A stretch of DNA of 64,000 bases. Origin: Ignavibacteria bacterium. GTDB lineage: Bacteria > Bacteroidota > Ignavibacteria > Ignavibacteriales > Ignavibacteriaceae. The translations under genes were made by a program, and so were the position numbers. The notes under the pieces are model-generated. The model was not told the origin of the DNA. It saw nothing but the letters and a program-made list of their open reading frames with translations, and did no database searches. Below are positions 1 through 64,000 of the stretch, one piece after another (positions within the stretch are counted from its first letter, which is position 1; the number at the start of each line of letters is the position of its first letter). The stretch is taken from contig JAUXVN010000088.1 in NCBI GenBank assembly GCA_030684555.1, forward strand, positions 1 through 64,000, read 5' to 3'.

Positions 1-301
1 GAGTTCCTCTTTCTTTTATCTTCTTAGCTATGATTGCTTCTTTCCTTACTGAAGACTTACGAATGAATTCTACTTCTATTCCGTGCTCTTTAGCGATGCT
101 CTCTGCATTTGAACGAATCTTTTCTTTGTATGGCTCGGCAAATTTGGCATAATCAAAGATGCGTAGTTGATTTGCATAGAAGTATGAGGTTATTCCTTGC
201 GCGTAGGATATCTCGGGCAAACTCCCGGAAATAAGTAACCTGTCATAACAGGAAAGCGTTAAGCTTATTTTTTCTTTGTAGGTTTCCGTTAATATTTTCA
301 T
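1..301 (-). CDS. N-terminal part of a conserved unknown protein, cut by the window edge
   Basis: An open frame starts at ATG 301 on the minus strand and runs off the left edge, giving 100 residues without a stop. The protein begins MKILTETYKEKISLTLSCYD and continues with a SYFYANQLRIFDYAKFAEPY stretch. From memory this resembles a family of unknown function found in several copies per genome in some Ignavibacteria and other phyla, which would suggest a mobile element; I cannot confirm this. The stretch looks somewhat richer in G and C than the genes that follow, also compatible with transfer. No catalytic motif is recognised in the visible part. Confidence 0.6.
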   Translation of the reverse strand, partial: MKILTETYKEKISLTLSCYDRLLISGSLPEISYAQGITSYFYANQLRIFDYAKFAEPYKEKIRSNAESIAKEHGIEVEFIRKSSVRKEAIIAKKIKERGT

Positions 302-471
302 ATCCCAAATTTACTGATTTTTTCCTTTTTGGTTCTGGCTTGTCCAGGTTAGGAGATTGACTGAGTTATAGTCGATTAGATTAATAACATGATTATCGTA
401 AAAATATTCATTCTAAGTGCAATCCACTGATTCTAATGGAAGTTAAAAATGTCCCGGGATTCCTCTTATTT

Positions 472-479
472 TATCTTTG
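472..479 (+). promoter_or_regulatory. Possible -7 promoter element for the K+ channel gene
   Basis: TATCTTTG matches the Bacteroidota -7 consensus TAnnTTTG and lies 42 bases before the ATG at 522. There is no convincing TTG element at the right distance upstream, so this is a half-site only. Confidence 0.3.
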
Positions 480-521
480 TCTCATTTTCACTATAATTGT
501 AAATATAAAGAAAAGAATAAT

Positions 522-2216
522 ATGAAATTTCTTCCTTCAGTCATTACATATTTTATACAAAGTAGAAGTACAGTTAAGAATATCAAATTATTGATGAAGT
601 TTCTGATGATACTTTTATTAATGATTTTGACATTCAGTATCTTGTTTCACTACATAATGGAATTGGAAAATCAAACTTATAGTTGGTTAACCGGATTGTA
701 TTGGACTTTAACTGTAATGACAACATTAGGTTTTGGGGACATTACCTTCACTTCGGATTTGGGAAGATTATTCTCGATTATTGTGCTGCTTTCGGGAGTA
801 CTTTTTTTACTTGTTTTATTACCATTTACATTTATTCAATTCTTTTATGCTCCCTGGATTGATGCACAATCTAAAAGTAGAACACCAAGAGAATTACCCT
901 CAGAAACAAAAAATCATGTCATAATAACGAATTACGACCCACTTAGTGCAGCTCTAATCGAAAAATTAAATTTCTTTGAGATAGATTATGTAATGCTTGT
1001 TGAGGATATCGCTACTGCCGTTGATTTGTATGATAAAGGATACAAAGTTGCGATTGGCAATTTAGATGATCCGGAGACATATAAAAAACTAAGAGTAAAT
1101 AGTGCGGCAATGGTACTTGCCGTTGGCAGCGATGAATTAAATACAAATATTTCTTTTACAGTAAGAGAATTAAGTGAAACAGTTCCAATAGTATCAACAA
1201 TTAATTCTGATGCTTCAGACGATATTTTACGTCTTGCCGGAAGTACACATGTTTTTCAATTTCATAAAATACTGGGAAGAGCCTTAGCAAGGAGAACAGT
1301 CGGTAGTGATGCCCGCGCAAATATAATTGTAAATACAAATGGAATTATAATTGCCGAAGCACCGGTAACAGGCACTCCTTTAGTTGGTAAGAGTATTAAA
1401 AATTGCGGTTTGCGTGAGACCACCGGAGTAAATATTATAGGGATATGGGAACGCGGTTCATTTGAAAATGTAACACCTGATTCAGTTATTTCTAAAAATT
1501 CTGTTTTGGTTCTTGCTGGTAATGATAAGATGTTTTCTTTGTATGATGAGTTGTTTTGTATTTATCATCCATCCACTTCACCGGTAATAATTATAGGGAA
1601 GGGAAGAGTTGGAAGAGCAACAGCCGAAACACTTGAAGAAAAAGGAATTGAATATGTTATCATTGAAAAAAATCCTATGATAGCAGAAAATGATCCTAAA
1701 GTTATAATTGGAGATGTTGCTGATCTAACTGTACTTCAAATTGCAGGTATTTATGAGACACGATCAATTATTGTCACAACAAAAAATGATGCTACAAATA
1801 TTAATTTAACAATATATTGCAGAAGGTTACGATCTGATGTTCAAATTATCAGCAGGTCAACATCTGCCCGAAATATTTCTACTTTGCATCGTGCAGGGGC
1901 TGATCTTGTATTAACTTATGATTCACTTGGAGCAAATACAATTTATAATTTGCTCCAAAAAGATGAAGTTATGATGGTGACTGAAGGACTTGATTTATTC
2001 AAAATGAAAGTTCCGGTTTCTTTAGTTGGTAAATCACTAATTGAATCAGAGATAAGAGCTAAAACAAATTGCACTGTTGTAGCTATCGGAACGGAAGGGA
2101 AGTATGAAGTTAATCCAAATCCAAAAATTCCTTTAAAATATGGAGATGAGATATTGTTAATCGGAACCGTAGATTCCGAAAAAAGATTTATTAAGTATTT
2201 TAATTCAAATGTGTAA
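522..2216 (+). CDS. Potassium channel protein with two RCK/TrkA modules
   Basis: Two membrane segments (about residues 26-47 and 84-108) flank a pore loop with the K+ selectivity filter TTLGFGD at 67-73, the two-TM ion channel fold. The cytoplasmic part has two RCK units. The first NAD-binding-like unit (from about residue 127) lacks a clear glycine-rich loop. The second has GKGRVGRA near residue 357, and each is followed by a TrkA-C type domain. The protein would act in the inner membrane as a ligand-gated K+ channel. RCK-C domains bind c-di-AMP in some families, and a c-di-AMP synthase is encoded at 15018. The frame is open back to a TTG at 477, but the ATG at 522 is preferred because it starts directly before the membrane region. 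Confidence 0.88.
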   Translation: MKFLPSVITYFIQSRSTVKNIKLLMKFLMILLLMILTFSILFHYIMELENQTYSWLTGLYWTLTVMTTLGFGDITFTSDLGRLFSIIVLLSGVLFLLVLLPFTFIQFFYAPWIDAQSKSRTPRELPSETKNHVIITNYDPLSAALIEKLNFFEIDYVMLVEDIATAVDLYDKGYKVAIGNLDDPETYKKLRVNSAAMVLAVGSDELNTNISFTVRELSETVPIVSTINSDASDDILRLAGSTHVFQFHKILGRALARRTVGSDARANIIVNTNGIIIAEAPVTGTPLVGKSIKNCGLRETTGVNIIGIWERGSFENVTPDSVISKNSVLVLAGNDKMFSLYDELFCIYHPSTSPVIIIGKGRVGRATAETLEEKGIEYVIIEKNPMIAENDPKVIIGDVADLTVLQIAGIYETRSIIVTTKNDATNINLTIYCRRLRSDVQIISRSTSARNISTLHRAGADLVLTYDSLGANTIYNLLQKDEVMMVTEGLDLFKMKVPVSLVGKSLIESEIRAKTNCTVVAIGTEGKYEVNPNPKIPLKYGDEILLIGTVDSEKRFIKYFNSNV

Positions 2217-2280
2217 GGTGAAAAGCTACCTTAATTAGAGTAGAAATTACTAGTACAATATTCAAAAAAAATATATTGTA
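2214..2280. terminator. Hairpins between convergent genes, possible terminator
   Basis: Two inverted repeats lie between the convergent channel and lipoprotein-like genes. The first is TAAGGT/ACCTTA (2214-2219 with 2228-2233). The second is TACAATAT/ATATTGTA (2254-2261 with 2273-2280), whose loop is a run of A. Neither is followed by a good T tract on the plus strand, so the terminator role is only a guess from position. Confidence 0.3.
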
Positions 2281-2281
2281 G

Positions 2282-2956
2282 TTATTCCCTTCTAATTTCA
2301 TTTAATTCAAATTCAATGGTTCGATATCCCAATACATCTCTGAGTAAACCCATTATTCCGCCGCCATCAATTATTATTTTTGCTTTTATTAAACCGAGAT
2401 CTTCTGAATACCATTCAGTAACAATATTTTTTGCACCGGAAGCTGATTCAACAATTGTTTCTATTTTAATAGCTTCAAATTTTCCCGCTTTTGTAATAAC
2501 AAATTCTTTGAAAAAAGCTTTCCCGCTAACCTTTACTTTATTCGATTCGTCATTTGAATATTCTTTACCTTCCCATTCCCATTCTGTGCTGGGTAACAAA
2601 GGAAGCGGAAATCTTAATAAGGGTTTGTTGTATGTTACAGTTGCTTCTTTTGTAAAGAATAAAAATATTTTAAAATATTGATAAGTCTCTATTGAATATA
2701 CACCGTCATCTTTTATCATCAGAGTCTGTTTATATTGAAAATCATCTCCCTTACTCAAACTAATAGTAAAATCTCCTTCTTGAAAGCACTTTGAGCTGCT
2801 TTCACCAAATGATGATTTGTAAATCAATGTTACTCCATTATTAACGGGAAAGTAGATGCTTGGGACAAAAATATTTTTCTTTTTTTCTGATGAAACAATA
2901 ATAATGGCTGCAAACATGACAATTACACAAATAATATAAAAAGATTTGTTTTTCAT
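2282..2956 (-). CDS. Membrane-anchored or exported protein of unknown function
   Basis: 224 residues. The N-terminus has a short basic start (MKNKS) and a hydrophobic stretch at about 6-22 followed by SSEKKK, an uncleaved anchor or signal peptide without a lipobox cysteine. The rest is predicted soluble, beta-rich and charged, with a TEWYSEDLGLIKAKI segment near the C-terminus. That segment is reminiscent of periplasmic proteins that end in a lipid-binding beta fold of the LolA or DUF3108 kind, but I cannot assign a family. It is monocistronic, convergent with the channel gene. No function is proposed. Confidence 0.7.
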   Translation of the reverse strand: MKNKSFYIICVIVMFAAIIIVSSEKKKNIFVPSIYFPVNNGVTLIYKSSFGESSSKCFQEGDFTISLSKGDDFQYKQTLMIKDDGVYSIETYQYFKIFLFFTKEATVTYNKPLLRFPLPLLPSTEWEWEGKEYSNDESNKVKVSGKAFFKEFVITKAGKFEAIKIETIVESASGAKNIVTEWYSEDLGLIKAKIIIDGGGIMGLLRDVLGYRTIEFELNEIRRE

Positions 2957-3268
2957 ATAGTCAGATTTCTCCTAGAAAATTTGGATGTTTGAATTTACTC
3001 TCTTTTAATGTCGAAAAAATGGGCTTTATTTTTCTAACTGTTGAATGAAAATATCAAAAAATGTCTAGTTGGACAATAGACCAATAGGATGAAAAGGGGA
3101 TTACATCTTTGAGTTGATATTATAATATTAGAAACTTGCTTAAGGATGTTATATCGATTGCTGATTTGTTTCTGTACTGCTTAGAGTTGAGCTTGTTTAG
3201 AATTTATGCATCAGTTTTAAGTGTTAGGTTTCAAGAAAAGTGACAATGCTATTATATATGGTCTGTAT
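2957..3268. other. Intergenic region with no gene seen
   Basis: About 310 AT-rich bases lie between the start of the exported protein gene and the tRNA-Leu terminator. I see no open frame with coding character, no RNA fold I recognise and no clear repeat. It should hold the promoter of the exported protein gene, but no TAnnTTTG element stands out. Confidence 0.5.
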
Positions 3269-3299
3269 AAAAAGAAAATGCCTTGCATAACAAGGCATT
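3269..3299 (-). terminator. Rho-independent terminator of tRNA-Leu
   Basis: Read on the minus strand, a perfect 9-bp stem AATGCCTTG/CAAGGCATT with a 5-base loop (3277-3299) is followed by TTCTTTTTA. It lies about 13 bases beyond the tRNA 3' end. Confidence 0.85.
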
Positions 3300-3311
3300 A
3301 TATAAACTAAG

Positions 3312-3397
3312 TACCGAAGGCCGGACTCGAACCGGCACATGGTTTAAGCCATACTGGATTTTGAGTCCAGCGCGTCTACCAATTCCGCCACTTCGGC
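3312..3397 (-). tRNA. tRNA-Leu (anticodon CAA)
   Basis: 86 nt on the minus strand. The acceptor stem GCCGAAG pairs with CTTCGGT, with one G-T pair at the end. The anticodon stem CTGGA/TCCAG closes the loop CTCAAAA, giving anticodon CAA (reads UUG). It has a long class II variable arm and a T-arm with GGTTCGAGTCC. The discriminator base is A and CCA is not encoded. The length and variable arm are as expected for tRNA-Leu. Confidence 0.96.
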
Positions 3398-3415
3398 TTT
3401 TTGTAAAAATGTGTA

Positions 3416-3446
3416 CAAACTTAATAAACTATGTCATATTTTACAA
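3416..3446 (-). promoter_or_regulatory. Bacteroidota-type promoter of tRNA-Leu
   Basis: On the minus strand, TTG (3446-3444), a 20-base spacer and TAAGTTTG (3423-3416) match the TTG-N17-23-TAnnTTTG consensus of the Bacteroidota primary sigma factor. The -7 element ends 18 bases before the tRNA 5' end, leaving room for a short leader. Confidence 0.6.
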
Positions 3447-3564
3447 CGAATAAATATTATCATCACCATTTATTTTCCGTTTAAAAATTATTTGCCTTAA
3501 AAAATACATTTGGAACAATTATTACATATTATTTGTTTAATCTTTACACAAGATGGTGTAACAA

Positions 3565-4200
3565 ATGATTAAGCAAGTTTTTTTCGTTGATTTTTATAAT
3601 TCCCTTATCGACGGAAACAAAGAAAACTGTATTTCAATAGTTTCGCAGTTATTTAACGATGGCGTAGAACACGCGGATATCTATATTGAACTTTATCAAA
3701 ATGCATTGTATAAAATTGGGAAAGATTGGGACAAGGGATTTTGTACAATTGTTGATGAACACATCTCATCCAGAATAATTGAATTTTTATTGTACCGGTT
3801 TGCCCCAAATGTATCTAAAAAAAATAAAAACGGAAAAAAAGCTGTAATCCTCTGTATTGACAAAGAACAGCATTCAATTGGTGCTCTTATGGCATCACAT
3901 ACATTTGAATTAAATGGTTGGGCCACTTTGTATCTTGGCTCCTCTACACCAAATAAAGAATCACTAAAACTAATTGAGCTAAAGAAACCTGATATACTCG
4001 GGATTTCTTTCAACTTTTATTTGAACATTAAAAGATTAACCGATTTAATAGAATTAATAAGAACGCATTATCCTAAACAAAAGATTATAATCGGTGGACA
4101 GGGATTAAAAGAGAATAATATTAATTTGTTATCGGTTTTTCCTGATATTCAGTACTTCAAATCGATAATTGAACTGGATAAGTTTTTAAAAGAAAATTAA
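3565..4200 (+). CDS. Free-standing cobalamin-binding domain protein
   Basis: 211 residues with two parts. A helical cap like the B12-binding-2 module (about 8-90) contains the W-D-K-G element and an EHISSRI helix. A Rossmann-like B12-binding domain follows (about 92-210). The cobalamin loop usually reads DxHxxG; here it is EQHSIG near residue 112, so the histidine that coordinates cobalt and the glycine are kept while Asp is replaced by Glu. Other core elements (LGSSTP, ILGISFNFY, IIIGGQG) fit. There is no methyltransferase, mutase or DNA-binding domain on the chain or nearby, so it is a separate corrinoid protein or a light/B12 sensor module. It stands alone between tRNA-Leu and the MCE operon. 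Confidence 0.82.
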   Translation: MIKQVFFVDFYNSLIDGNKENCISIVSQLFNDGVEHADIYIELYQNALYKIGKDWDKGFCTIVDEHISSRIIEFLLYRFAPNVSKKNKNGKKAVILCIDKEQHSIGALMASHTFELNGWATLYLGSSTPNKESLKLIELKKPDILGISFNFYLNIKRLTDLIELIRTHYPKQKIIIGGQGLKENNINLLSVFPDIQYFKSIIELDKFLKEN

Positions 4201-4358
4201 ATCAGAAATTTTCTAACCGTTAAATTTCTAAACTCACAGATAATGAAATTTAATTACAGTTAACATCATTATTAAAATTGATAAAGATTTAATCCGATTT
4301 ATTTATTAATTTCCATCTGTAGTTTCTCTTCTCAATAGTATAAATCAGAAAAAGTGGA

Positions 4359-5153
4359 ATGAAATCGTTATTGAATATAGAAGCACGTCCCAAATCGCTA
4401 ATTCAAAGTCAAAATAGACTTCGTAGTTTTCTATTATATAACTTAGAAATATTCCTTGAAACAATTCAATTCTACTCACAGTGGAAAATAAATAGAAATA
4501 TTCTATACCGTCAAATATTATTTACTGGTTTTGAAGCTCTTGGAATTATCACGTTAATAGCAGTAGTTATTGGGGGTCTCATAATATTAGAAGGTAATTC
4601 TATCTTAACAAATTTTGGACAAAGTAAGTTACTTTTTACAATACTTGTAAGTGTTATTACGAGAGAACTTGGCTGTGTTCTGACAGCTTTTATCGTAACC
4701 GCACGCTCGGGTACCGCAATTGCAACAGAACTTGGAAACATGGTTGTCAATCAAGAGATCGAAGCATTGCAATCGTTTGGTATTTCTCCTATTTCTTATC
4801 TTGTTTTACCCCGACTTCTTGGTGTTATTATTTCCATGATTACTTTGAGTATTTATTTTAATGTGGCAGCATTATTTGGCGGTTGGATTATTGCATCTCT
4901 TTTTCATCCTATTGATTTCCTTGAGTTTATGAATTCATTATTTCAGGAACTTTTAATTGCTGATATAATTCTTGGATTGGTGAAGTCATTTTTCTTCGGA
5001 TACATTATTGCATCAGTCTCTAGTTATCAGGGGCTTCAGGTTAGTTTTGCAAGAACGGAAGTCCCGCAACGAACAATTAAGGCGGTTGTTTTTTCTTTAA
5101 GCGGTGTAATTGTTGCAGATATAGTTTTAACTCTCATGTATTATTTTTATTAA
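4359..5153 (+). CDS. mlaE: MlaE-type ABC permease of an MCE lipid transport system
   Basis: 264 residues of the MlaE/YrbE permease family, an inner-membrane protein that works with MCE proteins to move phospholipids between membranes. After an amphipathic N-terminal region there are about five membrane segments. The family-typical core is intact: RELGCVLTAFIVTARSGTA, ATELGNMVVNQEIEALQSFG and YLVLPRLLG. It is first in an operon whose next gene begins directly after its stop codon. The permease looks fully conserved, in contrast to its ATPase partner. The symbol follows the family; species-specific naming may differ. Confidence 0.92.
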   Translation: MKSLLNIEARPKSLIQSQNRLRSFLLYNLEIFLETIQFYSQWKINRNILYRQILFTGFEALGIITLIAVVIGGLIILEGNSILTNFGQSKLLFTILVSVITRELGCVLTAFIVTARSGTAIATELGNMVVNQEIEALQSFGISPISYLVLPRLLGVIISMITLSIYFNVAALFGGWIIASLFHPIDFLEFMNSLFQELLIADIILGLVKSFFFGYIIASVSSYQGLQVSFARTEVPQRTIKAVVFSLSGVIVADIVLTLMYYFY

Positions 5154-5909
5154 ATGAATTTAGAAGCAAAAAATATTACTTGTAAGGTAGGGAATACAGT
5201 TATTCTTCAAAATTTTAATTGTATTTTCCCATATGGTGAACTAATCGGAATTCTAACTTCTCCAAAAGAGAAAACTGAATTGATTCTGAAATCACTTTGC
5301 GGTCTATACGATTTGGAAGAAGGTGAAGTTTTATTAGAAAACGAAATTGTAAATCCAATACTTGAAATTAATTTGCGTTCTGTACGGAAGAAAATATCCT
5401 TCGTATTTCGAAGCGGCGGACTTTTATCTAATCTAACAATACTTGAAAACTTATTATTACCACTTGACTTCCATTTCCCCGAAAAAACTTCCGAAGAAAA
5501 GTCAAAAATCATTAACGAATATATTGCGAAATTTGAAATAGACAATTCTATATTTGAGATGAGACCTGCTCAATTAGCTGTTCATGAACACAAATTAATT
5601 TTAATTATACGTGGTTTTATAACCGAACCAAAGATTATCCTCTATGAAGAACCGACAGATGGACTCGACATTCGTTCACGAGTTCTTGTTATCAGAGAAA
5701 TATTTAGAAGAAGAAAAGAGAGGAAATGTATACAAATTTTCTCAACTCATTTCGAAAACAAGTTAATGAAATATTCAGACCATTTGCTTGTTATTGATAA
5801 GGGTAAACTGATTGAATCAGGTAATATTGTGGAATTATCCGAATCTGAATATTTACAGACGCAACTATTATTAAAAGATTATTTATTGAGCATTGAAAAT
5901 GAAACTTAA
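5154..5909 (+). CDS. MlaF-like ABC ATPase subunit with degenerate nucleotide-binding motifs
   Basis: 251 residues that align over their whole length with the MlaF ATPase of MCE transporters, in the usual place after the permease. Key motifs are changed. The Walker A region reads GILTSPKEKTELI instead of a GPSGxGKST loop. The Q-loop is VFRSGG, with Arg for Gln. The signature LSGG is replaced by LAVH (PAQLAVHEHK). Walker B is IILYEEP, with Glu for the Mg-binding Asp and the catalytic Glu kept. The D-loop (GLD) and H-loop (STH) remain. The gene is intact and AT-rich like its neighbours, so it does not look like a decaying pseudogene. It may be a structural pseudo-ATPase, or another ATPase may energise the system. 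Confidence 0.88.
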   Translation: MNLEAKNITCKVGNTVILQNFNCIFPYGELIGILTSPKEKTELILKSLCGLYDLEEGEVLLENEIVNPILEINLRSVRKKISFVFRSGGLLSNLTILENLLLPLDFHFPEKTSEEKSKIINEYIAKFEIDNSIFEMRPAQLAVHEHKLILIIRGFITEPKIILYEEPTDGLDIRSRVLVIREIFRRRKERKCIQIFSTHFENKLMKYSDHLLVIDKGKLIESGNIVELSESEYLQTQLLLKDYLLSIENET

Positions 5910-6951
5910 ATTTAGATATACCGAAAAAATAATAGGAACATTTTTATTAATTGCAGTTGTTATTGTATTCTCATCTATTTTGTTCTTATTGTTAAATCAA
6001 AAATTTTTTGAGAGAAAATATGTTTATAAAGCCAAGTTTCTTGATGCTGTAGGATTATCACAAAATAGTCCGGTTTATTTTAAGGGATTTAAAATCGGAA
6101 TTATTTCTAATTTTGTTTTAGGTGATGATAATTATATCTCAGCCGATTTTGAAGTTTATTCAGATTTTAAAGATAAAATTATTGTGAAAAGTGCATTATA
6201 TAAGGCAGTGAATGTTATTACTCAAGCAAGTACAATTGAATTTCTGCAAAGTGTTGAAGATGGTGAAATATTAGCAGAAGGTTCACTTATTCCAGCGATT
6301 GACGTTCCTGAAGGCAAACAGCTTTTAGCACAAAACAGAGTTAAAAAAATAGGCGATCCACTAAATTCAATGCTAATAAATCTTGAAGGACTTGTTGAAA
6401 ATCTGCAAAAAGATAATAATCCCGATGAAGGAGCTTTATTTCGCGCTCTTGTTAATTTAGCAGATGCAGCAGAGCAATTAAAAAAACTTTCAGACAATAT
6501 AAATCGGGACCTTGATAAGCTAAGTAATAAAGAAAGTGAAAATGGTGCACTCTATCAAGTTGTTGTTAATCTAAACGATATAACAAGAGACCTAAAAACT
6601 ACGACAGCATTGACTAATCAGATTTTGAAAAAAACCGATCTTGCTATTTCCAATTATTCAAAACCTGATAGTTTAGGAATTAAACTTATTGATCCTACAG
6701 GTGAAAATATTGTAAATCCGCTAAGAAAAACATTTACACAGTTGAACGAAATACTTCCAAAAGTCCAATCATTTACAGAATATTTAAATGCTCAAACAAC
6801 CGATATAACACTTGTAATAGATGATCTTAAAACCGTTCTAAGACAAGTACAGCAAACATTTGAGAGTCTAAATAAAAATCCTCTAATTGGACCCGGCGGA
6901 ACAGAAATGAATCAATCTTATTATGAATTAAATCAAAAACGTCCGAAATAA
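5899..6951 (+). CDS. MCE-domain (MlaD-like) lipid-binding protein
   Basis: About 350 residues. An N-terminal membrane anchor (about 10-31) is followed by one MCE domain (about 38-115) with the typical AVGLSQNSPVYFKGFKIG core, then a long helical C-terminal region rich in N, L and K. That region probably forms the coiled-coil tube or stalk seen in longer MCE proteins. It is anchored in the inner membrane and carries lipid between the permease and the outer membrane. ATG 5899 is chosen over an in-frame TTG at 5893; it overlaps the ATPase-like gene by 11 bases, indicating coupled translation. A second MCE protein is encoded at 59865. Confidence 0.9.
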   Translation: MKLKFRYTEKIIGTFLLIAVVIVFSSILFLLLNQKFFERKYVYKAKFLDAVGLSQNSPVYFKGFKIGIISNFVLGDDNYISADFEVYSDFKDKIIVKSALYKAVNVITQASTIEFLQSVEDGEILAEGSLIPAIDVPEGKQLLAQNRVKKIGDPLNSMLINLEGLVENLQKDNNPDEGALFRALVNLADAAEQLKKLSDNINRDLDKLSNKESENGALYQVVVNLNDITRDLKTTTALTNQILKKTDLAISNYSKPDSLGIKLIDPTGENIVNPLRKTFTQLNEILPKVQSFTEYLNAQTTDITLVIDDLKTVLRQVQQTFESLNKNPLIGPGGTEMNQSYYELNQKRPK

Positions 6952-6955
6952 AATT

Positions 6956-7825
6956 ATGAAGACATTAAGAAAATTATTTTTAAGTTCTATCATTTGCAGT
7001 TTAATACTGATTGGGGGCTGTTATCAATCCGGTGGAGAGAAAATGAATCTTAATCAATCTGTAACAGACGGTTATCGGTTGATTGATTATGCAAACCGTT
7101 TGAGTACATTAAAAAACTATAGAAATGCGGTTAATAATTATTTATTAGCTTATAATCGGTTTGCACTTGCGGATTATATTGATGGAAGATTAGATGCTGC
7201 GACTAAATTAGTTTTAGTTTATAAATATATTGGTCTTAAGGATTCATCAGACTATTGGTTAAAAAAATCAGAAGAGATTTCAGAATATTCAATCAACCTA
7301 AAAGAGAAGTATCTGCTGATAAAAGTTAAATACTTGTATGAGGAAAATGCTTATACAGAGGTTTTAAGATATCTATCAAAAATAGATATTGATAAATTTA
7401 TTGTAGGTATAAAAGTTGAAATCCTTTCGTATAAAATCTTAGCTGCAACCATTAGCTCAGTAGATGCAATCGATAGTTATAACAGCCTACATTCAACACT
7501 TACAAGTTTGACAAAAAAAGACCAGATCAGTTATGAAGTAGTTAGTTTTGGTTGGTATACACTCGGTTACAGTGATTTCTATAAAAAAGATATAACTAAT
7601 GCAAATATTAAATTTAATATGTCATTGAGTATTGATAAAGAGAAGGGTAATAGTGAGGGAATTGCTGATAATCTTTTTATGTTAGGTAAATGTGCAGAGT
7701 TTGATGGAAATAAAAACGAAGCTTTAATTTATTATGAAAGAGCTTTAGAAATTTATAAAGTATTAAACTCAACTGAATTAGTTTCTGAACTAATTAATAA
7801 AATCTCTTTATTACGCAAAAGTTGA
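6956..7825 (+). CDS. TPR-repeat lipoprotein of the MCE operon
   Basis: 289 residues beginning with a lipoprotein signal peptide that ends in the lipobox LIGG-Cys (Cys at about residue 22). The mature part is helical and contains tetratricopeptide-like repeats, clearest near the C-terminus (ADNLFMLGKCAEFDGN, ALIYYERALEIYKVL). The gene starts 4 bases after the MCE gene stop and closes the operon. A lipoprotein in this place could be the outer-membrane partner of the transport system, filling the role MlaA or a porin plays elsewhere; that is inferred from context only. Confidence 0.78.
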   Translation: MKTLRKLFLSSIICSLILIGGCYQSGGEKMNLNQSVTDGYRLIDYANRLSTLKNYRNAVNNYLLAYNRFALADYIDGRLDAATKLVLVYKYIGLKDSSDYWLKKSEEISEYSINLKEKYLLIKVKYLYEENAYTEVLRYLSKIDIDKFIVGIKVEILSYKILAATISSVDAIDSYNSLHSTLTSLTKKDQISYEVVSFGWYTLGYSDFYKKDITNANIKFNMSLSIDKEKGNSEGIADNLFMLGKCAEFDGNKNEALIYYERALEIYKVLNSTELVSELINKISLLRKS

Positions 7826-7855
7826 TTGAACATAGCAATTTTGATCCGAATAAAA

Positions 7856-7971
7856 AGACTGTCCCAAAAGTAAAACATTGTTTAATCTGATTCGTTGTGA
7901 TATTGATTAATATGTTTTTTATAAAAATCAAAATATCGAACCGTCTAACAAAATGAGTTTTTGGGACAGGT
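7856..7971. mobile_element. MITE-like imperfect palindrome with IS-type ends
   Basis: About 115 bases between convergent genes. The ends carry an exact 11-bp inverted repeat CTGTCCCAAAA (7859-7869) and TTTTGGGACAG (7959-7969). Pairing continues imperfectly inward for most of the length (for example CATTGTT with a CATTTTGTT counterpart, then GATTCG with GGTTCG). TAAAA occurs just outside both ends (7851-7855 and 7972-7976), a possible target duplication. Termini with CTGTCCCAAAA resemble those of known transposons. There is no coding capacity. It could also serve as a bidirectional terminator. Confidence 0.5.
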
Positions 7972-7990
7972 TAAAATTAGCAAGATTCAA

Positions 7991-9790
7991 TTAGTAATTA
8001 TTAAGCCGCTTTTCTAAGTCATTCAATTCATCAATCAATTCTTTTGGTAATCTTTCACCAAACTGTCCATAAAATTCCCGGATTTCTTTTGTATCGGTTA
8101 ACCAACCATCTTTATCAACATTAAGAATTGCTTTAAGTTGAGTTTCAGAAATTTCTAAACCACTAATATCAATGGCTCCATCAGAAGGTAAATAACCGAT
8201 TGGAGTTTCTATCGCAAGATCTTCTCCGTCAATTCGTTCAAAAATCCATTTTAGAACACGAATATTATCACCAAATCCAGGCCAAATGAATTTACCTTTT
8301 TCATCTTTTCTAAACCAGTTAACTGAAAAGAACTTCGGAAGTTTTTCTATTTCGGTTCGATGCATAAAACTTAACCAATGATCAAAATAGTCAGCCATAT
8401 TGTATCCACAAAATGGTAACATTGCAAAGGGATCACGCCGTACATTTCCAATTTTTCCTTCTGCAGCTGCTGTTTGTTCTGACGAAACTATGGAACCTAA
8501 GAAGACTCCGTTATGCCAATCAAATGCTTCAAAAACAAGAGGAATAGAGGTGGCTCTTCTTCCGCCAAATAGAATTGCTGATATTGGAACACCTTCGGGA
8601 TCTTCCCATTTTGGATCAATCACAGGGCATTGATTTGCGGGTGTAGTGAATCTACTGTTAGGATGGGCAGCAGGAGTTTTGCTTTCAAAAGTCCATTCAT
8701 TTCCTCTCCAGTCTGTAAGTTTTTCAGGTTTTTCATTTGTTAGTCCTTCCCACCAAACATCACCATCAGGAGTTAGAGCAACATTTGTGAATATTGAATT
8801 AGCCTGGAGTGATAGGATTGCGTTAGGATTAGTCTCCATTGAAGTCCCCGGTGCAACACCAAAAAATCCTGCTTCAGGATTAATTGCATATAGTCTGCCA
8901 TCTTTACCAAATTTCATCCAAGCAATATCATCACCAACAGTTTCCACTTTCCAACCGGGGAGGGAAGGTGTTAACATTGCAAGATTCGTTTTGCCGCAAG
9001 CACTTGGAAATGCAGCCGCAATATATTTTTTCTCTCCTTCAGGATTTGTTATTCCTAAAATCAACATATGATCGGCAAGCCAGCCTTCCTCTCGTGCCAT
9101 ATGTGAAGCTATTCTTAATGCAAAACATTTTTTCCCTAACAATGCATTTCCACCATAACCGCTGCCGTATGACCAAATTGATTTTTCTGCAGGGAAGTGA
9201 ACTATATATTTATTTTCACCATTACATGGCCATGGTACATCACTTTCACCTTCTTGTAATGGTGCACCGATTGAATGGAGACATGGAACAAAATTACCAT
9301 CTCCAAGTATTTCAAGAACTTTTTTCCCAACACGCGTCATTATGTGCATGTTACAAACAACATAAGGAGAATCCGATATTTCAACACCTATATGTGCAAT
9401 ATCACTCCCCAAAGGTCCCATACTAAAAGGAATAACATACATAGTTCTTCCTTTCATGCAGCCTCTGAATAATGAGATCATTTTTTCTTTCATTTCTTTT
9501 GGGTGAACCCAATTATTGGTTGGGCCGGTATCTTCTTGATTTTCTGTACAAATAAAAGTTCTATCTTCAACGCGGGCAACATCGGCGGGGTCTGACTTGC
9601 AATAATAGCTGTTTGGTTTGATATTCTCATTCAATTTTATGAATGTACCGTTTTTTACCATCTCTTCAGCTAATCGGTCAAATTCTTGTGGTGAGCCGTC
9701 ACACCAATAAATCACATCAGGGGTACAAAGCTCTTTAACTTCTTTAACCCACTTAATTAATTTTTGATTTGTTGTCATTTGAGTTAACAT
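7991..9790 (-). CDS. pckG: Phosphoenolpyruvate carboxykinase (GTP)
   Basis: 599 residues, full length for the GTP-dependent family. It converts oxaloacetate and GTP to phosphoenolpyruvate, CO2 and GDP in gluconeogenesis or anaplerosis. The family P-loop [15 protein letters not shown] contains the reactive cysteine typical of the GTP enzyme. Other signatures include [20 protein letters not shown], the [15 protein letters not shown] segment and the [12 protein letters not shown] stretch. ATG 9790 is preferred because GGAAA lies just upstream; a second ATG is four codons in. The gene is monocistronic and the product cytoplasmic. Confidence 0.97.
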
Positions 9791-10089
9791 ATATTTCCTT
9801 TCGGTTTAAGTAATTTACATTTTAATAAGGTATGAATTTAACTATATACTCCTTGAACTAATCTTATATCATTTACGTCTGATTGTTTAGAATAATTCGA
9901 GTGATTGTTATACACTTTTATTACAGAAGATTGTTAAAAGAATAAAATCTCAAAATCGAAAACTATTTAATAAACATCTTTTATGAAAACGATAAGATGC
10001 AAAACATTAGTCATATAAAACAATGCCATCAAGTCTTTATTTCAAGACGACTTAATGAATAAAGAAATTTAGATCCGATTACAAAGATT
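9791..10089. other. Intergenic region with no gene seen
   Basis: About 300 AT-rich bases separate two minus-strand genes. I see no open frame, RNA or repeat. A weak hairpin around 10030-10045 lacks a T tract. The pckG promoter must lie here, but no consensus element is evident. Confidence 0.5.
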
Positions 10090-11367
10090 CTATTTTTTTA
10101 CTGAAGTTATTTTGTTATAAATCCACATTAATATTGCAGCGATAACCCCAACAGAACCAATGATCAGAAATACCATTCCCGGATTCTGTGCATCGGTTGC
10201 AAAAGTTTTATAAGTCCAACCCCCAAAAGTACCACCAACTAACCAGGCAATTGCGATAGGTAAAAAAGCAAATCCCTGGAATAATGCTGCTTGACCTTTT
10301 GGTGCTAAGTCGGCAAGATATTCATAGAATCTTGGAGCTTGAGTTTGTTCACCGATAGAGAAAATAAAAATTGTTGCAATTATCAATCCGATTCCAACAG
10401 TGAATCCCATCATATCTGCAAAGTAAAGTAATAACCAGCTTAGTGCGGCAAAGATAAATCCAACCATGATTGAATTTGGTGTCGATAAATTTTTAGTGAG
10501 TCTGTTTATAGGAATTTGCAGTAGAATAATTGTCCAGGCTCCGACTGAAAGGACTAATTCAATTGGTGCTTCGGGTGAGATATAATCAGAAACATAAAAT
10601 GGGAGGATGATAAAAAATTCCCAAAATACTATCCAATAAAGAGCAAAGAGTAAAAGAAAGAACATAAACTTTACATTTTTAACAACTGTTATTAAGTTAT
10701 TAACAATTGTAAAAAAATCATCCTTTTTCTCGACGGATGTAACTTCAGGTTCCTTAAAAAATACCAACGTTGTGAAAAACATCAATGCACAACTCAAAGC
10801 TGATACGAGATAGACAAATTCAATACCGAACGAATCTCTTACAAAAAAAGCAAGCAACGGACCGATGGCAGCTCCAATATTTACTAACCAATAATATATT
10901 GCATAGCCAAGCGATTTTGTTTCGTGAGTGGTCGTTAATGCAACTGTTCCTAATACACTCGGTTTAATAAAAGAGCCGCCGATCGCAGTAAATATTAATA
11001 TTATAGTTAATATGTAAAATAAATTAGAATCAGAATACCAACTTGAAAATATTTCCATTCCTGTTGATCCGATTAGAAAATATCCTATAGCGAGAATAAA
11101 AAATGCGAAAGAGAAAGCTTTTTTAAATCCGAATTTATCAGCAAGTGCCCCTGCAAAAATGGGAAGGAAATAAATCAAACCTCCAAAAATAGAAGATAAC
11201 TGTCCCGTTTCAACTTCATCAAATTTGAGGTGATCTCTTAGGAATACACTCAGAATTGTTGCTTGTCCATAATAAGCTAATCTTTCAAAAAGCTCCATTC
11301 CATTAGCGACCCAAAATGAAGTTAAAAAACCGTTTTTTAGTTTTGACAGAGAATTGGAAATATTCAT
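10090..11367 (-). CDS. POT/PTR2-like proton-coupled major facilitator transporter
   Basis: About 425 residues with twelve hydrophobic segments. Transmembrane segment 1 carries ELFERLAYYG, the ExxER motif that defines proton-dependent oligopeptide (POT) transporters and is used in proton coupling. The MFS loop GALADKFGFKKA follows. A charged loop in the middle (VEKKDD) separates two bundles. The protein likely imports small peptides or a related solute, but the POT match beyond the first helices is loose and the substrate is unknown. ATG 11367 with AAGGA upstream is preferred to an in-frame GTG one codon earlier. It is divergent from the PASTA gene. Confidence 0.82.
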   Translation of the reverse strand: MNISNSLSKLKNGFLTSFWVANGMELFERLAYYGQATILSVFLRDHLKFDEVETGQLSSIFGGLIYFLPIFAGALADKFGFKKAFSFAFFILAIGYFLIGSTGMEIFSSWYSDSNLFYILTIILIFTAIGGSFIKPSVLGTVALTTTHETKSLGYAIYYWLVNIGAAIGPLLAFFVRDSFGIEFVYLVSALSCALMFFTTLVFFKEPEVTSVEKKDDFFTIVNNLITVVKNVKFMFFLLLFALYWIVFWEFFIILPFYVSDYISPEAPIELVLSVGAWTIILLQIPINRLTKNLSTPNSIMVGFIFAALSWLLLYFADMMGFTVGIGLIIATIFIFSIGEQTQAPRFYEYLADLAPKGQAALFQGFAFLPIAIAWLVGGTFGGWTYKTFATDAQNPGMVFLIIGSVGVIAAILMWIYNKITSVKK

Positions 11368-11534
11368 CACAAATCCTTAGGCTTATGAAAACAAATAAAT
11401 TCGTTTAAGGTAAAAAAAATGAATTACAAATATTGGAACTACGATTTGAAGAATTAAAACATGAGGTCATTTTCTCAAATCGATTAATATGAATCAAATA
11501 TATATCATTGATCCTTTTTTTCATAATAAAAGTT

Positions 11535-11565
11535 TTGAATGTTGAAAGGTCAATTGATATATTTG
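11535..11565 (+). promoter_or_regulatory. Bacteroidota-type promoter of the PASTA-rpe-nagA operon
   Basis: TTG (11535-11537, within TTTTG), a 20-base spacer and TATATTTG (11558-11565) fit the TTG-N17-23-TAnnTTTG consensus, with the same spacer as the tRNA-Leu promoter. The ATG at 11571 is only 5 bases beyond the -7 element, so transcription would begin at or next to the start codon, giving a leaderless or nearly leaderless mRNA. Confidence 0.55.
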
Positions 11566-11570
11566 TATCA

Positions 11571-12329
11571 ATGAAAAATATATTCAAAACTCCGATTGTT
11601 AAAACTCTTCTGATAATCTTTATCGGGATAAATATTATACTTTTATCAGTAAACTTTTTTTTGATGCCATGGTATGTAAAACTCCCTGAAGTTAAAGTCC
11701 CGCGTGTATTAGGGGAGTCAGAGTACTCCGCAATACAATCTTTAACTGAGGCAGGATTGACTCCAATACTTGGGGATACTGTATATAATGACAAACATGC
11801 GAAAGGAACAATTGTTCTTCAAAAACCGAAAGCAGGTGAGGTAGTAAAAGAGGGTAGAAGAATATATCTGGTTGTAAGTGGTGGGGAACAATCTGTTTAT
11901 GTTCCATTATTACGCGGTAAATCATTGAGAGATGCAAAATTTGCATTGGATAGAATTGGTTTGAAATTGGGTGAAGTAAACGAACAACCTTCAAATACCC
12001 CAAAAGATATTGTAATTGATCAGCAATTTTTATCTGGAACTCCATTGAAAAAAGGGAAGACAATAAGTTTAACAATTAGTATCGGAAGTGAAGAAGGAAA
12101 TATCGAAGTTCCGGATTTGGTAGGGAGATCATTTGCTGAAGCTGAAAGAATATTGAATGGAATGTTATTACGAGTTGGTCAAGTTAGTTATCAACCTTCA
12201 TTCTCATTATTACCAAATACAATAATTGACCAATATCCAAGTAGAGGAACAAAGTTAAGCGAAGGGGATAAAGTTGACCTCTTTGTTACAAAAAATGTCG
12301 AAACAACAGATGAAATAAACTTAGATTAA
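11571..12329 (+). CDS. Membrane-anchored protein with three PASTA domains
   Basis: About 252 residues. A short basic N-terminus and one membrane helix (about 10-32) are followed by three PASTA repeats. These start near VKVPRVLG (about 43), VYVPLLRG (about 112) and IEVPDLVG (about 180). Each ends in a pattern such as GxxVxLxVS. PASTA domains bind uncrosslinked peptidoglycan or muropeptides and usually occur on serine/threonine kinases or PBPs; here there is no kinase or transpeptidase domain. The C-terminus would be periplasmic. The gene opens the rpe-nagA-folP-cdaA cluster. ATG 11571 is chosen over an in-frame TTG at 11508 because of the promoter position and the membrane helix. Confidence 0.88.
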   Translation: MKNIFKTPIVKTLLIIFIGINIILLSVNFFLMPWYVKLPEVKVPRVLGESEYSAIQSLTEAGLTPILGDTVYNDKHAKGTIVLQKPKAGEVVKEGRRIYLVVSGGEQSVYVPLLRGKSLRDAKFALDRIGLKLGEVNEQPSNTPKDIVIDQQFLSGTPLKKGKTISLTISIGSEEGNIEVPDLVGRSFAEAERILNGMLLRVGQVSYQPSFSLLPNTIIDQYPSRGTKLSEGDKVDLFVTKNVETTDEINLD

Positions 12330-12332
12330 AAT

Positions 12333-12989
12333 ATGAAAATAATAGCCCCATCTATACTATCAGCAGATTTTTCAATATTAAAGGATCAAATTAAGCAAAC
12401 CGAAATTGGTGGTGCCGGATGGATCCATTGTGATGTTATGGATGGTCAGTTTGTGCCTAACATAACTTTTGGTACGGTTGTAATTGATGCTGCAAAAAAA
12501 TCGACCTCACTACCTCTTGATGTTCATTTAATGATTAAGAATCCCGATAGTTTAATTCCAAACTTTATTAATGCAGGAGCATCATATATAACTGTTCATA
12601 TAGAAGAAGTAGTTCACATACATAGAACACTTCAAAAAATTAAAGAGTTAGGGGCAAAACCAGGTCTTGTTTTAAATCCGTCAACCCCATTAAATTTATC
12701 ATTTGAAGTGTTGGAAGAAATCGATTTATTATTATTAATGTCCGTTAATCCCGGATTTGGCGGACAAAGTTTTATTAAGAATGTATTACGTAAAATCGAA
12801 GAAGCCGCAAATTACCGTGAGAAGAAAAATTTAAAATATCTCATCGAAGTTGATGGTGGTGTAACGAAGAATAATATTAAAGATATATCCAATGCAGGAT
12901 GCGATGTTTTTGTTGCCGGTTCATCCATCTTTCATTCAGAAAATATAACAATCGCAACTCAAGAACTATTAACGATGATAAAAGAATAA
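12333..12989 (+). CDS. rpe: Ribulose-phosphate 3-epimerase
   Basis: 218 residues, full length for this TIM-barrel enzyme, which interconverts ribulose 5-phosphate and xylulose 5-phosphate in the pentose phosphate pathway. Typical elements are APSILSADFSILKDQI, the metal-binding HCDVMDGQFVPNITFG segment, LDVHLMIKNPD, LLLMSVNPGFGGQSF and IEVDGGV near the phosphate site. It starts 3 bases after the PASTA gene stop, so the two are co-transcribed. The product is cytoplasmic. Confidence 0.97.
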   Translation: MKIIAPSILSADFSILKDQIKQTEIGGAGWIHCDVMDGQFVPNITFGTVVIDAAKKSTSLPLDVHLMIKNPDSLIPNFINAGASYITVHIEEVVHIHRTLQKIKELGAKPGLVLNPSTPLNLSFEVLEEIDLLLLMSVNPGFGGQSFIKNVLRKIEEAANYREKKNLKYLIEVDGGVTKNNIKDISNAGCDVFVAGSSIFHSENITIATQELLTMIKE

Positions 12990-13002
12990 AGTAGGTGATA
13001 AA

Positions 13003-14157
13003 GTGAAATTTGCATTAATCGGTGGTAAAATTGTTACACCATTCAGAATTGTAAACAATGGTGTTATCGTAATTGAAGATGGAGTTATATCAGAATTAGG
13101 TAAAAGTGATGTTGCAATCCCGGATGGATGTGAAGTGTTTGATGTAAGTGGTAAAACAATTACACCCGGGTTCGTTGATTTACTTGTACACGGTGGCGGT
13201 GGTTACGGTTTTGCTGATGAAGGTAATGAAAGTATTAAAAAAGTAAGTGAGTATTTTCTTAGAAATGGATCTACAACTGTACTTGGCTCTCTTTTTGCTA
13301 AACCACATCAACAATTACTTGATGATTTGAGTCGTCTCTCTAAATATATTTTGGAAAATCCTAATTCGAATATATATGGAATCCACATGGAGGGTCCCTA
13401 TTTGAATCCTGAATTAAAGGGAGCGATGAATGAAAACTATTTATGGAAACCTACAGTAGAATCATGGGAAGCAATGTGGGAAGCATCGCAAGGGCTTATA
13501 AAGATTATGACTATAGCACCTGAATTACCGGGTGCTATCGAGGTAATGCGGGCAGCTGCAAAAAAAGGAGTAGTACTTTCAATTGGACATTCAATGGCTA
13601 GTTATGATGAAATCGAATTAGCAATTGATAATGGTGCTGCACATGTTACACACATATTTAACGCAATGCGACCGTTTCATCATCGTCATCCGGGAGTAAT
13701 ACTCGGAGCACTTTTAAGAAATGAATTAAAAATAGAATTGATAGCCGACAAATTGCATGTACATCCAGCAGTCATGGAACTATTACTAAAACTTAAAGGT
13801 GCAAATGGTATCATACTTATTACAGATTCAATTCGTGCAGGTGGAATGCATGCAGGAGAATATGAATTTGCTGATCAAAAAGTTTACATGAAAGACCAGA
13901 GAGCATATTTGGAGGATGGAACATTAGCCGGCAGCACTTTAACATTGAATATTGCGATAAGAAACCTCGTTGAAACTGCAAATGCAAAACTTCCTGAGGC
14001 AGTTAGAATGGCATCACTCAACGGTGCTAAAGTTTTAAATATTGAAAACCGAAAAGGAATTCTTGCTGTTGGAAAAGTTGCAGATATTACTGTAATGAAT
14101 GATAACTATGAAGTTGAAATGACTATAATAAAAGGAAATATCGGTTATAAAAAATAA
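13003..14157 (+). CDS. nagA: N-acetylglucosamine-6-phosphate deacetylase
   Basis: 384 residues of the amidohydrolase superfamily. It removes acetate from GlcNAc-6-phosphate in amino sugar and cell-wall recycling. Diagnostic stretches are TPGFVDLLVHGGGGYGFAD, GIHMEGPYLNPELKGAMNE (metal ligand Glu), LSIGHSMASYDE, THIFNAMRPFHHRHPG and ITDSIRAGGM with the catalytic Asp. The start is GTG 13003, preceded by an AGGTGAT sequence. No nagB or sugar transporter is nearby, so the role in recycling is inferred. Confidence 0.95.
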   Translation: MKFALIGGKIVTPFRIVNNGVIVIEDGVISELGKSDVAIPDGCEVFDVSGKTITPGFVDLLVHGGGGYGFADEGNESIKKVSEYFLRNGSTTVLGSLFAKPHQQLLDDLSRLSKYILENPNSNIYGIHMEGPYLNPELKGAMNENYLWKPTVESWEAMWEASQGLIKIMTIAPELPGAIEVMRAAAKKGVVLSIGHSMASYDEIELAIDNGAAHVTHIFNAMRPFHHRHPGVILGALLRNELKIELIADKLHVHPAVMELLLKLKGANGIILITDSIRAGGMHAGEYEFADQKVYMKDQRAYLEDGTLAGSTLTLNIAIRNLVETANAKLPEAVRMASLNGAKVLNIENRKGILAVGKVADITVMNDNYEVEMTIIKGNIGYKK

Positions 14158-14164
14158 ATCTGAT

Positions 14165-15025
14165 TTGTCTGTTAATAATGTTGTTGACTCCTTAATCTAT
14201 AAAATTGGCGACAAAGATTTCCGTTTTAATATAAATTATATTATGGGAGTCGTTAATGTGACACCTGATTCCTTCTCTGACGGAGGGAAATATTACCGGC
14301 TAACAGATGCAGTTGATAAAGCACTAAAATTAATTGATGATGGAGCTGATATTATTGATATTGGGGGTGAGTCAAGTCGACCCGGATCTGAATCAATAAA
14401 TGAATTGGAAGAGATTGAAAGAGTAATACCTGTCATCGAAGCAATATTGAAGGTCAACAAAAACATAGTTATTTCTGTGGATACAACAAAATCCAATGTT
14501 GCCAGATTAGCTTTGGATAAAGGGGCACTCATGGTAAATGATATAAGTGCCGGACAATATGATGAAATGATATTCGAAGTAATCGCTTCTTATACAGCGA
14601 CAGTAGTTTTAATGCATATGAAAGGTAATCCTTCAACTATGCAAATAAACCCGATAGAAAAAGATGTTCTTAGAGTAGTATCTTACTACCTTGCTGAGAG
14701 AGCTAAAGTAGCACAAGAATTTGGAATTGATAAAATTATTTTAGACCCCGGAATTGGTTTTGGAAAAACTGTTAATCAGAATTTCGAATTGTTAAGAGGC
14801 TTAACAAAATTGAATGAAATTGGTTATCCGGTGCTTGTGGGTGTTTCAAAAAAGTCTTTTCTTGGAAAAACATTCAATCTAGAAATAAATGAAAGAGAAA
14901 TTCCAACTCTGATCAGTGAAGTTATTTCAATAATAAATGGTGCAAAGATTATCAGAACACATAATGTAAAAAATGTTTTATATGCAAAAAAGTTAATTGA
15001 GCTTGCAGGCAATAATTATGTTTGA
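14165..15025 (+). CDS. folP: Dihydropteroate synthase
   Basis: About 286 residues. It condenses p-aminobenzoate with dihydropterin pyrophosphate in folate synthesis. Both family signatures are present: IMGVVNVTPDSFSDGGKYY and IIDIGGESSRPGS, followed by ISVDTTKSNVARLAL, LMHMKGNPSTMQ and IILDPGIGFGKT. The proposed start is TTG 14165, 7 bases after the nagA stop; the next ATG (14243) would cut into the first signature strand and is unlikely. The 3' end overlaps cdaA by 8 bases. folP next to cdaA is a recurring arrangement in this group. Confidence 0.94.
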   Translation: MSVNNVVDSLIYKIGDKDFRFNINYIMGVVNVTPDSFSDGGKYYRLTDAVDKALKLIDDGADIIDIGGESSRPGSESINELEEIERVIPVIEAILKVNKNIVISVDTTKSNVARLALDKGALMVNDISAGQYDEMIFEVIASYTATVVLMHMKGNPSTMQINPIEKDVLRVVSYYLAERAKVAQEFGIDKIILDPGIGFGKTVNQNFELLRGLTKLNEIGYPVLVGVSKKSFLGKTFNLEINEREIPTLISEVISIINGAKIIRTHNVKNVLYAKKLIELAGNNYV

Positions 15026-15860
15026 GTTATTTAAAATTGGTTTCCTTTCTTTTCAGTTTTTAGATTTAGTTGATATAGTTATTGTATCTTTTATCCTTTA
15101 CAAACTATATACTCTGCTAAAAGGAACAATCGCCTCTCAAATATTTTTAGGGTTGATGATTGTCCTATTCCTTTCTTTTACATCTCAAGCTGCAAATCTT
15201 AAAGCTTTAAGTTGGCTGTTGAAATTCATAACTGATATCTGGATCATTGCATTTATAATTCTTTTTCAACCTGAGATAAGAAGACTACTTGTAATTCTCG
15301 CTCGTTCACCAATTTTCAGATTGAGTATAAAACCAGAGTCATCTTTGTTTGCACAAATAATTGCTGATGCAGCATATGAGCTTTCTCAACATCAACATGG
15401 TGCTTTAATTATAGTGATTAAATCATCAGGTATTAGAGGTTTCGCAGAAACAGGTGAATTGTTAAATGCCAGATTATCAAAAGATTTATTAACTTCAATA
15501 TTCTTCCCGCGTACATCATTACATGACGGCGCAGTAATAATTAATAATGGTATGATTGAAGCTGCTAGATGCACACTGCCATTATCGGCAACAACCGTAC
15601 TAAATGGCGAATCTCTCGGAATGAGGCATCGTGCAGGAATTGGAATTTCAGAACAGGCGGATGTTCTGAGTATTATTGTTTCAGAAGAAACAGGAGGGAT
15701 ATCAGTTGCTGAAGGTGGAGTGCTTATCAAAGGATTGTCCAAAGAAGCGTTAAAGAAAAAAATAAGTAAAGGGACAAACACAACCCAAAATAAAAATCTT
15801 AAAGAAAAAATATTTGCTTCTATAAAAGAAAAATTCGGAAAGAATTTTGTTAAACAATAA
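15018..15860 (+). CDS. cdaA: Diadenylate cyclase (c-di-AMP synthase), CdaA type
   Basis: About 280 residues. An N-terminal membrane part with about three helices (roughly residues 10-90) is followed by a DAC (DisA_N) domain. The catalytic motifs are present: DGA in TSLHDGAVII and RHR in GMRHRAGIG. The enzyme makes c-di-AMP from two ATP at the membrane; this messenger controls K+ uptake and turgor in many bacteria. ATG 15018 is preferred over an in-frame ATG at 14997 because it directly precedes the membrane region and overlaps folP by only 8 bases. No cdaR or phosphodiesterase gene is seen in the window. Confidence 0.94.
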   Translation: MFELFKIGFLSFQFLDLVDIVIVSFILYKLYTLLKGTIASQIFLGLMIVLFLSFTSQAANLKALSWLLKFITDIWIIAFIILFQPEIRRLLVILARSPIFRLSIKPESSLFAQIIADAAYELSQHQHGALIIVIKSSGIRGFAETGELLNARLSKDLLTSIFFPRTSLHDGAVIINNGMIEAARCTLPLSATTVLNGESLGMRHRAGIGISEQADVLSIIVSEETGGISVAEGGVLIKGLSKEALKKKISKGTNTTQNKNLKEKIFASIKEKFGKNFVKQ

Positions 15861-16509
15861 AATTGTGGCAGTGATTCCGTTTTTCAACGAAGAAGAGAGA
15901 ATTGTTGAAGTTGTAACAAAGACTGCAAAATATGTTGATCTAATTATTGCTGTAGATGATGGTTCGATGGATAAAAGTAGTGATATGATTAGTCAACTAA
16001 ATCTTCCAATTATAATTATTGGAAATGGTATTAATGAAGGAAAGGGAAGTGCTTTAAAAAAAGGTTTTATGAAAAGTATTGAACTAAACAGCTTCTTTAC
16101 AATAACTCTTGATGCCGATTTACAACATCCACCTGAACTAATACCTCAATTTATAAATGAATCTAAAAACTTTGACATAGTAATAGGTAATAGAAGAAAA
16201 AGTAAAAGCGATATGCCAACTCACAGAAGATTGAGTAATCAGATAACTTCATTTCTTCTTTCTAAAAAAACAGATTATAAAATTCTTGATAGTCAATGTG
16301 GATATCGTCTATACAAAACTGAAATACTTAAAAATATTATGACAAGTTTTAACGGATTCGAAGCAGAAAGTGAAATAATTGTTAATGCTTCATATCAAAA
16401 ATTGAAAATAGGATTCCTAACAATTCCTACTATTTACGGGACAGAAAAAAGTAAAATGCGTCCATTTAATGCTATTATTGGATTCTTGAAAGTATTATTT
16501 TTCAGGTAG
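15847..16509 (+). CDS. Family 2 glycosyltransferase
   Basis: 220 residues with a GT-A fold. It opens with VAVIPFFNEEERI, followed by AVDDGSMDKS (nucleotide-sugar binding) and the metal-binding LDADLQHPPEL (a DxD-like motif). QCGYRLYK and a GFEAESEI acceptor-side motif resemble dolichol-phosphate-mannose or undecaprenyl-phosphate glycosyltransferases. No C-terminal membrane segment of the GtrB type is clear. The start is TTG 15847, overlapping cdaA by 14 bases; GTG 15865 is an alternative. It probably transfers sugar to a lipid carrier for envelope glycans; the substrate is unknown. Confidence 0.88.
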   Translation: MLNNKIVAVIPFFNEEERIVEVVTKTAKYVDLIIAVDDGSMDKSSDMISQLNLPIIIIGNGINEGKGSALKKGFMKSIELNSFFTITLDADLQHPPELIPQFINESKNFDIVIGNRRKSKSDMPTHRRLSNQITSFLLSKKTDYKILDSQCGYRLYKTEILKNIMTSFNGFEAESEIIVNASYQKLKIGFLTIPTIYGTEKSKMRPFNAIIGFLKVLFFR

Positions 16510-16544
16510 AAATAATTCACTGTTTAACATGAAAGGGAATTAAT

Positions 16545-17222
16545 ATGCGATTAAGATATTTTTCACATTCAGCATGTCAAATAACCACCGATGACAATAT
16601 CAAAATTCTGATTGATCCATTTTTAGATAATAATCCAACATCACCGGTTAAATCAAAAGATGTGGATGCTGATTTCATAATTTTAAGCCATGCTCATGGT
16701 GATCATACCGGTGATTCTGAATCGATTGCAAAAAGATGTGGTTCCACTTTCATTTGTGTAAATGAACTGGCAAATTATTATGCTGAGAAAGGGTTTGAAG
16801 TTCATAATATGCATATCGGCGGATCACATAAATTTTCATTTGGAAAAGTAAAGTTTACAATAGCTCATCATGGTTCGGTTACAAATGATAGCGTTTATGG
16901 AGGTGAACCAGCAGGAATAATAATTAATTCTTGCGGAAAAACAATTTACCATACAGGCGATACCGGTCTTTTCTTAGATATGAAATTAATTGGCGAAATG
17001 AATAAAATTGATTATATGCTTTTACCGATTGGTGATAATTTTACAATGGGAATAGATGATGCAATTAAGGCTGTCGAATTTGTGAAACCTTCTATTGCAA
17101 TTCCTATTCATTATAATACCTTCCCGGTTATAGAAGCTAATCCGGAAGAGTTTAGAGAAAAAGCAGCAAAAATTGGGTTTAAGGTACGAGTTCTAGAGTT
17201 CGGTGAGGAAATAGAATTATAG
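16545..17222 (+). CDS. Metal-dependent hydrolase, UPF0173 (metallo-beta-lactamase fold)
   Basis: 225 residues, typical for UPF0173. The beta-lactamase-like metal site HxHxDH is seen as SHAHGDHTGD, with further ligands in AHHGSVTND, YHTGDTGLF and PIHYNTFPVIE. It opens with MRLRYFSHSACQI, the usual family start. The product is cytoplasmic. The physiological substrate of this family is not established. It follows the glycosyltransferase with a 35-base gap and an AAAGGG sequence before the ATG. Confidence 0.93.
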   Translation: MRLRYFSHSACQITTDDNIKILIDPFLDNNPTSPVKSKDVDADFIILSHAHGDHTGDSESIAKRCGSTFICVNELANYYAEKGFEVHNMHIGGSHKFSFGKVKFTIAHHGSVTNDSVYGGEPAGIIINSCGKTIYHTGDTGLFLDMKLIGEMNKIDYMLLPIGDNFTMGIDDAIKAVEFVKPSIAIPIHYNTFPVIEANPEEFREKAAKIGFKVRVLEFGEEIEL

Positions 17223-17320
17223 AAATTTTAGAATTCCTTTTTATAACAGTACAAAATGAGTAAATTTATTTTCGAAATTTTATTACAGTCCTCAAAATAT
17301 TAGTTAAGGTTTTTTAGTTA

Positions 17321-18100
17321 ATGTCAAAAACAATTGCAATCGCTAATCAAAAAGGTGGAGTTGGAAAAACTACAACCTCAATAAATTTAGCAGCTTCATT
17401 AGCAGCTTCCGAATATCGTACTTTGTTAATTGATATTGATCCACAAGCTAATTCGACATCAGGATTGGGTGTGGAAAACAATAACCCATCTATTTACGAA
17501 GTCTTGATAGGAAATGTTCTCCCCGAAGATGCAATAAAAGCATCATTTATTCCATTCTTAGACGTGCTCCCATCTACAATAAACTTAGTCGGAGCAGAAA
17601 TAGAAATCGTAGATTTACCAAACAGAGAACGATTACTTAAAGAGAGACTCAAACTAATAGATGACAGGTATGATTTCATTTTAATTGATTGTCCACCGTC
17701 ATTAAGTTTACTTACTCTAAATGCGTTGTCTTCAGCGGATACAGTATTAATTCCGGTACAATGTGAATATTTTGCTTTAGAAGGATTGGGTCAACTGCTT
17801 AATACTATTAATATTGTCAAGCATCATTTTAATAAAAATCTAACTATAGAAGGTGTCCTTCTGACTATGTATGATAGTCGGTTAAGATTGTCTCAACAAG
17901 TGACTGAAGAAGTTCAACGCTATTTTGGTGAAAAAGTATTTAATACTATTATTCATCGAAATGTTAGACTTTCAGAAGCTCCAAGTTTTGGTAAACCTAT
18001 AATTATGTATGATGCCCTTTCAACGGGAGCAAGAAATTATATTGCACTTGCAGCAGAATTAATCGAAAGAAATCAATCTTATCTAAAAGTGGCTAAATGA
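17321..18100 (+). CDS. parA: Chromosome partitioning ATPase ParA (Soj)
   Basis: 259 residues. The deviant Walker A motif KGGVGKTTTSINLA at about 11-24, the Walker A' region LIDIDPQANSTSGLG and Walker B FILIDCPPSLSLLTLNAL identify a chromosomal ParA of the MinD/ParA superfamily. It lacks the N-terminal DNA-binding domain of plasmid ParA type Ia. It acts on the nucleoid with ParB to segregate origins. The gene overlaps parB by 4 bases (ATGA). No parS site is visible in the 98 bases upstream. Confidence 0.96.
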   Translation: MSKTIAIANQKGGVGKTTTSINLAASLAASEYRTLLIDIDPQANSTSGLGVENNNPSIYEVLIGNVLPEDAIKASFIPFLDVLPSTINLVGAEIEIVDLPNRERLLKERLKLIDDRYDFILIDCPPSLSLLTLNALSSADTVLIPVQCEYFALEGLGQLLNTINIVKHHFNKNLTIEGVLLTMYDSRLRLSQQVTEEVQRYFGEKVFNTIIHRNVRLSEAPSFGKPIIMYDALSTGARNYIALAAELIERNQSYLKVAK

Positions 18101-19041
18101 GTAAAATGAAGCAAGTGATGGGTCGCGGTCTTGACGCTCTGATTAAACCGCAAAATAGTGATTATCCGGAGGTTGAAGTTAACCATGCTCCGAAAATCTC
18201 AACCAATAGCAAGGTTGGTGTTGAATCAATTTCAAAACTACCTTTAAAGGTTATTTCACCAAACCCTTTTCAACCGAGACAAACTTTTGAACCAGAAGCA
18301 TTAGAAGAACTTAAAAAGTCAATATTGTCTAACGGTTTAATTCAACCAATAACCGTCAGGAAAATTTCAGAAAATACATATCAACTTATTTCTGGGGAAC
18401 GACGTTTAAGGGCTTGTGCTGAGATAGGTTATTCTGAAATTCCAGCATACATACTTGAAGTTGTTTCTGACGAATTAATGTTAGCGATGGCTTTAATTGA
18501 GAACATTCAACGTGAGAAATTAAATGCTATCGAAGTTGGAATGGCTTACAAAAGATTAATGGATGAATGTAATCTCACTCAGGATCAAATAGCAGAACGT
18601 GTTGGGAAGGATAGATCTACAGTTGCAAATTCTATACGACTTTTAAAATTACCTCAAGAAATTCAATCAGCTTTAATTAAAGAAGAAATTTCAATGGGAC
18701 ATGCCAGGGCACTTATAAATTTACCTTCCTCAGCTCTACAAATATTTGCACTTGAAAGAATAAAAGAAGGAAATTTAAATGTTAGAAAAGTTGAACTATT
18801 AGTAAAAAAACTTTTAACTGAAAGAAATTCTAATATAAAAAAAAGTTCAAATACTAAATCTCCATCTGTTTCAGCAAATGCTTTAGATATTGAAGATAAA
18901 CTAAGACGATTGTTCGGAACGAAAGTAATGTGTAAAATAAAACCCGGTGGGGCAGGGGAAGTTGTAATTGAATACTATTCCCTTGATGAACTTGAACGAT
19001 TAATTGAAATGTTTGAGATAATTGAAAACCATCGTAATTAG
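18097..19041 (+). CDS. parB: Chromosome partitioning protein ParB (Spo0J)
   Basis: 314 residues. The N-terminal CTPase/ParB domain has PNPFQPRQTF and the clamp motif GERRLRACAEIG. It is followed by a helix-turn-helix centre (LTQDQIAERVGKDRSTVANSI, then MGHARALINL) and a C-terminal dimerisation region. It binds parS sites, loads SMC and spreads on DNA. The start overlaps parA; the end overlaps the DUF5683 gene by 20 bases. The scpAB genes for the SMC complex lie at 54.6-56 kb in the same window. Confidence 0.96.
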   Translation: MSKMKQVMGRGLDALIKPQNSDYPEVEVNHAPKISTNSKVGVESISKLPLKVISPNPFQPRQTFEPEALEELKKSILSNGLIQPITVRKISENTYQLISGERRLRACAEIGYSEIPAYILEVVSDELMLAMALIENIQREKLNAIEVGMAYKRLMDECNLTQDQIAERVGKDRSTVANSIRLLKLPQEIQSALIKEEISMGHARALINLPSSALQIFALERIKEGNLNVRKVELLVKKLLTERNSNIKKSSNTKSPSVSANALDIEDKLRRLFGTKVMCKIKPGGAGEVVIEYYSLDELERLIEMFEIIENHRN

Positions 19042-19510
19042 AATATTGTTTTTTGCTGTGCTGTTTAATTGCAGTCTACTTTCGCAAACAGATTCATTGC
19101 CTACAGAAACTGACTCTGAACCAGACACATTATTTGTAATGCAAAAATCACCTTGGGGAGCTCTTGTTAGAAGTGCTATTTTGCCGGGATGGGGACAATT
19201 TTACAACGAAGCATATTATAAAATACCTGTCGTCCTCGGGATTTCAGGTTGGCTAATTTATAATTATATAGATAATCACAATCTCTATAAAAAATACCGC
19301 GATCTTTACATATCTACAAATCTTGCTGGCTATAAAGAATATAGAGAATTTTATAGAGATCAGAGAGATCTTTTTGCTATATATTATGTTTTTGCATTTA
19401 TAGCAAACCTCGTTGATGCTTATGTTGACGCACATCTTTTCGATTTTTCTGTGACCGAAGATTTTATGAGAAAAACTCAAATGATTAATGTGAGATTTAA
19501 TCTGCCATGA
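19022..19510 (+). CDS. DUF5683 exported or membrane protein
   Basis: 162 residues. The N-terminal signal-like segment is followed by SPWGALVRSAILPGWGQFYN, the hallmark of DUF5683 (related to TM2-like small membrane proteins), then a hydrophobic hairpin (IPVVLGISGWLIYNYI) and a second hydrophobic stretch FAIYYVFAFIANLVDAYVDA. The function is unknown. The start is a TTG at 19022 inside the parB 3' end; no ATG fits the signal peptide. Association with parAB is common in Bacteroidota and relatives, as far as I recall. Confidence 0.82.
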   Translation: MKTIVIRILFFAVLFNCSLLSQTDSLPTETDSEPDTLFVMQKSPWGALVRSAILPGWGQFYNEAYYKIPVVLGISGWLIYNYIDNHNLYKKYRDLYISTNLAGYKEYREFYRDQRDLFAIYYVFAFIANLVDAYVDAHLFDFSVTEDFMRKTQMINVRFNLP

Positions 19511-20226
19511 AGAATAAATTAAACACAATTAATTGTTCATACTGTCATGAAGAAAATCCAATTTATAATTTAGAGTGTAATAAATGTAATGCAATTCTTA
19601 GGAACAAAATTGTAAATATTGATCTTTGGTCAACAATAGCAAAAATAATTGAAGAGCCGATTAAAACTTTACAAAATATCATCATCGCTCAAAATAAAAA
19701 CTATATATATTTTCTGACCGTTTTAGTCAGTATAAAATTTTATATCAATTCTCAATTAATCATTTTAGCATCTGGTAGTCAAATTTCATTCTCATTCAAG
19801 GTACTTGTATTTGAGATATTAATGATGTTTTTTGCTCTATCTGTTTCAGCATTATTACTTGGGATTTTATTAGGTCAAAATAAATATGTTTCAAGATTTA
19901 TTGATAATTATTCGATAATTACTTATTCAAATATTCCGTTTATTATTAGCCTAATTATTCTTACTCCTTTGGAGATTGCGGTTTTCGGAATAACATTTTT
20001 CACATTCGATCCTTCACCATTTCTTATCAAACCAGCACTTGCATATTTCTTTGTTGCTTTAGAAATACTTATGATTTTATGGAGTATTTTTTTAATAATG
20101 ATTTCAATTTTTATTCAAAGTGGTAGTAAAGTGTTTTCATTATTTTTTGGATTGATAATATTTCTACTTCACACTACTATTGCGTATTACTCAATTAAAC
20201 TTTTCAACTTAATCTTAAATTTGTAA
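19507..20226 (+). CDS. Zinc-ribbon Yip1-like membrane protein
   Basis: 239 residues. An N-terminal zinc ribbon has two CxxC pairs (CSYC at about 10 and CNKC at about 25). After a linker come about five hydrophobic helices with the layout of the Yip1 domain family. It is an inner-membrane protein of unknown role. It overlaps the DUF5683 gene by 4 bases, so the two are probably translated together and may act together. Confidence 0.75.
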   Translation: MKNKLNTINCSYCHEENPIYNLECNKCNAILRNKIVNIDLWSTIAKIIEEPIKTLQNIIIAQNKNYIYFLTVLVSIKFYINSQLIILASGSQISFSFKVLVFEILMMFFALSVSALLLGILLGQNKYVSRFIDNYSIITYSNIPFIISLIILTPLEIAVFGITFFTFDPSPFLIKPALAYFFVALEILMILWSIFLIMISIFIQSGSKVFSLFFGLIIFLLHTTIAYYSIKLFNLILNL

Positions 20227-20230
20227 TGCT

Positions 20231-21418
20231 ATGCTAAAAGAAATTCTTGACCAGGAGAAAAGACACTTCATTCAGATATATAATAGAATTCCGCTTGATA
20301 TTTCACATGGTCAAGGTGTTCATCTTTTTGATAAAGATGGAAAAAAATATTTGGATATGTTTTCCGGACTTGGAGTAAATGCTTTAGGTTATTCACATCC
20401 ACGTATAATTGAAGCAGTCACAAAACAAATAAATAGATTTGCTCATTTATCTAATAACTATATCACTGATATTCAGATAGAGTTTTCAGAAAAACTTTTA
20501 CATTATTCCGGAAAATCGAAAATATTTTTAACCAATAGTGGAACTGAAGCAGTTGAAGCCGCAGTTAAGTTAATTAGAATGAAATATGGTGCAGATAAAA
20601 ATATTTATTCATTAACAAATTCATTTCACGGAAGAACTTATGCGGCAATGACTTTGACCGGAAAAGATAAATATAAAAAAGGTTTTGAGCCGTTAGTCCA
20701 GAATATTTTTCAAATTGATTTTAATAATATTTTAGATTTAGAACGAAAAATTAATGGTAACACTGCTGCTGTTTTTTTAGAATTTATTCAAGGTGAGGGT
20801 GGAATAAACGAAGTTAGTCATGAATTCGTTTATGAATTGAAAAAGCTCCATGAAAAATATGACTTCATAATCGTCTCAGATGGAATTCAGTGTGGAACAG
20901 GAAGAACAGGAAAAGCATATAGTCACAGTTATTATGATATAGATCCTGATATAATAGTAACTGCAAAAGCAATTGGTGGAGGTCTTCCACTCGGAGCAAT
21001 AATGGTAAGTGAAGAATTATCGGATATTATACCACTGGGCAAACATGGAACTACTTTCGGTGGAAACCCTATCAGTTGTGCTGCAGGTAAAGTAGTTTTG
21101 GAAGAAGTATATGAAAATGGCCTAATGAATTATGTTGCAGAGATTGGGGATTATTTCAAAAATGAGTTATTGGTATTGAAATCTAAGTACAGCGATTTAA
21201 TTAAGGATGTAAGAGGAAAAGGATTAATGCTTGGAATTGAAATGTCATTCACATGTTCAAATCTCGTTAAAGATTTGTTCAATAAATCAATTTTATCAAA
21301 TTGCACTAATGAAAATGCTATAAGATTGCTCCCACCATTAATCATTTCAAAATCTGATCTTGATTTTTTCCTTTACAATTTTGAAGAACTATTAAAAACC
21401 GGAAATTATGGAACTTAA
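20231..21418 (+). CDS. argD: Acetylornithine or related class III aminotransferase
   Basis: 395 residues of the PLP-dependent class III (ornithine/acetylornithine) aminotransferases. Signatures are NALGYSHPRI, NSGTEAVEAAVKLIR, NSFHGRTYAAMTLTG, FLEFIQGEGGINEV, IVSDGIQCGTGRTG with the PLP-binding Asp, and the Schiff-base lysine in VTAKAIGGGLPLGA. The closest match in length and motifs is ArgD of arginine synthesis. Related aminotransferases (GabT, LysJ) cannot be excluded, because no other arginine genes are nearby. It overlaps nadB by 11 bases. Confidence 0.85.
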   Translation: MLKEILDQEKRHFIQIYNRIPLDISHGQGVHLFDKDGKKYLDMFSGLGVNALGYSHPRIIEAVTKQINRFAHLSNNYITDIQIEFSEKLLHYSGKSKIFLTNSGTEAVEAAVKLIRMKYGADKNIYSLTNSFHGRTYAAMTLTGKDKYKKGFEPLVQNIFQIDFNNILDLERKINGNTAAVFLEFIQGEGGINEVSHEFVYELKKLHEKYDFIIVSDGIQCGTGRTGKAYSHSYYDIDPDIIVTAKAIGGGLPLGAIMVSEELSDIIPLGKHGTTFGGNPISCAAGKVVLEEVYENGLMNYVAEIGDYFKNELLVLKSKYSDLIKDVRGKGLMLGIEMSFTCSNLVKDLFNKSILSNCTNENAIRLLPPLIISKSDLDFFLYNFEELLKTGNYGT

Positions 21419-23039
21419 AACAGATGTGTTAGTTATCGGAAGTGGAATTGCAGGACTCTACGCAGCAATAAAAATGTCTGAATTTGCTGATGTAATACTT
21501 GTGACCAAAAAGAATAAATCCGATTCAAATACGAACTACGCCCAAGGTGGAATAGCTTCAGTTATTGATCCAAATGATTCGATAGAAAAACATATTGATG
21601 ATACTATGATAGCGGGAGCAGGTTTATGCAATGCTGAAGCAGTAAGAATATTAGTTACTGAAGGTCCAGATAGAATTACCGAATTAATTAATATTGGTAC
21701 TGATTTTACACAAAAGAATGGCAAATTGGATTTGGTAAAAGAAGGAGGTCACAGTTTTTCCCGCATTGTGCACTCGAAGGATTTGACCGGGAAAGAAGTA
21801 GAAAGAGCTTTAATAGAAAAAGCTAATTCTATAAATAATATTGTTATTATTGAAAATACCTTAGCAATAGATTTAATAACGGAACACAATATTTCTAATC
21901 TAAAAGATATGCCGATAAATAATCGCCATTGCTGGGGAGCATATGTCCTTGATAACAATGACAATTGTGTAAAAAAAATTACTTCAAAAGTTACAATACT
22001 TGCCACAGGTGGATTGGGGCAAGTTTATCTTCACACTACAAATCCATCTATCGCAACTGGCGATGGTTATGCAATGGCATACAGAGCAGGAGCACAATTA
22101 GCCAATATGGAATTCATTCAATTTCATCCTACCGCATTATATCAAACAATTGAAACTCGTGACAGTTCATCACATGCTTTTTTAATTTCAGAAGCAGTAA
22201 GAGGTTTTGGAGGAATTCTTAGAAATGGAGCACATGAAGAGTTTATGCATTTTTACGACTCAAGAAAAGAATTGGCACCACGAGATATTGTTGCGCGAGC
22301 TATAGATACCGAAATGAAGAAGCGTGGTGAAGATTTTCTTTATTTAGACATAACTCATAAAAATAAAGATGAAATTATTGATCATTTCCCTAATATTTAT
22401 AATAAATGTAAAGAAATTGGAATTGATATCACCAAAGATTTAATACCGGTTGTTCCAGCAGCACACTATGCATGTGGTGGTGTTTTAGTCAATACAAACG
22501 CAAAAACATCGCTATCGGGTTTATATGCGGTTGGAGAGGTCTCGATGACTGGTGTTCATGGAGCAAATCGATTGGCAAGTAATTCTTTGTTGGAAGCTCT
22601 AGTATTTACAAAAAGAGCTGCTGATTCTGTTAGAGTAGAATTATCCAACTTCAATACAAAAATTCCTTCCATACCGGATTGGGACGATTCCGGAACCCTT
22701 ACTGCTGATGAAAAAGTTATAATTTCTCATAATGTAAAAGAACTCAAACAATTTATGTCTGATTATGTGGGAATCGTCAGATCAAATTTAAGATTAAATG
22801 CAGCTTCCCGTAGAATACATACACTTTTTGTGGAAGTGGAAGATTATTATATTAAAACAAAAGTGTTTGATTCGTTAATTGAATTAAGAAACCTTGTAAC
22901 ATGCTCCCATTTAATTGTTAAAAGTGCTTTGCTCCGAAAAGAAAGCCGTGGATTACATTTTTCTTTGGATTATAAAGATTTAGGACAAATGACTTTAGGT
23001 GAAAACAATGTTATCCAAAATACTTATCAGAAATCATAA
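21408..23039 (+). CDS. nadB: L-aspartate oxidase
   Basis: 543 residues. This FAD enzyme oxidises aspartate to iminoaspartate, the first step of NAD synthesis. The N-terminal FAD motif is VLVIGSGIAGLYAAIKMSE. Family features follow: NTNYAQGGIASV, EGGHSFSRIVHSKD, ATGGLGQVYLHTTNP, FIQFHPTALY, PAAHYACGGV and GVHGANRLASNSLLEALV. The C-terminal helical domain (about 440-530) is present. nadA and nadC are not in view. The 3' end overlaps the convergent ppx gene by 13 bases. Confidence 0.96.
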   Translation: MELKTDVLVIGSGIAGLYAAIKMSEFADVILVTKKNKSDSNTNYAQGGIASVIDPNDSIEKHIDDTMIAGAGLCNAEAVRILVTEGPDRITELINIGTDFTQKNGKLDLVKEGGHSFSRIVHSKDLTGKEVERALIEKANSINNIVIIENTLAIDLITEHNISNLKDMPINNRHCWGAYVLDNNDNCVKKITSKVTILATGGLGQVYLHTTNPSIATGDGYAMAYRAGAQLANMEFIQFHPTALYQTIETRDSSSHAFLISEAVRGFGGILRNGAHEEFMHFYDSRKELAPRDIVARAIDTEMKKRGEDFLYLDITHKNKDEIIDHFPNIYNKCKEIGIDITKDLIPVVPAAHYACGGVLVNTNAKTSLSGLYAVGEVSMTGVHGANRLASNSLLEALVFTKRAADSVRVELSNFNTKIPSIPDWDDSGTLTADEKVIISHNVKELKQFMSDYVGIVRSNLRLNAASRRIHTLFVEVEDYYIKTKVFDSLIELRNLVTCSHLIVKSALLRKESRGLHFSLDYKDLGQMTLGENNVIQNTYQKS

Positions 23040-23947
23040 AAATATCGTTTTATTATAACTCCATATCGTAAGCCTTTAGTGCTAACTATAACTTTATTTA
23101 ATTGGAAATAACTCATAATATTATAAAGCAATATACTGCCAGATAAAAGTAAATCCTCTCTGTTACATACTACGGTTTGATATTTATTAAGGATTTCTTC
23201 ACTCTTCAATTTAGACAACTCATTAATAAAACAATTGATATCTGAAAATTCTAATTCATCACCTTCAACTGCTTGCTCATCATATTCACTTAACTTTTTT
23301 TTAATTGATGCAAGAGTAGTTGATGTTCCTGCAATTGCTATAGCAATATCAATGTCTATTCCCGTAAAATCAATATTCTTTAGATATTTTTTTGTTTCTT
23401 TATATGCTCCCGTTAAATTGTAATTTTCAGGATGTCCATTAAAGAACTTTTCCTTTAAGGAAACAACTCCTATTGGTAAACTTATTTTATTTCTAATTTT
23501 ACAATTCTTACCCAAAGAAATTTCTGTGCTCCCACCTCCGATATCAATAACTAAAGCATTCATAGAACTGAAGCTTTCGTAGGTTGCACCAATAAAAGAA
23601 TATTCTGCTTCAAGTTCTCCTGACAATACTTCGATAGTAATTCCTGATTCTTCCTTAATTCTATTGATAACATCTTGACTGTTTGATGCTATTCTAAATG
23701 CATTTGTTCCAAAAGCATTAACACTTGTGCAATTATAATTTTTTGCAACCTCTTTATAATGCAATAATATTTGCAGCAACTCAAAAACTTTTGCCTCGGA
23801 GATTAATTTAGTCTCGTTCAAACCTTCACTAATTCTTGGAATGAATTGTAGATCATAAACACTTTTTATTGTTTTTAAATTTTGATCAACTTCAGCAATC
23901 AGAAGAATTACAGTATTTGAGCCAACATCAATTGAGGCAATTTTCAT
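23027..23947 (-). CDS. Ppx/GppA family phosphatase
   Basis: 306 residues of the ASKHA ATPase fold: SIDVGSNTVILLIAEV (phosphate 1), NAFGTNAFRIASN, ALVIDIGGGSTEISLG (phosphate 2) and AIAGTSTTLASI (adenosine). The family hydrolyses exopolyphosphate or pppGpp to ppGpp. At about 300 residues it is the short two-domain form without the C-terminal HD-like domain of E. coli Ppx. Which substrate is used cannot be told. It is divergent from the following membrane protein gene. Confidence 0.9.
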   Translation of the reverse strand: MKIASIDVGSNTVILLIAEVDQNLKTIKSVYDLQFIPRISEGLNETKLISEAKVFELLQILLHYKEVAKNYNCTSVNAFGTNAFRIASNSQDVINRIKEESGITIEVLSGELEAEYSFIGATYESFSSMNALVIDIGGGSTEISLGKNCKIRNKISLPIGVVSLKEKFFNGHPENYNLTGAYKETKKYLKNIDFTGIDIDIAIAIAGTSTTLASIKKKLSEYDEQAVEGDELEFSDINCFINELSKLKSEEILNKYQTVVCNREDLLLSGSILLYNIMSYFQLNKVIVSTKGLRYGVIIKRYFYDF

Positions 23948-23965
23948 TTTTTTTCTGTATGTTTG
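23932..23965 (+). promoter_or_regulatory. Possible promoter for the 23992-25213 gene group
   Basis: TTG (23932-23934), a 23-base spacer and TATGTTTG (23958-23965) fit the Bacteroidota promoter pattern at the upper spacer limit. The -7 element ends 26 bases before the ATG at 23992. The -33 element lies inside the start of ppx. Confidence 0.35.
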
Positions 23966-23991
23966 TCACCACTAAAATAAAACATTTATGT

Positions 23992-24510
23992 ATGAAAAAT
24001 AAGAATATACTTTCCAAATTATTTCTATATTTAACTGTTCTAACCGGATTAGTCTGGTTAGGGGGATATATTGCAAGAATAATCATAACATTTCAACTAT
24101 TCGATGGAAATCAATTTGAGTTGAGATCAATTTTCGTTGGGGATGCTCTTCGAGCAGCACTCTATGCAATTAATCCAGCAATTACCTATAACTTGTTAAC
24201 CTATCCGATTTTTTTAATTTCATTAATTATTTTCATATTCACCGCAAAATTATCACTTAAAGAGAATGGATGGTTATTCATCTCCCTAATTTTAATTTTC
24301 CTTACTGCTCCATTTGAACTTTTTCTATTATCTATCGATTATAAAATCGCAACATCAGTTTTTTATAATCCCAATTTTGATACTGCAGCGATTTTGAACC
24401 TTACAATTGAAAGGTTTAAAGTTTTAAGCAGTTTTCCGATAATAGAAGTTTTTATTTATTGTGCAATTATCTATCTCTTTTTATTTCAACCATTGCAAAA
24501 GAAAAGTTAA
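23992..24510 (+). CDS. Integral membrane protein of unknown function
   Basis: 172 residues with about four hydrophobic helices (near 10-32, 65-85, 92-112 and 145-165) and few charged residues. No family is recognised. The frame is open further upstream, but ATG 23992 starts just before the first membrane helix and behind a possible promoter. Its stop overlaps the next start by one base (TAATG), so it is the first gene of a three-gene unit ending with aroQ. Confidence 0.68.
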   Translation: MKNKNILSKLFLYLTVLTGLVWLGGYIARIIITFQLFDGNQFELRSIFVGDALRAALYAINPAITYNLLTYPIFLISLIIFIFTAKLSLKENGWLFISLILIFLTAPFELFLLSIDYKIATSVFYNPNFDTAAILNLTIERFKVLSSFPIIEVFIYCAIIYLFLFQPLQKKS

Positions 24511-24782
24511 TGAAAATAAAAGAGAAAGAATTTGAAGATATTATCGAAGAATTAAAAGTGTTGGCTGTTCAACTTGGAGCAACAATACGTTTTGAAAAAG
24601 GGGATTTTAAGGGAGGGTACTGTTTACTAAAAGATAGCAAAGTAATTGTTATTAATAAACTTGCCAACACTCAAAGAAAAGCTATGATATTGGCAACAGC
24701 ACTTAAAGAACTTGGTATTGATCAAATTTATATTACACCAAAAGTACGTGAATTAATAGATGAAATGTTTGATGAAAAATGA
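24510..24782 (+). CDS. Small conserved cytoplasmic protein of unknown function
   Basis: 90 residues starting MKIKEKEFEDIIEELKVLAV. It is mixed alpha/beta with a compact GDFKGGYCLLKDSKVIVINK strand pair and a helical C-terminus (LATALKELGIDQIYITPKVR). I do not recognise a family or catalytic motif. It is wedged between the membrane protein and aroQ with overlaps of 1 and 4 bases, so it is certainly translated in coupling with them. A larger frame with 17 extra N-terminal codons exists but overlaps the previous gene more. Confidence 0.72.
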   Translation: MKIKEKEFEDIIEELKVLAVQLGATIRFEKGDFKGGYCLLKDSKVIVINKLANTQRKAMILATALKELGIDQIYITPKVRELIDEMFDEK

Positions 24783-25213
24783 AAATTAAAATTATTAATG
24801 GTGCAAATTTAAATTTACTCGGAAAACGAGACCAGGATCAATATGGCTGCGTTTCGTTAAAAGATATTGAAAAATCTTTACTGGACGAATTCCCAAATAT
24901 TAGTCTTGATTTTTTTCAATCAAATATCGAGGGTGAAATCGTCGACGAGATTCAAAAATCAATTGGACAATTTGATGGATTGATAATAAACCCGGGAGGA
25001 TATGCTCATACATCCATAGTTATAAAAGATGCTCTTGAACTTTTCAAAGGATTAAAGATTGAGGTCCACCTTTCACATCTATCTAAAAGGGAAGATTTCA
25101 GGCAAGTTCTTTTAACTGCAAGTAGTTGTGATGGATATATCTCCGGGTTTAAGCAATATGGTTACATTGCTGCAGTGTATTTAATCATAAAGATTTTCAA
25201 TACGAAAAATTAA
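24779..25213 (+). CDS. aroQ: 3-dehydroquinate dehydratase, type II
   Basis: 144 residues, the size of the dodecameric type II enzyme of the shikimate pathway. Motifs are INGANLNLLGKRDQDQYG (with the catalytic loop Arg and Tyr), FQSNIEGEIVDEI, INPGGYAHTSIVIKDAL, and EVHLSHLSKREDFR with the catalytic His. The family has NGPNLNLLG and NPGAYTHTS, so there are mild substitutions. It overlaps the preceding gene by 4 bases. No other aro gene is near. Confidence 0.95.
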   Translation: MKIKIINGANLNLLGKRDQDQYGCVSLKDIEKSLLDEFPNISLDFFQSNIEGEIVDEIQKSIGQFDGLIINPGGYAHTSIVIKDALELFKGLKIEVHLSHLSKREDFRQVLLTASSCDGYISGFKQYGYIAAVYLIIKIFNTKN

Positions 25214-25317
25214 AACTTCCACAAAGGTTATTTTAGACCAATATTTTAATATGATGCTATCATACCAAGATTAAACGATTTAGACCATAATATTAAAGCA
25301 AATACTAATTAATTCTC

Positions 25318-25342
25318 TTGATTATTGATAATTAATAATCAA
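25318..25342. promoter_or_regulatory. Palindrome upstream of merR, possible operator
   Basis: TTGATTATT (25318-25326) and AATAATCAA (25334-25342) are perfect 9-base arms with a 7-base spacer, 33 bases before the merR start codon. A dyad in this place suits autoregulation by the dimeric MerR-type protein. The AT richness makes chance occurrence possible. Confidence 0.4.
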
Positions 25343-25375
25343 TTACTTATTTTCCCTCAAGTAATAAGTGAGATT

Positions 25376-25777
25376 ATGAAAGATTTCAATATTAAAAAAT
25401 TGTACTACTCAATTAGTGAGGTAAGTAAAATTACTGAGGTTGAGCAATATGTTCTTCGTTATTGGGAAACTGAGTTTGAGCAGTTAAAGCCTCAAAAAAA
25501 TCGTGCAGGTAATCGAGCTTATACTAACAAAGATATTCAAGTGATTTTATCAATTAAATCACTTTTAAGAGAGAAGAAATATACCATTGAAGGTGCAAAA
25601 GCAGTTATTTCTGAGTATCCAAAGTTAAAAAAATCAGAAGTTGAAAATTCTAGTAAATCCGAAATTAATAGTATCCCGACTGAAATTGAAACAACTTTAA
25701 AAAGTGAAACTCCAAATCTTAAAAATGATCTGTTGGAGTTTAGATTTTTCTTAGAAAATCTACTTACAAAATTTTAA
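25376..25777 (+). CDS. MerR-family transcriptional regulator
   Basis: 133 residues. The MerR winged helix-turn-helix is clear: YYSISEVSKITEVEQYVLRY, WETEFEQLKP, RAGNRAYTNKDI and the second wing with LLREKKYTIEGAKAVI. The C-terminal part (about 80-133) is short, acidic and without cysteines or a known effector domain, so the signal is unknown. ATG 25376 is preferred over an upstream TTG because the HTH begins shortly after it. The gene ends 5 bases before tRNA-Pro. Confidence 0.9.
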   Translation: MKDFNIKKLYYSISEVSKITEVEQYVLRYWETEFEQLKPQKNRAGNRAYTNKDIQVILSIKSLLREKKYTIEGAKAVISEYPKLKKSEVENSSKSEINSIPTEIETTLKSETPNLKNDLLEFRFFLENLLTKF

Positions 25778-25782
25778 TTAAT

Positions 25783-25856
25783 CGGAACGTGGCGCAGCCC
25801 GGTAGCGTACTTGAATGGGGTTCAAGGGGTCGCGGGTTCAAATCCCGCCGTTCCGA
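25783..25856 (+). tRNA. tRNA-Pro (anticodon GGG)
   Basis: 74 nt. Acceptor stem CGGAACG pairs with CGTTCCG. The D-arm contains GCGCAGCCCGGTAGCGT. The anticodon stem CTTGA/TCAAG closes the loop ATGGGGT (anticodon GGG). The T-arm is CGGGTTCAAATCCCG, with discriminator A. CCA is not encoded. The 5' CGG and overall layout are typical of bacterial tRNA-Pro. Confidence 0.96.
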
Positions 25857-25858
25857 CA

Positions 25859-25887
25859 AAAAGGTATCAAATTGATACCTTTTTTTT
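25859..25887 (+). terminator. Rho-independent terminator after tRNA-Pro
   Basis: GGTATCAA and TTGATACC form a stem with a minimal loop, preceded by A residues and followed by a run of eight or nine T. It starts 2 bases after the tRNA and would end the merR-tRNA transcript. Confidence 0.88.
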
Positions 25888-25975
25888 ATGTATGCTTCAT
25901 TATATTTTTCTGTCTACTCTTAAATAATTAACTTAGGTTTTTAATTAATTAGTTTTCCATTAAGAAAAAGTAGTT

Positions 25976-27457
25976 ATGTCTCGTATCGATAATGATAAAC
26001 CGGTCTGTTTTTGTGGTGTTTTTGGTGTTTATGGTTCTGATGATTCCGCTCTTCAAACTTATTATGGCTTGCATGCGCTTCAGCATAGAGGTCAAGAAGC
26101 TTCAGGAATTTTAACAAGATCTTTTCATAATAATAAACCAATATTTAATATTATTAAAGGAGAAGGTCTAGTTTCAGAAGTATTTGATAACTTTGATTCA
26201 TGGGGTGAAATATTAATTGGAAATGCTGCTATTGGTCACAATAGATATTCAACAACAGGATCTTCAGAGTCCAGAAAAAATATTCAACCGTTTTTCGTTA
26301 ATTACAGATTTGGAAACTTAGCTGTAGCTCATAATGGTAATCTTACTAATGCTTATCAATTAAGAAAAGAATTAGTAAATGAAGGAGCTATATTTCAAAC
26401 TACGAGCGATACTGAAATTATTCTTCATTTAATTGCAAGGAGTAAATTAGATAATCAAGTCGACCAAATTAGAGAAGCACTTTCAAAAGTCGAAGGTGCA
26501 TATTCATTTATTTTTCTTACTGATGACAAGTTGATAGCAGCTCGTGATCAATACGGATTTCGTCCTTTATCTCTTGGCAAAAAAAATGGACATTTCATAA
26601 TCGCTTCAGAAACATGTGCATTCGACATAATTACAGCTGAGTATATTCGTGATGTTTTACCCGGAGAAATTGTTGTTATCGATGATGAAGTACTTTCTAC
26701 TAAAGAAATTAAATCTTATCCATATCAAAAAGAATTACCTAAAGCGAAACATTGCATTTTTGAGTATGTCTATTTTTCTCGTCCGGATAGCAGAGTTTTT
26801 AACCATAATGTTGATAAAGTGAGAAGACGTCTTGGGAAAATTCTTGCAAAGCATTATCCGGTTACTGATCCCGATGGAGACAAAGTTATTGTGATTAGTG
26901 TTCCCGATAGTTCTAATACTGCAGCAATAGGTTATGAAAATCAACTTGAAAAAATGGACATTAAAGCTAAATTGGAAATTGGTTTAATTCGAAGTCATTA
27001 CATAGGTAGAACATTTATTCAGCCGGGTCAGCAAAAAAGACAGATAGGTGTAAGAATTAAATTCAACATCGTCAAAGGTGTTATAGAGGGAAGAACTATC
27101 GTTTTAATTGATGATTCAATAGTTAGAGGCACTACCTCTAAACAGTTGGTAGCTTTGATTAGAGAAGCTAAACCAAAATCAATTCATTTAAGAATTTCAT
27201 CACCACCGGTTACAAATCCTTGTTACTATGGAATGGATTTTCCTTCAAAAGAGGAATTAATTGCAAATCAAATGAATAGAAATATTGACCAAATTAGAGA
27301 TTATTTGGGTGTTGATAGTTTAGAATATTTAACAATTAATGATTTATTGCAAAGTGTTTATGAGGAGGATGCTGAATCATTTTGTACTGCTTGTTTCTCC
27401 GGTAATTATCCTACAAATATAGATGCTTCATTTACGAAAGAGATTTATGAGACTTAA
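25976..27457 (+). CDS. purF: Amidophosphoribosyltransferase
   Basis: 493 residues. It makes phosphoribosylamine from PRPP and glutamine, the first step of purine synthesis. The chain begins with a 12-residue propeptide before the nucleophile Cys13 (CGVFGVYG). The glutaminase motifs HRGQEASGI and GHNRYSTTGSS follow, and the PRPP-binding loop is IVLIDDSIVRGTTSKQL. Cysteines at KHCIFEY, NPCYYGMDF and FCTACFSG suggest the 4Fe-4S cluster of the Bacillus-type enzyme. The 3' end overlaps the subtilase gene by 11 bases. Confidence 0.97.
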   Translation: MSRIDNDKPVCFCGVFGVYGSDDSALQTYYGLHALQHRGQEASGILTRSFHNNKPIFNIIKGEGLVSEVFDNFDSWGEILIGNAAIGHNRYSTTGSSESRKNIQPFFVNYRFGNLAVAHNGNLTNAYQLRKELVNEGAIFQTTSDTEIILHLIARSKLDNQVDQIREALSKVEGAYSFIFLTDDKLIAARDQYGFRPLSLGKKNGHFIIASETCAFDIITAEYIRDVLPGEIVVIDDEVLSTKEIKSYPYQKELPKAKHCIFEYVYFSRPDSRVFNHNVDKVRRRLGKILAKHYPVTDPDGDKVIVISVPDSSNTAAIGYENQLEKMDIKAKLEIGLIRSHYIGRTFIQPGQQKRQIGVRIKFNIVKGVIEGRTIVLIDDSIVRGTTSKQLVALIREAKPKSIHLRISSPPVTNPCYYGMDFPSKEELIANQMNRNIDQIRDYLGVDSLEYLTINDLLQSVYEEDAESFCTACFSGNYPTNIDASFTKEIYET

Positions 27458-30400
27458 ACTGATTTTTCTGTTATTACTTTTTTCTGTTTCTTTAATTAAT
27501 TCCCAAACAACTTTTTTTATTAAGTATAAGGAAAGTGTTGATAAATCGGAGCTGCTTAGACGAATAGAAACCAAGGAGATTCTCTCATCAACAAAAAGTT
27601 TAAACATTGAGAAGAGTAATATTAAAATTTCATTGTTTGCTAATGGATTAGGATTTTCTATCCCTAATCTCGATAGGATAATTAAAGTTAAAATTGAAGA
27701 TAAAGAATTCATTTTTTCAGATGTTGAAAATACTTTATCATCAGATCCTGATATCGAGTATGTTCAACAGGCTATTACATATAAAATTAATAATATTCCA
27801 AACGATAGTTTATTTAGTACCCAATGGGCACTCACGAAAATTGATGCTGTTGCTGCATGGAATATTACTAAAGGGGATGAAACAATATTAGTTGGTGTAA
27901 TTGATACAGGCATTGATTATGAACATCCGGACTTAAAAAATAAAATAGCAATAAATGCGGGTGAAATTGGTATTGATTCAAATGGAAATGATAAACGATC
28001 CAATGGAATAGATGACGATGGAAATGGATTTATTGACGATTTCATGGGATGGGATTTTACAGATCGAAACGGTTTTCCTTTTGATTCAACCGGCGGAGAT
28101 TATTTAAATTGGGATAATAATCCATTAGATGAAAATATTTATTCACACGGAACAGCAGTAAGTGGTATCATAGGTGCTGAAGTTAATAATTCAATAGGGA
28201 TTGCAGGAGTGGCGCCAAATATTAGAATACTAAATTTGCGTGCTTTTGATCCGGATGGTTTTGGTGAAGAGGATGATGTCACATCAGCTATATTATACGC
28301 GGTTTCACGAGGTGTGAAAGTTATTAATATGAGTTTTGGCGATTATTCTTTTTCATATGTACTTCGAGATGTTATAAGATATGCGTATAGTCAGAATGTT
28401 GTTTTAGTTGCAAGTTCGGGTAATTCTAATTCATCTGCACCACATTATCCATCAGGTTATTCAGAAGTTATATCAGTTGGTAATTCCACTAAAGATGATT
28501 ACGTAGCTTCGACTTCAAATTATGGTTCAACACTTGATTTAGTTGCACCCGGAACGGGAATAATGACGACTCTTAGAAAAGGTGTTTATGGTGATTTTAA
28601 CGGGACATCCGCTGCCGCACCTTTTATTAGTGCAGCTTCAGCTTTGATTTTATCATTAGACGATTTCAGTAATGATGAAGTTAAACAGATTTTAAAATCG
28701 ACGACCGATGATATTAATGAAGTTGGTTGGGATATGCGAAGCGGTGCTGGTAGATTAAATCTTTATAAAGCTGTCCAATCACTTTCAACATCAATAGTAA
28801 AATTTAATTTTCCGTATCAAGATTTTGCAACGAAGGAAGATTCGATTCCAATAGCAATTACAGTGCTATCTCCATACTTTTTGCGTTATGAATTGTTGTG
28901 GGGAACCGGATTAAATCCGACTTCATGGAACAACCTTATCTCAAATGGTATTTATCAAACTTCAAAAGATACTATTCTGCATTTTAGTACAAAAACTCTA
29001 AGTGATTCTGCATATACATTTCGATTGGTGATTTACCAGAGCAACGGAAGAACATTAGAAGAAAGAGTGAATTTTCATGTGATTAGAAAAGCTCCCGAAG
29101 GTGAACTTGTTTCATTATTTCCTTCATATTATGGTGAGCGACCAACTGTAATGACAGCCTTCTATACACCAACGCCTTCAATAGTTAGAATGCTCTATCG
29201 TCAAGTTGGTGAAATTAATTTTGGTGTTGTTTCTTTAGATGGATTAGCGACTAATAACCAGTTTGTAAAAAAATTGCATTACGGTTTTATCCCACCGCAA
29301 TTTGTTAAATTTGAAAGTGATTATGAAATCTATTTCGAAGTTGAAAATCTAATAGGAGCCAAAACTTTTATCTATGACAACGGTAGATATTATAGAGTTC
29401 GAACGAACAGTTTGATTAATCAAATTTCTAAAACAGAATTGGATTTCTCATTACCTCCGGGACTTCTCTATGAAAATCCTGTTAATATTCTTTCATCTGA
29501 AAGTAACGAAGTTTTAATTAGAGATATTAATAACTCAACGGTTACGCGAATTTTAAGTTTTAACGATGATAATGCTTTTACTCAAGTTGATTCTATCTCT
29601 GAAAGAATTCCAAAAGATTTTGGTGATTGGAACAACAACGGCAAAAAGAATCTTTTGTCAAATTGGGGGAGAAGTACTTTCCTGCTTGAAGAACAATCAG
29701 CAGGAAGCGGTCGATTTGTAGATGTGGCTTCAATTGATAATTCAAATGCCTGGCCAATACTTGTTTCGGATATTGATAAAGATGGTATTAATGAACTTCT
29801 TACAGTTGTTAGCGATTCAATAATAAGAGTATATAAAGTAAGAAATGATTTCAAACTTGATTCTGTTGGTACAATCAGAAATTTTACTCCAAAAAGTTTT
29901 GGAAAGAATATTTTTGATTCACCCTCTGCATTAGTTATTGATACTGATAATGATGGAATTAATGAATTATGGTTAGTTGATTCTGACGGTGATATCTTTG
30001 GATATAACATTTTACCGAATAATGTATTTCAACCTCTATATTCTAAATATATTAAAACCGATTTTAGAAGTTCATCAAATTATATAACATCAGGTGATTT
30101 TAACGGAGATGGTAAAAAGGATATTGCGGTAATTTTACATTCTGTTAGTGAACTTGACATAGCGAGTTATCACCGTGTGATCGTTTTTAATAATTCTAGA
30201 AGTCAACTTGAGATTTTGTATGATAACGCATTCGTAGATCCTGCAACTGAATTTAACTCATTTACAAGAAGAACTTATAACAATGTACGATTCGTAGATA
30301 TTGACCGTAGCGGACAGGATGAGTTGATATTATTTTTATTTCCTTACTCTTATATAATTAAGTACAAAGAAACAGGAAGCGAGATAATTTCGTTTGATGA

Positions 30401-31685
30401 AAATATTAATGCTAATGTTGTATTTGTATCTGACTTCAATAAAAATGGTGTACCTGAGATTGCGTATCCTAATAATAATAAAATAATATTTTATGAATTT
30501 ACATCATCAATAAAAGCAAATACACCGACACAGCTTAAAGGATTTAGTATTGATTCCGCGAATGTAAGGATTTCATGGTTAGGTTCTGGAAATAAATTCT
30601 ATATTTATCGTTCAGAAGGAACAGACGTATTTAATCTGTACGATTCTACTACATCTAATAACTACATTGATAATAATATATTTATCAACAATACTTATGG
30701 TTATAAAATCCAATCGTTTGATATTTCAAAGTCAATTCCATTTTCAGATTTAAGTAAAAGAATGGATGTTTTTCATCATAGAACTGCTCATGTTGTATCT
30801 ATTGAGAGTAAAAATGATAAATCAGTATTTATTAGATTCTCTGAGAAAGTTAATCCGACAATTGAAAATCCAAAATCATTTGAGCTTTATAAAGATCAAA
30901 GATCAATATTTCCTAATTCATTTGCTGCCGCCGACCAATATTCGTATGTCGTAACCTTCACTGAGTCATTTATTGACGGAACAAACAGTCTTCAAGTAAA
31001 TGATATTAACGATCTTTATGGCTCTCCTATAAAAAAAGAATTACTTTTCTTTAACTATCAATATTTGCCAACTTCCATTGAATTTTTTGTACAAGCGTTT
31101 GAAATTATTTCTCCATATCAAATCAAGATTAAATTCAATATTGAAGTAGATGAAGAGTCGGTTCTGAATACAAATAATTTTATATTTTCACCCAATAATT
31201 TTGTTGAAAGTGTTACCATAGATAATAGTGATAAATCAACAATATATTTATCATTAAAAGGTGGAAATGCAGTTGGTTCGGTTGGAAAGGAGTATCGTAT
31301 TTCAATTGAAAATATTTATTCTTCAATCGTGTCTGGAAAAATTCCTATTAATACCGGGGCAGGTAGTGTTATAATCTTAACAAAGCATTCTGAAGATTTA
31401 TCAGATGTTTATTTTTACCCGAGTCCTGCAAAAATAAATTCAGGAAATGGAAGTGTAACATTCGCAAATCTTCCAAAATTTGCGGAAATTACAATTTGGA
31501 ATATGAATGGTGAAAAAATTATTTCACTAAAAGAAAAAGAAGGTAATGGTGGATTGACCTGGAATTTTATACGCGAAAATGGTGAAACAATAAGCAGTGG
31601 GATTTACATTTATAGAATTATTATGTTGACTGCTAATAATGAAGAAGTTGAAACAAAACTTGGAAAAATTGCAATTGTGAAATGA
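27447..31685 (+). CDS. Large T9SS-secreted S8 (subtilisin-like) protease with FG-GAP/VCBS-like repeats
   Basis: About 1412 residues. The N-terminal signal peptide (LIFLLLLFSVSLINS) is followed by a propeptide-like region and the S8 domain at about 110-450. The catalytic residues are Asp in GVIDTGIDYEHPDL, His in SHGTAVSGIIG and Ser in FNGTSAAAPFIS. The middle (about 690-1010) has calcium-binding repeats of the FG-GAP/VCBS kind: DIDKDGINELL, DTDNDGINELWL, GDFNGDGKKDIAV, DFNKNGVPEIAYP. Beta-sandwich domains and a C-terminal type IX sorting domain (SPAKINSG, IWNMNGEKII, SSGIYIYRIIM) end the chain. It is thus exported and probably surface-bound. ATG 27447 is used; an in-frame start 8 codons earlier would overlap purF more. 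Confidence 0.93.
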   Translation: MRLKLIFLLLLFSVSLINSQTTFFIKYKESVDKSELLRRIETKEILSSTKSLNIEKSNIKISLFANGLGFSIPNLDRIIKVKIEDKEFIFSDVENTLSSDPDIEYVQQAITYKINNIPNDSLFSTQWALTKIDAVAAWNITKGDETILVGVIDTGIDYEHPDLKNKIAINAGEIGIDSNGNDKRSNGIDDDGNGFIDDFMGWDFTDRNGFPFDSTGGDYLNWDNNPLDENIYSHGTAVSGIIGAEVNNSIGIAGVAPNIRILNLRAFDPDGFGEEDDVTSAILYAVSRGVKVINMSFGDYSFSYVLRDVIRYAYSQNVVLVASSGNSNSSAPHYPSGYSEVISVGNSTKDDYVASTSNYGSTLDLVAPGTGIMTTLRKGVYGDFNGTSAAAPFISAASALILSLDDFSNDEVKQILKSTTDDINEVGWDMRSGAGRLNLYKAVQSLSTSIVKFNFPYQDFATKEDSIPIAITVLSPYFLRYELLWGTGLNPTSWNNLISNGIYQTSKDTILHFSTKTLSDSAYTFRLVIYQSNGRTLEERVNFHVIRKAPEGELVSLFPSYYGERPTVMTAFYTPTPSIVRMLYRQVGEINFGVVSLDGLATNNQFVKKLHYGFIPPQFVKFESDYEIYFEVENLIGAKTFIYDNGRYYRVRTNSLINQISKTELDFSLPPGLLYENPVNILSSESNEVLIRDINNSTVTRILSFNDDNAFTQVDSISERIPKDFGDWNNNGKKNLLSNWGRSTFLLEEQSAGSGRFVDVASIDNSNAWPILVSDIDKDGINELLTVVSDSIIRVYKVRNDFKLDSVGTIRNFTPKSFGKNIFDSPSALVIDTDNDGINELWLVDSDGDIFGYNILPNNVFQPLYSKYIKTDFRSSSNYITSGDFNGDGKKDIAVILHSVSELDIASYHRVIVFNNSRSQLEILYDNAFVDPATEFNSFTRRTYNNVRFVDIDRSGQDELILFLFPYSYIIKYKETGSEIISFDENINANVVFVSDFNKNGVPEIAYPNNNKIIFYEFTSSIKANTPTQLKGFSIDSANVRISWLGSGNKFYIYRSEGTDVFNLYDSTTSNNYIDNNIFINNTYGYKIQSFDISKSIPFSDLSKRMDVFHHRTAHVVSIESKNDKSVFIRFSEKVNPTIENPKSFELYKDQRSIFPNSFAAADQYSYVVTFTESFIDGTNSLQVNDINDLYGSPIKKELLFFNYQYLPTSIEFFVQAFEIISPYQIKIKFNIEVDEESVLNTNNFIFSPNNFVESVTIDNSDKSTIYLSLKGGNAVGSVGKEYRISIENIYSSIVSGKIPINTGAGSVIILTKHSEDLSDVYFYPSPAKINSGNGSVTFANLPKFAEITIWNMNGEKIISLKEKEGNGGLTWNFIRENGETISSGIYIYRIIMLTANNEEVETKLGKIAIVK

Positions 31686-32251
31686 AGACTAAAGAAAACA
31701 TTTATACATTATCTAATGCTCTTAGTTTAACCAGGTTATTAATGACTATACCGTTCTGGTTTTTACTTGACTACTTTCATGAGGATTGGGGAAGAGTCGC
31801 ATTGATAATTTTAGCCTTTATCGGAGCATTAACAGATTGGCTTGATGGTTTTTTTGCAAGAAAAATGAACCAGGTCACAGAGTTTGGAAAAATTATTGAT
31901 CCTCTTGCAGATAAAATTTGTATAGGTGGGATGATATTAAAAATGTATTTGATAGGTGTTATTGATCCTTTTCTATTTTATCTTATTATTGGAAGAGATG
32001 CATTAATTTTTATAGCTGGTATTTTTTTGTCTTATTACTTAAAAAAAGTATTGCCTTCAAATATGCTTGGTAAATTAGCTGTATCCTCAATTGCACTTTA
32101 CATATTAATAGTTTTTTTGCAAATCGATATTAACTCGGTTGTTAGATTATCCATTTACTATCTCACCATTATTTTAATAATATTATCATTTGTGGCTTAT
32201 GCATTAAGAGCCATTGAATTTTTAAGGCTTAAAAAAAATGAAGTTGTTTAA
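31682..32251 (+). CDS. CDP-alcohol phosphatidyltransferase (PgsA-like)
   Basis: 189 residues with several membrane helices. The family motif D-x2-D-G-x2-A-R-x8-G-x3-D-x3-D is visible as DWLDGFFARKMNQVTEFGKI followed by IDPLAD (about residues 54-79). It makes phospholipid head-group linkages at the inner membrane, most likely phosphatidylglycerol phosphate from CDP-diacylglycerol and glycerol 3-phosphate. Other head groups are possible. It overlaps the protease gene by 4 bases (ATGA) and ftsY by 14 bases. Confidence 0.9.
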   Translation: MKTKENIYTLSNALSLTRLLMTIPFWFLLDYFHEDWGRVALIILAFIGALTDWLDGFFARKMNQVTEFGKIIDPLADKICIGGMILKMYLIGVIDPFLFYLIIGRDALIFIAGIFLSYYLKKVLPSNMLGKLAVSSIALYILIVFLQIDINSVVRLSIYYLTIILIILSFVAYALRAIEFLRLKKNEVV

Positions 32252-33182
32252 AAATCTGAATTTTGATAAACTTAGAGATGGATTATCAAAAACAAGAGAA
32301 AAAATTGTAAATAAATTGACAGAAACCATCTCGGGAAAAGCTAAACTTCCTGCGGAAATTTTAGAAGAACTTGAGGAAATTTTGGTTACCTCCGATATCG
32401 GATTTGATACTGCAATACAAATAATAGACGAAGTTAAAATTAAACTTAAAAGTGAATCAGATCGAAGTGAAGAAAATATTTTAAGAACAATAAAAGCTTC
32501 TCTTGTTGCAGTATTGGAAAAATCTAATAGTTATAATGAATTTTTACCAGATATAGAAAAGTATAAACCATTTATAATATTGATTGTTGGAGTTAACGGA
32601 GCAGGGAAGACAACAACTATTGGAAAATTAGCATACAACTTTAAAAAATCTGGTTTAAGTGTGATTGTTGGGGCGGCTGACACTTTTCGAGCCGCAGCTA
32701 ATGAGCAACTCGAAATTTGGGCTAAAAGAGCTGGAGTTGAAATTGTTCAAAAGAAAAATGGCACCGATCCTTCATCTGTTGCGTTTGAGACTGTCGCAAA
32801 AGCAATAAAAGAAAATATTGATGTCGTTATGATTGATACGGCAGGACGTTTACACAATAAATCAAATTTGATGGAAGAATTAAATAAAATTACTCGAGTG
32901 ATTCAAAAACAATCAAATAATGCTCCACAAGAAACTTTTTTAGTCCTTGACGGAAATACAGGACAAAATGCCGTGCTCCAGGCAGAGGAATTTAGCAAGG
33001 TTGCGAATTTAACAGGTTTAGTAATTACAAAATTAGATGGAACGGCAAAAGGTGGAGTTGTATTTCAGATATGCTCCAAGCAATGTTTACCGGTACGGTA
33101 TATAGGAGTAGGTGAAGATATTGAAGATCTTCAATCATTCGAAGCAAATGCATTTGTCGATGCGATTTTTTCGACTAAGTAG
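32238..33182 (+). CDS. ftsY: Signal recognition particle receptor FtsY
   Basis: 314 residues, a short FtsY without the long acidic N-terminal domain. The N domain (about 1-90) is followed by the SRP GTPase G domain: GVNGAGKTTTIGKLA (G1), ADTFRAAANEQLE, MIDTAGRLHNKSNLMEEL (G3), TKLDGTAKGG (G4) and the closing loop YIGVGEDIEDLQSFEA. It docks ribosome-SRP complexes at the membrane for protein insertion. It is distinguished from Ffh by the lack of an M domain. Confidence 0.97.
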   Translation: MKLFKNLNFDKLRDGLSKTREKIVNKLTETISGKAKLPAEILEELEEILVTSDIGFDTAIQIIDEVKIKLKSESDRSEENILRTIKASLVAVLEKSNSYNEFLPDIEKYKPFIILIVGVNGAGKTTTIGKLAYNFKKSGLSVIVGAADTFRAAANEQLEIWAKRAGVEIVQKKNGTDPSSVAFETVAKAIKENIDVVMIDTAGRLHNKSNLMEELNKITRVIQKQSNNAPQETFLVLDGNTGQNAVLQAEEFSKVANLTGLVITKLDGTAKGGVVFQICSKQCLPVRYIGVGEDIEDLQSFEANAFVDAIFSTK

Positions 33183-33258
33183 AATAAACAACATTAATTA
33201 GAATTGTTATTGAACGAATAAATAATTACTTATCTAACTTAACTTATATTAAATAATA

Positions 33259-34176
33259 GTGGTAAAATACATTTTTATTGTTAATCCGATTGCAGGTAAG
33301 GGAAGAGGTAAAAAAATTGCTCCAGAGTTGAAATCGATTCTGGATAATTCAACTTACAATTATGAATTGTTTTTTACAAGTAAAAAAAATGATGCAATGA
33401 ATTTTGTCTCAGGTCTGCCAAAATCAGAAAATTACTTTGTAATTGCTGTTGGCGGTGACGGTACGGTAAACGAAATTGTAAATGGTTTTGGAGAAAATTC
33501 TAAAAATACTCTTGGCGTGCTCCCAATTGGTAGTGGAAATGATTTCGCTCGATCTATAAATTTACTTGGCGATTGGAAATTAATTTTAAATTCTATTTTA
33601 AAATCAAACCTGACTAAAACTATAGATTTGGGACTCATAAACTTCACCGAATCTAATAATACTGTTTATCATCAAAGATATTTTGCTTGCAATTGTGGAA
33701 TTGGATTTGATGCCCAAGTAGCATATATAGCTAATCAAAATTCCATTCTACGTGGATTGCCATTGTATCTTTTGTCTGTTTTTAAAACAATGAGAATTTT
33801 TAAATCCGCTGATTTTTCTGGTAGTTTCGATAATTTTGAATTTGACGGTAAAAAATTACTGATTGCGATTGGAAATGGTGTAACTTCTGGCGGCGGTTTT
33901 AAATTAAACCCGAATGCTAATAATAGTGATGGTCTTTTGGATTTTTGCATTGCTAAAGACATGTCAAATATTGATATCTTAAAAGTGCTTCCTAAAGCTA
34001 TAGGTGGGAACCATCTAACTTCTAGATTAATTGAATATGGTACTTTTTCGAAATCTGAGTTTTCTGTTTCTGATCCGGTTTATATTCATATTGACGGAGA
34101 AGTTGTTTCGAGATTTGCAAACCAAATTAAAATAGAAATTATTCCAAAATCCCTTAAGGTTATTGTACGAGATTAA
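33259..34176 (+). CDS. Diacylglycerol kinase-like lipid kinase (DagK/YegS family)
   Basis: 305 residues. The catalytic domain has FIVNPIAGKGRGKKI, the ATP-binding GGDGTVNEIVNGF and the substrate-side LGVLPIGSGNDFARSI. The C-terminal beta domain has AIGNGVTSGGGFKLNPNAN and HIDGEVV. It phosphorylates a lipid, likely diacylglycerol or a related molecule, at the membrane. The start is GTG 33259. It is placed among phospholipid and membrane protein targeting genes. Confidence 0.92.
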   Translation: MVKYIFIVNPIAGKGRGKKIAPELKSILDNSTYNYELFFTSKKNDAMNFVSGLPKSENYFVIAVGGDGTVNEIVNGFGENSKNTLGVLPIGSGNDFARSINLLGDWKLILNSILKSNLTKTIDLGLINFTESNNTVYHQRYFACNCGIGFDAQVAYIANQNSILRGLPLYLLSVFKTMRIFKSADFSGSFDNFEFDGKKLLIAIGNGVTSGGGFKLNPNANNSDGLLDFCIAKDMSNIDILKVLPKAIGGNHLTSRLIEYGTFSKSEFSVSDPVYIHIDGEVVSRFANQIKIEIIPKSLKVIVRD

Positions 34177-34178
34177 AA

Positions 34179-34385
34179 ATGTTTATGAGAAAACCAACAC
34201 ATAGAATTTTCGACTATGAACCACGGTATTATAGTCCTTCTGAAGATAAAGACGAAAAACTAAAACGGCGTCTTGGGTTTTCACGAAAGAAGAAAAGTAT
34301 TAGTAAAAAAGGGGGTTTGTCTAAATCAATAATACTCGCCATTTTGATTATAATTTGTTATTTGATTTTGTCAGGAATATTATAG
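34179..34385 (+). CDS. Small membrane protein, conserved type
   Basis: 68 residues: a basic cytoplasmic head (MFMRKPTHRIFDYEPRYY, then KLKRRLGFSRKKK) and one C-terminal membrane helix (about 49-68). The RKPTHRIFDYEPRYY segment recurs in short proteins of Bacteroidota as I remember it, but no function is known to me. It starts 2 bases after the lipid kinase stop, so the two are co-transcribed. Confidence 0.72.
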   Translation: MFMRKPTHRIFDYEPRYYSPSEDKDEKLKRRLGFSRKKKSISKKGGLSKSIILAILIIICYLILSGIL

Positions 34386-34416
34386 TTTACATAATATACA
34401 TTATCGGACATGTTTT

Positions 34417-34446
34417 TATTAAATCAAAGAATTCATTGATTTAATA
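34417..34446. terminator. Hairpin between convergent gene runs, probable bidirectional terminator
   Basis: ATTAAATCAA (34418-34427) and TTGATTTAAT (34436-34445) form a 10-bp stem around an 8-base loop, extended by a T-A pair. It lies in the 86 bases between convergent genes. TGTTTTTA precedes the stem, which on the minus strand reads as A; T tracts are weak, so confidence is moderate. Confidence 0.5.
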
Positions 34447-34471
34447 TGTACATATATAAATAAATATAATT

Positions 34472-35323
34472 CTAATTGTATTTGAAAAAACCTTCTCCAG
34501 ATTTCCTGCCAAGTTTATTTGCAGCGACCATCTTTCTTAACAATGGACAAGGTCGATATTTTGAATCACCAAATCCTTTGAACATAACTTCCATTATCGC
34601 TAAACAAACATCAAGTCCGATAAAATCTGCTAATGTTAAAGGACCCATCGGATGATTCATACCAAGTTTCATAACTGTATCAATATCTTCGGCTGTGGCA
34701 ACTCCTTCCATAAGTGCAAATACAGCTTCATTAATCATTGGCATTAGAATCCGATTTGCGATAAATCCAGGAAAATCATTTACTTCAACTGGAGTTTTAT
34801 CTAATGATAAAGTGATTGCTTTAATTTTTTCGTAAGTTTCATTTGAAGTAGAATATCCACGTATAATCTCCACCAATTTCATCATCGGTACAGGGTTCAT
34901 AAAATGCATACCAATAAATTTATCAGGACGAATACTTGCTGAAAGTTCAGTAATTGAAATCGAGGAGGTATTTGTTGCGAATATGCATGATGGTTGAATT
35001 AAAGCATGTAACTCTTTGAATATAGATAATTTAACATCTTTATTTTCATAAACTGCTTCAATTACCAGATCGGTATCTACCGGCGTATTTTTAATAGAAA
35101 TAATAGGCGTGATATTTTGTAAAGATTGATTTTTTTTCTCTTCTGTTATGCTCCCCTTTTTTACCAACCGGGAAAGATTACTCTCTATATTTTTTAATGC
35201 TTTATTTACCAAATCTTCAGAAATTTCCACAAGACTGACCGAGAAATCATTTATTGCAAAAACGGTTACTATTCCGTTTCCCATGGTTCCTCCGCCGACA
35301 ACAGCAATTTTACTTTTTTCCAT
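34472..35323 (-). CDS. hbd: 3-hydroxyacyl-CoA (3-hydroxybutyryl-CoA) dehydrogenase
   Basis: 283 residues, typical for the short single-function enzyme. The NAD-binding fold starts with VVGGGTMGNGIVTVFAINDF. Catalytic region motifs are ATNTSSISITEL, GMHFMNPVPMMKLVEII (catalytic His) and DFPGFIANRILMPMINEA. The C-terminal dimer domain has NHPMGPLTLADFIGLDVCLA. It oxidises or reduces 3-hydroxybutyryl-CoA with NAD. Together with the adjacent thiolase gene, 11 bases upstream, it forms two steps between acetyl-CoA and C4 acyl-CoA, in either direction. Confidence 0.93.
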   Translation of the reverse strand: MEKSKIAVVGGGTMGNGIVTVFAINDFSVSLVEISEDLVNKALKNIESNLSRLVKKGSITEEKKNQSLQNITPIISIKNTPVDTDLVIEAVYENKDVKLSIFKELHALIQPSCIFATNTSSISITELSASIRPDKFIGMHFMNPVPMMKLVEIIRGYSTSNETYEKIKAITLSLDKTPVEVNDFPGFIANRILMPMINEAVFALMEGVATAEDIDTVMKLGMNHPMGPLTLADFIGLDVCLAIMEVMFKGFGDSKYRPCPLLRKMVAANKLGRKSGEGFFKYN

Positions 35324-35334
35324 ATGAATATTCC

Positions 35335-36513
35335 TTATCTATAGTTTTTTACAATTAATGCTGAAGCTTCACCACCCCCAATACAGAGTGAAGCCAGACC
35401 ATATTCGATATTTTCTCTTTTCATTTCATGAATTAAGGTTACAAGAATACGTGCTCCGCTGGCTCCGATTGGATGTCCCATTGCAATAGCTCCGCCGTTA
35501 ACATTAATGATTTCAGAATTTAGTCCTAATAACCTATTAACAGCCAAAGAAACTACAGCAAAGGCTTCATTAATCTCAAAAAGTCCAATACTCTCTTTTG
35601 CAAGTTTCGCCTTTGAAAGTACTTTTTGAATTGCATCAGCAGGTGCAGTAGTAAATTCCATAGGTGCTTTTGCCGCTGATGCTTGTGCCACAATTTCAAC
35701 AAGTGGACTGAAACCAAGTTCAATAGCTTTTTCTTCAGACATAATTAATAATGCTGCGGCACCGTCATTAATATTGGATGCATTTGCTGCCGTTACTACA
35801 CCATTTTTATCAAATACCGGTTTTAGTGTAGGAATTTTATCAAACTTAACCTTATCGGGATCTTCATCTTTTGCAATAATTGTATCGCCTGATCTTGACG
35901 AAACTACCACATCAATCATTTCATCTTTAAATTTTCCTTTCTGTTGAGCGGAAATCGCTCTTTCATAAGAGATTTTAGCTAATTGGTCTAATTCTTCACG
36001 TGTAAATGAAAATTCTTTTGCAGTTGCTTCCGCACAATTTCCCATATGAATATTATTGTAAGCATCGGTCAAACCATCAATTAGTATTGAGTCAAATATT
36101 GTTGAATTCCCAAGTTTATAACCATTTCGAGCTTTTTGCAGTAAAAAGGGAGCATTTGTCATACTCTCTTGCCCACCGGCAATTATTATATCGGCATCAC
36201 CACAAGAGATAACTTGATGAGCTAGCATTACAGCTTTTAATCCGCTTCCACACATCTTATTAATTGTAAGTGCTTCAACTTTATTTGGTAAACCAGCAAA
36301 TAATGCCGCCTGTCTTGCCGGGGCTTGCCCAATTCCTGCTGCGAGAACATTTCCCATTATTACTTCATCAATATTATTTCTATCTATGTTTGAAATTTCT
36401 AGTATGTTTTTTATAACTATACTGCCTAATTGAGGTGCTGTAAAACTGCCAAGTGCTCCATTGAAGGAACCAATGGGGGTTCTTTTTGCATGTGTAATTA
36501 CTACTTTTTTCAT
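35335..36513 (-). CDS. Acetyl-CoA acetyltransferase (thiolase)
   Basis: 392 residues. The active-site Cys is in NKMCGSGLKAVMLAHQ (about residue 89). The second signature is NVNGGAIAMGHPIGASGARI with the catalytic His, and the C-terminal Cys is in LCIGGGEASALIV. The size and motifs fit biosynthetic or degradative acetoacetyl-CoA thiolase (AtoB/PhaA). It is the first gene of the pair with the dehydrogenase. No crotonase, acyl-CoA dehydrogenase or PHB synthase is seen here. Confidence 0.95.
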   Translation of the reverse strand: MKKVVITHAKRTPIGSFNGALGSFTAPQLGSIVIKNILEISNIDRNNIDEVIMGNVLAAGIGQAPARQAALFAGLPNKVEALTINKMCGSGLKAVMLAHQVISCGDADIIIAGGQESMTNAPFLLQKARNGYKLGNSTIFDSILIDGLTDAYNNIHMGNCAEATAKEFSFTREELDQLAKISYERAISAQQKGKFKDEMIDVVVSSRSGDTIIAKDEDPDKVKFDKIPTLKPVFDKNGVVTAANASNINDGAAALLIMSEEKAIELGFSPLVEIVAQASAAKAPMEFTTAPADAIQKVLSKAKLAKESIGLFEINEAFAVVSLAVNRLLGLNSEIINVNGGAIAMGHPIGASGARILVTLIHEMKRENIEYGLASLCIGGGEASALIVKNYR

Positions 36514-36525
36514 AAATCCCTACTT

Positions 36526-37656
36526 TTAATGATTAAATTTTAATTTTGTCTCATTTGTATTAGTTATGGAGTGAAGTTCGAAAATTATATTATTCGCTAA
36601 AATATTCAAGTTAATATGATTGTTTTGAAGGAGATAAATAAATCTTTCAATCTTGTAAATAGCTGGATTTATTTCAGTGCCAGAAAATTTTGAATTAAAC
36701 TTCTGAAGTGTTTCAACCTGATCAGAAAAATAATTTTGTTCAATCTCAAATCTGTTTCTTACGACTTCATTCAGCCAGTTCAAAATGACTCGTAGTAACA
36801 ATAACAATGAGCTTTTCATATCATCTTTTAAAAAGTAATTAAATTCTTTTATAGATGTATGAAATTTTCCCGCCATTGCATGTCGCATAATAATAATCGC
36901 CTTTTCTTTAATGAAATTAAAATCATTCTCAATCAGATGTAATGCAATTTGAATACTTCCCTCTGCAAATGGAGCTACATCAGTCGCTGTTTGATGATCT
37001 ATTCCAAAATATATAACTAGTATATTTTCAATTTCGACAGCTGTTAATGGCTGAAAATTCAGTGTCCAACATCTTGAGAGAATTGTCTCTTTTAATTTTG
37101 ATATTTCATGAGTTGTTAGAATGAAAAGATGTCCATGGGGGGGTTCTTCCAAAGTTTTTAACAAAGCATTCTGTGCTTCATCATTCATTTTGTGAGCGTC
37201 TGAAATTAAAATTGTTCTGGTAGAAGATTGGTCGTAAGTCATTGAAACAAATTTATTAATTTCTCTAATACTATTTATTTTAATAACATTTGCATCGGCT
37301 ATTTGTAACTCGTAATAAGGGTTTTCCTTTTTCTTTTGGATTTCTGATTTAATACTTTTGATTTGTGTTTCCGTAAGTTTATCAAAAGTACCATCAGTTT
37401 TAGTTTCATTTTTCCCTTTTGGGGTTGGGAAAATATATTTCATTAATGGTTCTGTAAATCTGTTATTTATATGTTCGATTTGCTCCTGAGAGTTAAGATT
37501 AAGCAAAAAAGAAAAACGGGTAGCAACAAAATCTTTTCCGACTCCATCACTCCCGTTAAAAATTAAAGCTTGAGGCTTTTTATCTGAGTTTAAAAATCCT
37601 TCAAGGATTTTAATTACTTTTTGTTGTCCGTAAATCCCGTCCCATTTATTTGACAT
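36526..37656 (-). CDS. holB: DNA polymerase III delta-prime subunit-like protein
   Basis: 376 residues of the AAA+ clamp-loader family. It starts with the typical GIYGQQKVIKILEGFL and QALIFNGSDGVGKDFVATRF (P-loop). Sensor and arginine-finger elements are ISDAHKMNDEAQNALLKTLE, EPPHGHLFILTT and the SRC motif in ILSRCWTLNFQPL. Zinc-binding cysteines seen in many delta-prime proteins are absent; an insertion of about 40 charged residues sits in that region. It loads the sliding clamp during replication. It lies between thiolase and a DUF2795 gene. Confidence 0.9.
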   Translation of the reverse strand: MSNKWDGIYGQQKVIKILEGFLNSDKKPQALIFNGSDGVGKDFVATRFSFLLNLNSQEQIEHINNRFTEPLMKYIFPTPKGKNETKTDGTFDKLTETQIKSIKSEIQKKKENPYYELQIADANVIKINSIREINKFVSMTYDQSSTRTILISDAHKMNDEAQNALLKTLEEPPHGHLFILTTHEISKLKETILSRCWTLNFQPLTAVEIENILVIYFGIDHQTATDVAPFAEGSIQIALHLIENDFNFIKEKAIIIMRHAMAGKFHTSIKEFNYFLKDDMKSSLLLLLRVILNWLNEVVRNRFEIEQNYFSDQVETLQKFNSKFSGTEINPAIYKIERFIYLLQNNHINLNILANNIIFELHSITNTNETKLKFNH

Positions 37657-37691
37657 AAATAATGTTAATCAATTACAACTTTATAAATTAT

Positions 37692-37913
37692 TTAAAATTC
37701 ATCCTCGTTATAAAAAAAGTCTTCATCTGTAGGGTAATCAGGCCAAATATCTTCAATAGATTCATACGGCTCTTCAGAATCTTCTAATTCTTTTAAATTT
37801 TCAATGACTTCCAAAGGGGCACCGATTCTTTCTGCATAATCTATGAGTTCGTCTTTTGTTGCGGGCCATGGTGCATCATCAAGATAATTGGCAAGTTCAA
37901 TGGTCCAAATCAT
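37692..37913 (-). CDS. Small acidic DUF2795-like protein
   Basis: 73 or 74 residues, strongly acidic at the C-terminus (YPTDEDFFYNEDEF). The core TIELANYLDDAPWPATKDEL and IDYAERIGAPLEVIENLKEL matches the DUF2795-like small proteins that are very conserved in Bacteroidota. The function is unknown. ATG 37913, with GGAGA just upstream, is preferred to the TTG one codon earlier. It lies in a run with holB and an M23 peptidase. Confidence 0.85.
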   Translation of the reverse strand: MIWTIELANYLDDAPWPATKDELIDYAERIGAPLEVIENLKELEDSEEPYESIEDIWPDYPTDEDFFYNEDEF

Positions 37914-37925
37914 CAATATTCTCCA

Positions 37926-38855
37926 TTAATTTTTTTTTGCTATCTGAAATAAGTCTATATCGTCAAAGAAAAATTCTTCGGGATTTTTGTTAATACCTTT
38001 GTGTAAAACTTCATAATGCAAGTGAGGTCCAGAGGACAAACCTGAGTTACCTGTTTTAGCGATCAATTTTCCTCGGTCAACCTTCATTCCCTCTTTTATT
38101 AACACCTTTGATAAATGTGCAAAAATAGTTCGATAACCGAAACCATGATTTATTTCTACTGTAAGACCAAAACCATTTCTACTTCCGACATATTCAACTG
38201 TCCCACTACCAGGGGCAAAAACATCTGTCCCAACATCGGTAATAATATCAATACCATCATGCATTCTATTAATTCTTAGAATTGGATGATATCTAAACCC
38301 GAATCCATTAGTGCCTACTACCCCTTTACTAGGTTTTATTGCCGGTAATGAGCTAAACAATGCTTCATTATTTTTCAATGCAACGGAAATAGTTTGAAAG
38401 TTATCTTTTTCAAAAGCGACTTTTCTACTAACTTCATTAATTTTCGAAAGGGCTGTTTGTAATTCTTTTTTATCATCTGTTTTTAAGAAATCAATAAAAT
38501 TATCGAATGATCCACCTCCGGTACCGACTAATCTCTCATCATTTGTAAGAGGGGGCAAATTGGCTGCAATACGTAAATCATTATTGGTTACAATCAATTT
38601 TTGCAGTTGTTCATCAAGATGAGTGTATTGGTCAGTTATTTCCGATATTTTTTGTTTGAGGGTAAAGTTTTCTTTTCTTAAATCAGTTAAATCTTTATAG
38701 GAATTAAAAATCTGGTTGTATAAATAAATTCCCAGAAAGACTACAACTATCGAAACTGCAAATATTCCGAGAGTCGTATAAAGGAACTTCTGTTTGTGAT
38801 TTTGAATTTCAACAAACTGAAGTTTAGATTTAGAGAAATAGTAAAATTTTTTCAT
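37926..38855 (-). CDS. M23-family metallopeptidase (peptidoglycan hydrolase or regulator)
   Basis: 309 residues. An N-terminal basic tail, one membrane helix (about 27-50) and a coiled coil (about 52-100) precede a C-terminal LytM/M23 domain (about 180-290). Zinc ligands fit the family pattern: HDGIDIITDVGTDVFAPGSG (H-x3-D) and HLHYEV. It is anchored in the inner membrane with the domain in the periplasm, acting on peptide crosslinks. A TTG-N20-TAACTT pair (38896-38868, minus strand) just upstream is a weak promoter candidate. Confidence 0.92.
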   Translation of the reverse strand: MKKFYYFSKSKLQFVEIQNHKQKFLYTTLGIFAVSIVVVFLGIYLYNQIFNSYKDLTDLRKENFTLKQKISEITDQYTHLDEQLQKLIVTNNDLRIAANLPPLTNDERLVGTGGGSFDNFIDFLKTDDKKELQTALSKINEVSRKVAFEKDNFQTISVALKNNEALFSSLPAIKPSKGVVGTNGFGFRYHPILRINRMHDGIDIITDVGTDVFAPGSGTVEYVGSRNGFGLTVEINHGFGYRTIFAHLSKVLIKEGMKVDRGKLIAKTGNSGLSSGPHLHYEVLHKGINKNPEEFFFDDIDLFQIAKKN

Positions 38856-38968
38856 AAGACGTGCGTGAAGTTAAGGAAAATGTGATTCTTTGTCAACGAA
38901 TAATAATATTGATTTTAACTAATATTAAATGTCTATTGGACGCATAGAAAATGAATCTGATTCAATAA

Positions 38969-39985
38969 TTATTCAAAATCATGCTCAAAATAGTCAACTC
39001 CCCTTCTAATATCAGGATTTTTACCTTTTTGTATGCTCTGAGAGAGTCGATCTTGAAATATTTTTGCAGCATCATAACCATAATGCTTCAATAAATAGTG
39101 TAAACTGATAACCTCGGAAATTACAGTAATATTTTTCCCCGGTAAAATCGGTAGTTTTATGTGGGGGATTTCGACATCGAGCATAGAAATTGTTGATTCG
39201 TCAAGCCCTGTTCGGGTATAATCACCTTTTTCGTCCCAAACTTCAAGTTCGACAATCACTTCTAATCGCTTTTGAAATCTAATAGCTCGAATTCCAAACA
39301 TCTTTTCAATATTTATCAACCCAAGACCGCGAATTTCCATAAAATGTTTAACTAAATCGGTTCCAGAACCCATAAGAATTCCTTCTCCTTTTTTAGTTAA
39401 AATTATTACATCATCTGCTACTAACCGATGTCCCCGTTCTATTAAATCGAGAGCAACTTCACTTTTACCAACACCCGATTTCCCTGTAAATAATATGCCC
39501 ACTCCATAAACATCAACAAATGAACCGTGAACAGATACTTTTGGTGCAAATTGATCATCAAGAAAATCGCTAACAAAATAGATAAGTTTTGTGGTGGATA
39601 AGGGGGTAATAAACACAGGGACATTATGGGAATTTGCTAAATCAATAAAGCCAGGGTATGGTTGATTATTGTTAGTCAGAATTATGCAAGGAATATCAAA
39701 TTGAAATATCCTATCAAGAGAATTTAGTTTTTGAACATCATCAAGTTGTGCGAGGTAATGCATTTCTGTATTACCAAAAATCTGTACTCTGGAAAACGAA
39801 AATAAATCAACAAACCCGGCTAATGCTAAACCGGGTCTGTGTAAGTTTTGCTCTTTAATACTTCTTTGAAAGCCTGAATCATTAGACAATAAAGTAAGTT
39901 TGAATTTACTTTTAACCTTTTCGAAGAAATATCCTACATCAATATTCTGTTTTTTGATTATTGAGCTGTCATCAAATTTTAACAT
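38969..39985 (-). CDS. hprK: HPr kinase/phosphorylase
   Basis: 338 residues. The N-terminal domain is followed by the catalytic P-loop GKSGVGKSEVALDLIERGH, the ADDVI strand and the signature EIRGLGLINIEKMFG. The C-terminal EWDEK-like and LPILPGKNITVISEVIS segments are also family typical. In Firmicutes it phosphorylates HPr on serine for carbon control; here it may act on an HPr-like protein encoded elsewhere. It is followed by hpf 6 bases away, an arrangement echoing the rpoN-hpf-hprK loci of Proteobacteria. Confidence 0.94.
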   Translation of the reverse strand: MLKFDDSSIIKKQNIDVGYFFEKVKSKFKLTLLSNDSGFQRSIKEQNLHRPGLALAGFVDLFSFSRVQIFGNTEMHYLAQLDDVQKLNSLDRIFQFDIPCIILTNNNQPYPGFIDLANSHNVPVFITPLSTTKLIYFVSDFLDDQFAPKVSVHGSFVDVYGVGILFTGKSGVGKSEVALDLIERGHRLVADDVIILTKKGEGILMGSGTDLVKHFMEIRGLGLINIEKMFGIRAIRFQKRLEVIVELEVWDEKGDYTRTGLDESTISMLDVEIPHIKLPILPGKNITVISEVISLHYLLKHYGYDAAKIFQDRLSQSIQKGKNPDIRRGVDYFEHDFE

Positions 39986-39991
39986 AATCTT

Positions 39992-40288
39992 TTAATGTTG
40001 ATTTCTTTTTGTTTTTAATTTTTGAACTTGTCTAATAAGTTTTTCTACTGCGGCAGTAACAGATTTTGGAAAATCATCTGTAGTTTCTGTCGCGGTTAAA
40101 ATTTGTCCAGGAACTTTTAAAATAATTTCAGCAGTTTTTACACTATTTGCTGAATTTTGAAAACTAAGGATTATGTCAGCATCCATTATTTCATCAGAAT
40201 ATTTGTTTAATGAAGAAACCTCGGCTTCAATAAACTCTTTAAGAGTATCATGAGCTTTAAATTTTCTTGCAGTAATTGTGATTTTCAT
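39992..40288 (-). CDS. hpf: Ribosome hibernation-promoting factor (short form)
   Basis: 98 residues, the short HPF/YfiA domain only. The fold is visible in KITITARKFKAHDTLKEFIE, VSSLNKYSDEIMDADIIL and the C-terminal TETTDDFPKSVTAAVEKLIR. It binds the small subunit at the decoding region and stores ribosomes in resting cells. It lacks the C-terminal dimerisation tail of long HPF. The gene lies between xer and hprK. Confidence 0.93.
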   Translation of the reverse strand: MKITITARKFKAHDTLKEFIEAEVSSLNKYSDEIMDADIILSFQNSANSVKTAEIILKVPGQILTATETTDDFPKSVTAAVEKLIRQVQKLKTKRNQH

Positions 40289-40301
40289 AACGCCTCCCGG
40301 T

Positions 40302-41207
40302 TTAAGATTTTGGATGTGATTGTTTATAGACCTTCTTTAATCTTTCAATACTTGTATGTGTATATATTTGCGTGGTAGAAAGATTTGAGTGGCCTAAAAT
40401 TTCTTTTATTGCTAAAAGGTCGGCACCGTTATCTAAAAGATGGGTCGCAGAGCTGTGTCTTAAAAGATGAGGATTTTTCTTTTTTAGTGAAGTTACATTA
40501 CCCAAATATTTACTGACAATTCGATGCACAAAACGAGGATAAATTCTCTTCCCTTTCTTGTTTATTAAAAAATAAATTTCATTGTTTGAATTTCTAACTG
40601 TTAAATATTCTATAAAACTTGGAATAGATTTTTCACCAATTGGAATTATTCTCTCTTTATTCCCTTTACCTAGGACTTTTAATTGTTTCTCAATTAAATC
40701 AACATTTTGAACCAATAAATTACATACCTCAGAAACCCGCAAAGAACATCCATATAACAATTCAAATATTACCTTGAATAAATACTTATCATAAATATCG
40801 TTGCTTTGAGTACACAATTTATCAATCTCGTTTAGAACAGCATCAAATTCATTTATGGAAAGAATTTCGGGCAACTTTCGGATAACTTTGGGATTTTTAA
40901 TGTAAGAAATATAATTCTGTTTAACGAAATCATTCTGATGTGCAAAATTAAAAAATCTTCTGATTGCAGAAAGTCTCCGTGATATTGTTGTAGTAGTTAA
41001 ACCATCCGTGTAAGACTTTGAAAGAAATTTCTTAACAATCTTTTGATTAATCTCATCTATATGATTTTTATTTTCGGAAGTACAAAATTCCAAAAATATC
41101 TCTAAATCTTTTCTATATGATTTGAGAGTCATTTGAGAATAGATGTTCATCGAAGAACACTCATTGAAAAAATAATCAACAATATCATTTATAGATTCTG
41201 CCATCAT
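40302..41207 (-). CDS. Tyrosine recombinase of the XerC/XerD type
   Basis: About 301 residues. The N-terminal SAM-like core-binding domain (about 5-95) precedes the catalytic domain with the R-K-H-R-H-Y set: Arg in LLYGCSLRVSEVCNLL, Lys in VLGKGNKERIIPI, His and Arg in HLLRHSSATHLLDNGAD, His in ILGHSNLSTTQ and the nucleophile Tyr in IYTHTS. The size and layout fit the chromosome dimer-resolution recombinases. The start at 41207 overlaps topA by 4 bases; ATG 41204 is an alternative. Whether it is XerC or XerD cannot be told. Confidence 0.9.
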   Translation of the reverse strand: MMAESINDIVDYFFNECSSMNIYSQMTLKSYRKDLEIFLEFCTSENKNHIDEINQKIVKKFLSKSYTDGLTTTTISRRLSAIRRFFNFAHQNDFVKQNYISYIKNPKVIRKLPEILSINEFDAVLNEIDKLCTQSNDIYDKYLFKVIFELLYGCSLRVSEVCNLLVQNVDLIEKQLKVLGKGNKERIIPIGEKSIPSFIEYLTVRNSNNEIYFLINKKGKRIYPRFVHRIVSKYLGNVTSLKKKNPHLLRHSSATHLLDNGADLLAIKEILGHSNLSTTQIYTHTSIERLKKVYKQSHPKS

Positions 41208-43528
41208 TCCTCATATTGTTCAATAACTTCTACTACAGCAGGTTCAAATCCACAAGTCGGACATTTTTTAAAACTACCCTTTTTAGCAGTATACTTCATT
41301 TCGAGATAATTATTATTACACTCAGGGCAAGTTTCGTTTACTGGTTTGCTCCAACTGATGAAATCACATTCAGGGTATCTTGAACAACCATAAAAATTTC
41401 TTCTCTTCTTTGTTTTTCTCTCTATCACATCACCGGTTTTACATTTCGGACAAGAAATATTAAGAGAAATATTTTTAATAAAATCGCAATCAGGATATAT
41501 TTCACAGCCAATGAATCTACCAAATTTTCCTTTTCGGAAGATGGTTCTTGCTCCACATTTTTCGCATGTTTCACCTGTATAATCAGGTTCAGCTGGTTGT
41601 GAATTCGCTTCTTTCATTGATTTGATGTTTTTACATTCAGGATAATTACTACATGCTAAAAATTTACCAAATCTTCCAATCTTAATTATCATTTCACTGT
41701 TACATTTTTCACAGAGTATTTTTTCAACCGAATTTTCAACTTTTTCCAACTCTTCATTGAACGGGAAATAAAAGTCTTTCATAACCGTCAGATAATCATT
41801 TTCACCCTGGGCTATCTGATCAAGTTCTGCTTCCATTTTTGCGGTAAATCCAACATCAAAAATGTTAGGAAAGTATTGAACTAAAACTTTATTAACTTTA
41901 TTTCCGAGCTCAGTCGGAAATAATTTCCTCTCTTTTTGCTCAACATAATTTCTATCGACTATTGTTGAAACGATCATAGAATAAGTGCTTGGTCGCCCAA
42001 TTCCTTTACTTTCAAGTTCTTTAATTAAAGTACTTTCTGTATATCTTGGAAGTGGTTTGGTAAAATGTTGAGTTTGTTTCAAATCTTCGATCGATAACAA
42101 ATCATTTTTCTCAAGCCCGAGAGGAATAGTTTCATTTCCTGATTCTTCTTTATCTTCAGAATCATCCGTAACTTCAACCTGCTCGGAGTAAACCTGCATG
42201 AAACCGTTAAATTTTACAGCTTGTCCATAAGCCTTAAAAAGGTATTCATCAACAGATACTTCAACAACCGTTGTTTCGAGAATCGCAGGATTCATTTGTG
42301 AGGCTACAAATCTTTTCCATATAAGTGAGTATAATTTAAAGGAAGCATCATCAAGAAATTCTTTTACAAATTCCGGGGTATATTTTACGGAAGTAGGTCT
42401 GATAGCTTCATGAGCATCTTGTACATTATTCTTTTTCTTGTCAAAAGAATTGGGCAGATCAGGAAGATACGCTTCTCCAAAAACTGATTTAATGTGGTTA
42501 CGAAGATCAGGAAGAATTTCTTCACTTATACGTGTGGAATCAGTTCTCATATAAGTGATCAAACCAACTGTTCCTTCTTTTCCAAGATCAACCCCTTCGT
42601 ATAACTTTTGAGCGATACCCATTGTTTGCTTAGCCCTTAGTCTAAGAGCTTTTGAAGCTTCAGACTGTAAAGTGCTAGTAATGAAGGGTGCTGAAGGATT
42701 TCTTTTTGTCGTTTTCTTTACAACATTAGATATTTTTATATTTTTTCGGTTAAGAATATCAGTATAATACTTTGCGGCTTCTTCCTTATTTTTAATAGCA
42801 ATAAACTTTTTGTTAAATTGGATCCAATCTTCCTCGGTCATAATAGGTTTCGGTTGAACTTTAATTTCTTTTTCATTTATGCTATAAAGTTTACCTTTGA
42901 ATGTTTCCTTTTTTTCTGTTGAAAAGAAACCCCAAATTGACCAGTATTCAGTAGTTATAAATTTCTGGATTTCAACTTCTCGTTCACAAATTAATCGTAA
43001 TGCAACAGACTGCACTCTGCCGGCTGACAAGGAATTACCGGATTCTTCAATAATAGCTCGCCATAAAATCGGAGATATTTTATAACCGATTAACCTATCC
43101 ATTACTCGTCTAGCTCTTTGGGAAGCAACTAAATCTTTGTCAATATCACGTGGATTATTTATACCTTTGAGTACACCATTTTTTGTTATTTCATTAAAAA
43201 GTACTCTAAATACTTGGGACTTGTTATCCGGATTAATTACTTCAGCAATATCTTGAGCGATTGCTTCGCCCTCACGGTCAGGGTCAGTCGCAATAAATAT
43301 TTTAGAGCTTTTACTTGAGAGTGATTTAATTTTTTTTATTATATCACCTTTACCTCTAATATTTACAAACTGAGGAAGGAAATTATTCTCTACATCAATT
43401 CCAATTTTTGTTTTGGGTAAGTTACGAATGTGCCCCACTGTAGCTTCAACTATATAATCTTTACCTAAGTATTTATTAATTGTTTTTGCTTTTGCAGGAG
43501 ATTCAACAAGTACTAATTTTTTTGCCAT
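41204..43528 (-). CDS. topA: DNA topoisomerase I
   Basis: 774 residues, type IA. It relaxes negative supercoils. The Toprim domain starts KKLVLVESPAKAKTINKYLG, with the acidic triad in ATDPDREGEAIA. The catalytic tyrosine is in GLITYMRTDSTRIS (about residue 300). The C-terminus carries four zinc-finger units with CxxC pairs: CEKCNSEM...CSNYPEC, CEKCGAR...CEIYPDC, CPKCKTG...CSRYPEC and CPECNNN...CPTCG. The neighbours smg(DUF494) upstream and xer downstream match a common bacterial order. Confidence 0.97.
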   Translation of the reverse strand: MAKKLVLVESPAKAKTINKYLGKDYIVEATVGHIRNLPKTKIGIDVENNFLPQFVNIRGKGDIIKKIKSLSSKSSKIFIATDPDREGEAIAQDIAEVINPDNKSQVFRVLFNEITKNGVLKGINNPRDIDKDLVASQRARRVMDRLIGYKISPILWRAIIEESGNSLSAGRVQSVALRLICEREVEIQKFITTEYWSIWGFFSTEKKETFKGKLYSINEKEIKVQPKPIMTEEDWIQFNKKFIAIKNKEEAAKYYTDILNRKNIKISNVVKKTTKRNPSAPFITSTLQSEASKALRLRAKQTMGIAQKLYEGVDLGKEGTVGLITYMRTDSTRISEEILPDLRNHIKSVFGEAYLPDLPNSFDKKKNNVQDAHEAIRPTSVKYTPEFVKEFLDDASFKLYSLIWKRFVASQMNPAILETTVVEVSVDEYLFKAYGQAVKFNGFMQVYSEQVEVTDDSEDKEESGNETIPLGLEKNDLLSIEDLKQTQHFTKPLPRYTESTLIKELESKGIGRPSTYSMIVSTIVDRNYVEQKERKLFPTELGNKVNKVLVQYFPNIFDVGFTAKMEAELDQIAQGENDYLTVMKDFYFPFNEELEKVENSVEKILCEKCNSEMIIKIGRFGKFLACSNYPECKNIKSMKEANSQPAEPDYTGETCEKCGARTIFRKGKFGRFIGCEIYPDCDFIKNISLNISCPKCKTGDVIERKTKKRRNFYGCSRYPECDFISWSKPVNETCPECNNNYLEMKYTAKKGSFKKCPTCGFEPAVVEVIEQYEE

Positions 43529-43536
43529 AGTTTTCT

Positions 43537-44016
43537 TTAGTTCACTTTATCTGATAAGTATAGTAATAAACGACTTCCTGGAAGTGTAATATGATTTATT
43601 TCAAACAATGATGCCAGCACCATAAAATTTAAGTCTTCATTTGAGATCCTATCAAGAGGTAACAGCTCTATACTTTTTAAAATATTATCAATATCAATTG
43701 GATTTAACAGTCCTGCATTCATTAGTTTTAAGATTCGGTTATAATTATCTAACCCTATAAGGTCAATTTCATCATCTGAGAAAATGCGGACACTTACTGA
43801 AGCAATTTCACCACTGCTTATTTTTTCAAGGTTTGAAATCATCTTATCATAAATCCAGCTATAAGCTGTTGAAATGGTTTGTGGATCAAATTTTTTATTT
43901 TTATATAAATGTTTTTCAATTTTGTCAATGGGTGAATCTACCAAAACTCCATCTAGAATTTTGGATAAAATCTCAACCAATTCAGAATTAACATTATCTC
44001 TATTAATTAATTTCAT
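43537..44016 (-). CDS. smg: DUF494 (Smg family) protein
   Basis: 159 residues. The helical fold of the Smg/DUF494 family shows in FDPQTISTAYSWIYDKM and in the C-terminal SVRIFSDDEIDLIGLDNYNR then DRISNEDLNFMVLASLF. The function is unknown. Genes of this family often sit beside dprA and topA, and here it lies 8 bases upstream of topA. ATG 44016 is chosen; a TTG at 44034 would extend it by 6 codons. It overlaps ybeY by 14 bases. Confidence 0.82.
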   Translation of the reverse strand: MKLINRDNVNSELVEILSKILDGVLVDSPIDKIEKHLYKNKKFDPQTISTAYSWIYDKMISNLEKISSGEIASVSVRIFSDDEIDLIGLDNYNRILKLMNAGLLNPIDIDNILKSIELLPLDRISNEDLNFMVLASLFEINHITLPGSRLLLYLSDKVN

Positions 44017-44434
44017 TTTTAAGCTTTTTGACAAAATAATTTTCTTTACTTTTCATTTTACGTTTATCTGAACTTGACAGATCATCATAACCTACAAGAT
44101 GTAAAATTCCATGGATAATGAGCCTTAACAGCTCTTCTTTTAGTGTAACTTTATATTTTATAGCATTAAATTCAGCATCTTCGAGAGAAATAAAAATTTC
44201 GCCATCAATAATTGATGCATTCTCACTGTAATTAAAAGTAATTATATCTGTATTATAATCGTGACCAAGGTGCTTTTTGTTTAGTTCAAGAATTTGAGAA
44301 TCACTTAAAACATTAATTTGGAGTGAAGTTAGTTCAATAGACAAATCGGCAAGCATGAGCCTAACGATTTTTTTAACTTCTCGCTTAGTAAGTTGTGATT
44401 TTTTGTAAAAGAAAACAGTTAAATTTTTAATCAT
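44003..44434 (-). CDS. ybeY: Endoribonuclease YbeY (rRNA maturation factor)
   Basis: About 143 residues. The zinc motif HGILHLVGYDD is seen at about 110-120, where the canonical form is HGxLHLxGYDH, so the third metal ligand is Asp here; similar changes occur in Bacteroidota homologues. Other family strands are NVLSDSQILELNKKHLGHD and TDIITFNYSE. YbeY takes part in 16S rRNA 3' end processing and ribosome quality control. ATG 44434 is used; nine more codons upstream are open only to a TTG. Confidence 0.9.
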   Translation of the reverse strand: MIKNLTVFFYKKSQLTKREVKKIVRLMLADLSIELTSLQINVLSDSQILELNKKHLGHDYNTDIITFNYSENASIIDGEIFISLEDAEFNAIKYKVTLKEELLRLIIHGILHLVGYDDLSSSDKRKMKSKENYFVKKLKNEIN

Positions 44435-44530
44435 CAGTATATATAATAAATCTACAGGCAATGAAGCATTTTTTTTCTAAATAGTCAACTTTAAAATGTT
44501 TCATAATTTTTTGACGAGATTATTTATAAT

Positions 44531-45115
44531 CTAATTATCAAAGAATTCATTAAAGGACTGAACGGTTAATTCAGTATACTTTTTATAACGATTTGCAGAT
44601 GCTTCAAAATCCAATATTTCCTTTTCATTTAATTCTCTCACAATTTTTCCTGGGACTCCGGCAACCAAGGTACCGGATGGAACAATAAAACCAGGTTTAA
44701 CAACTGTTCCCGCAGCCACTAATGAATTTTTCTTAACAATAGCACCATCTAAAATTACAGCACCCATTCCAATCAAGCATAAATCTTCAAGTGTACAGCC
44801 ATGTAAAGTTACACTGTGGCCAATTGTAACTTTATCCCCGATAATGAGTGGATACATATTGTTTGTAACATGTAACATTGAGCAGTCTTGAATATTCGTC
44901 ATATTTCCGATTGTAATATAATGAACATCTCCTCTAATTACTGTGTTGTACCAAACACTGCTATCCTCACCAATAGTAACATCACCAATTATTTTACTGC
45001 CGGAAGCCAAAAATACACTTTCGGCAATTTTGGGTAGTTTCCCTAAATAAGGGAATAATTTAATCTCATCATTTAATTTTGATATTTTGGTGGATTCCAT
45101 CCGTCTCGTTTCCAT
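44531..45115 (-). CDS. Gamma-carbonic-anhydrase-like hexapeptide protein
   Basis: About 194 residues with a left-handed beta-helix of hexapeptide repeats. Metal ligands typical of the gamma class are visible: His in MLHVTNN and in GHSVTLHGC. It opens with the usual FPYLGKLPKIAESVFLASGS and VIRGDVHYITIGNMTNIQD. Many such YrdA-like proteins have no proven carbonic anhydrase activity. ATG 45115 overlaps the DUF3108 gene by 43 bases; ATG 45100 is an equally good alternative. Confidence 0.9.
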   Translation of the reverse strand: METRRMESTKISKLNDEIKLFPYLGKLPKIAESVFLASGSKIIGDVTIGEDSSVWYNTVIRGDVHYITIGNMTNIQDCSMLHVTNNMYPLIIGDKVTIGHSVTLHGCTLEDLCLIGMGAVILDGAIVKKNSLVAAGTVVKPGFIVPSGTLVAGVPGKIVRELNEKEILDFEASANRYKKYTELTVQSFNEFFDN

Positions 45116-45891
45116 GATTTTAATTCTAAAGTTACATTACCGATTATAACTTTCATTTTTGCGATGATAGGAACTGCAGCTTCATCGTTTGAAAACCAAC
45201 CCTCAAAGTAACCTGTCAATCCAAAAACACTTATAAAATCTGTTTGTCCATCCAAACGAATAGTTGAGATATCATAATCAATTGCATCTATATTTAACTT
45301 CTCAACTTTATCGTAAAAATTAACTTTAGTAAATACTTTTTCTTCATTTACAAAACAGGGTAATGATTCTGATTTCTTTTTTCCAATATTCATTCTGGCA
45401 TAATAAAATATTGACAACCCATCATGAAACATAGTTTCAGCATAAGTTGTGGAATCAGTCCAGAGTTCTTCAGGTTCAACTTTTCCTTTTTTAACTCTTA
45501 GTTTCGAATTTTGATAATCGAAAAAATATTCAGTAAATGTTGTGTAAGAATTTTTTCTAACCAATCCTCTGAAGTAGTCTGAATAAAAGTAATTATTAAC
45601 TTTACTATAGTAAATCTGATGCAAATCCACAAAAGGAATTCCTGAATATGAATCTATAAAGGCAATTGTTGAATAGACCGGCTTTGAGTTAACTGATTTT
45701 CTATTTAGAATTTTTAGTTTTACTTCTCCAAGTTTAATGAATCCGTATCGAACAACATATGTAATTTCCTCTCCAACTTTCATTTCCTTTTGAACATCAA
45801 CAGAAGAGGAATTGATATTTGAGGAAGATCCATATAAAAATATAAATCCGACAACAAAAACAATACTCAAAATAATGAACGAAGTTCTCAT
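45073..45891 (-). CDS. DUF3108 exported protein
   Basis: 272 residues. The N-terminal hydrophobic stretch (about 5-22) is a signal peptide or anchor, followed by a beta-rich periplasmic domain. GEEITYVVRYGFIKLGEVKL near the start and FDYQNSKLRVKKGKVEPEEL are features I associate with DUF3108. The function is unknown; the fold resembles lipoprotein-chaperone-like half barrels. It overlaps the S41 protease gene by 4 bases, so it is co-translated with that gene, and both act outside the cytoplasm. Confidence 0.85.
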   Translation of the reverse strand: MRTSFIILSIVFVVGFIFLYGSSSNINSSSVDVQKEMKVGEEITYVVRYGFIKLGEVKLKILNRKSVNSKPVYSTIAFIDSYSGIPFVDLHQIYYSKVNNYFYSDYFRGLVRKNSYTTFTEYFFDYQNSKLRVKKGKVEPEELWTDSTTYAETMFHDGLSIFYYARMNIGKKKSESLPCFVNEEKVFTKVNFYDKVEKLNIDAIDYDISTIRLDGQTDFISVFGLTGYFEGWFSNDEAAVPIIAKMKVIIGNVTLELKSWKRDGWNPPKYQN

Positions 45892-47492
45892 TTCAGTTTT
45901 GCAATTTCTTTCGCTGTTCCGAATAAAGAATTTGCCTTTTTAATTACATTATCACTTGGAATTAGCACAGAATACCATCCGTCATTTTTCCAGTAATTCC
46001 GGGCAACTTGCGCTTTTAGTCTGGCGGATATATAAACTTTATCTTTTTGAAATTGCTCTTCATCAAGTTTTACATCTTTTGACTTTGCAAACTCTAAAAA
46101 GTTCTTTATATCACTTTCAGAAAAAGAAAAGTCTTTTTTAAAATTTTCAAAGTCATCATTGTACTTAGTTTTTATTTTATCCCCTTCAGCATCAAGATAG
46201 TTTAGAGTATAAAGATAAAAAACATTTTTTCTTAAAAGATTAGCTGTGTAATCAGTTAACTTTTCAGATCGGACGATGTAATCAGGAGTAATACCACCAC
46301 CACCATAAACAATTCTACCTGAATTAGTTTTGTAAGTAGGTCTGCTTGAATCTTTTTCGGCAGAATGCGTTAAATTTTCTCCTTCACTTTCGTCTCGTTC
46401 CATCAACTCAGAATAATAATCTTTTTTATCTGTGTATTTACGTTGAATAAGTCTTCCTGAGGGAGTAAAATATTCAGAAATTGTTAACCTAACAGCACTT
46501 CCATCAGGTAAGGTAAACTGACGTTGAACGAGTCCTTTACCAAATGAAGTTTCACCAACCACCAATCCCCTATCCCAATCTTGAACTGCTCCGGAAACAA
46601 TTTCACTTGCAGATGCACTTCCGCGATTTATGAGTACAATCAAAGGAATTTTTTCATATGGCGAATTTAAGGAAGCAAAAAAATCTTCATTAAATTCAGC
46701 TTTACGCCCACGGGTGTAGACAATTTTTTTATTCCCATCTATAAACAAATCCGTGATTTGAAATGCCTGATTTAAATAACCACCGGGATTATTTCGCAAA
46801 TCAAGAATTAACTGTTTCATTCCCTTTAATTCAAGTTCTTTTAAAGCTGCTAACAGTTCATCGGTAGTTTGTTCTGCAAAACGTGAAATACTAATATATC
46901 CGGTCTTATCATCGATCATAATTTTTGCATCGACAGAATATAACGGAATTTTATCGCGGGTTATTTCATATTCGGTTAAACCTTTTATCCCTTGTCTCCA
47001 AATACTAACCTTTACTTTTGTTCCTGATGGACCTCTAAGTTTTTTCCTAACATCATCATTTGAAATACCAATAACATTCACACTGTCAATTTTCAAAATG
47101 CGATCTCCCGCTTGAATTCCAAGCTGTTCACTTGGTCCACCGGTTATTGGTGATACAACAGTGAGAGTATCATTGACAATTTGAAATTCAATTCCTACAC
47201 CTTCAAAGTTCCCACGTGTTTCTTCTTCAACGGCTTCCATTGCTTTTTTAGGAATGTAAACTGAATGAGGATCAAGTTCATTAAGCATTCCTTTTATTGC
47301 AGCTTCAACTAATTTATGTGAATCAACTTCTTCTACATAAAATCTTTGAGTAAAATTCAATACATCATTAAATTTTTTCAGGTTCTCAATTAAATTATCA
47401 CCTGACATAACCTTCTGAATTTGAGTGCCGAGTAGAATTCCGGTCGTAAGGATAATTATCATTAATGGAAGTCTGAATTTTCTATAGTTCAT
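45888..47492 (-). CDS. S41-family C-terminal processing peptidase
   Basis: 534 residues. The N-terminal membrane segment (about 7-26) is followed by a PDZ domain (about 85-165, with GVGIEFQIVNDTLTVVSPIT) and the S41 core. The catalytic Ser is in NRGSASASEIVSGAVQD and the Lys in GETSFGKGLVQRQF. The family cleaves the C-termini of envelope proteins and helps control peptidoglycan hydrolases. The C-terminal extension of about 130 charged residues is usual in Bacteroidota homologues. Confidence 0.94.
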   Translation of the reverse strand: MNYRKFRLPLMIIILTTGILLGTQIQKVMSGDNLIENLKKFNDVLNFTQRFYVEEVDSHKLVEAAIKGMLNELDPHSVYIPKKAMEAVEEETRGNFEGVGIEFQIVNDTLTVVSPITGGPSEQLGIQAGDRILKIDSVNVIGISNDDVRKKLRGPSGTKVKVSIWRQGIKGLTEYEITRDKIPLYSVDAKIMIDDKTGYISISRFAEQTTDELLAALKELELKGMKQLILDLRNNPGGYLNQAFQITDLFIDGNKKIVYTRGRKAEFNEDFFASLNSPYEKIPLIVLINRGSASASEIVSGAVQDWDRGLVVGETSFGKGLVQRQFTLPDGSAVRLTISEYFTPSGRLIQRKYTDKKDYYSELMERDESEGENLTHSAEKDSSRPTYKTNSGRIVYGGGGITPDYIVRSEKLTDYTANLLRKNVFYLYTLNYLDAEGDKIKTKYNDDFENFKKDFSFSESDIKNFLEFAKSKDVKLDEEQFQKDKVYISARLKAQVARNYWKNDGWYSVLIPSDNVIKKANSLFGTAKEIAKLK

Positions 47493-47500
47493 ACAAAACC

Positions 47501-49168
47501 CTAAATAATTAATTTTAATAAAAAGTATAAACTCCAGTATTTTTGAATTTCATTCAATTGTTTGTTTATACTGAAATAATTTCCACCTAATTGTAAATCA
47601 ATGCCCCGTTTATATTCGTAATTTAGATTAAAAGCGATTTTACGCAAATATTCTTTCTCTCCGTCAAGAAAAGTTGCGGATACGGAATCAAATGTTCTGT
47701 GTCCAAAATTAATATCGCCACCGACATTTCTTATCACATTATTCAAGCTGTCGACGGGATTTGCCCCATGAATTGAATAACCTAAATTCAATGAAAAATC
47801 GAGTTTATAATTAAAACGATAATTCATACTCAAACTTATATTCGAACTGTTTGGCTGTAATTCGGTACCTAAAGGATAATAGAAGTTCGAATAATTATTT
47901 GAGACTAACCTATGACTGAAAACATACGGATCAATTCTCATATATTCAATATGAAAATCGATGGGAATAATATTGTAAAAATTATATGAAGAAATACCAA
48001 TTTGATATAACAATTGATTCCCCCACCAACCGCTTCCTAATTTCGAATAATCAATATCATCCATCAATAAAGTTGAGTAAAATAATAGTCCATCAATAGA
48101 ATTGTTTGAGACATCAAAAAATAGTAAGGAATTATCCCGATCTTGACTTGCATGTTCTACGGATTTATAAAAATTAAACGGATTGATATATGATAAATCC
48201 GGTGGACGATTAGAGTAAACTATCATTTCGCCAAAACCAAAATTAAAATCTTTAGAAACAGCAATTCCAATTCTATGGTATCCAAAATATTTTTCTTCAA
48301 TTTTTTGTATTCCACCTGTAATTGAATCAGTCAAAAAACTTTTATTGCCAAGAAGTTTTCCATGGAGATAATCAAACGAAAATTTTCCTAATCTTATTGA
48401 CAATGAAGCATGATCAAATTTAGGAGAGTAAATATCAATTATCGGTTTATTAATTCCATGACCAATACTAATATATTCTCTCCCGAGTTTGAATTTGACA
48501 TTTTCAAAGTCCAATGATAAATGCCCTCTCGTATTATCAAAAAAAGTTTGTTCTGAAGATTCATTTAATTTGAAATTATTTGCTAATTCCCGTTCAGTTA
48601 AAGCTGTTTTTTTATTTGAAAATACATTACCGTTACTCCCCTCAAGATGAAATCCAAAATGATTCGAAATTGTTCCTCTAAAAATTCCTGTTAAATTACC
48701 TGATATTGAAGGTGATAAATTTGAATATTTATCTGTTGAGATTGATTTAGCTTCCCAAATCGTATTTACAAACAAAGAACCTTTTCCACTATCTGAATAA
48801 AAATAGACGAATCGTTCTTTATCATTAAAAATATTATAATCTGTTTCTTGAAATAAACCTGAAAGATTTTGAGTAGATTCATTCATATCGTAATAAAACT
48901 CTTGAGTGTATCTATTTAACAATTGCAAATCGGTATTGTCGAGTTTTGATTTCTGCTCCATTATTTCTGAGATTAACTTTGAAGCGTGACTTCGAGTTAT
49001 CGGCTTATGAACAAGATCATAATTCACAATAATATTGAGGATTTGCATTCTTTCGAAGTATGAATAAATTTTATGATCAATAGAAATATATTCAGCTTGT
49101 CCGAAAACAATATTAGATAATAACATTATTAATAATACTTTGGATTTCACTATCTGACCTGTTCCCAT
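47501..49168 (-). CDS. Wzi-like outer-membrane beta-barrel protein
   Basis: 555 residues. The N-terminal signal peptide (VLLIMLLSNIVFGQ) is followed by an S-layer-homology-like helical stretch (ITRSHASKLISEIME). A long series of amphipathic strands with alternating hydrophobic residues then ends in Ile (LYFLLKLII), as in outer-membrane barrels. From memory this resembles Wzi capsule-assembly proteins of Bacteroidota. The neighbouring glycosyltransferase suggests a role in surface polysaccharide. ATG 49168 overlaps that gene by 19 bases; GTG 49150 is possible. Confidence 0.8.
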   Translation of the reverse strand: MGTGQIVKSKVLLIMLLSNIVFGQAEYISIDHKIYSYFERMQILNIIVNYDLVHKPITRSHASKLISEIMEQKSKLDNTDLQLLNRYTQEFYYDMNESTQNLSGLFQETDYNIFNDKERFVYFYSDSGKGSLFVNTIWEAKSISTDKYSNLSPSISGNLTGIFRGTISNHFGFHLEGSNGNVFSNKKTALTERELANNFKLNESSEQTFFDNTRGHLSLDFENVKFKLGREYISIGHGINKPIIDIYSPKFDHASLSIRLGKFSFDYLHGKLLGNKSFLTDSITGGIQKIEEKYFGYHRIGIAVSKDFNFGFGEMIVYSNRPPDLSYINPFNFYKSVEHASQDRDNSLLFFDVSNNSIDGLLFYSTLLMDDIDYSKLGSGWWGNQLLYQIGISSYNFYNIIPIDFHIEYMRIDPYVFSHRLVSNNYSNFYYPLGTELQPNSSNISLSMNYRFNYKLDFSLNLGYSIHGANPVDSLNNVIRNVGGDINFGHRTFDSVSATFLDGEKEYLRKIAFNLNYEYKRGIDLQLGGNYFSINKQLNEIQKYWSLYFLLKLII

Positions 49169-49899
49169 ACTTTGGATAATGATTTATTTTTTAACACTAC
49201 CGAAACAGAGTTAAAAAACCATGATGAACTAACATTAATGTAACCATATTTACGATATCTTCTTGGAGATTCATAAACTGAAATCTCATTTGTGAATAAG
49301 ATTTTCCCATTCATTCTAATTCTTCTGAATAAATCAAAATCTTCACCGGCGGCTAATAAACTATTGTAGCCATTCATATCATTAAAAACTTTTCTTTTAA
49401 CTACCTGACATTCACCTCTTCCCATACCCATTCCGCAAATATTCATCAATCTGAAATACCAGTTATAAAATCCATGAAAAATTTTATCAGAAAATATTTC
49501 TTCTTCTTTGAAAATTTGAACTTTACAAGCCATTCCGGAATATTCAGTATTTACAAAATTTGATTCTAAATAATCAAAGAATTTGAAAACATCATCAAAC
49601 CGAATATCAGCATTGATAAAAATTAGGATTTCTCCTTCTGCTACTTCAGCTCCCTCATTTCTACCGGAAGCAATATTTTGTTGTGAAACATCTGTATGTA
49701 CTTTTATTCTATCAACATAAGGAATTGCCAAATCAATTGTCTTATCAACACTGCCACCGTCAGAAAGAATTATTTCTATTGAATAATTTTCCTTTAGTGA
49801 TGGTTCATTCAATTGTTTTAATAATTGTGGAAGCAGTTTCTCTTCATTTAATGTCGGAATAATTATACTGTATCTAACTTTTTCTTTACTCAATAACAT
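49150..49899 (-). CDS. Family 2 glycosyltransferase
   Basis: 249 residues with a GT-A fold: YSIIIPTLNEEKLLPQLL, LSDGGSVDKTIDLA, GRNEGAEVAEGEILIFINAD with a DxD-like INADIRFDD metal site, and GMGMGRGECQVVKRKVF on the acceptor side. This pattern fits the TIGR04283-like group, often involved in sugar transfer to lipid carriers or surface glycans. It overlaps the barrel gene downstream (19 bases) and the DUF2279 gene upstream by 10 bases, forming one translational unit. The substrate is unknown. Confidence 0.88.
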   Translation of the reverse strand: MLLSKEKVRYSIIIPTLNEEKLLPQLLKQLNEPSLKENYSIEIILSDGGSVDKTIDLAIPYVDRIKVHTDVSQQNIASGRNEGAEVAEGEILIFINADIRFDDVFKFFDYLESNFVNTEYSGMACKVQIFKEEEIFSDKIFHGFYNWYFRLMNICGMGMGRGECQVVKRKVFNDMNGYNSLLAAGEDFDLFRRIRMNGKILFTNEISVYESPRRYRKYGYINVSSSWFFNSVSVVLKNKSLSKVWEQVR

Positions 49900-50876
49900 A
49901 ACCCTAGAAATACAACATTATTTGTTATTCGAATTCCCGGTAATGGAAAATGGAAATAATTAAAAGTATTTTTAACAAATTGCCAACCCGGACCAAAAAG
50001 TGGAATCCATTCCGTATCAAAATCCAAGGCAAGATAAAAATTTGATTGTCCACCACCCTGGCCGTCAAGACCAGTAACACCCATGCCGAGAGCCAGAGTC
50101 AAAAAACCGGGCCAATATTGTGCGATGCTGTTTGGTAAAACTTCTTTCATCCTTACCGAAAGCCAAAACTTTTGACCTTCATAATCATCTATGATTATAT
50201 GTTTCTGACCGGCTATAACCCCTTTCTCTTGAAGCTGTCGAGGGTAATAACTGAATTTAAATTGAAAGTTTTTCAGATAAGGGAAGTAATATTGTCCGAT
50301 TGGATATAATGCACCTAATAAATCTGCAGTTGCATCACCAGGACTGAATCCCCACTCAGGACCAAATCCATCTTCAATTTCAACAAATAGTTGATACATA
50401 AATGCAGCCGTAGAACCAAAAATAATACTTCTCTCAGGATCAAGATTTGCGGCTTCAAATCCGGAGGCAATACCGTGACCGATAATCATAGTACCGTACA
50501 TATGCCCTATTTTGTCAATCCATAATGCATAGTCCCAATCATTTTGGAAATGAAATTTAGTCCTTCTGCTTTTCCACCAAGCATTTGCTTGATAAATATG
50601 AACTGCAACGCCCGAACCGATAACACCTGCACCAATTCCAAACATAATTGGATAATTGATTTCCTTTTGTAAAGGATTAATGTTCTCAAATTCGAATTCA
50701 TTTTTTATTAAAGTAGAAGGAACTGATCTTTCAAGAAAAAATGATTTTTTAATCTCTAAATTATCAAATGTAAAATCTTTATTTGTATTCAAGGAATCTT
50801 GTGAGTATAAACAGGATTGCAAAGACATAAACAAAAATATAAATTTGAACGGCAACCAATTCCAAAAGTTTATCAT
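49890..50876 (-). CDS. DUF2279 exported protein
   Basis: About 328 residues. A signal peptide (about 1-26, ending SCLYSQ) is followed by a domain with WWKSRRTKFHFQNDWDYALW, IDKIGHMYGTMIIGHGIASG and EDGFGPEWGFSPGDATADLL. These are the features of DUF2279 (YfiM-like) proteins of unknown function. ATG 50876 gives the best signal peptide; ATG 50903 would add 9 residues and overlap lysS by 11 bases. It is followed by the glycosyltransferase and Wzi-like genes, suggesting an envelope role. Confidence 0.82.
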   Translation of the reverse strand: MINFWNWLPFKFIFLFMSLQSCLYSQDSLNTNKDFTFDNLEIKKSFFLERSVPSTLIKNEFEFENINPLQKEINYPIMFGIGAGVIGSGVAVHIYQANAWWKSRRTKFHFQNDWDYALWIDKIGHMYGTMIIGHGIASGFEAANLDPERSIIFGSTAAFMYQLFVEIEDGFGPEWGFSPGDATADLLGALYPIGQYYFPYLKNFQFKFSYYPRQLQEKGVIAGQKHIIIDDYEGQKFWLSVRMKEVLPNSIAQYWPGFLTLALGMGVTGLDGQGGGQSNFYLALDFDTEWIPLFGPGWQFVKNTFNYFHFPLPGIRITNNVVFLGLCY

Positions 50877-50892
50877 AGTAACCAAAATATTG

Positions 50893-52398
50893 TTACTTCT
50901 CAATTTTCATTTGAGGAAAAAAGATAACATCCCGAATTGAACTTTGATTAGTCAATAACATAATTAGTCGATCAATACCAATTCCGAGTCCGGCAGTCGG
51001 CGGCATTCCATATTCTAATGCGCGTACAAAATCTTCATCAATTGATTGAGCTTCTTCATCACCGGCTTCTTTTGCTTTTAACTGCTCTTTAAATCTTTCC
51101 AATTGATCTATTGGATCATTTAGTTCGCTAAATGCGTTGCAAATTTCACGACCGGCAACAAATCCCTCAAATCTTTCAACGAGACCTTTTTTTGAACGAT
51201 GTTTTTTTGCTAACGGTGATGTTTCAACAGGATAATCAATTACAAATGTCGGTTGTATTAAAGTATCTTGAATTGCCACACCAAATATTTCATCGATGAT
51301 TTTTCCTCTACTTTCTTTACCGGATAAATCACAGCCAAGTTTTCTACCGGCATCTAACAATTCTTGATCCGATACGGTTAGAACATCAATATTTAATTTT
51401 TCTTTTATTGAATCAACCATAGAAACTCGCTGCCATGGTGGATTAAAATTAATAATTTTGCCATCGAAATTAAATTCAGTTGTACCAAATACTTTGATTG
51501 ATAAATCAGCTATCATATTCTCGACAAACGTCATCATCCATTCATAATCTTTATGAGCTACATAAAGTTCCAACATTGTAAACTCAGGGTTATGCGTTCT
51601 ATCCATTCCCTCATTACGGAAATCTTTTGAGATTTCATAAACGCCATCAAAGCCGCCTACTATTAACCTCTTCAGATAAAGTTCATCAGCAATTCGCAGG
51701 TACAAAGACATATCAAGTGCATTGTGGTGTGTAACAAATGGACGCGCTGAAGCACCTCCATATAGTGACTGCAATACAGGTGTTTCAACCTCAAGAAGTC
51801 CGTATGAATCAAGGTATGAACGTATTGCCGAAATTATTTTACTTCGTTTCACAAAAACATCTTTAATTTCTGGATTAACAATAAGATCTAAATATCTTTG
51901 TCGATATCTTAATTCTTTATCAGCAAACTGATCATAAATAACTTTATTACCGGATTCATCAACAACTTCTTTTGCAATTGGGATTGGTCTTAATGATTTT
52001 GTTAGAAGTTCCAAGGATTCGGCATGAACAGATATTTCACCGGTTTTAGTTTTAAAGACATAACCTTTGACACCGATTATATCTCCGATATCCATAAGTT
52101 TGAAATTATCATACGCATCGCCAATCTCATCTTTTTTAAGATAAATTTGAATTTTTCCAAAATAATCTTGTAAATGTGCAAATGATGCTTTCCCCATTCT
52201 TCTAATTGCCATTATTCGTCCGGCAATTGATACTTCTCTTTTTAACTCTTCCGAATAATTATTTTTTATATCTTCAGAATTTGAATTTACTTCAAATGAA
52301 TATGCAAAAGGCTCGACATTTCTATTTTTAAGTTCATCTAATTCTTCATATCGTCTTTTCATTAATACATTTAAATCTTCAAATAAGTTTTGTTCCAC
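50893..52398 (-). CDS. lysS: Lysyl-tRNA synthetase, class II
   Basis: 501 residues. An N-terminal OB-fold anticodon domain (about 55-155, with [20 protein letters not shown]) precedes the class II catalytic core. Motif 1 is near the [13 protein letters not shown] segment, motif 2 in [19 protein letters not shown] and motif 3 in [14 protein letters not shown]. It charges tRNA-Lys. Lengths and motifs match bacterial LysRS, not the class I enzyme. Confidence 0.97.
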
Positions 52399-52414
52399 GA
52401 TTACTCCAGTTATT

Positions 52415-53929
52415 CTATTTTCGTTTAAAATTTGCTAATCTATTGCAGACTAAATCCTGTATGTTATCAGCAAGAACAACAGGAACAGTAAAATTATTTA
52501 CAATTATTGAAAAAGCGATAGGCTCTTTATCACCGGTGTATGCATACCCACAAAGGCTTCTAACACTATATACAAATCCGGTTTTTGCTCGAACATTATT
52601 CTGAGCTCTGGTTTTTCTCATTCTGTTTGCTAAAGTACCATCAATCCCGGCTATTGGTAATGAGTTATAGAAATAAATAAAGTCATCACTTCGATACATA
52701 TAATTAAGCAGTGTCACAAACTGATTGGGAGTTATTAGATTCATTCGTGATAATCCTGAGCCGTCAAAAATTGCGATGTTGTCAGTATTAATTCCCATTT
52801 GATTAAAGATGTTTTCCGATGCATCAACTCCGTTTGCAATCGTCCCATAATTTTCTACCTCATACCCAATAACTTTCATAAGTTGTTCAGCAAAAAAATT
52901 CTGGCTGTTTTTATTAATTACTTTAATAATATCTTTTAGAGGAAGTGAATAGTAAGAGAACAAATAATATGAATCAGAGAAATCAATATCTCTTGAAATG
53001 TCATCTATATCAATCGGGAAACCGTTTACTTTAATTCCTTTTTGCAGAAGAACTTCTTTTAAAACAATCATTGAATATTGAGTGGGGTTATTTACTGTTG
53101 CATAGGCTTTATATGGGCTATTCTTTTGTGTGATTGTTCCATAAACATTAATTACATTAGTACCCCGTTCACGATAAATCTTAATTGCAGTGTCAGAATC
53201 ATTCGGCACAGTAATCACATTATTAATTAGAACAATATATTTTGTTTCAGGTGTAATTTTAATTTCTGCCTTTTGTCCAATTCGGGTAGGCTTAATTAAT
53301 AAATCAACACAATTATCATTAAATGAAATTGCAGATGTTGGTGCTGCGTACCAATCTGTTTCATAATCCCATGCCCAACCTTTGCCTAAGCCTTTATTAT
53401 CAAATGCATTATCATCTCCTACAATATTTCCGGAGATTTCATCAATCCCCAGTTCTAAAAGTGAATCAGCCCAATCATTAAAAACTTTATAAATATCTTC
53501 ATTGAAAAATCTTCCTGATATTGTTGGATCACCAAAACCACGCACAACTAAATCGCCGCGAAGAATTGGACCATCCAATTTCCCTTTATAATGAAGTTCT
53601 GTTTTGAATTTATAATCCGCACCCAGAATGTTTAATGCAGCTGAAGTCGTAAATAATTTCAGATTTGAAGCAGGAATAAAAAGTTTATTTTCATTTTTTT
53701 TATAAAAGTATTCACCGGTTACAAGGGATTGAATAACTACACCCCAATTAGCATTACTGAAATTTGGGTCATTGAAAATATCATCAATTTGCTGCCATAA
53801 TTCGGGAACAGTTCCAAAAGAAAACTTTGGGACTGAGTCTATTTTAGCTTCTTGCGAATAGGATTCACTTAAAAAGCCTGATACGATTAAAATAAATAAA
53901 ATACTAAAAGCGATATTTTTCATAAACAT
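52415..53929 (-). CDS. dacB: D-alanyl-D-alanine carboxypeptidase/endopeptidase (PBP4, S13 family)
   Basis: About 504 residues. The signal peptide ([20 protein letters not shown]) is followed by the S13 penicillin-binding fold. Catalytic elements are SxxK in [13 protein letters not shown], the SxN in [13 protein letters not shown] and KTG in [13 protein letters not shown]. It trims peptidoglycan peptides in the periplasm. The family insert domain is present (the 500-residue length matches). The 5' end overlaps rluB by 26 bases; ATG 53923 is an alternative start two codons in. Confidence 0.94.
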
Positions 53930-54611
53930 GTTTAATTTCTTCTTCGGATAATTTAACATAAGAACCGGGAACCAAATCATTTACATTAAAACCATCAAAT
54001 TTAGAGCGATGCAATTTTTCCACTGTATAATTTATTGTCTGAAACATATTCTTTACAAAGTGATTTCTCCCTTCGTGTGAAACAACGATTACAAATTTGC
54101 GGGACTTTGAGGTGAACTTCAACGACTCAAATTTTCCCCTGCCTCCTTCAAGAAAAACTCCTTTTAATAATTTTTTTTCATCTTCTTCAGATAAGGGTTT
54201 ATCAATTTTTACTTCATATTCACGCGGGATATGATTAGATGGATGCAAAACAAAGTTAGCAAAATCGCCATCGTTAGTCAGTAGTAGAACACCCGTTGTG
54301 TTGTAGTCTAATCTTCCAACCGGAAATATTTTTTCTTTAGTTTTTATTAGTTCGATAACAGTTTTACGTTTCTTTTCATCGATTGTAGACGCAATTACAC
54401 CGGAAGGTTTGTAGAGTAAAAAATAGACATGATTTTTGAGTTTAATTTTCTCTCCATCAACAGTTACAACATCTTTTTCGGGATCAACACTAAATGCTAA
54501 TGTTGTTACTAATTTCCCATTAACTTCAATTCTGGCTTGTAGAATTAACTCTTCAGCTTTACGGCGAGATGCAATTCCACAATCTGAAATAAATTTATTC
54601 AATCGAATCAT
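53904..54611 (-). CDS. rluB: Pseudouridine synthase, RluB/RsuA family
   Basis: 235 residues. The S4 RNA-binding domain starts MIRLNKFISDCGIASRRKAE and is followed by the RsuA-type catalytic core with the nucleophile Asp in PVGRLDYNTTGVLLLTNDGD. It isomerises a uridine in rRNA, probably 23S U2605-equivalent if RluB. RsuA or RluE/F cannot be excluded from sequence alone. ATG 54611 overlaps scpB by 17 bases; an in-frame start further up would overlap it more. The scpA-scpB-rluB order is widespread. Confidence 0.92.
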   Translation of the reverse strand: MIRLNKFISDCGIASRRKAEELILQARIEVNGKLVTTLAFSVDPEKDVVTVDGEKIKLKNHVYFLLYKPSGVIASTIDEKKRKTVIELIKTKEKIFPVGRLDYNTTGVLLLTNDGDFANFVLHPSNHIPREYEVKIDKPLSEEDEKKLLKGVFLEGGRGKFESLKFTSKSRKFVIVVSHEGRNHFVKNMFQTINYTVEKLHRSKFDGFNVNDLVPGSYVKLSEEEIKHVYEKYRF

Positions 54612-55245
54612 TTTTATCACTTTCTTCTGTTTCGGCTTCAATTGAGCTTTCAATTTCGCTCATCATCAGTTTTCTTTTTTGTTCAAGAAAATCTTCATCT
54701 TGCATAATTTCTTCAATCTCTCTCGGTTTAGGTAAATCAGTAATTCTATTTAATCCGAAATAAATTAAAAATTCTTCAGTTGTTCCATACAATAATGGAC
54801 GACCAATAGTTTCGGCTCTTCCCATTATCGAAATTAATCTTTTTTCTAAGAGTGTATTTAGAATGTAATCGCAGTTTACACCTCTGATTGCTTCAAGTTC
54901 CGGTTTAGTTACAGGCTGCTTGTAGGCTATAATTGCAAGTGTTTCTAATGCTGCTTGACTTAATCTTCTTTTACTTTTTTCTGATGAAAGATAACCAAGA
55001 TATTTTGCAAATTCAGGACGGGTTCCGAAAGTGAATCCATTTGCTAATCTGGTAATCGAAAATGAATTATTATTTTCTGAATATTTTTCGTTAATTCGGT
55101 TTACTGACTCTTCAATGTCAGAATCTGTTATTGAAATGTCTTCGCCATCTATACCTTTAATTGCTTTAACAATTTCGGAATGTTTTAAAGGTTCATCTGA
55201 AGAAAATATTAATGCTTCAATTATATTGGTATAAATATTATCCAT
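54595..55245 (-). CDS. scpB: Segregation and condensation protein B
   Basis: 216 residues. Two winged-helix domains are visible: IIEALIFSSDEPLKHSEI at the start, and the conserved centre RLSQAALETLAIIAYKQPVT, KPELEAIRGVNCDYILNTLL and GRPLLYGTTEEFLIYFGL. With ScpA and SMC it organises chromosomes and aids origin segregation together with ParAB-loaded SMC. The C-terminal tail is acidic. ATG 55245 overlaps scpA by 8 bases. Confidence 0.95.
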   Translation of the reverse strand: MDNIYTNIIEALIFSSDEPLKHSEIVKAIKGIDGEDISITDSDIEESVNRINEKYSENNNSFSITRLANGFTFGTRPEFAKYLGYLSSEKSKRRLSQAALETLAIIAYKQPVTKPELEAIRGVNCDYILNTLLEKRLISIMGRAETIGRPLLYGTTEEFLIYFGLNRITDLPKPREIEEIMQDEDFLEQKRKLMMSEIESSIEAETEESDKNDSIE

Positions 55246-55957
55246 TATCAACTCGATATAATATGAAATCATTAAAGTTATTTGATTCCCGTAAACCTAT
55301 TTTATTCATTTTAGTCAATTCCAGCACAGCAATAAAAGTTACAACTAATCTTATTTTTTCACGAATATCAAAAACAAGTGTTAAAAAGTGAACCTCATTC
55401 ATTTCGTTTACTTTTTCCATTATAAAGTCAATTTGCTCATCAATCGAAACCGGCATTTTTATTATTTCGTGGAAAGGGATTTTTTTTATTCCTTCAATAG
55501 CTTTTTTAAATGCTTTTGCTAAATCGAAAACAGTTACATTTTTGAGTAAGATATCGAATTCAGGAGGAGCTTCTTTGATATCACCGGAATAATTTCCTCG
55601 ATTACTTACCTTTCTCTGATTAGTTTCAAGAAATGAAAATTCTTCGGAGACTTCTTTATAACGTTTGTATTCTAACAAAGCTTTAATTAAATCAGCTCGA
55701 GGATCAATCTCGTCCCCTTTTTCATCAACTTCACGCGGAAGCAGCATTCTAACTTTAATATGCATTAATGTTGATGCCATAAGAATAAAATCGCCCGCAA
55801 TTTCAAGGTCCATCATCCTAATCAAATTAACATAATCCAGAAACTCTTTAGTAATTTTTGAAATAGGAATGTCATAAATATTTAATTCATCCCTCCTAAT
55901 AAAAAAGAGTAGTAAATCAAGCGGGCCTTCAAAATGATCTAATCTGATTTTATACAA
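55238..55957 (-). CDS. scpA: Segregation and condensation protein A
   Basis: 239 residues, the kleisin of the bacterial condensin. It opens with YKIRLDHFEGPLDLLLFFIR and DELNIYDIPISKITKEFLDY, the SMC-neck binding region, and continues with AGDFILMASTLMHIKVRMLL. The C-terminal winged helix, which contacts an SMC head, is less conserved. It precedes scpB with an 8-base overlap and follows trpS after 4 bases. Confidence 0.95.
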   Translation of the reverse strand: MYKIRLDHFEGPLDLLLFFIRRDELNIYDIPISKITKEFLDYVNLIRMMDLEIAGDFILMASTLMHIKVRMLLPREVDEKGDEIDPRADLIKALLEYKRYKEVSEEFSFLETNQRKVSNRGNYSGDIKEAPPEFDILLKNVTVFDLAKAFKKAIEGIKKIPFHEIIKMPVSIDEQIDFIMEKVNEMNEVHFLTLVFDIREKIRLVVTFIAVLELTKMNKIGLRESNNFNDFILYRVDNG

Positions 55958-55961
55958 ATCT

Positions 55962-56954
55962 TTAGCCTATCTGCATTTTTTCACGTACTTCAATCATGGT
56001 TTCCCTGGCTTTATTGCGCCCAATTTCTTCGCCCGTTTTCAGTATATCTTTAACAGTATCAAGATTTGCTTCGAAGTATTTTCGCCGTTCAATAATAGGA
56101 TCTAAAAAATCAGAAATTTTTGAAGAACACTTTAATTTACAATCAACACAACCTAATTCTCCGGATCTACAACCGTTTTCGATTTCATTTATTTCTTCAA
56201 CATTAAATTTTTTATGATACGAGAATACGAGACAAACTTCAGGTCTGCCCGGATCATTTTTTCTTAATTTTAATGGATCGGTTACAGCTTTACGTAAGCG
56301 AGCTTTGACTGTTTCTCTATCGTCAGAAAGTAAAATAGAGTTGCCTAAAGATTTACTCATTTTTGCATTTCCATCTAAACCGGATAATCTCGAAAACTGT
56401 GTTAACATTGGTTCTGGTTCAGGGAATGTTTGTCCATATTGATTATTAAAACGCCGTGCAATCTCACGCGATATTTCAATGTGAGGAACCTGATCTTCAC
56501 CCACTGGGACGGCATCACCTTTATACAATAAAATATCTGCGGTTTGAAGAACCGGATAACCTAAATGTCCGTATGTCATATTTTCAATGTGCAAATCACG
56601 TGCTTGATCTTTAACAGTAGGATTTCTTTCTAAGCGTGCAACTGTTGCAAGCATCGAAAAGATAAGGTGTAATTCAGTATGCTCTTTGATCTGAGATTGT
56701 CTGAACATCGGGCTTTTTTCCGGATCAAGCCCGGCAGCGAGCCAATCAATAAGCATATCAATCGAATCTTGATAAATCATTGATGAATCAAGATTTGTAG
56801 TTAACACATGATAGTCAGCAATCAAGTGATAATTCTGATATTCATTCTGCAACTTTATCCAGTTTTCCAAAGCGCCGACAAAATGACCTAAGTGTAATTT
56901 ACCTGTAGGCCGCATACCGCTTAGAATAGTTTTTTTCTTTTTGATTTCTGACAT
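55962..56954 (-). CDS. trpS: Tryptophanyl-tRNA synthetase with probable 4Fe-4S site
   Basis: 330 residues, class I. The ATP motifs are GMRPTGKLHLGHFVGAL (HIGH) and NAKMSKSLGNS (KMSKS), with IADYHVLTT and the YPVLQTADILLYKGDAVPVG strand typical of TrpRS. A cluster C-x20-C-x6-C-x2-C lies at about 243-273 (VCLVF, NGCRSGELGCVDC). It closely resembles the C-x22-C-x6-C-x2-C set that binds a 4Fe-4S cluster in Thermotoga TrpRS. The enzyme charges tRNA-Trp. Confidence 0.96.
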   Translation of the reverse strand: MSEIKKKKTILSGMRPTGKLHLGHFVGALENWIKLQNEYQNYHLIADYHVLTTNLDSSMIYQDSIDMLIDWLAAGLDPEKSPMFRQSQIKEHTELHLIFSMLATVARLERNPTVKDQARDLHIENMTYGHLGYPVLQTADILLYKGDAVPVGEDQVPHIEISREIARRFNNQYGQTFPEPEPMLTQFSRLSGLDGNAKMSKSLGNSILLSDDRETVKARLRKAVTDPLKLRKNDPGRPEVCLVFSYHKKFNVEEINEIENGCRSGELGCVDCKLKCSSKISDFLDPIIERRKYFEANLDTVKDILKTGEEIGRNKARETMIEVREKMQIG

Positions 56955-56965
56955 TAATTAATCCT

Positions 56966-57448
56966 TTAACTTAGATAAAGATAAGGTTTCCAAACCTCAT
57001 CAATTTTTCCGACAGCATTTTTTATAAAGAGTAAATGATTAGGTTTGAATGGTCTAATCATCATTTGCATACCGGCTTCAGTTGGAGTTCTATCTCCTTT
57101 TTTGTTATTGCATTTAGTACAGGCTGAAACCAAATTTTCCCATGAATCGATTCCACCTTTCGCTTTTGGAATAATGTGGTCAATAGTTAAGGGAAGATCA
57201 CCTCTCCCGCAATAACCGCATTTGTAAAGGTCTCGTCTAAGAATATTTTTTCTAGATAATACAACTCTTTTATAAGGAACTGAAATATACCTTGACAGTC
57301 GAATTACACTTGGCCACGGAAAATTGCTATTCATGCTCCTTAAAGTTTTTCGATTGTCTTTTGAAATTAGTTCCGCTTTTTTTAATAAAATTAGTACTAT
57401 AGCCTTCCTAATATTGCAAATAGTTATGGGTTCATAACTTTGATTCAA
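56966..57448 (-). CDS. HNH endonuclease with a disturbed start
   Basis: About 160 residues from a TTG start. The zinc HNH core is complete: YKCGYCGRGDLPLTIDHIIP, KAKGGIDSWENLVSACTKCN and NKKGDRTPTEAGM, with two CxxC pairs. The family normally begins just before VLVLNQxYEP; here NAKVLVLNQSYEP is in frame but the KVLV part lies upstream of TTG 57448, and no in-frame ATG, GTG or TTG exists back to the stop at 57514. An ATG at 57477 is out of frame. Either a rare start codon is used or a one-base shift has altered the start. The function is DNA cleavage of unknown context. Confidence 0.78.
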   Translation of the reverse strand: MNQSYEPITICNIRKAIVLILLKKAELISKDNRKTLRSMNSNFPWPSVIRLSRYISVPYKRVVLSRKNILRRDLYKCGYCGRGDLPLTIDHIIPKAKGGIDSWENLVSACTKCNNKKGDRTPTEAGMQMMIRPFKPNHLLFIKNAVGKIDEVWKPYLYLS

Positions 57449-57511
57449 TACAAGTACTTTTGCGTTTAACCTTCCATTCGTATGTTTTGATAACGATTCG
57501 AATTTTGCCTC

Positions 57512-57703
57512 CTATTTCTCTCTAAAACCTTTTTTCCTAAAATAAATACGCAAAAAAACTCTAATGCCCAGCAATGCAATACTTACTAAAAGAATAGTTT
57601 TATAATGATTTACGGGAACCATATTCAACCACATTAAAACGAGAAGAATAAATACGATTCCTACAAGAATATATGAAAATATTTCAAATTGTTTTTGAGT
57701 CAT
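57512..57703 (-). CDS. Small two-helix membrane protein
   Basis: 63 residues with two hydrophobic helices (about 8-27 and 36-53) and a basic C-terminus (RIYFRKKGFREK). No family is recognised. The stop codon overlaps an AGGAGG that looks like a ribosome binding site for the following HNH frame, suggesting the pair is co-transcribed. Confidence 0.6.
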   Translation of the reverse strand: MTQKQFEIFSYILVGIVFILLVLMWLNMVPVNHYKTILLVSIALLGIRVFLRIYFRKKGFREK

Positions 57704-57810
57704 CTGAATTCAATGGAATATAATTATAACTTGTAAATATACTTAATATGATTTCGATTTGCTAACAGGTGAATAGATGAATTACTTCATTATGTCGATG
57801 ATTTTAACAG

Positions 57811-58194
57811 CTATTGACTAATATCTAAGAAATAAATTGCAAAACATGTAACGTAGTTATCAGAGTGACTCATAGTGATTTTGAGTCTTTTATTTCCGGT
57901 TAGAAATTCAGACATTTTACCTGACAGTTCAACAATTGGTGCGCCACTTGAAAGATTCGAAATTTCTATTTCCTTCCAATGGAATTCATTATTCCATCCA
58001 GTACTTAGTGCTTTTGAAATAGCTTCTTTTGCGGCAAATCTTGCAGCATAATGTTGGGCGGAATTAGCTTTAGTTGAACAATATTCAATTTCTTTTATTG
58101 TGAAAATCTTATTTAGAAATTTTTCTCCGAATTTTGAAATACTGTCCTGAATTCGCTCTATTTCGATAATGTCAATGCCGATTCCTAAAATCAT
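57811..58194 (-). CDS. acpS: Holo-[acyl-carrier-protein] synthase
   Basis: About 127 residues. It transfers 4'-phosphopantetheine from CoA to acyl carrier protein. Motifs are ILGIGIDIIEIERI (metal-binding Asp) and HYAARFAAKEAISKAL with the metal-binding Glu. The C-terminal KITMSHSDNYVTCFAI strand is typical. ATG 58194 is chosen, one base after the ggt stop; upstream in-frame codons would lie inside ggt. The enzyme is essential for fatty acid synthesis. Confidence 0.95.
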   Translation of the reverse strand: MILGIGIDIIEIERIQDSISKFGEKFLNKIFTIKEIEYCSTKANSAQHYAARFAAKEAISKALSTGWNNEFHWKEIEISNLSSGAPIVELSGKMSEFLTGNKRLKITMSHSDNYVTCFAIYFLDISQ

Positions 58195-58195
58195 A

Positions 58196-59890
58196 TCAAT
58201 GTCCTGCAGCGTGACCACTGCCTCTTTTATCTGAGACACCATAAATTAGATTATTTTTTTGGTCAATCATTATTGCTTCAACCAATCCAAGTAATCGTGT
58301 CTTTCCAATTTTGTGACCTTTGGTTTTCAGTTGTTTTAAGATTTCATCCGAAAAACTTTCTTTTTCAATATCGAAATGGTCAGGCAGCCATTGATGATGT
58401 ATTCTAGGGTTATTAACTGCATCACTTAAATTTGAATTGAAATAGAGTGCGTTAAGAATAACTTGAGCTACTACAGTAATTATTGTTGATCCTCCCGGTG
58501 ATCCAACTATTAGATAGGAATTGTTGTCCTTTAAAACAATGGTTGGAGTCATTGAACTTAACATTCTTTTCTTCGGTTGGATGGAATTTGCTTCACTACC
58601 AACTAAACCAAATTGATTTGGTGTACCCGGTTTAGCACTGAAATCATCCATCTCATTATTTAATAATATTCCGGTTCCATCAGCTATTAGTTTCGAGCCA
58701 TAACCTCCATTTAAAGTGTAGGTTACACTAACGGCATTTCCATATTGATCGTAGATTGAATAATGTGTTGTCTCTTCACTTTCATTAAATAAATCATTCA
58801 CAAAAGATTTAATTTCAAAAGATGGAGTCGCAATTTTACTAATTTTTTCAAATTGGGATTTAGAATATTCTTTAGAAATTAATTTTTGAATTGGTATTTT
58901 TAAATAATCGGGATCACCTAAATGTTCAGCACGATCTGCATAAACTAATTTAAGTATTTCAATTAAGTAATGATAATAATCGGAGCTGTCTAAATTAGAT
59001 TTATCATAATTTGTATGTTCAAACATATTCAGAATTTGGACAAGAGCAATTCCGCCTGAACTTGGAGGCGGCATGGATATTATTTCATAACCATTGAAAT
59101 TCCCATTAATTACATTTCGTTCTTTAACTTCATAATTTTGCAAATCATTAATCGAGAATGAACCTCCGTTTTCATTAATTGATTTTACAATTTTTTCGGC
59201 AATTTCTCCTGAATAAAAACCAGCCCTTTCGTTTACTTTAATTTTTTCTAAAGTTTTTGCAAGATCTTTTTGATAAAAAATATCACCTTCTTTAAAAGGT
59301 AAATCTTTAACAAAGATTTCCTTTGTTGATGCGAATTTCTTGAAATCGTTTTTATAATCATTGAAAGACTTAGCATTACTTTTAGATAACGGGAAACCCA
59401 TTTCAGCCAGATTTATAGCGGGTTGTATCAATTCATCAATCGTCTTTGTTCCATATTTATCAAGTGCATATAAAAGTCCGGCAACAGTACCTGGTACCCC
59501 GACTGCAAGTCCCCCTTCTAAACTTTTTTTCTGAACAAAATTTCCAAGTGAATCAAGATACATATCTCTTGTAGCCATGATAGGAGCGGTTTCACGGAAG
59601 TCGATTGCAATATTTTTACCATCATTCATGTGAGCGATCATAAAACCGCCGCCGCCAATATTTCCTGCAGTTGGATAAGTTACTGCGAGTGCAAATCCGA
59701 CAGCGACTGCTGCATCAACCGCATTCCCACCTTTTTTAAGAATTTGCACTCCAACTTTGGTGGCTAATTCTTCTGCGGATACAACCATTCCATTTTTAGA
59801 TTCAGCATATTTTATAGACTGAGGATAGCAAATAGCTAGTGAAAAGAATAGTAATAATAAAACATTAGAATAATTTAATTTTTGTCTCAA
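58196..59890 (-). CDS. ggt: Gamma-glutamyltransferase
   Basis: 564 residues with an N-terminal signal peptide (VLLLLFFSLAICYPQ). It is an N-terminal nucleophile hydrolase that self-cleaves before the catalytic Thr in EETTHYSIYDQYGNAVSVTY. Substrate-site motifs are AVDAAVAVGFALAVTYPTAG, GNIGGGGFMIAHM, DFRETAP and GSPGGSTIITVVAQVILN. It acts in the periplasm on glutathione or gamma-glutamyl peptides. It overlaps the MCE gene upstream by 26 bases, an unusual pairing. Confidence 0.95.
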   Translation of the reverse strand: MRQKLNYSNVLLLLFFSLAICYPQSIKYAESKNGMVVSAEELATKVGVQILKKGGNAVDAAVAVGFALAVTYPTAGNIGGGGFMIAHMNDGKNIAIDFRETAPIMATRDMYLDSLGNFVQKKSLEGGLAVGVPGTVAGLLYALDKYGTKTIDELIQPAINLAEMGFPLSKSNAKSFNDYKNDFKKFASTKEIFVKDLPFKEGDIFYQKDLAKTLEKIKVNERAGFYSGEIAEKIVKSINENGGSFSINDLQNYEVKERNVINGNFNGYEIISMPPPSSGGIALVQILNMFEHTNYDKSNLDSSDYYHYLIEILKLVYADRAEHLGDPDYLKIPIQKLISKEYSKSQFEKISKIATPSFEIKSFVNDLFNESEETTHYSIYDQYGNAVSVTYTLNGGYGSKLIADGTGILLNNEMDDFSAKPGTPNQFGLVGSEANSIQPKKRMLSSMTPTIVLKDNNSYLIVGSPGGSTIITVVAQVILNALYFNSNLSDAVNNPRIHHQWLPDHFDIEKESFSDEILKQLKTKGHKIGKTRLLGLVEAIMIDQKNNLIYGVSDKRGSGHAAGH

Positions 59891-60779
59891 CTTTCAATCC
59901 GTTTTTATGCATTTGTTCAAGTGCTAAATCAGTTAGTTCTTTAATGTTTTTTAAAGTTGAGTTCAAATCTTTAATTAGATTCTCATCATACAAAATTTTA
60001 CCGAAATTATTTTGTTTATTTTGAGTTTCATTAACTAAATAATTCAATGAATTCAATAAACTGTCAGTTTGAGAAATAACTAAACCTAATTTTTCTACAG
60101 ACAAATTAATTGATTCCTTATTTGTCTTAATTAGGTCTTTAGCATCTGTTGTGATTTCGACACTATTTTTTGCTATGAGGTCTAAATTTCTTTTGTTATC
60201 CTCAATTAATTTTTTCATTTGAATTGTTATGTCAGAAAGGTTTGTAATTGTCGATTTAATTTCACCGCTCATTTTTTGATCTGTTAAATAACCATTCAAT
60301 GAATTTAGTGATGTTTTTATTTCACTCATTATTTCCGGCAACTGCTTGTCTAACGATCCCAGCATTGCAACCATTTCAGGTATATCAGCATAAAATATTC
60401 CCGATTGAATAACTGAATAGTCTAAATTCTGATTAGAAGAACCGGGTTTAATTTCAACTTTTTTACCTCCCATCATGTCCAGCATAATAATACCAAAAAC
60501 CGCATCAGATTTTAATGCGACATCATGATCGAGACTCGAAGAAACCCTAACTTTGTTGCCGATATTTTTAACATCATCAACAAAACCTTTTCTAACACCA
60601 TTAACTGTAACTTGATCACCAATCTCAAGTCCGGCAGTATTTTCAAATTCAACTTGAACAATTCTTCGATCAGAAGAAAAAGTAAAATTTTTAGCCCAAC
60701 CGAATATCCATATAAATAAAATTAAGCTTAATGTAACTGTAATGCCTACTTTTATCTCAGTTTTTCTTTCGTTTTTCAT
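59865..60779 (-). CDS. Second MCE-domain lipid-transport protein
   Basis: 304 residues. One N-terminal membrane helix (about 10-30) is followed by an MCE domain (about 38-115) with VEFENTAGLEIGDQVTVNG and VRKGFVDDVKN, then a long helical, Asn- and Lys-rich tail. It is anchored in the inner membrane. No MlaE or MlaF gene is adjacent, so it either uses the 4.4-5.9 kb system or partners encoded elsewhere. It overlaps the unknown gene upstream by 23 bases. Confidence 0.9.
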   Translation of the reverse strand: MKNERKTEIKVGITVTLSLILFIWIFGWAKNFTFSSDRRIVQVEFENTAGLEIGDQVTVNGVRKGFVDDVKNIGNKVRVSSSLDHDVALKSDAVFGIIMLDMMGGKKVEIKPGSSNQNLDYSVIQSGIFYADIPEMVAMLGSLDKQLPEIMSEIKTSLNSLNGYLTDQKMSGEIKSTITNLSDITIQMKKLIEDNKRNLDLIAKNSVEITTDAKDLIKTNKESINLSVEKLGLVISQTDSLLNSLNYLVNETQNKQNNFGKILYDENLIKDLNSTLKNIKELTDLALEQMHKNGLKVETKIKLF

Positions 60780-61137
60780 ATCTTAAAATCTCTTCTATTA
60801 AAGATTTAATCTCAGAAATTTCATCTTTAGAAATTTCTGAATCCTTCAATGATTTATTTAGTGCAACACCGAGTTTTTCTAATTTACTCATCTCAATTGT
60901 TTTAATATCTCTAATGCTTATTGCAAAAGAATTTATAAGACTATCTAATTCAAGTTTTTGTGGAGTTTCAGGAATTTTATCAAACTTTTCGTTAAACTCA
61001 CTTAATGCAAAATTGAGAGCAAAATCTTGAATTGGCTTTTTAACAAAGTCATCAAATTTATTTGTCACAATATAAATAATTGCTGCTAAAAATATCGTTG
61101 CAATAATTAATGATTTAACAAAACATCCTGTTTTCAT
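60757..61137 (-). CDS. Membrane-anchored protein of unknown function
   Basis: 126 residues with a Cys-containing basic start (MKTGCFVK), one membrane helix (about 9-24) and a charged helical remainder with a coiled-coil tendency (IEMSKLEKLGVALNKSLKD). No family is recognised. It is translationally coupled to the CNNM gene upstream (4-base overlap) and the MCE gene downstream (23-base overlap), so it may be an accessory to the MCE protein. That is only inferred. Confidence 0.68.
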   Translation of the reverse strand: MKTGCFVKSLIIATIFLAAIIYIVTNKFDDFVKKPIQDFALNFALSEFNEKFDKIPETPQKLELDSLINSFAISIRDIKTIEMSKLEKLGVALNKSLKDSEISKDEISEIKSLIEEILRYEKRKKN

Positions 61138-62411
61138 GCAGCTTTTTCTATATGGACTTTAAGAATTCTTTTTTTCAATGTATGTTTAACTGTAAATTTA
61201 TAGTCTTTATAAATAACAAAATACCCTTCTTTTGGAATTGTTCCTGCATGATTTAATATAAATCCGCCAATGGTTTCAAAATTATCATCTTCAGTATCAA
61301 TTTCGATATTCAGAATTTCATTTATTTCGGTTATGGATACATCACCTTTGACAAGAAAACTTCCATCACTATTTTTAATTAAAGGTTCATCTGTGATATC
61401 GTATTCATCTCTTATTTCACCCAAAATTTCTTCAATAATATCTTCTAACGAAACTAACCCTGCTGTTCCGCCATATTCATCTACAATAATTGCAATATGC
61501 ATTTTTTTTTCTTGAAATTCCTGCATCAAATCACTGATAAGTTTTGTTTCGGGAACAAACATAGGTTTACGTGCAATTTTTAAGAGATTAAATTGCTTTA
61601 ACTTCTCCATTTCTTTTAAAAACGGCAAAAGGTCTTTTGCATAAATGATTCCAACAACTTCATCCAAATCATCCTTATATAAAGGTAAACGACTATGTCC
61701 TGAATCTGTAATAGTTTTCATAATTTCTTCTAAAGTTGAGCTGATGCTTATCCCTGCAATGTCAACTCTTGGACGCATAATTTCTTTTACTGTAACAGAT
61801 TTAAAGGAGACAATACTTTTTATTAATGAGTGCTCATTATCCTGGATTGTTCCCAATTCATGGACAACCTCTGCCAAATGAGAAAAGTCCTGGCGACTTA
61901 ATACTTTATTTCGTTTTATTACACCCAATTTTTTAGATAGTAATTGAATTGATTCACTTATCAATTCTGCTGCAGGATAAATTAATACACTTAAAAAATA
62001 GAGCGGAAGGACTGCTATTTTACTGTATAGTAGTGGATTTTTTGAAGCCCACACCTTCGGAGAAATTTCACCAAAAACAATAATAATTGAAGTAAGTAAT
62101 ATTATTTGAAAAGACAAAACAAGTTCAGTTGAGATGCTATTTTTTGAGGCAAAATCCAGAGCAAGAATTACAGATAAAATCGACAAAGCTACATTGACTA
62201 AAGTGTTTCCTATTAAAATAGTTACCAACAATCTTCTAGGAGCATCAAGCAAAATTTTAAGATAATGCCGGATAAGAGGATTGTTGGCTAATTGAATATT
62301 AGATTTTTTTTTATCTAATGAAAAGAGGGCAACTTCGGACCCGGAAAAAAAAGCAGAAAAAGCTAAAAGTATTAAGATAGATATTAAACTTAATATTGAA
62401 TTTTTTTCCAA
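61134..62411 (-). CDS. CNNM/CorC-type membrane protein with CBS pair
   Basis: 425 residues. An N-terminal CNNM (DUF21) domain with about four helices (1-185, with SAFFSGSEVALFSLDKKK) precedes a pair of CBS domains (about 195-330, with VKEIMRPRVDIAGISI and HIAIIVDEYGGTAGLVSLED). A C-terminal CorC_HlyC domain follows. Proteins of this class handle Mg2+ or Co2+ efflux, or respond to adenine nucleotides; the haemolysin name is historical. It follows ssb after 32 bases. Confidence 0.93.
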   Translation of the reverse strand: MEKNSILSLISILILLAFSAFFSGSEVALFSLDKKKSNIQLANNPLIRHYLKILLDAPRRLLVTILIGNTLVNVALSILSVILALDFASKNSISTELVLSFQIILLTSIIIVFGEISPKVWASKNPLLYSKIAVLPLYFLSVLIYPAAELISESIQLLSKKLGVIKRNKVLSRQDFSHLAEVVHELGTIQDNEHSLIKSIVSFKSVTVKEIMRPRVDIAGISISSTLEEIMKTITDSGHSRLPLYKDDLDEVVGIIYAKDLLPFLKEMEKLKQFNLLKIARKPMFVPETKLISDLMQEFQEKKMHIAIIVDEYGGTAGLVSLEDIIEEILGEIRDEYDITDEPLIKNSDGSFLVKGDVSITEINEILNIEIDTEDDNFETIGGFILNHAGTIPKEGYFVIYKDYKFTVKHTLKKRILKVHIEKAA

Positions 62412-62443
62412 ATACTTAGAAGTCCTCTAATGTTCATTAAAAA

Positions 62444-62869
62444 TTAAAATGGAAGGTCATCTTCCTGAACCGGTTCTCCACTAAACTGTTCATCAGATGC
62501 TTTAGAGCTACTTGAACCGCTTGAATAGCTTCCGTCGCGCGAGTCGAGAGGAATAATCTTTTCACAGACAACTTCTGTAGAATATCTTTTTATTCCATCT
62601 TTGTCTGTATAATCACGTTTACTTAATCTTCCTTCAACAAAAACTTTGGCACCCTTTTTAAGGGATTCTTTGTAAAAATCGGAAAGACTAAAAGCGATAA
62701 CATTATGCCAGGTAGTCTCATTTTCCCAGTTCCCGTCTTTACCTTTATAGCCATGAGTTGTAGCTACGGAAAAGGATGTAATCGCAGTGTTGCTGTTGGT
62801 AGTAAATCGAGTTTCAGCATCTCGTCCTAAATTTCCTATCAATTGAATTTTATTTAATGAAAACGCCAT
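62444..62869 (-). CDS. ssb: Single-stranded DNA-binding protein
   Basis: 141 residues. An OB-fold (about 1-105) has NKIQLIGNLGRDAETRFT, TSFSVATTHGYKGKDGNW, WHNVIAF and VFVEGRLSKRDYTDKDG. A short Ser-rich linker leads to the acidic tip EDDLPF that recruits partner proteins. It binds ssDNA as a tetramer in replication and repair. A GGGAGG sequence lies 5 to 10 bases before the ATG, one of the better ribosome binding sites in the window. Confidence 0.97.
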   Translation of the reverse strand: MAFSLNKIQLIGNLGRDAETRFTTNSNTAITSFSVATTHGYKGKDGNWENETTWHNVIAFSLSDFYKESLKKGAKVFVEGRLSKRDYTDKDGIKRYSTEVVCEKIIPLDSRDGSYSSGSSSSKASDEQFSGEPVQEDDLPF

Positions 62870-62918
62870 AAAACCTCCCTTTGTAAAACAGTTATTTAAT
62901 TTGTTAAAATATAAATTA

Positions 62919-62950
62919 AAAAACGGTTAATTTCAATAATTAACCGTTTT
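62919..62950 (-). terminator. Rho-independent terminator of the T9SS protein gene
   Basis: A perfect 13-bp stem AAAACGGTTAATT (62920-62932) and AATTAACCGTTTT (62938-62950) with a 5-base loop is followed on the minus strand by a T-rich run. It lies between the T9SS gene stop and ssb, so it ends that transcript. Confidence 0.85.
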
Positions 62951-62967
62951 TATTAAACAAATATTTT

Positions 62968-64000
62968 CTATTTAATGAAGGTCATTTTCTTAGAAATTAT
63001 TCTGTTACCTTGTTGCAATTTATAAATATAAACTCCCGAACTTAACTTTGAAGCATCAAAATTAGTAGAATAAACAGTCCCGATTTCTGGAATTTTGTTA
63101 AATAAAGATGCAACTTCTTCACCGAGTGAATTATAAATTTTCAAAGTCGCAAATTCGTTGCTATCAAAACTAAATTTAAATGATGTAGATGGGTTAAAAG
63201 GATTCGGAAAATTTTGTGATAAGTCAAATCCGGTTACAATATTTTCGACATCAACCTCAATTATATTAGAGAAGGTTGAATTTCCATCAAAATCAATCTG
63301 TTTAAGACGATAGAAATGTTTCCCATTATATAAATTCGCATCAGTGTAGCTATATCTGTTTGATATTGTAGTTGTTCCATTACCTTTAATGAATGCAATC
63401 GTATTAAAAATAGCTCCGTCCATACTTCTCTGAACTTCGAATCCGTGATTATTAATTTCAGTTGCAGTCATCCAATTTATTATAACATTATTTAGATTTG
63501 TAGTAACGGTAAATGAAACTATTTCAACGGGAACAGTTATGTTCATTGAATAATTTTGAAGTGTAGTCTGAACACCTGACCATGCAGTTGTATTTTGATC
63601 ATCGGGACAAGCGTCAAATGTTGCATGATCATTATTATCACCGGTTAAATAGAATTGAACATCCATCAACTGAAAATCACCTATAGAGCTTAATAGAACT
63701 CTTCCTTCAACCCAGCCGTCTTGATCAGTACCGGAAATATTTTCGCCAAAATTGTAATTAGAATATGATGTTCCTACTCCGTTCCAAGAACTACCTCCCC
63801 AAGTATGAAACTCAGAGTAGCTGCCAAAAGTCCCTCTTAAAATGAAATCAGGTAAATTTGTGTGTGCATAAACAATATTCCTTGACCAGCTCTCTGTTGA
63901 ACCACCACCAACTTTAGAATTTATTAAGAAAGCCCAAGCTTGCCAATTACTTGCTGTTATTTCAGCACCGAAATAGGCGTATTTATCATCAAATTTTACA
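62968..64000 (-). CDS. T9SS-secreted protein, C-terminal part, cut by the window edge
   Basis: The frame is open from the stop at 62968 to the right edge without a clear start (344 residues visible), so the gene begins outside; an ATG at 63666 is internal. The visible N-part is beta-rich with aromatic residues (SNWQAWAFLINSK, SYSEFHTWGGSSW), possibly a carbohydrate-binding or jelly-roll domain. A fibronectin-III-like region follows (ITVPVEIVSFTVTTNLN, VIINWMTATEINNHGFEVQR). The C-terminus is a type IX sorting domain: NFPNPFNPSTSFKFSF, LKIYNSLGEEVASL, LSSGVYIYKLQQG. Secreted and surface-bound or released; function unknown. Confidence 0.88.
   Translation of the reverse strand, partial: VKFDDKYAYFGAEITASNWQAWAFLINSKVGGGSTESWSRNIVYAHTNLPDFILRGTFGSYSEFHTWGGSSWNGVGTSYSNYNFGENISGTDQDGWVEGRVLLSSIGDFQLMDVQFYLTGDNNDHATFDACPDDQNTTAWSGVQTTLQNYSMNITVPVEIVSFTVTTNLNNVIINWMTATEINNHGFEVQRSMDGAIFNTIAFIKGNGTTTISNRYSYTDANLYNGKHFYRLKQIDFDGNSTFSNIIEVDVENIVTGFDLSQNFPNPFNPSTSFKFSFDSNEFATLKIYNSLGEEVASLFNKIPEIGTVYSTNFDASKLSSGVYIYKLQQGNRIISKKMTFIK

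Follow-up and report, generated by a model that had tools for sequence, protein, structure and literature searches.

How does a lipid transporter of the Mla type work when the ATPase encoded in its own operon has lost the residues that handle ATP? The question is raised by an operon in the window, the 64,000-nucleotide stretch of an Ignavibacteria contig analyzed here, in which the gene for an MlaF-like subunit with degenerate motifs, termed pseudo-MlaF, lies between those for an MlaE-family permease and an MCE protein. Both the direction in which Mla-type systems move phospholipids and the part played by ATP are disputed: outward transfer without ATP is reported from in vitro work, and the genetic data agree with retrograde transport driven by ATP (PMC10212509). 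If an MCE-MlaE system with a dead ATPase exists in nature, it would be a direct test of the role of ATP in Mla-type transport. In the open-licence PMC papers that we searched, no account of such a class came up.

The operon and its ATPase subunit

The operon encodes, in order, MlaE, pseudo-MlaF, an MCE protein and, usually, a TPR lipoprotein, and is often preceded by a gene for a B12-binding protein. The features in the window are:

3565..4200 (+), B12-binding protein (B12-binding_2 cap and B12-binding domain; Pfam), co-directional with and upstream of the MlaE gene
4359..5153 (+), MlaE-family permease of a distinct clade (PF02405, 207 bits; clade support; motif comparison)
5154..5909 (+), pseudo-MlaF, a degenerate ABC nucleotide-binding subunit (Pfam, motif alignment, AlphaFold2, fold search)
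5256..5279 (+), codons of the Walker A position, TSPKEKTE (residues 35-42), canonical GKSGTGKS (motif alignment)
5400..5465 (+), Q-loop and putative permease-contact stretch FVFRSGGLLSNLTILENLLLPL, with Arg86 at the Q-loop Gln
5562..5588 (+), RPAQ and the signature position LAVHE (141-145), canonical LSGGM (motif alignment)
5634..5654 (+), Walker B position IILYEEP, with the Mg-binding Asp changed to Glu165 and the catalytic Glu166 kept
5655..5669 (+), D-loop TDGLD (168-172), kept (motif alignment)
5748..5750 (+), H-loop His199, kept in the window protein
5899..6951 (+), MCE (MlaD-like) protein of 350 aa (PF02470; ORF 5893-6951, ATG at 5899)
6956..7825 (+), TPR protein, candidate outer-membrane partner (Pfam TPR_12/TPR_2; synteny)

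The permease (PF02405), whose profile matches MlaE chains in the PDB (e.g. 7ch8_G, E 7.9e-35), adjoins an MCE protein (PF02470), and an ABC nucleotide-binding domain (NBD) fold is encoded between the two (PF00005; AlphaFold2 model against 6xgz_C). The MCE gene begins within the end of the pseudo-MlaF gene, the two sharing 11 nt. The MCE protein has an N-terminal TM helix, a single MCE domain and ~190 aa predicted to be helical (AlphaFold2, alignment); its model has a mean pLDDT of 58.9, with the TM helix and MCE domain confident and the helical C-terminus of low confidence. A lipobox-like LIGGC can be read at the N-terminus of the TPR protein, whose gene lies 3' of the MCE gene in most relatives. 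No genes for MlaB, MlaC or MlaA were seen within the operon. The B12-binding gene is conserved upstream in many relatives, including distant ones, but not in all (synteny in L041, L044, L046, L047, L048, L049 and L113), and a DNA-binding domain is absent from the Pfam matches of its product.

The original prediction regarded the operon as normal apart from its ATPase. That it is an MCE operon holds, but it belongs to a separate MlaE/MCE clade with a gene order of its own, and the canonical MlaEFD operons of this genome lie on contigs C5 and C6. In the MlaE tree the operon permeases form one clade (support 99/96) apart from canonical MlaEs, and the NBD tree agrees (operon clade 94/87). The operon permeases keep the coupling-helix region (ARSGTAIxTELGNMVVNxEI) and read TEVPQRTIKxVV at the position of the canonical G-E-G-V-G; both in this stretch and near the coupling helix they diverge from their canonical counterparts.

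The pseudo-MlaF frame is intact over 251 aa, as had been claimed. Its only Pfam match is to ABC_tran (PF00005), at 44.5 bits; nearly all full-length NBDs of the same genome score roughly 70-129 bits. Compared residue by residue with P0002, an intact MlaF of the same genome (on C6), it lacks the Walker A motif, the Q-loop Gln, the LSGG signature and the Walker B Asp, in every detail as predicted, and the retention of TDGLD and His199 was borne out as well. Since intact Walker A, Q-loop, LSGG and Walker B motifs were looked for and are missing, we place pseudo-MlaF outside the active ABC ATPases. The degeneracy of the window protein is nevertheless incomplete, as the second Walker B Glu, the D-loop and the H-loop His remain.

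The body of the NBD is predicted to be complete. The AlphaFold2 model, built from 14 sequences, reaches a mean pLDDT of 89.4, and its best Foldseek match in the PDB is E. coli MlaF (6xgz_C, TMq 0.84, 2.4 A). With VIA-align many NBDs fall within a small Z range and MlaF is tied with several others, and a PDB search with the pseudo-MlaF sequence alone returns mixed ABC proteins, MlaF not first. Pseudo-MlaF probably descends from an MlaF-type NBD, whose fold it is predicted to retain.

Orthologues, motif loss and selection

A protein search of 80 genomes of the family gave a top group of matches at 114-147 bits, everything else scoring below 100; one more pseudo-MlaF (L029) was found below the top group, at 90 bits. 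The top-group matches sit in a conserved MlaE - pseudo-MlaF - MCE operon. With an MlaE profile the operon was detected in 16 of the 80 family genomes and 19 of 164 genomes of the order (both >300 bits), and in 13 of 395 genomes of the phylum (>340 bits). Its carriers are metagenome-assembled genomes labelled Ignavibacteria, Ignavibacteriales, Ignavibacteriaceae, Melioribacteraceae and Bacteroidetes. The distribution is patchy, since the operon is absent from G059, the sole genome of the same genus that was compared (86% complete). The closest MlaE relatives of the window (L043 and L045, up to 61% identity) also have a degenerate NBD gene. The window pseudo-MlaF itself has no close relative, the best identity among the NBDs being 37-38%. 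Neither the NBD profile, in the class, nor the MlaE profile, in the order and phylum, found an intact orthologue at this locus; there are partly degenerate ones only. The orthologues share the losses, and of the observations named beforehand as refuting the original prediction none appeared. Two side observations concern related genes. A second, stand-alone pseudo-MlaF gene lies at L050 4863-5618 (contig C450 of G057), where its neighbour is a response-regulator-like ORF and neither an MlaE nor an MCE gene accompanies it; duplication or faulty binning could account for it. Long MlaEs of ~360-380 aa occur in other families of the class (L151, L153 and L155), with no MlaF within 1.5 kb flanks.

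Among the 25 pseudo-MlaFs the SGG of LSGG is kept in none, the Walker A Lys in 7, the Q-loop Gln in 8, the Walker B Asp in 18, the Walker B Glu in 9 and the H-loop His in 2. All of these residues are kept in 15/15 canonical MlaFs. By this sequence comparison the loss is far beyond chance, as LSGG is lost in 25/25 orthologues and the other motifs in most. A sequencing or frame error can be ruled out, because orthologues of the same length carry the same losses in many genomes, including the single-contig G032.

Seven clade members (L060, L062, L063, L147, L149, L150 and L169) are intermediates in which the Walker A Lys is present and the signature absent, and these could bind ATP. Mapped on the MlaE tree, and so independently of the NBD sequences, the Walker A Lys requires four changes by parsimony, or five losses without regain (bootstrap range 2-7). 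About five independent losses are what would be expected if constraint on the P-loop ended once the signature was gone. Read most simply, the signature disappeared on the stem and the P-loop eroded afterwards, on several occasions. The clade would then offer a graded evolutionary series, from intact through signature lost to P-loop lost, in which the ABC engine was switched off and its scaffold kept.

Such erosion might be the prelude to loss of the gene altogether, and the NBD does evolve faster relative to MlaE in the operon clade (1.4-1.6x) than in canonical systems (0.5-0.66x). Yet the frames of the orthologues are intact and their length conserved, and the gene is present in every complete operon and was never dropped. 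For the NBD gene, dN/dS is 0.047 (CI 0.021-0.093) between G075 and G076, whose proteins have lost Walker A, Q-loop, LSGG and H-loop alike, and 0.042 (0.015-0.074) between UWPOB_BACT1 and BAC1. Both pairs have a dS of about 0.3-0.5 and neither is close to the window gene; more distant pairs were excluded, their dS being either saturated (about 2 or more) or impossible to compute. With dN/dS at ~0.04 in both pairs we reject decay, which strikes us as very improbable. The rate ratio indicates a constraint that is weaker than in active MlaF and far from absent. The proposal of a retained pseudo-ATPase that is not simply decaying is therefore well supported by the shared losses, the presence of the gene in every complete operon and the dN/dS values; the purifying selection on which it had been staked is found in the two measurable pairs of relatives, the window gene lying outside them.

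Constraint has also shifted. Residues invariant within the clade alone (F-x(7)-N, R-P and K, corresponding to Phe88, Asn96, Lys118 and Arg138 in P0002 numbering) are concentrated after the Q-loop. The stretch FVFRSGGLLSNLTILENLLLPL is the best-conserved region of the clade, with F85, N93 and N99 of the window protein invariant in 25/25, and the Arg-Pro preceding the signature position is likewise invariant in all 25 pseudo-MlaFs. In MlaFEDB, contact with MlaF is mediated by the MlaE coupling helix (PMC7790496); from this and from general NBD anatomy we infer that the stretch after the Q-loop is the MlaE contact of pseudo-MlaF. The lost-motif positions are variable across the clade, with no consistent replacement residues. 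That variability is unlike a repurposed active site, and it bears on the idea that pseudo-MlaF is cryptically active, binding and hydrolyzing nucleotide through non-canonical residues as do some proteins first called dead. The complete predicted fold, the second Walker B Glu, D-loop and H-loop His of the window protein and the Walker A of its seven relatives would all suit such an enzyme; however, a single K47A or E170Q substitution already abolishes MlaF function (PMC7367683), and we hold cryptic activity to be improbable.

Energy supply

All 26 operon-carrying genomes have another MlaF homologue, and 29 of the 30 such loci that were read retain all motifs, the remaining one being cut by a contig end. 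The second, intact MlaF envisaged as an outside source of energy is thus present elsewhere in all 26, and it could serve the operon permease in trans. The MlaF from C5 or C6 might replace pseudo-MlaF fully or part-time, pseudo-MlaF being a placeholder or regulator. There is a precedent in mycobacteria, where one MceG is common to Mce1 and Mce4 and also stabilizes the systems (PMC9947336). Sharing may in any case occur in the window's genome, which encodes four MlaEs and only two intact adjacent MlaFs (C5, C6). One MlaE on contig C44 (G000:C44:33334-33963; L039 5206-5976) has no MlaF or MCE gene adjoining, and must either use an NBD encoded elsewhere or function with none. A further MCE gene lies in the window at 59865-60779 (-), after a 126-aa ORF (60757-61137) and with no MlaE or MlaF nearby; it is possibly the partner of this orphan MlaE. 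Against a shared ATPase, intact MlaFs are expected anyway for their own operons, the pseudo-MlaF gene was never dropped and has clade-specific invariant residues, and the operon permeases have diverged just where the coupling helix and the TEVPQRT stretch lie. We consider this explanation unlikely, though not negligible.

An ABC composite site is made of the Walker A of one protomer and the LSGG of the other. The operon holds one NBD gene and no partner NBD that might complete a site, and in a pseudo-MlaF homodimer both halves would be absent, as they are missing from the same polypeptide. A mixed dimer of pseudo-MlaF and intact MlaF would have no complete ATP site either, because pseudo-MlaF brings neither the Walker A half nor the signature half. 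On this composite-site logic we reject a mixed dimer powered by canonical MlaF, which leaves two options, and the balance shifts towards them: either a dimer of intact MlaF takes the place of pseudo-MlaF altogether, or the complex uses no ATP.

The reading we favour, by analogy with in vitro work on Mla as far as passive transport is concerned, is passive transport with a structural NBD: probably a catalytically dead subunit is kept as a clamp on MlaE, and lipids move passively. Pseudo-MlaF would dock on MlaE through the Q-loop and coupling-helix interface, where it would bind no ATP at the P-loop, offer no signature to its partner and presumably hydrolyze nothing. It is probably a dimeric clamp that stabilizes an MlaE2-MCE6 core. 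The complex may let lipids follow their own gradient from one membrane, inner or outer, to the other, with the TPR lipoprotein perhaps acting at the outer membrane end; the loss of the ATP-handling motifs, recurring in a whole family of relatives, suggests a lipid bridge between the membranes without fuel of its own. If such a system works, the MCE-MlaE core would be a conduit by itself and ATP would set the direction. Spontaneous, ATP-independent lipid transfer from MlaD to MlaC has been reported in vitro, as has its prevention by ATP hydrolysis (PMC10212509), and passive transport by the operon would be its in vivo counterpart. In E. coli neither MlaF K47A nor E170Q complements, and MlaF with Walker A or B mutations still binds MlaB (PMC7367683); a pseudo-MlaF system, if it works, must therefore work differently from that of E. 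coli.

Known systems and a second clade

Degenerate NBD motifs are tolerated elsewhere among ABC transporters. TAP and CFTR are heterodimeric, with one degenerate site and one consensus site kept. In contrast, the single NBD gene of the operon lacks both site halves, so that no consensus site can form. PqiABC and LetAB of E. coli are MCE systems for which no ABC ATPase is known. They have PqiA/LetA-type membrane proteins rather than MlaE, and no NBD remnant. Pqi is described as consisting of PqiA, PqiB and PqiC (PMC10897342). The Mce1 and Mce4 systems of Mycobacterium resemble the operon as MCE systems, with an ATPase that acts in trans and also stabilizes the complex (PMC9947336). They differ in that MceG is active and is not encoded in their operons, whereas the window operon keeps its own inactive NBD. 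The core gene content, an E-F-D set of MlaE with its coupling helix, an NBD of MlaF fold and an MCE protein, is shared with MlaFEDB of E. coli, A. baumannii and P. aeruginosa. The operon differs from it in an NBD without Walker A, LSGG and Walker B Asp, and in having, in place of MlaB, MlaC and MlaA, a TPR lipoprotein and an MCE protein with a long helical part; in E. coli, moreover, mutation of Walker A or B leaves MlaF without function (PMC7367683). Annotation of a gene as MlaF from synteny does not imply an ATP-driven system.

The pseudo-MlaF phenomenon is real and broader than a single gene, and is a variant of MCE ABC systems. A second MlaE clade, reached through a weak match in Verrucomicrobia (L096), is present in 55 of 236 genomes of that class. 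In 20 NBDs read from this clade (L096, L210-L228), the Walker A Lys and the Walker B Asp are each kept in 20/20, the SGG of LSGG and the H-loop His in 0/20, and the catalytic Glu in one, being Asn in 14. Other MlaF-like matches occur in all 15 Verrucomicrobia genomes checked (E about 1e-45 or better, judged by match alone). In the unrooted MlaE tree the FCB, Verrucomicrobia and canonical clades are each fully supported, with long stems between them. Whether these two deep MlaE lineages are natural ATP-independent lipid bridges, forming a widespread class of MCE transporters that dropped the ABC engine and kept its body as an obligatory structural part, is to our mind evenly balanced. Their end states differ: in the FCB type the P-loop is lost, and in the Verrucomicrobia type it is kept while LSGG and the H-loop are lost and the catalytic Glu is usually Asn.
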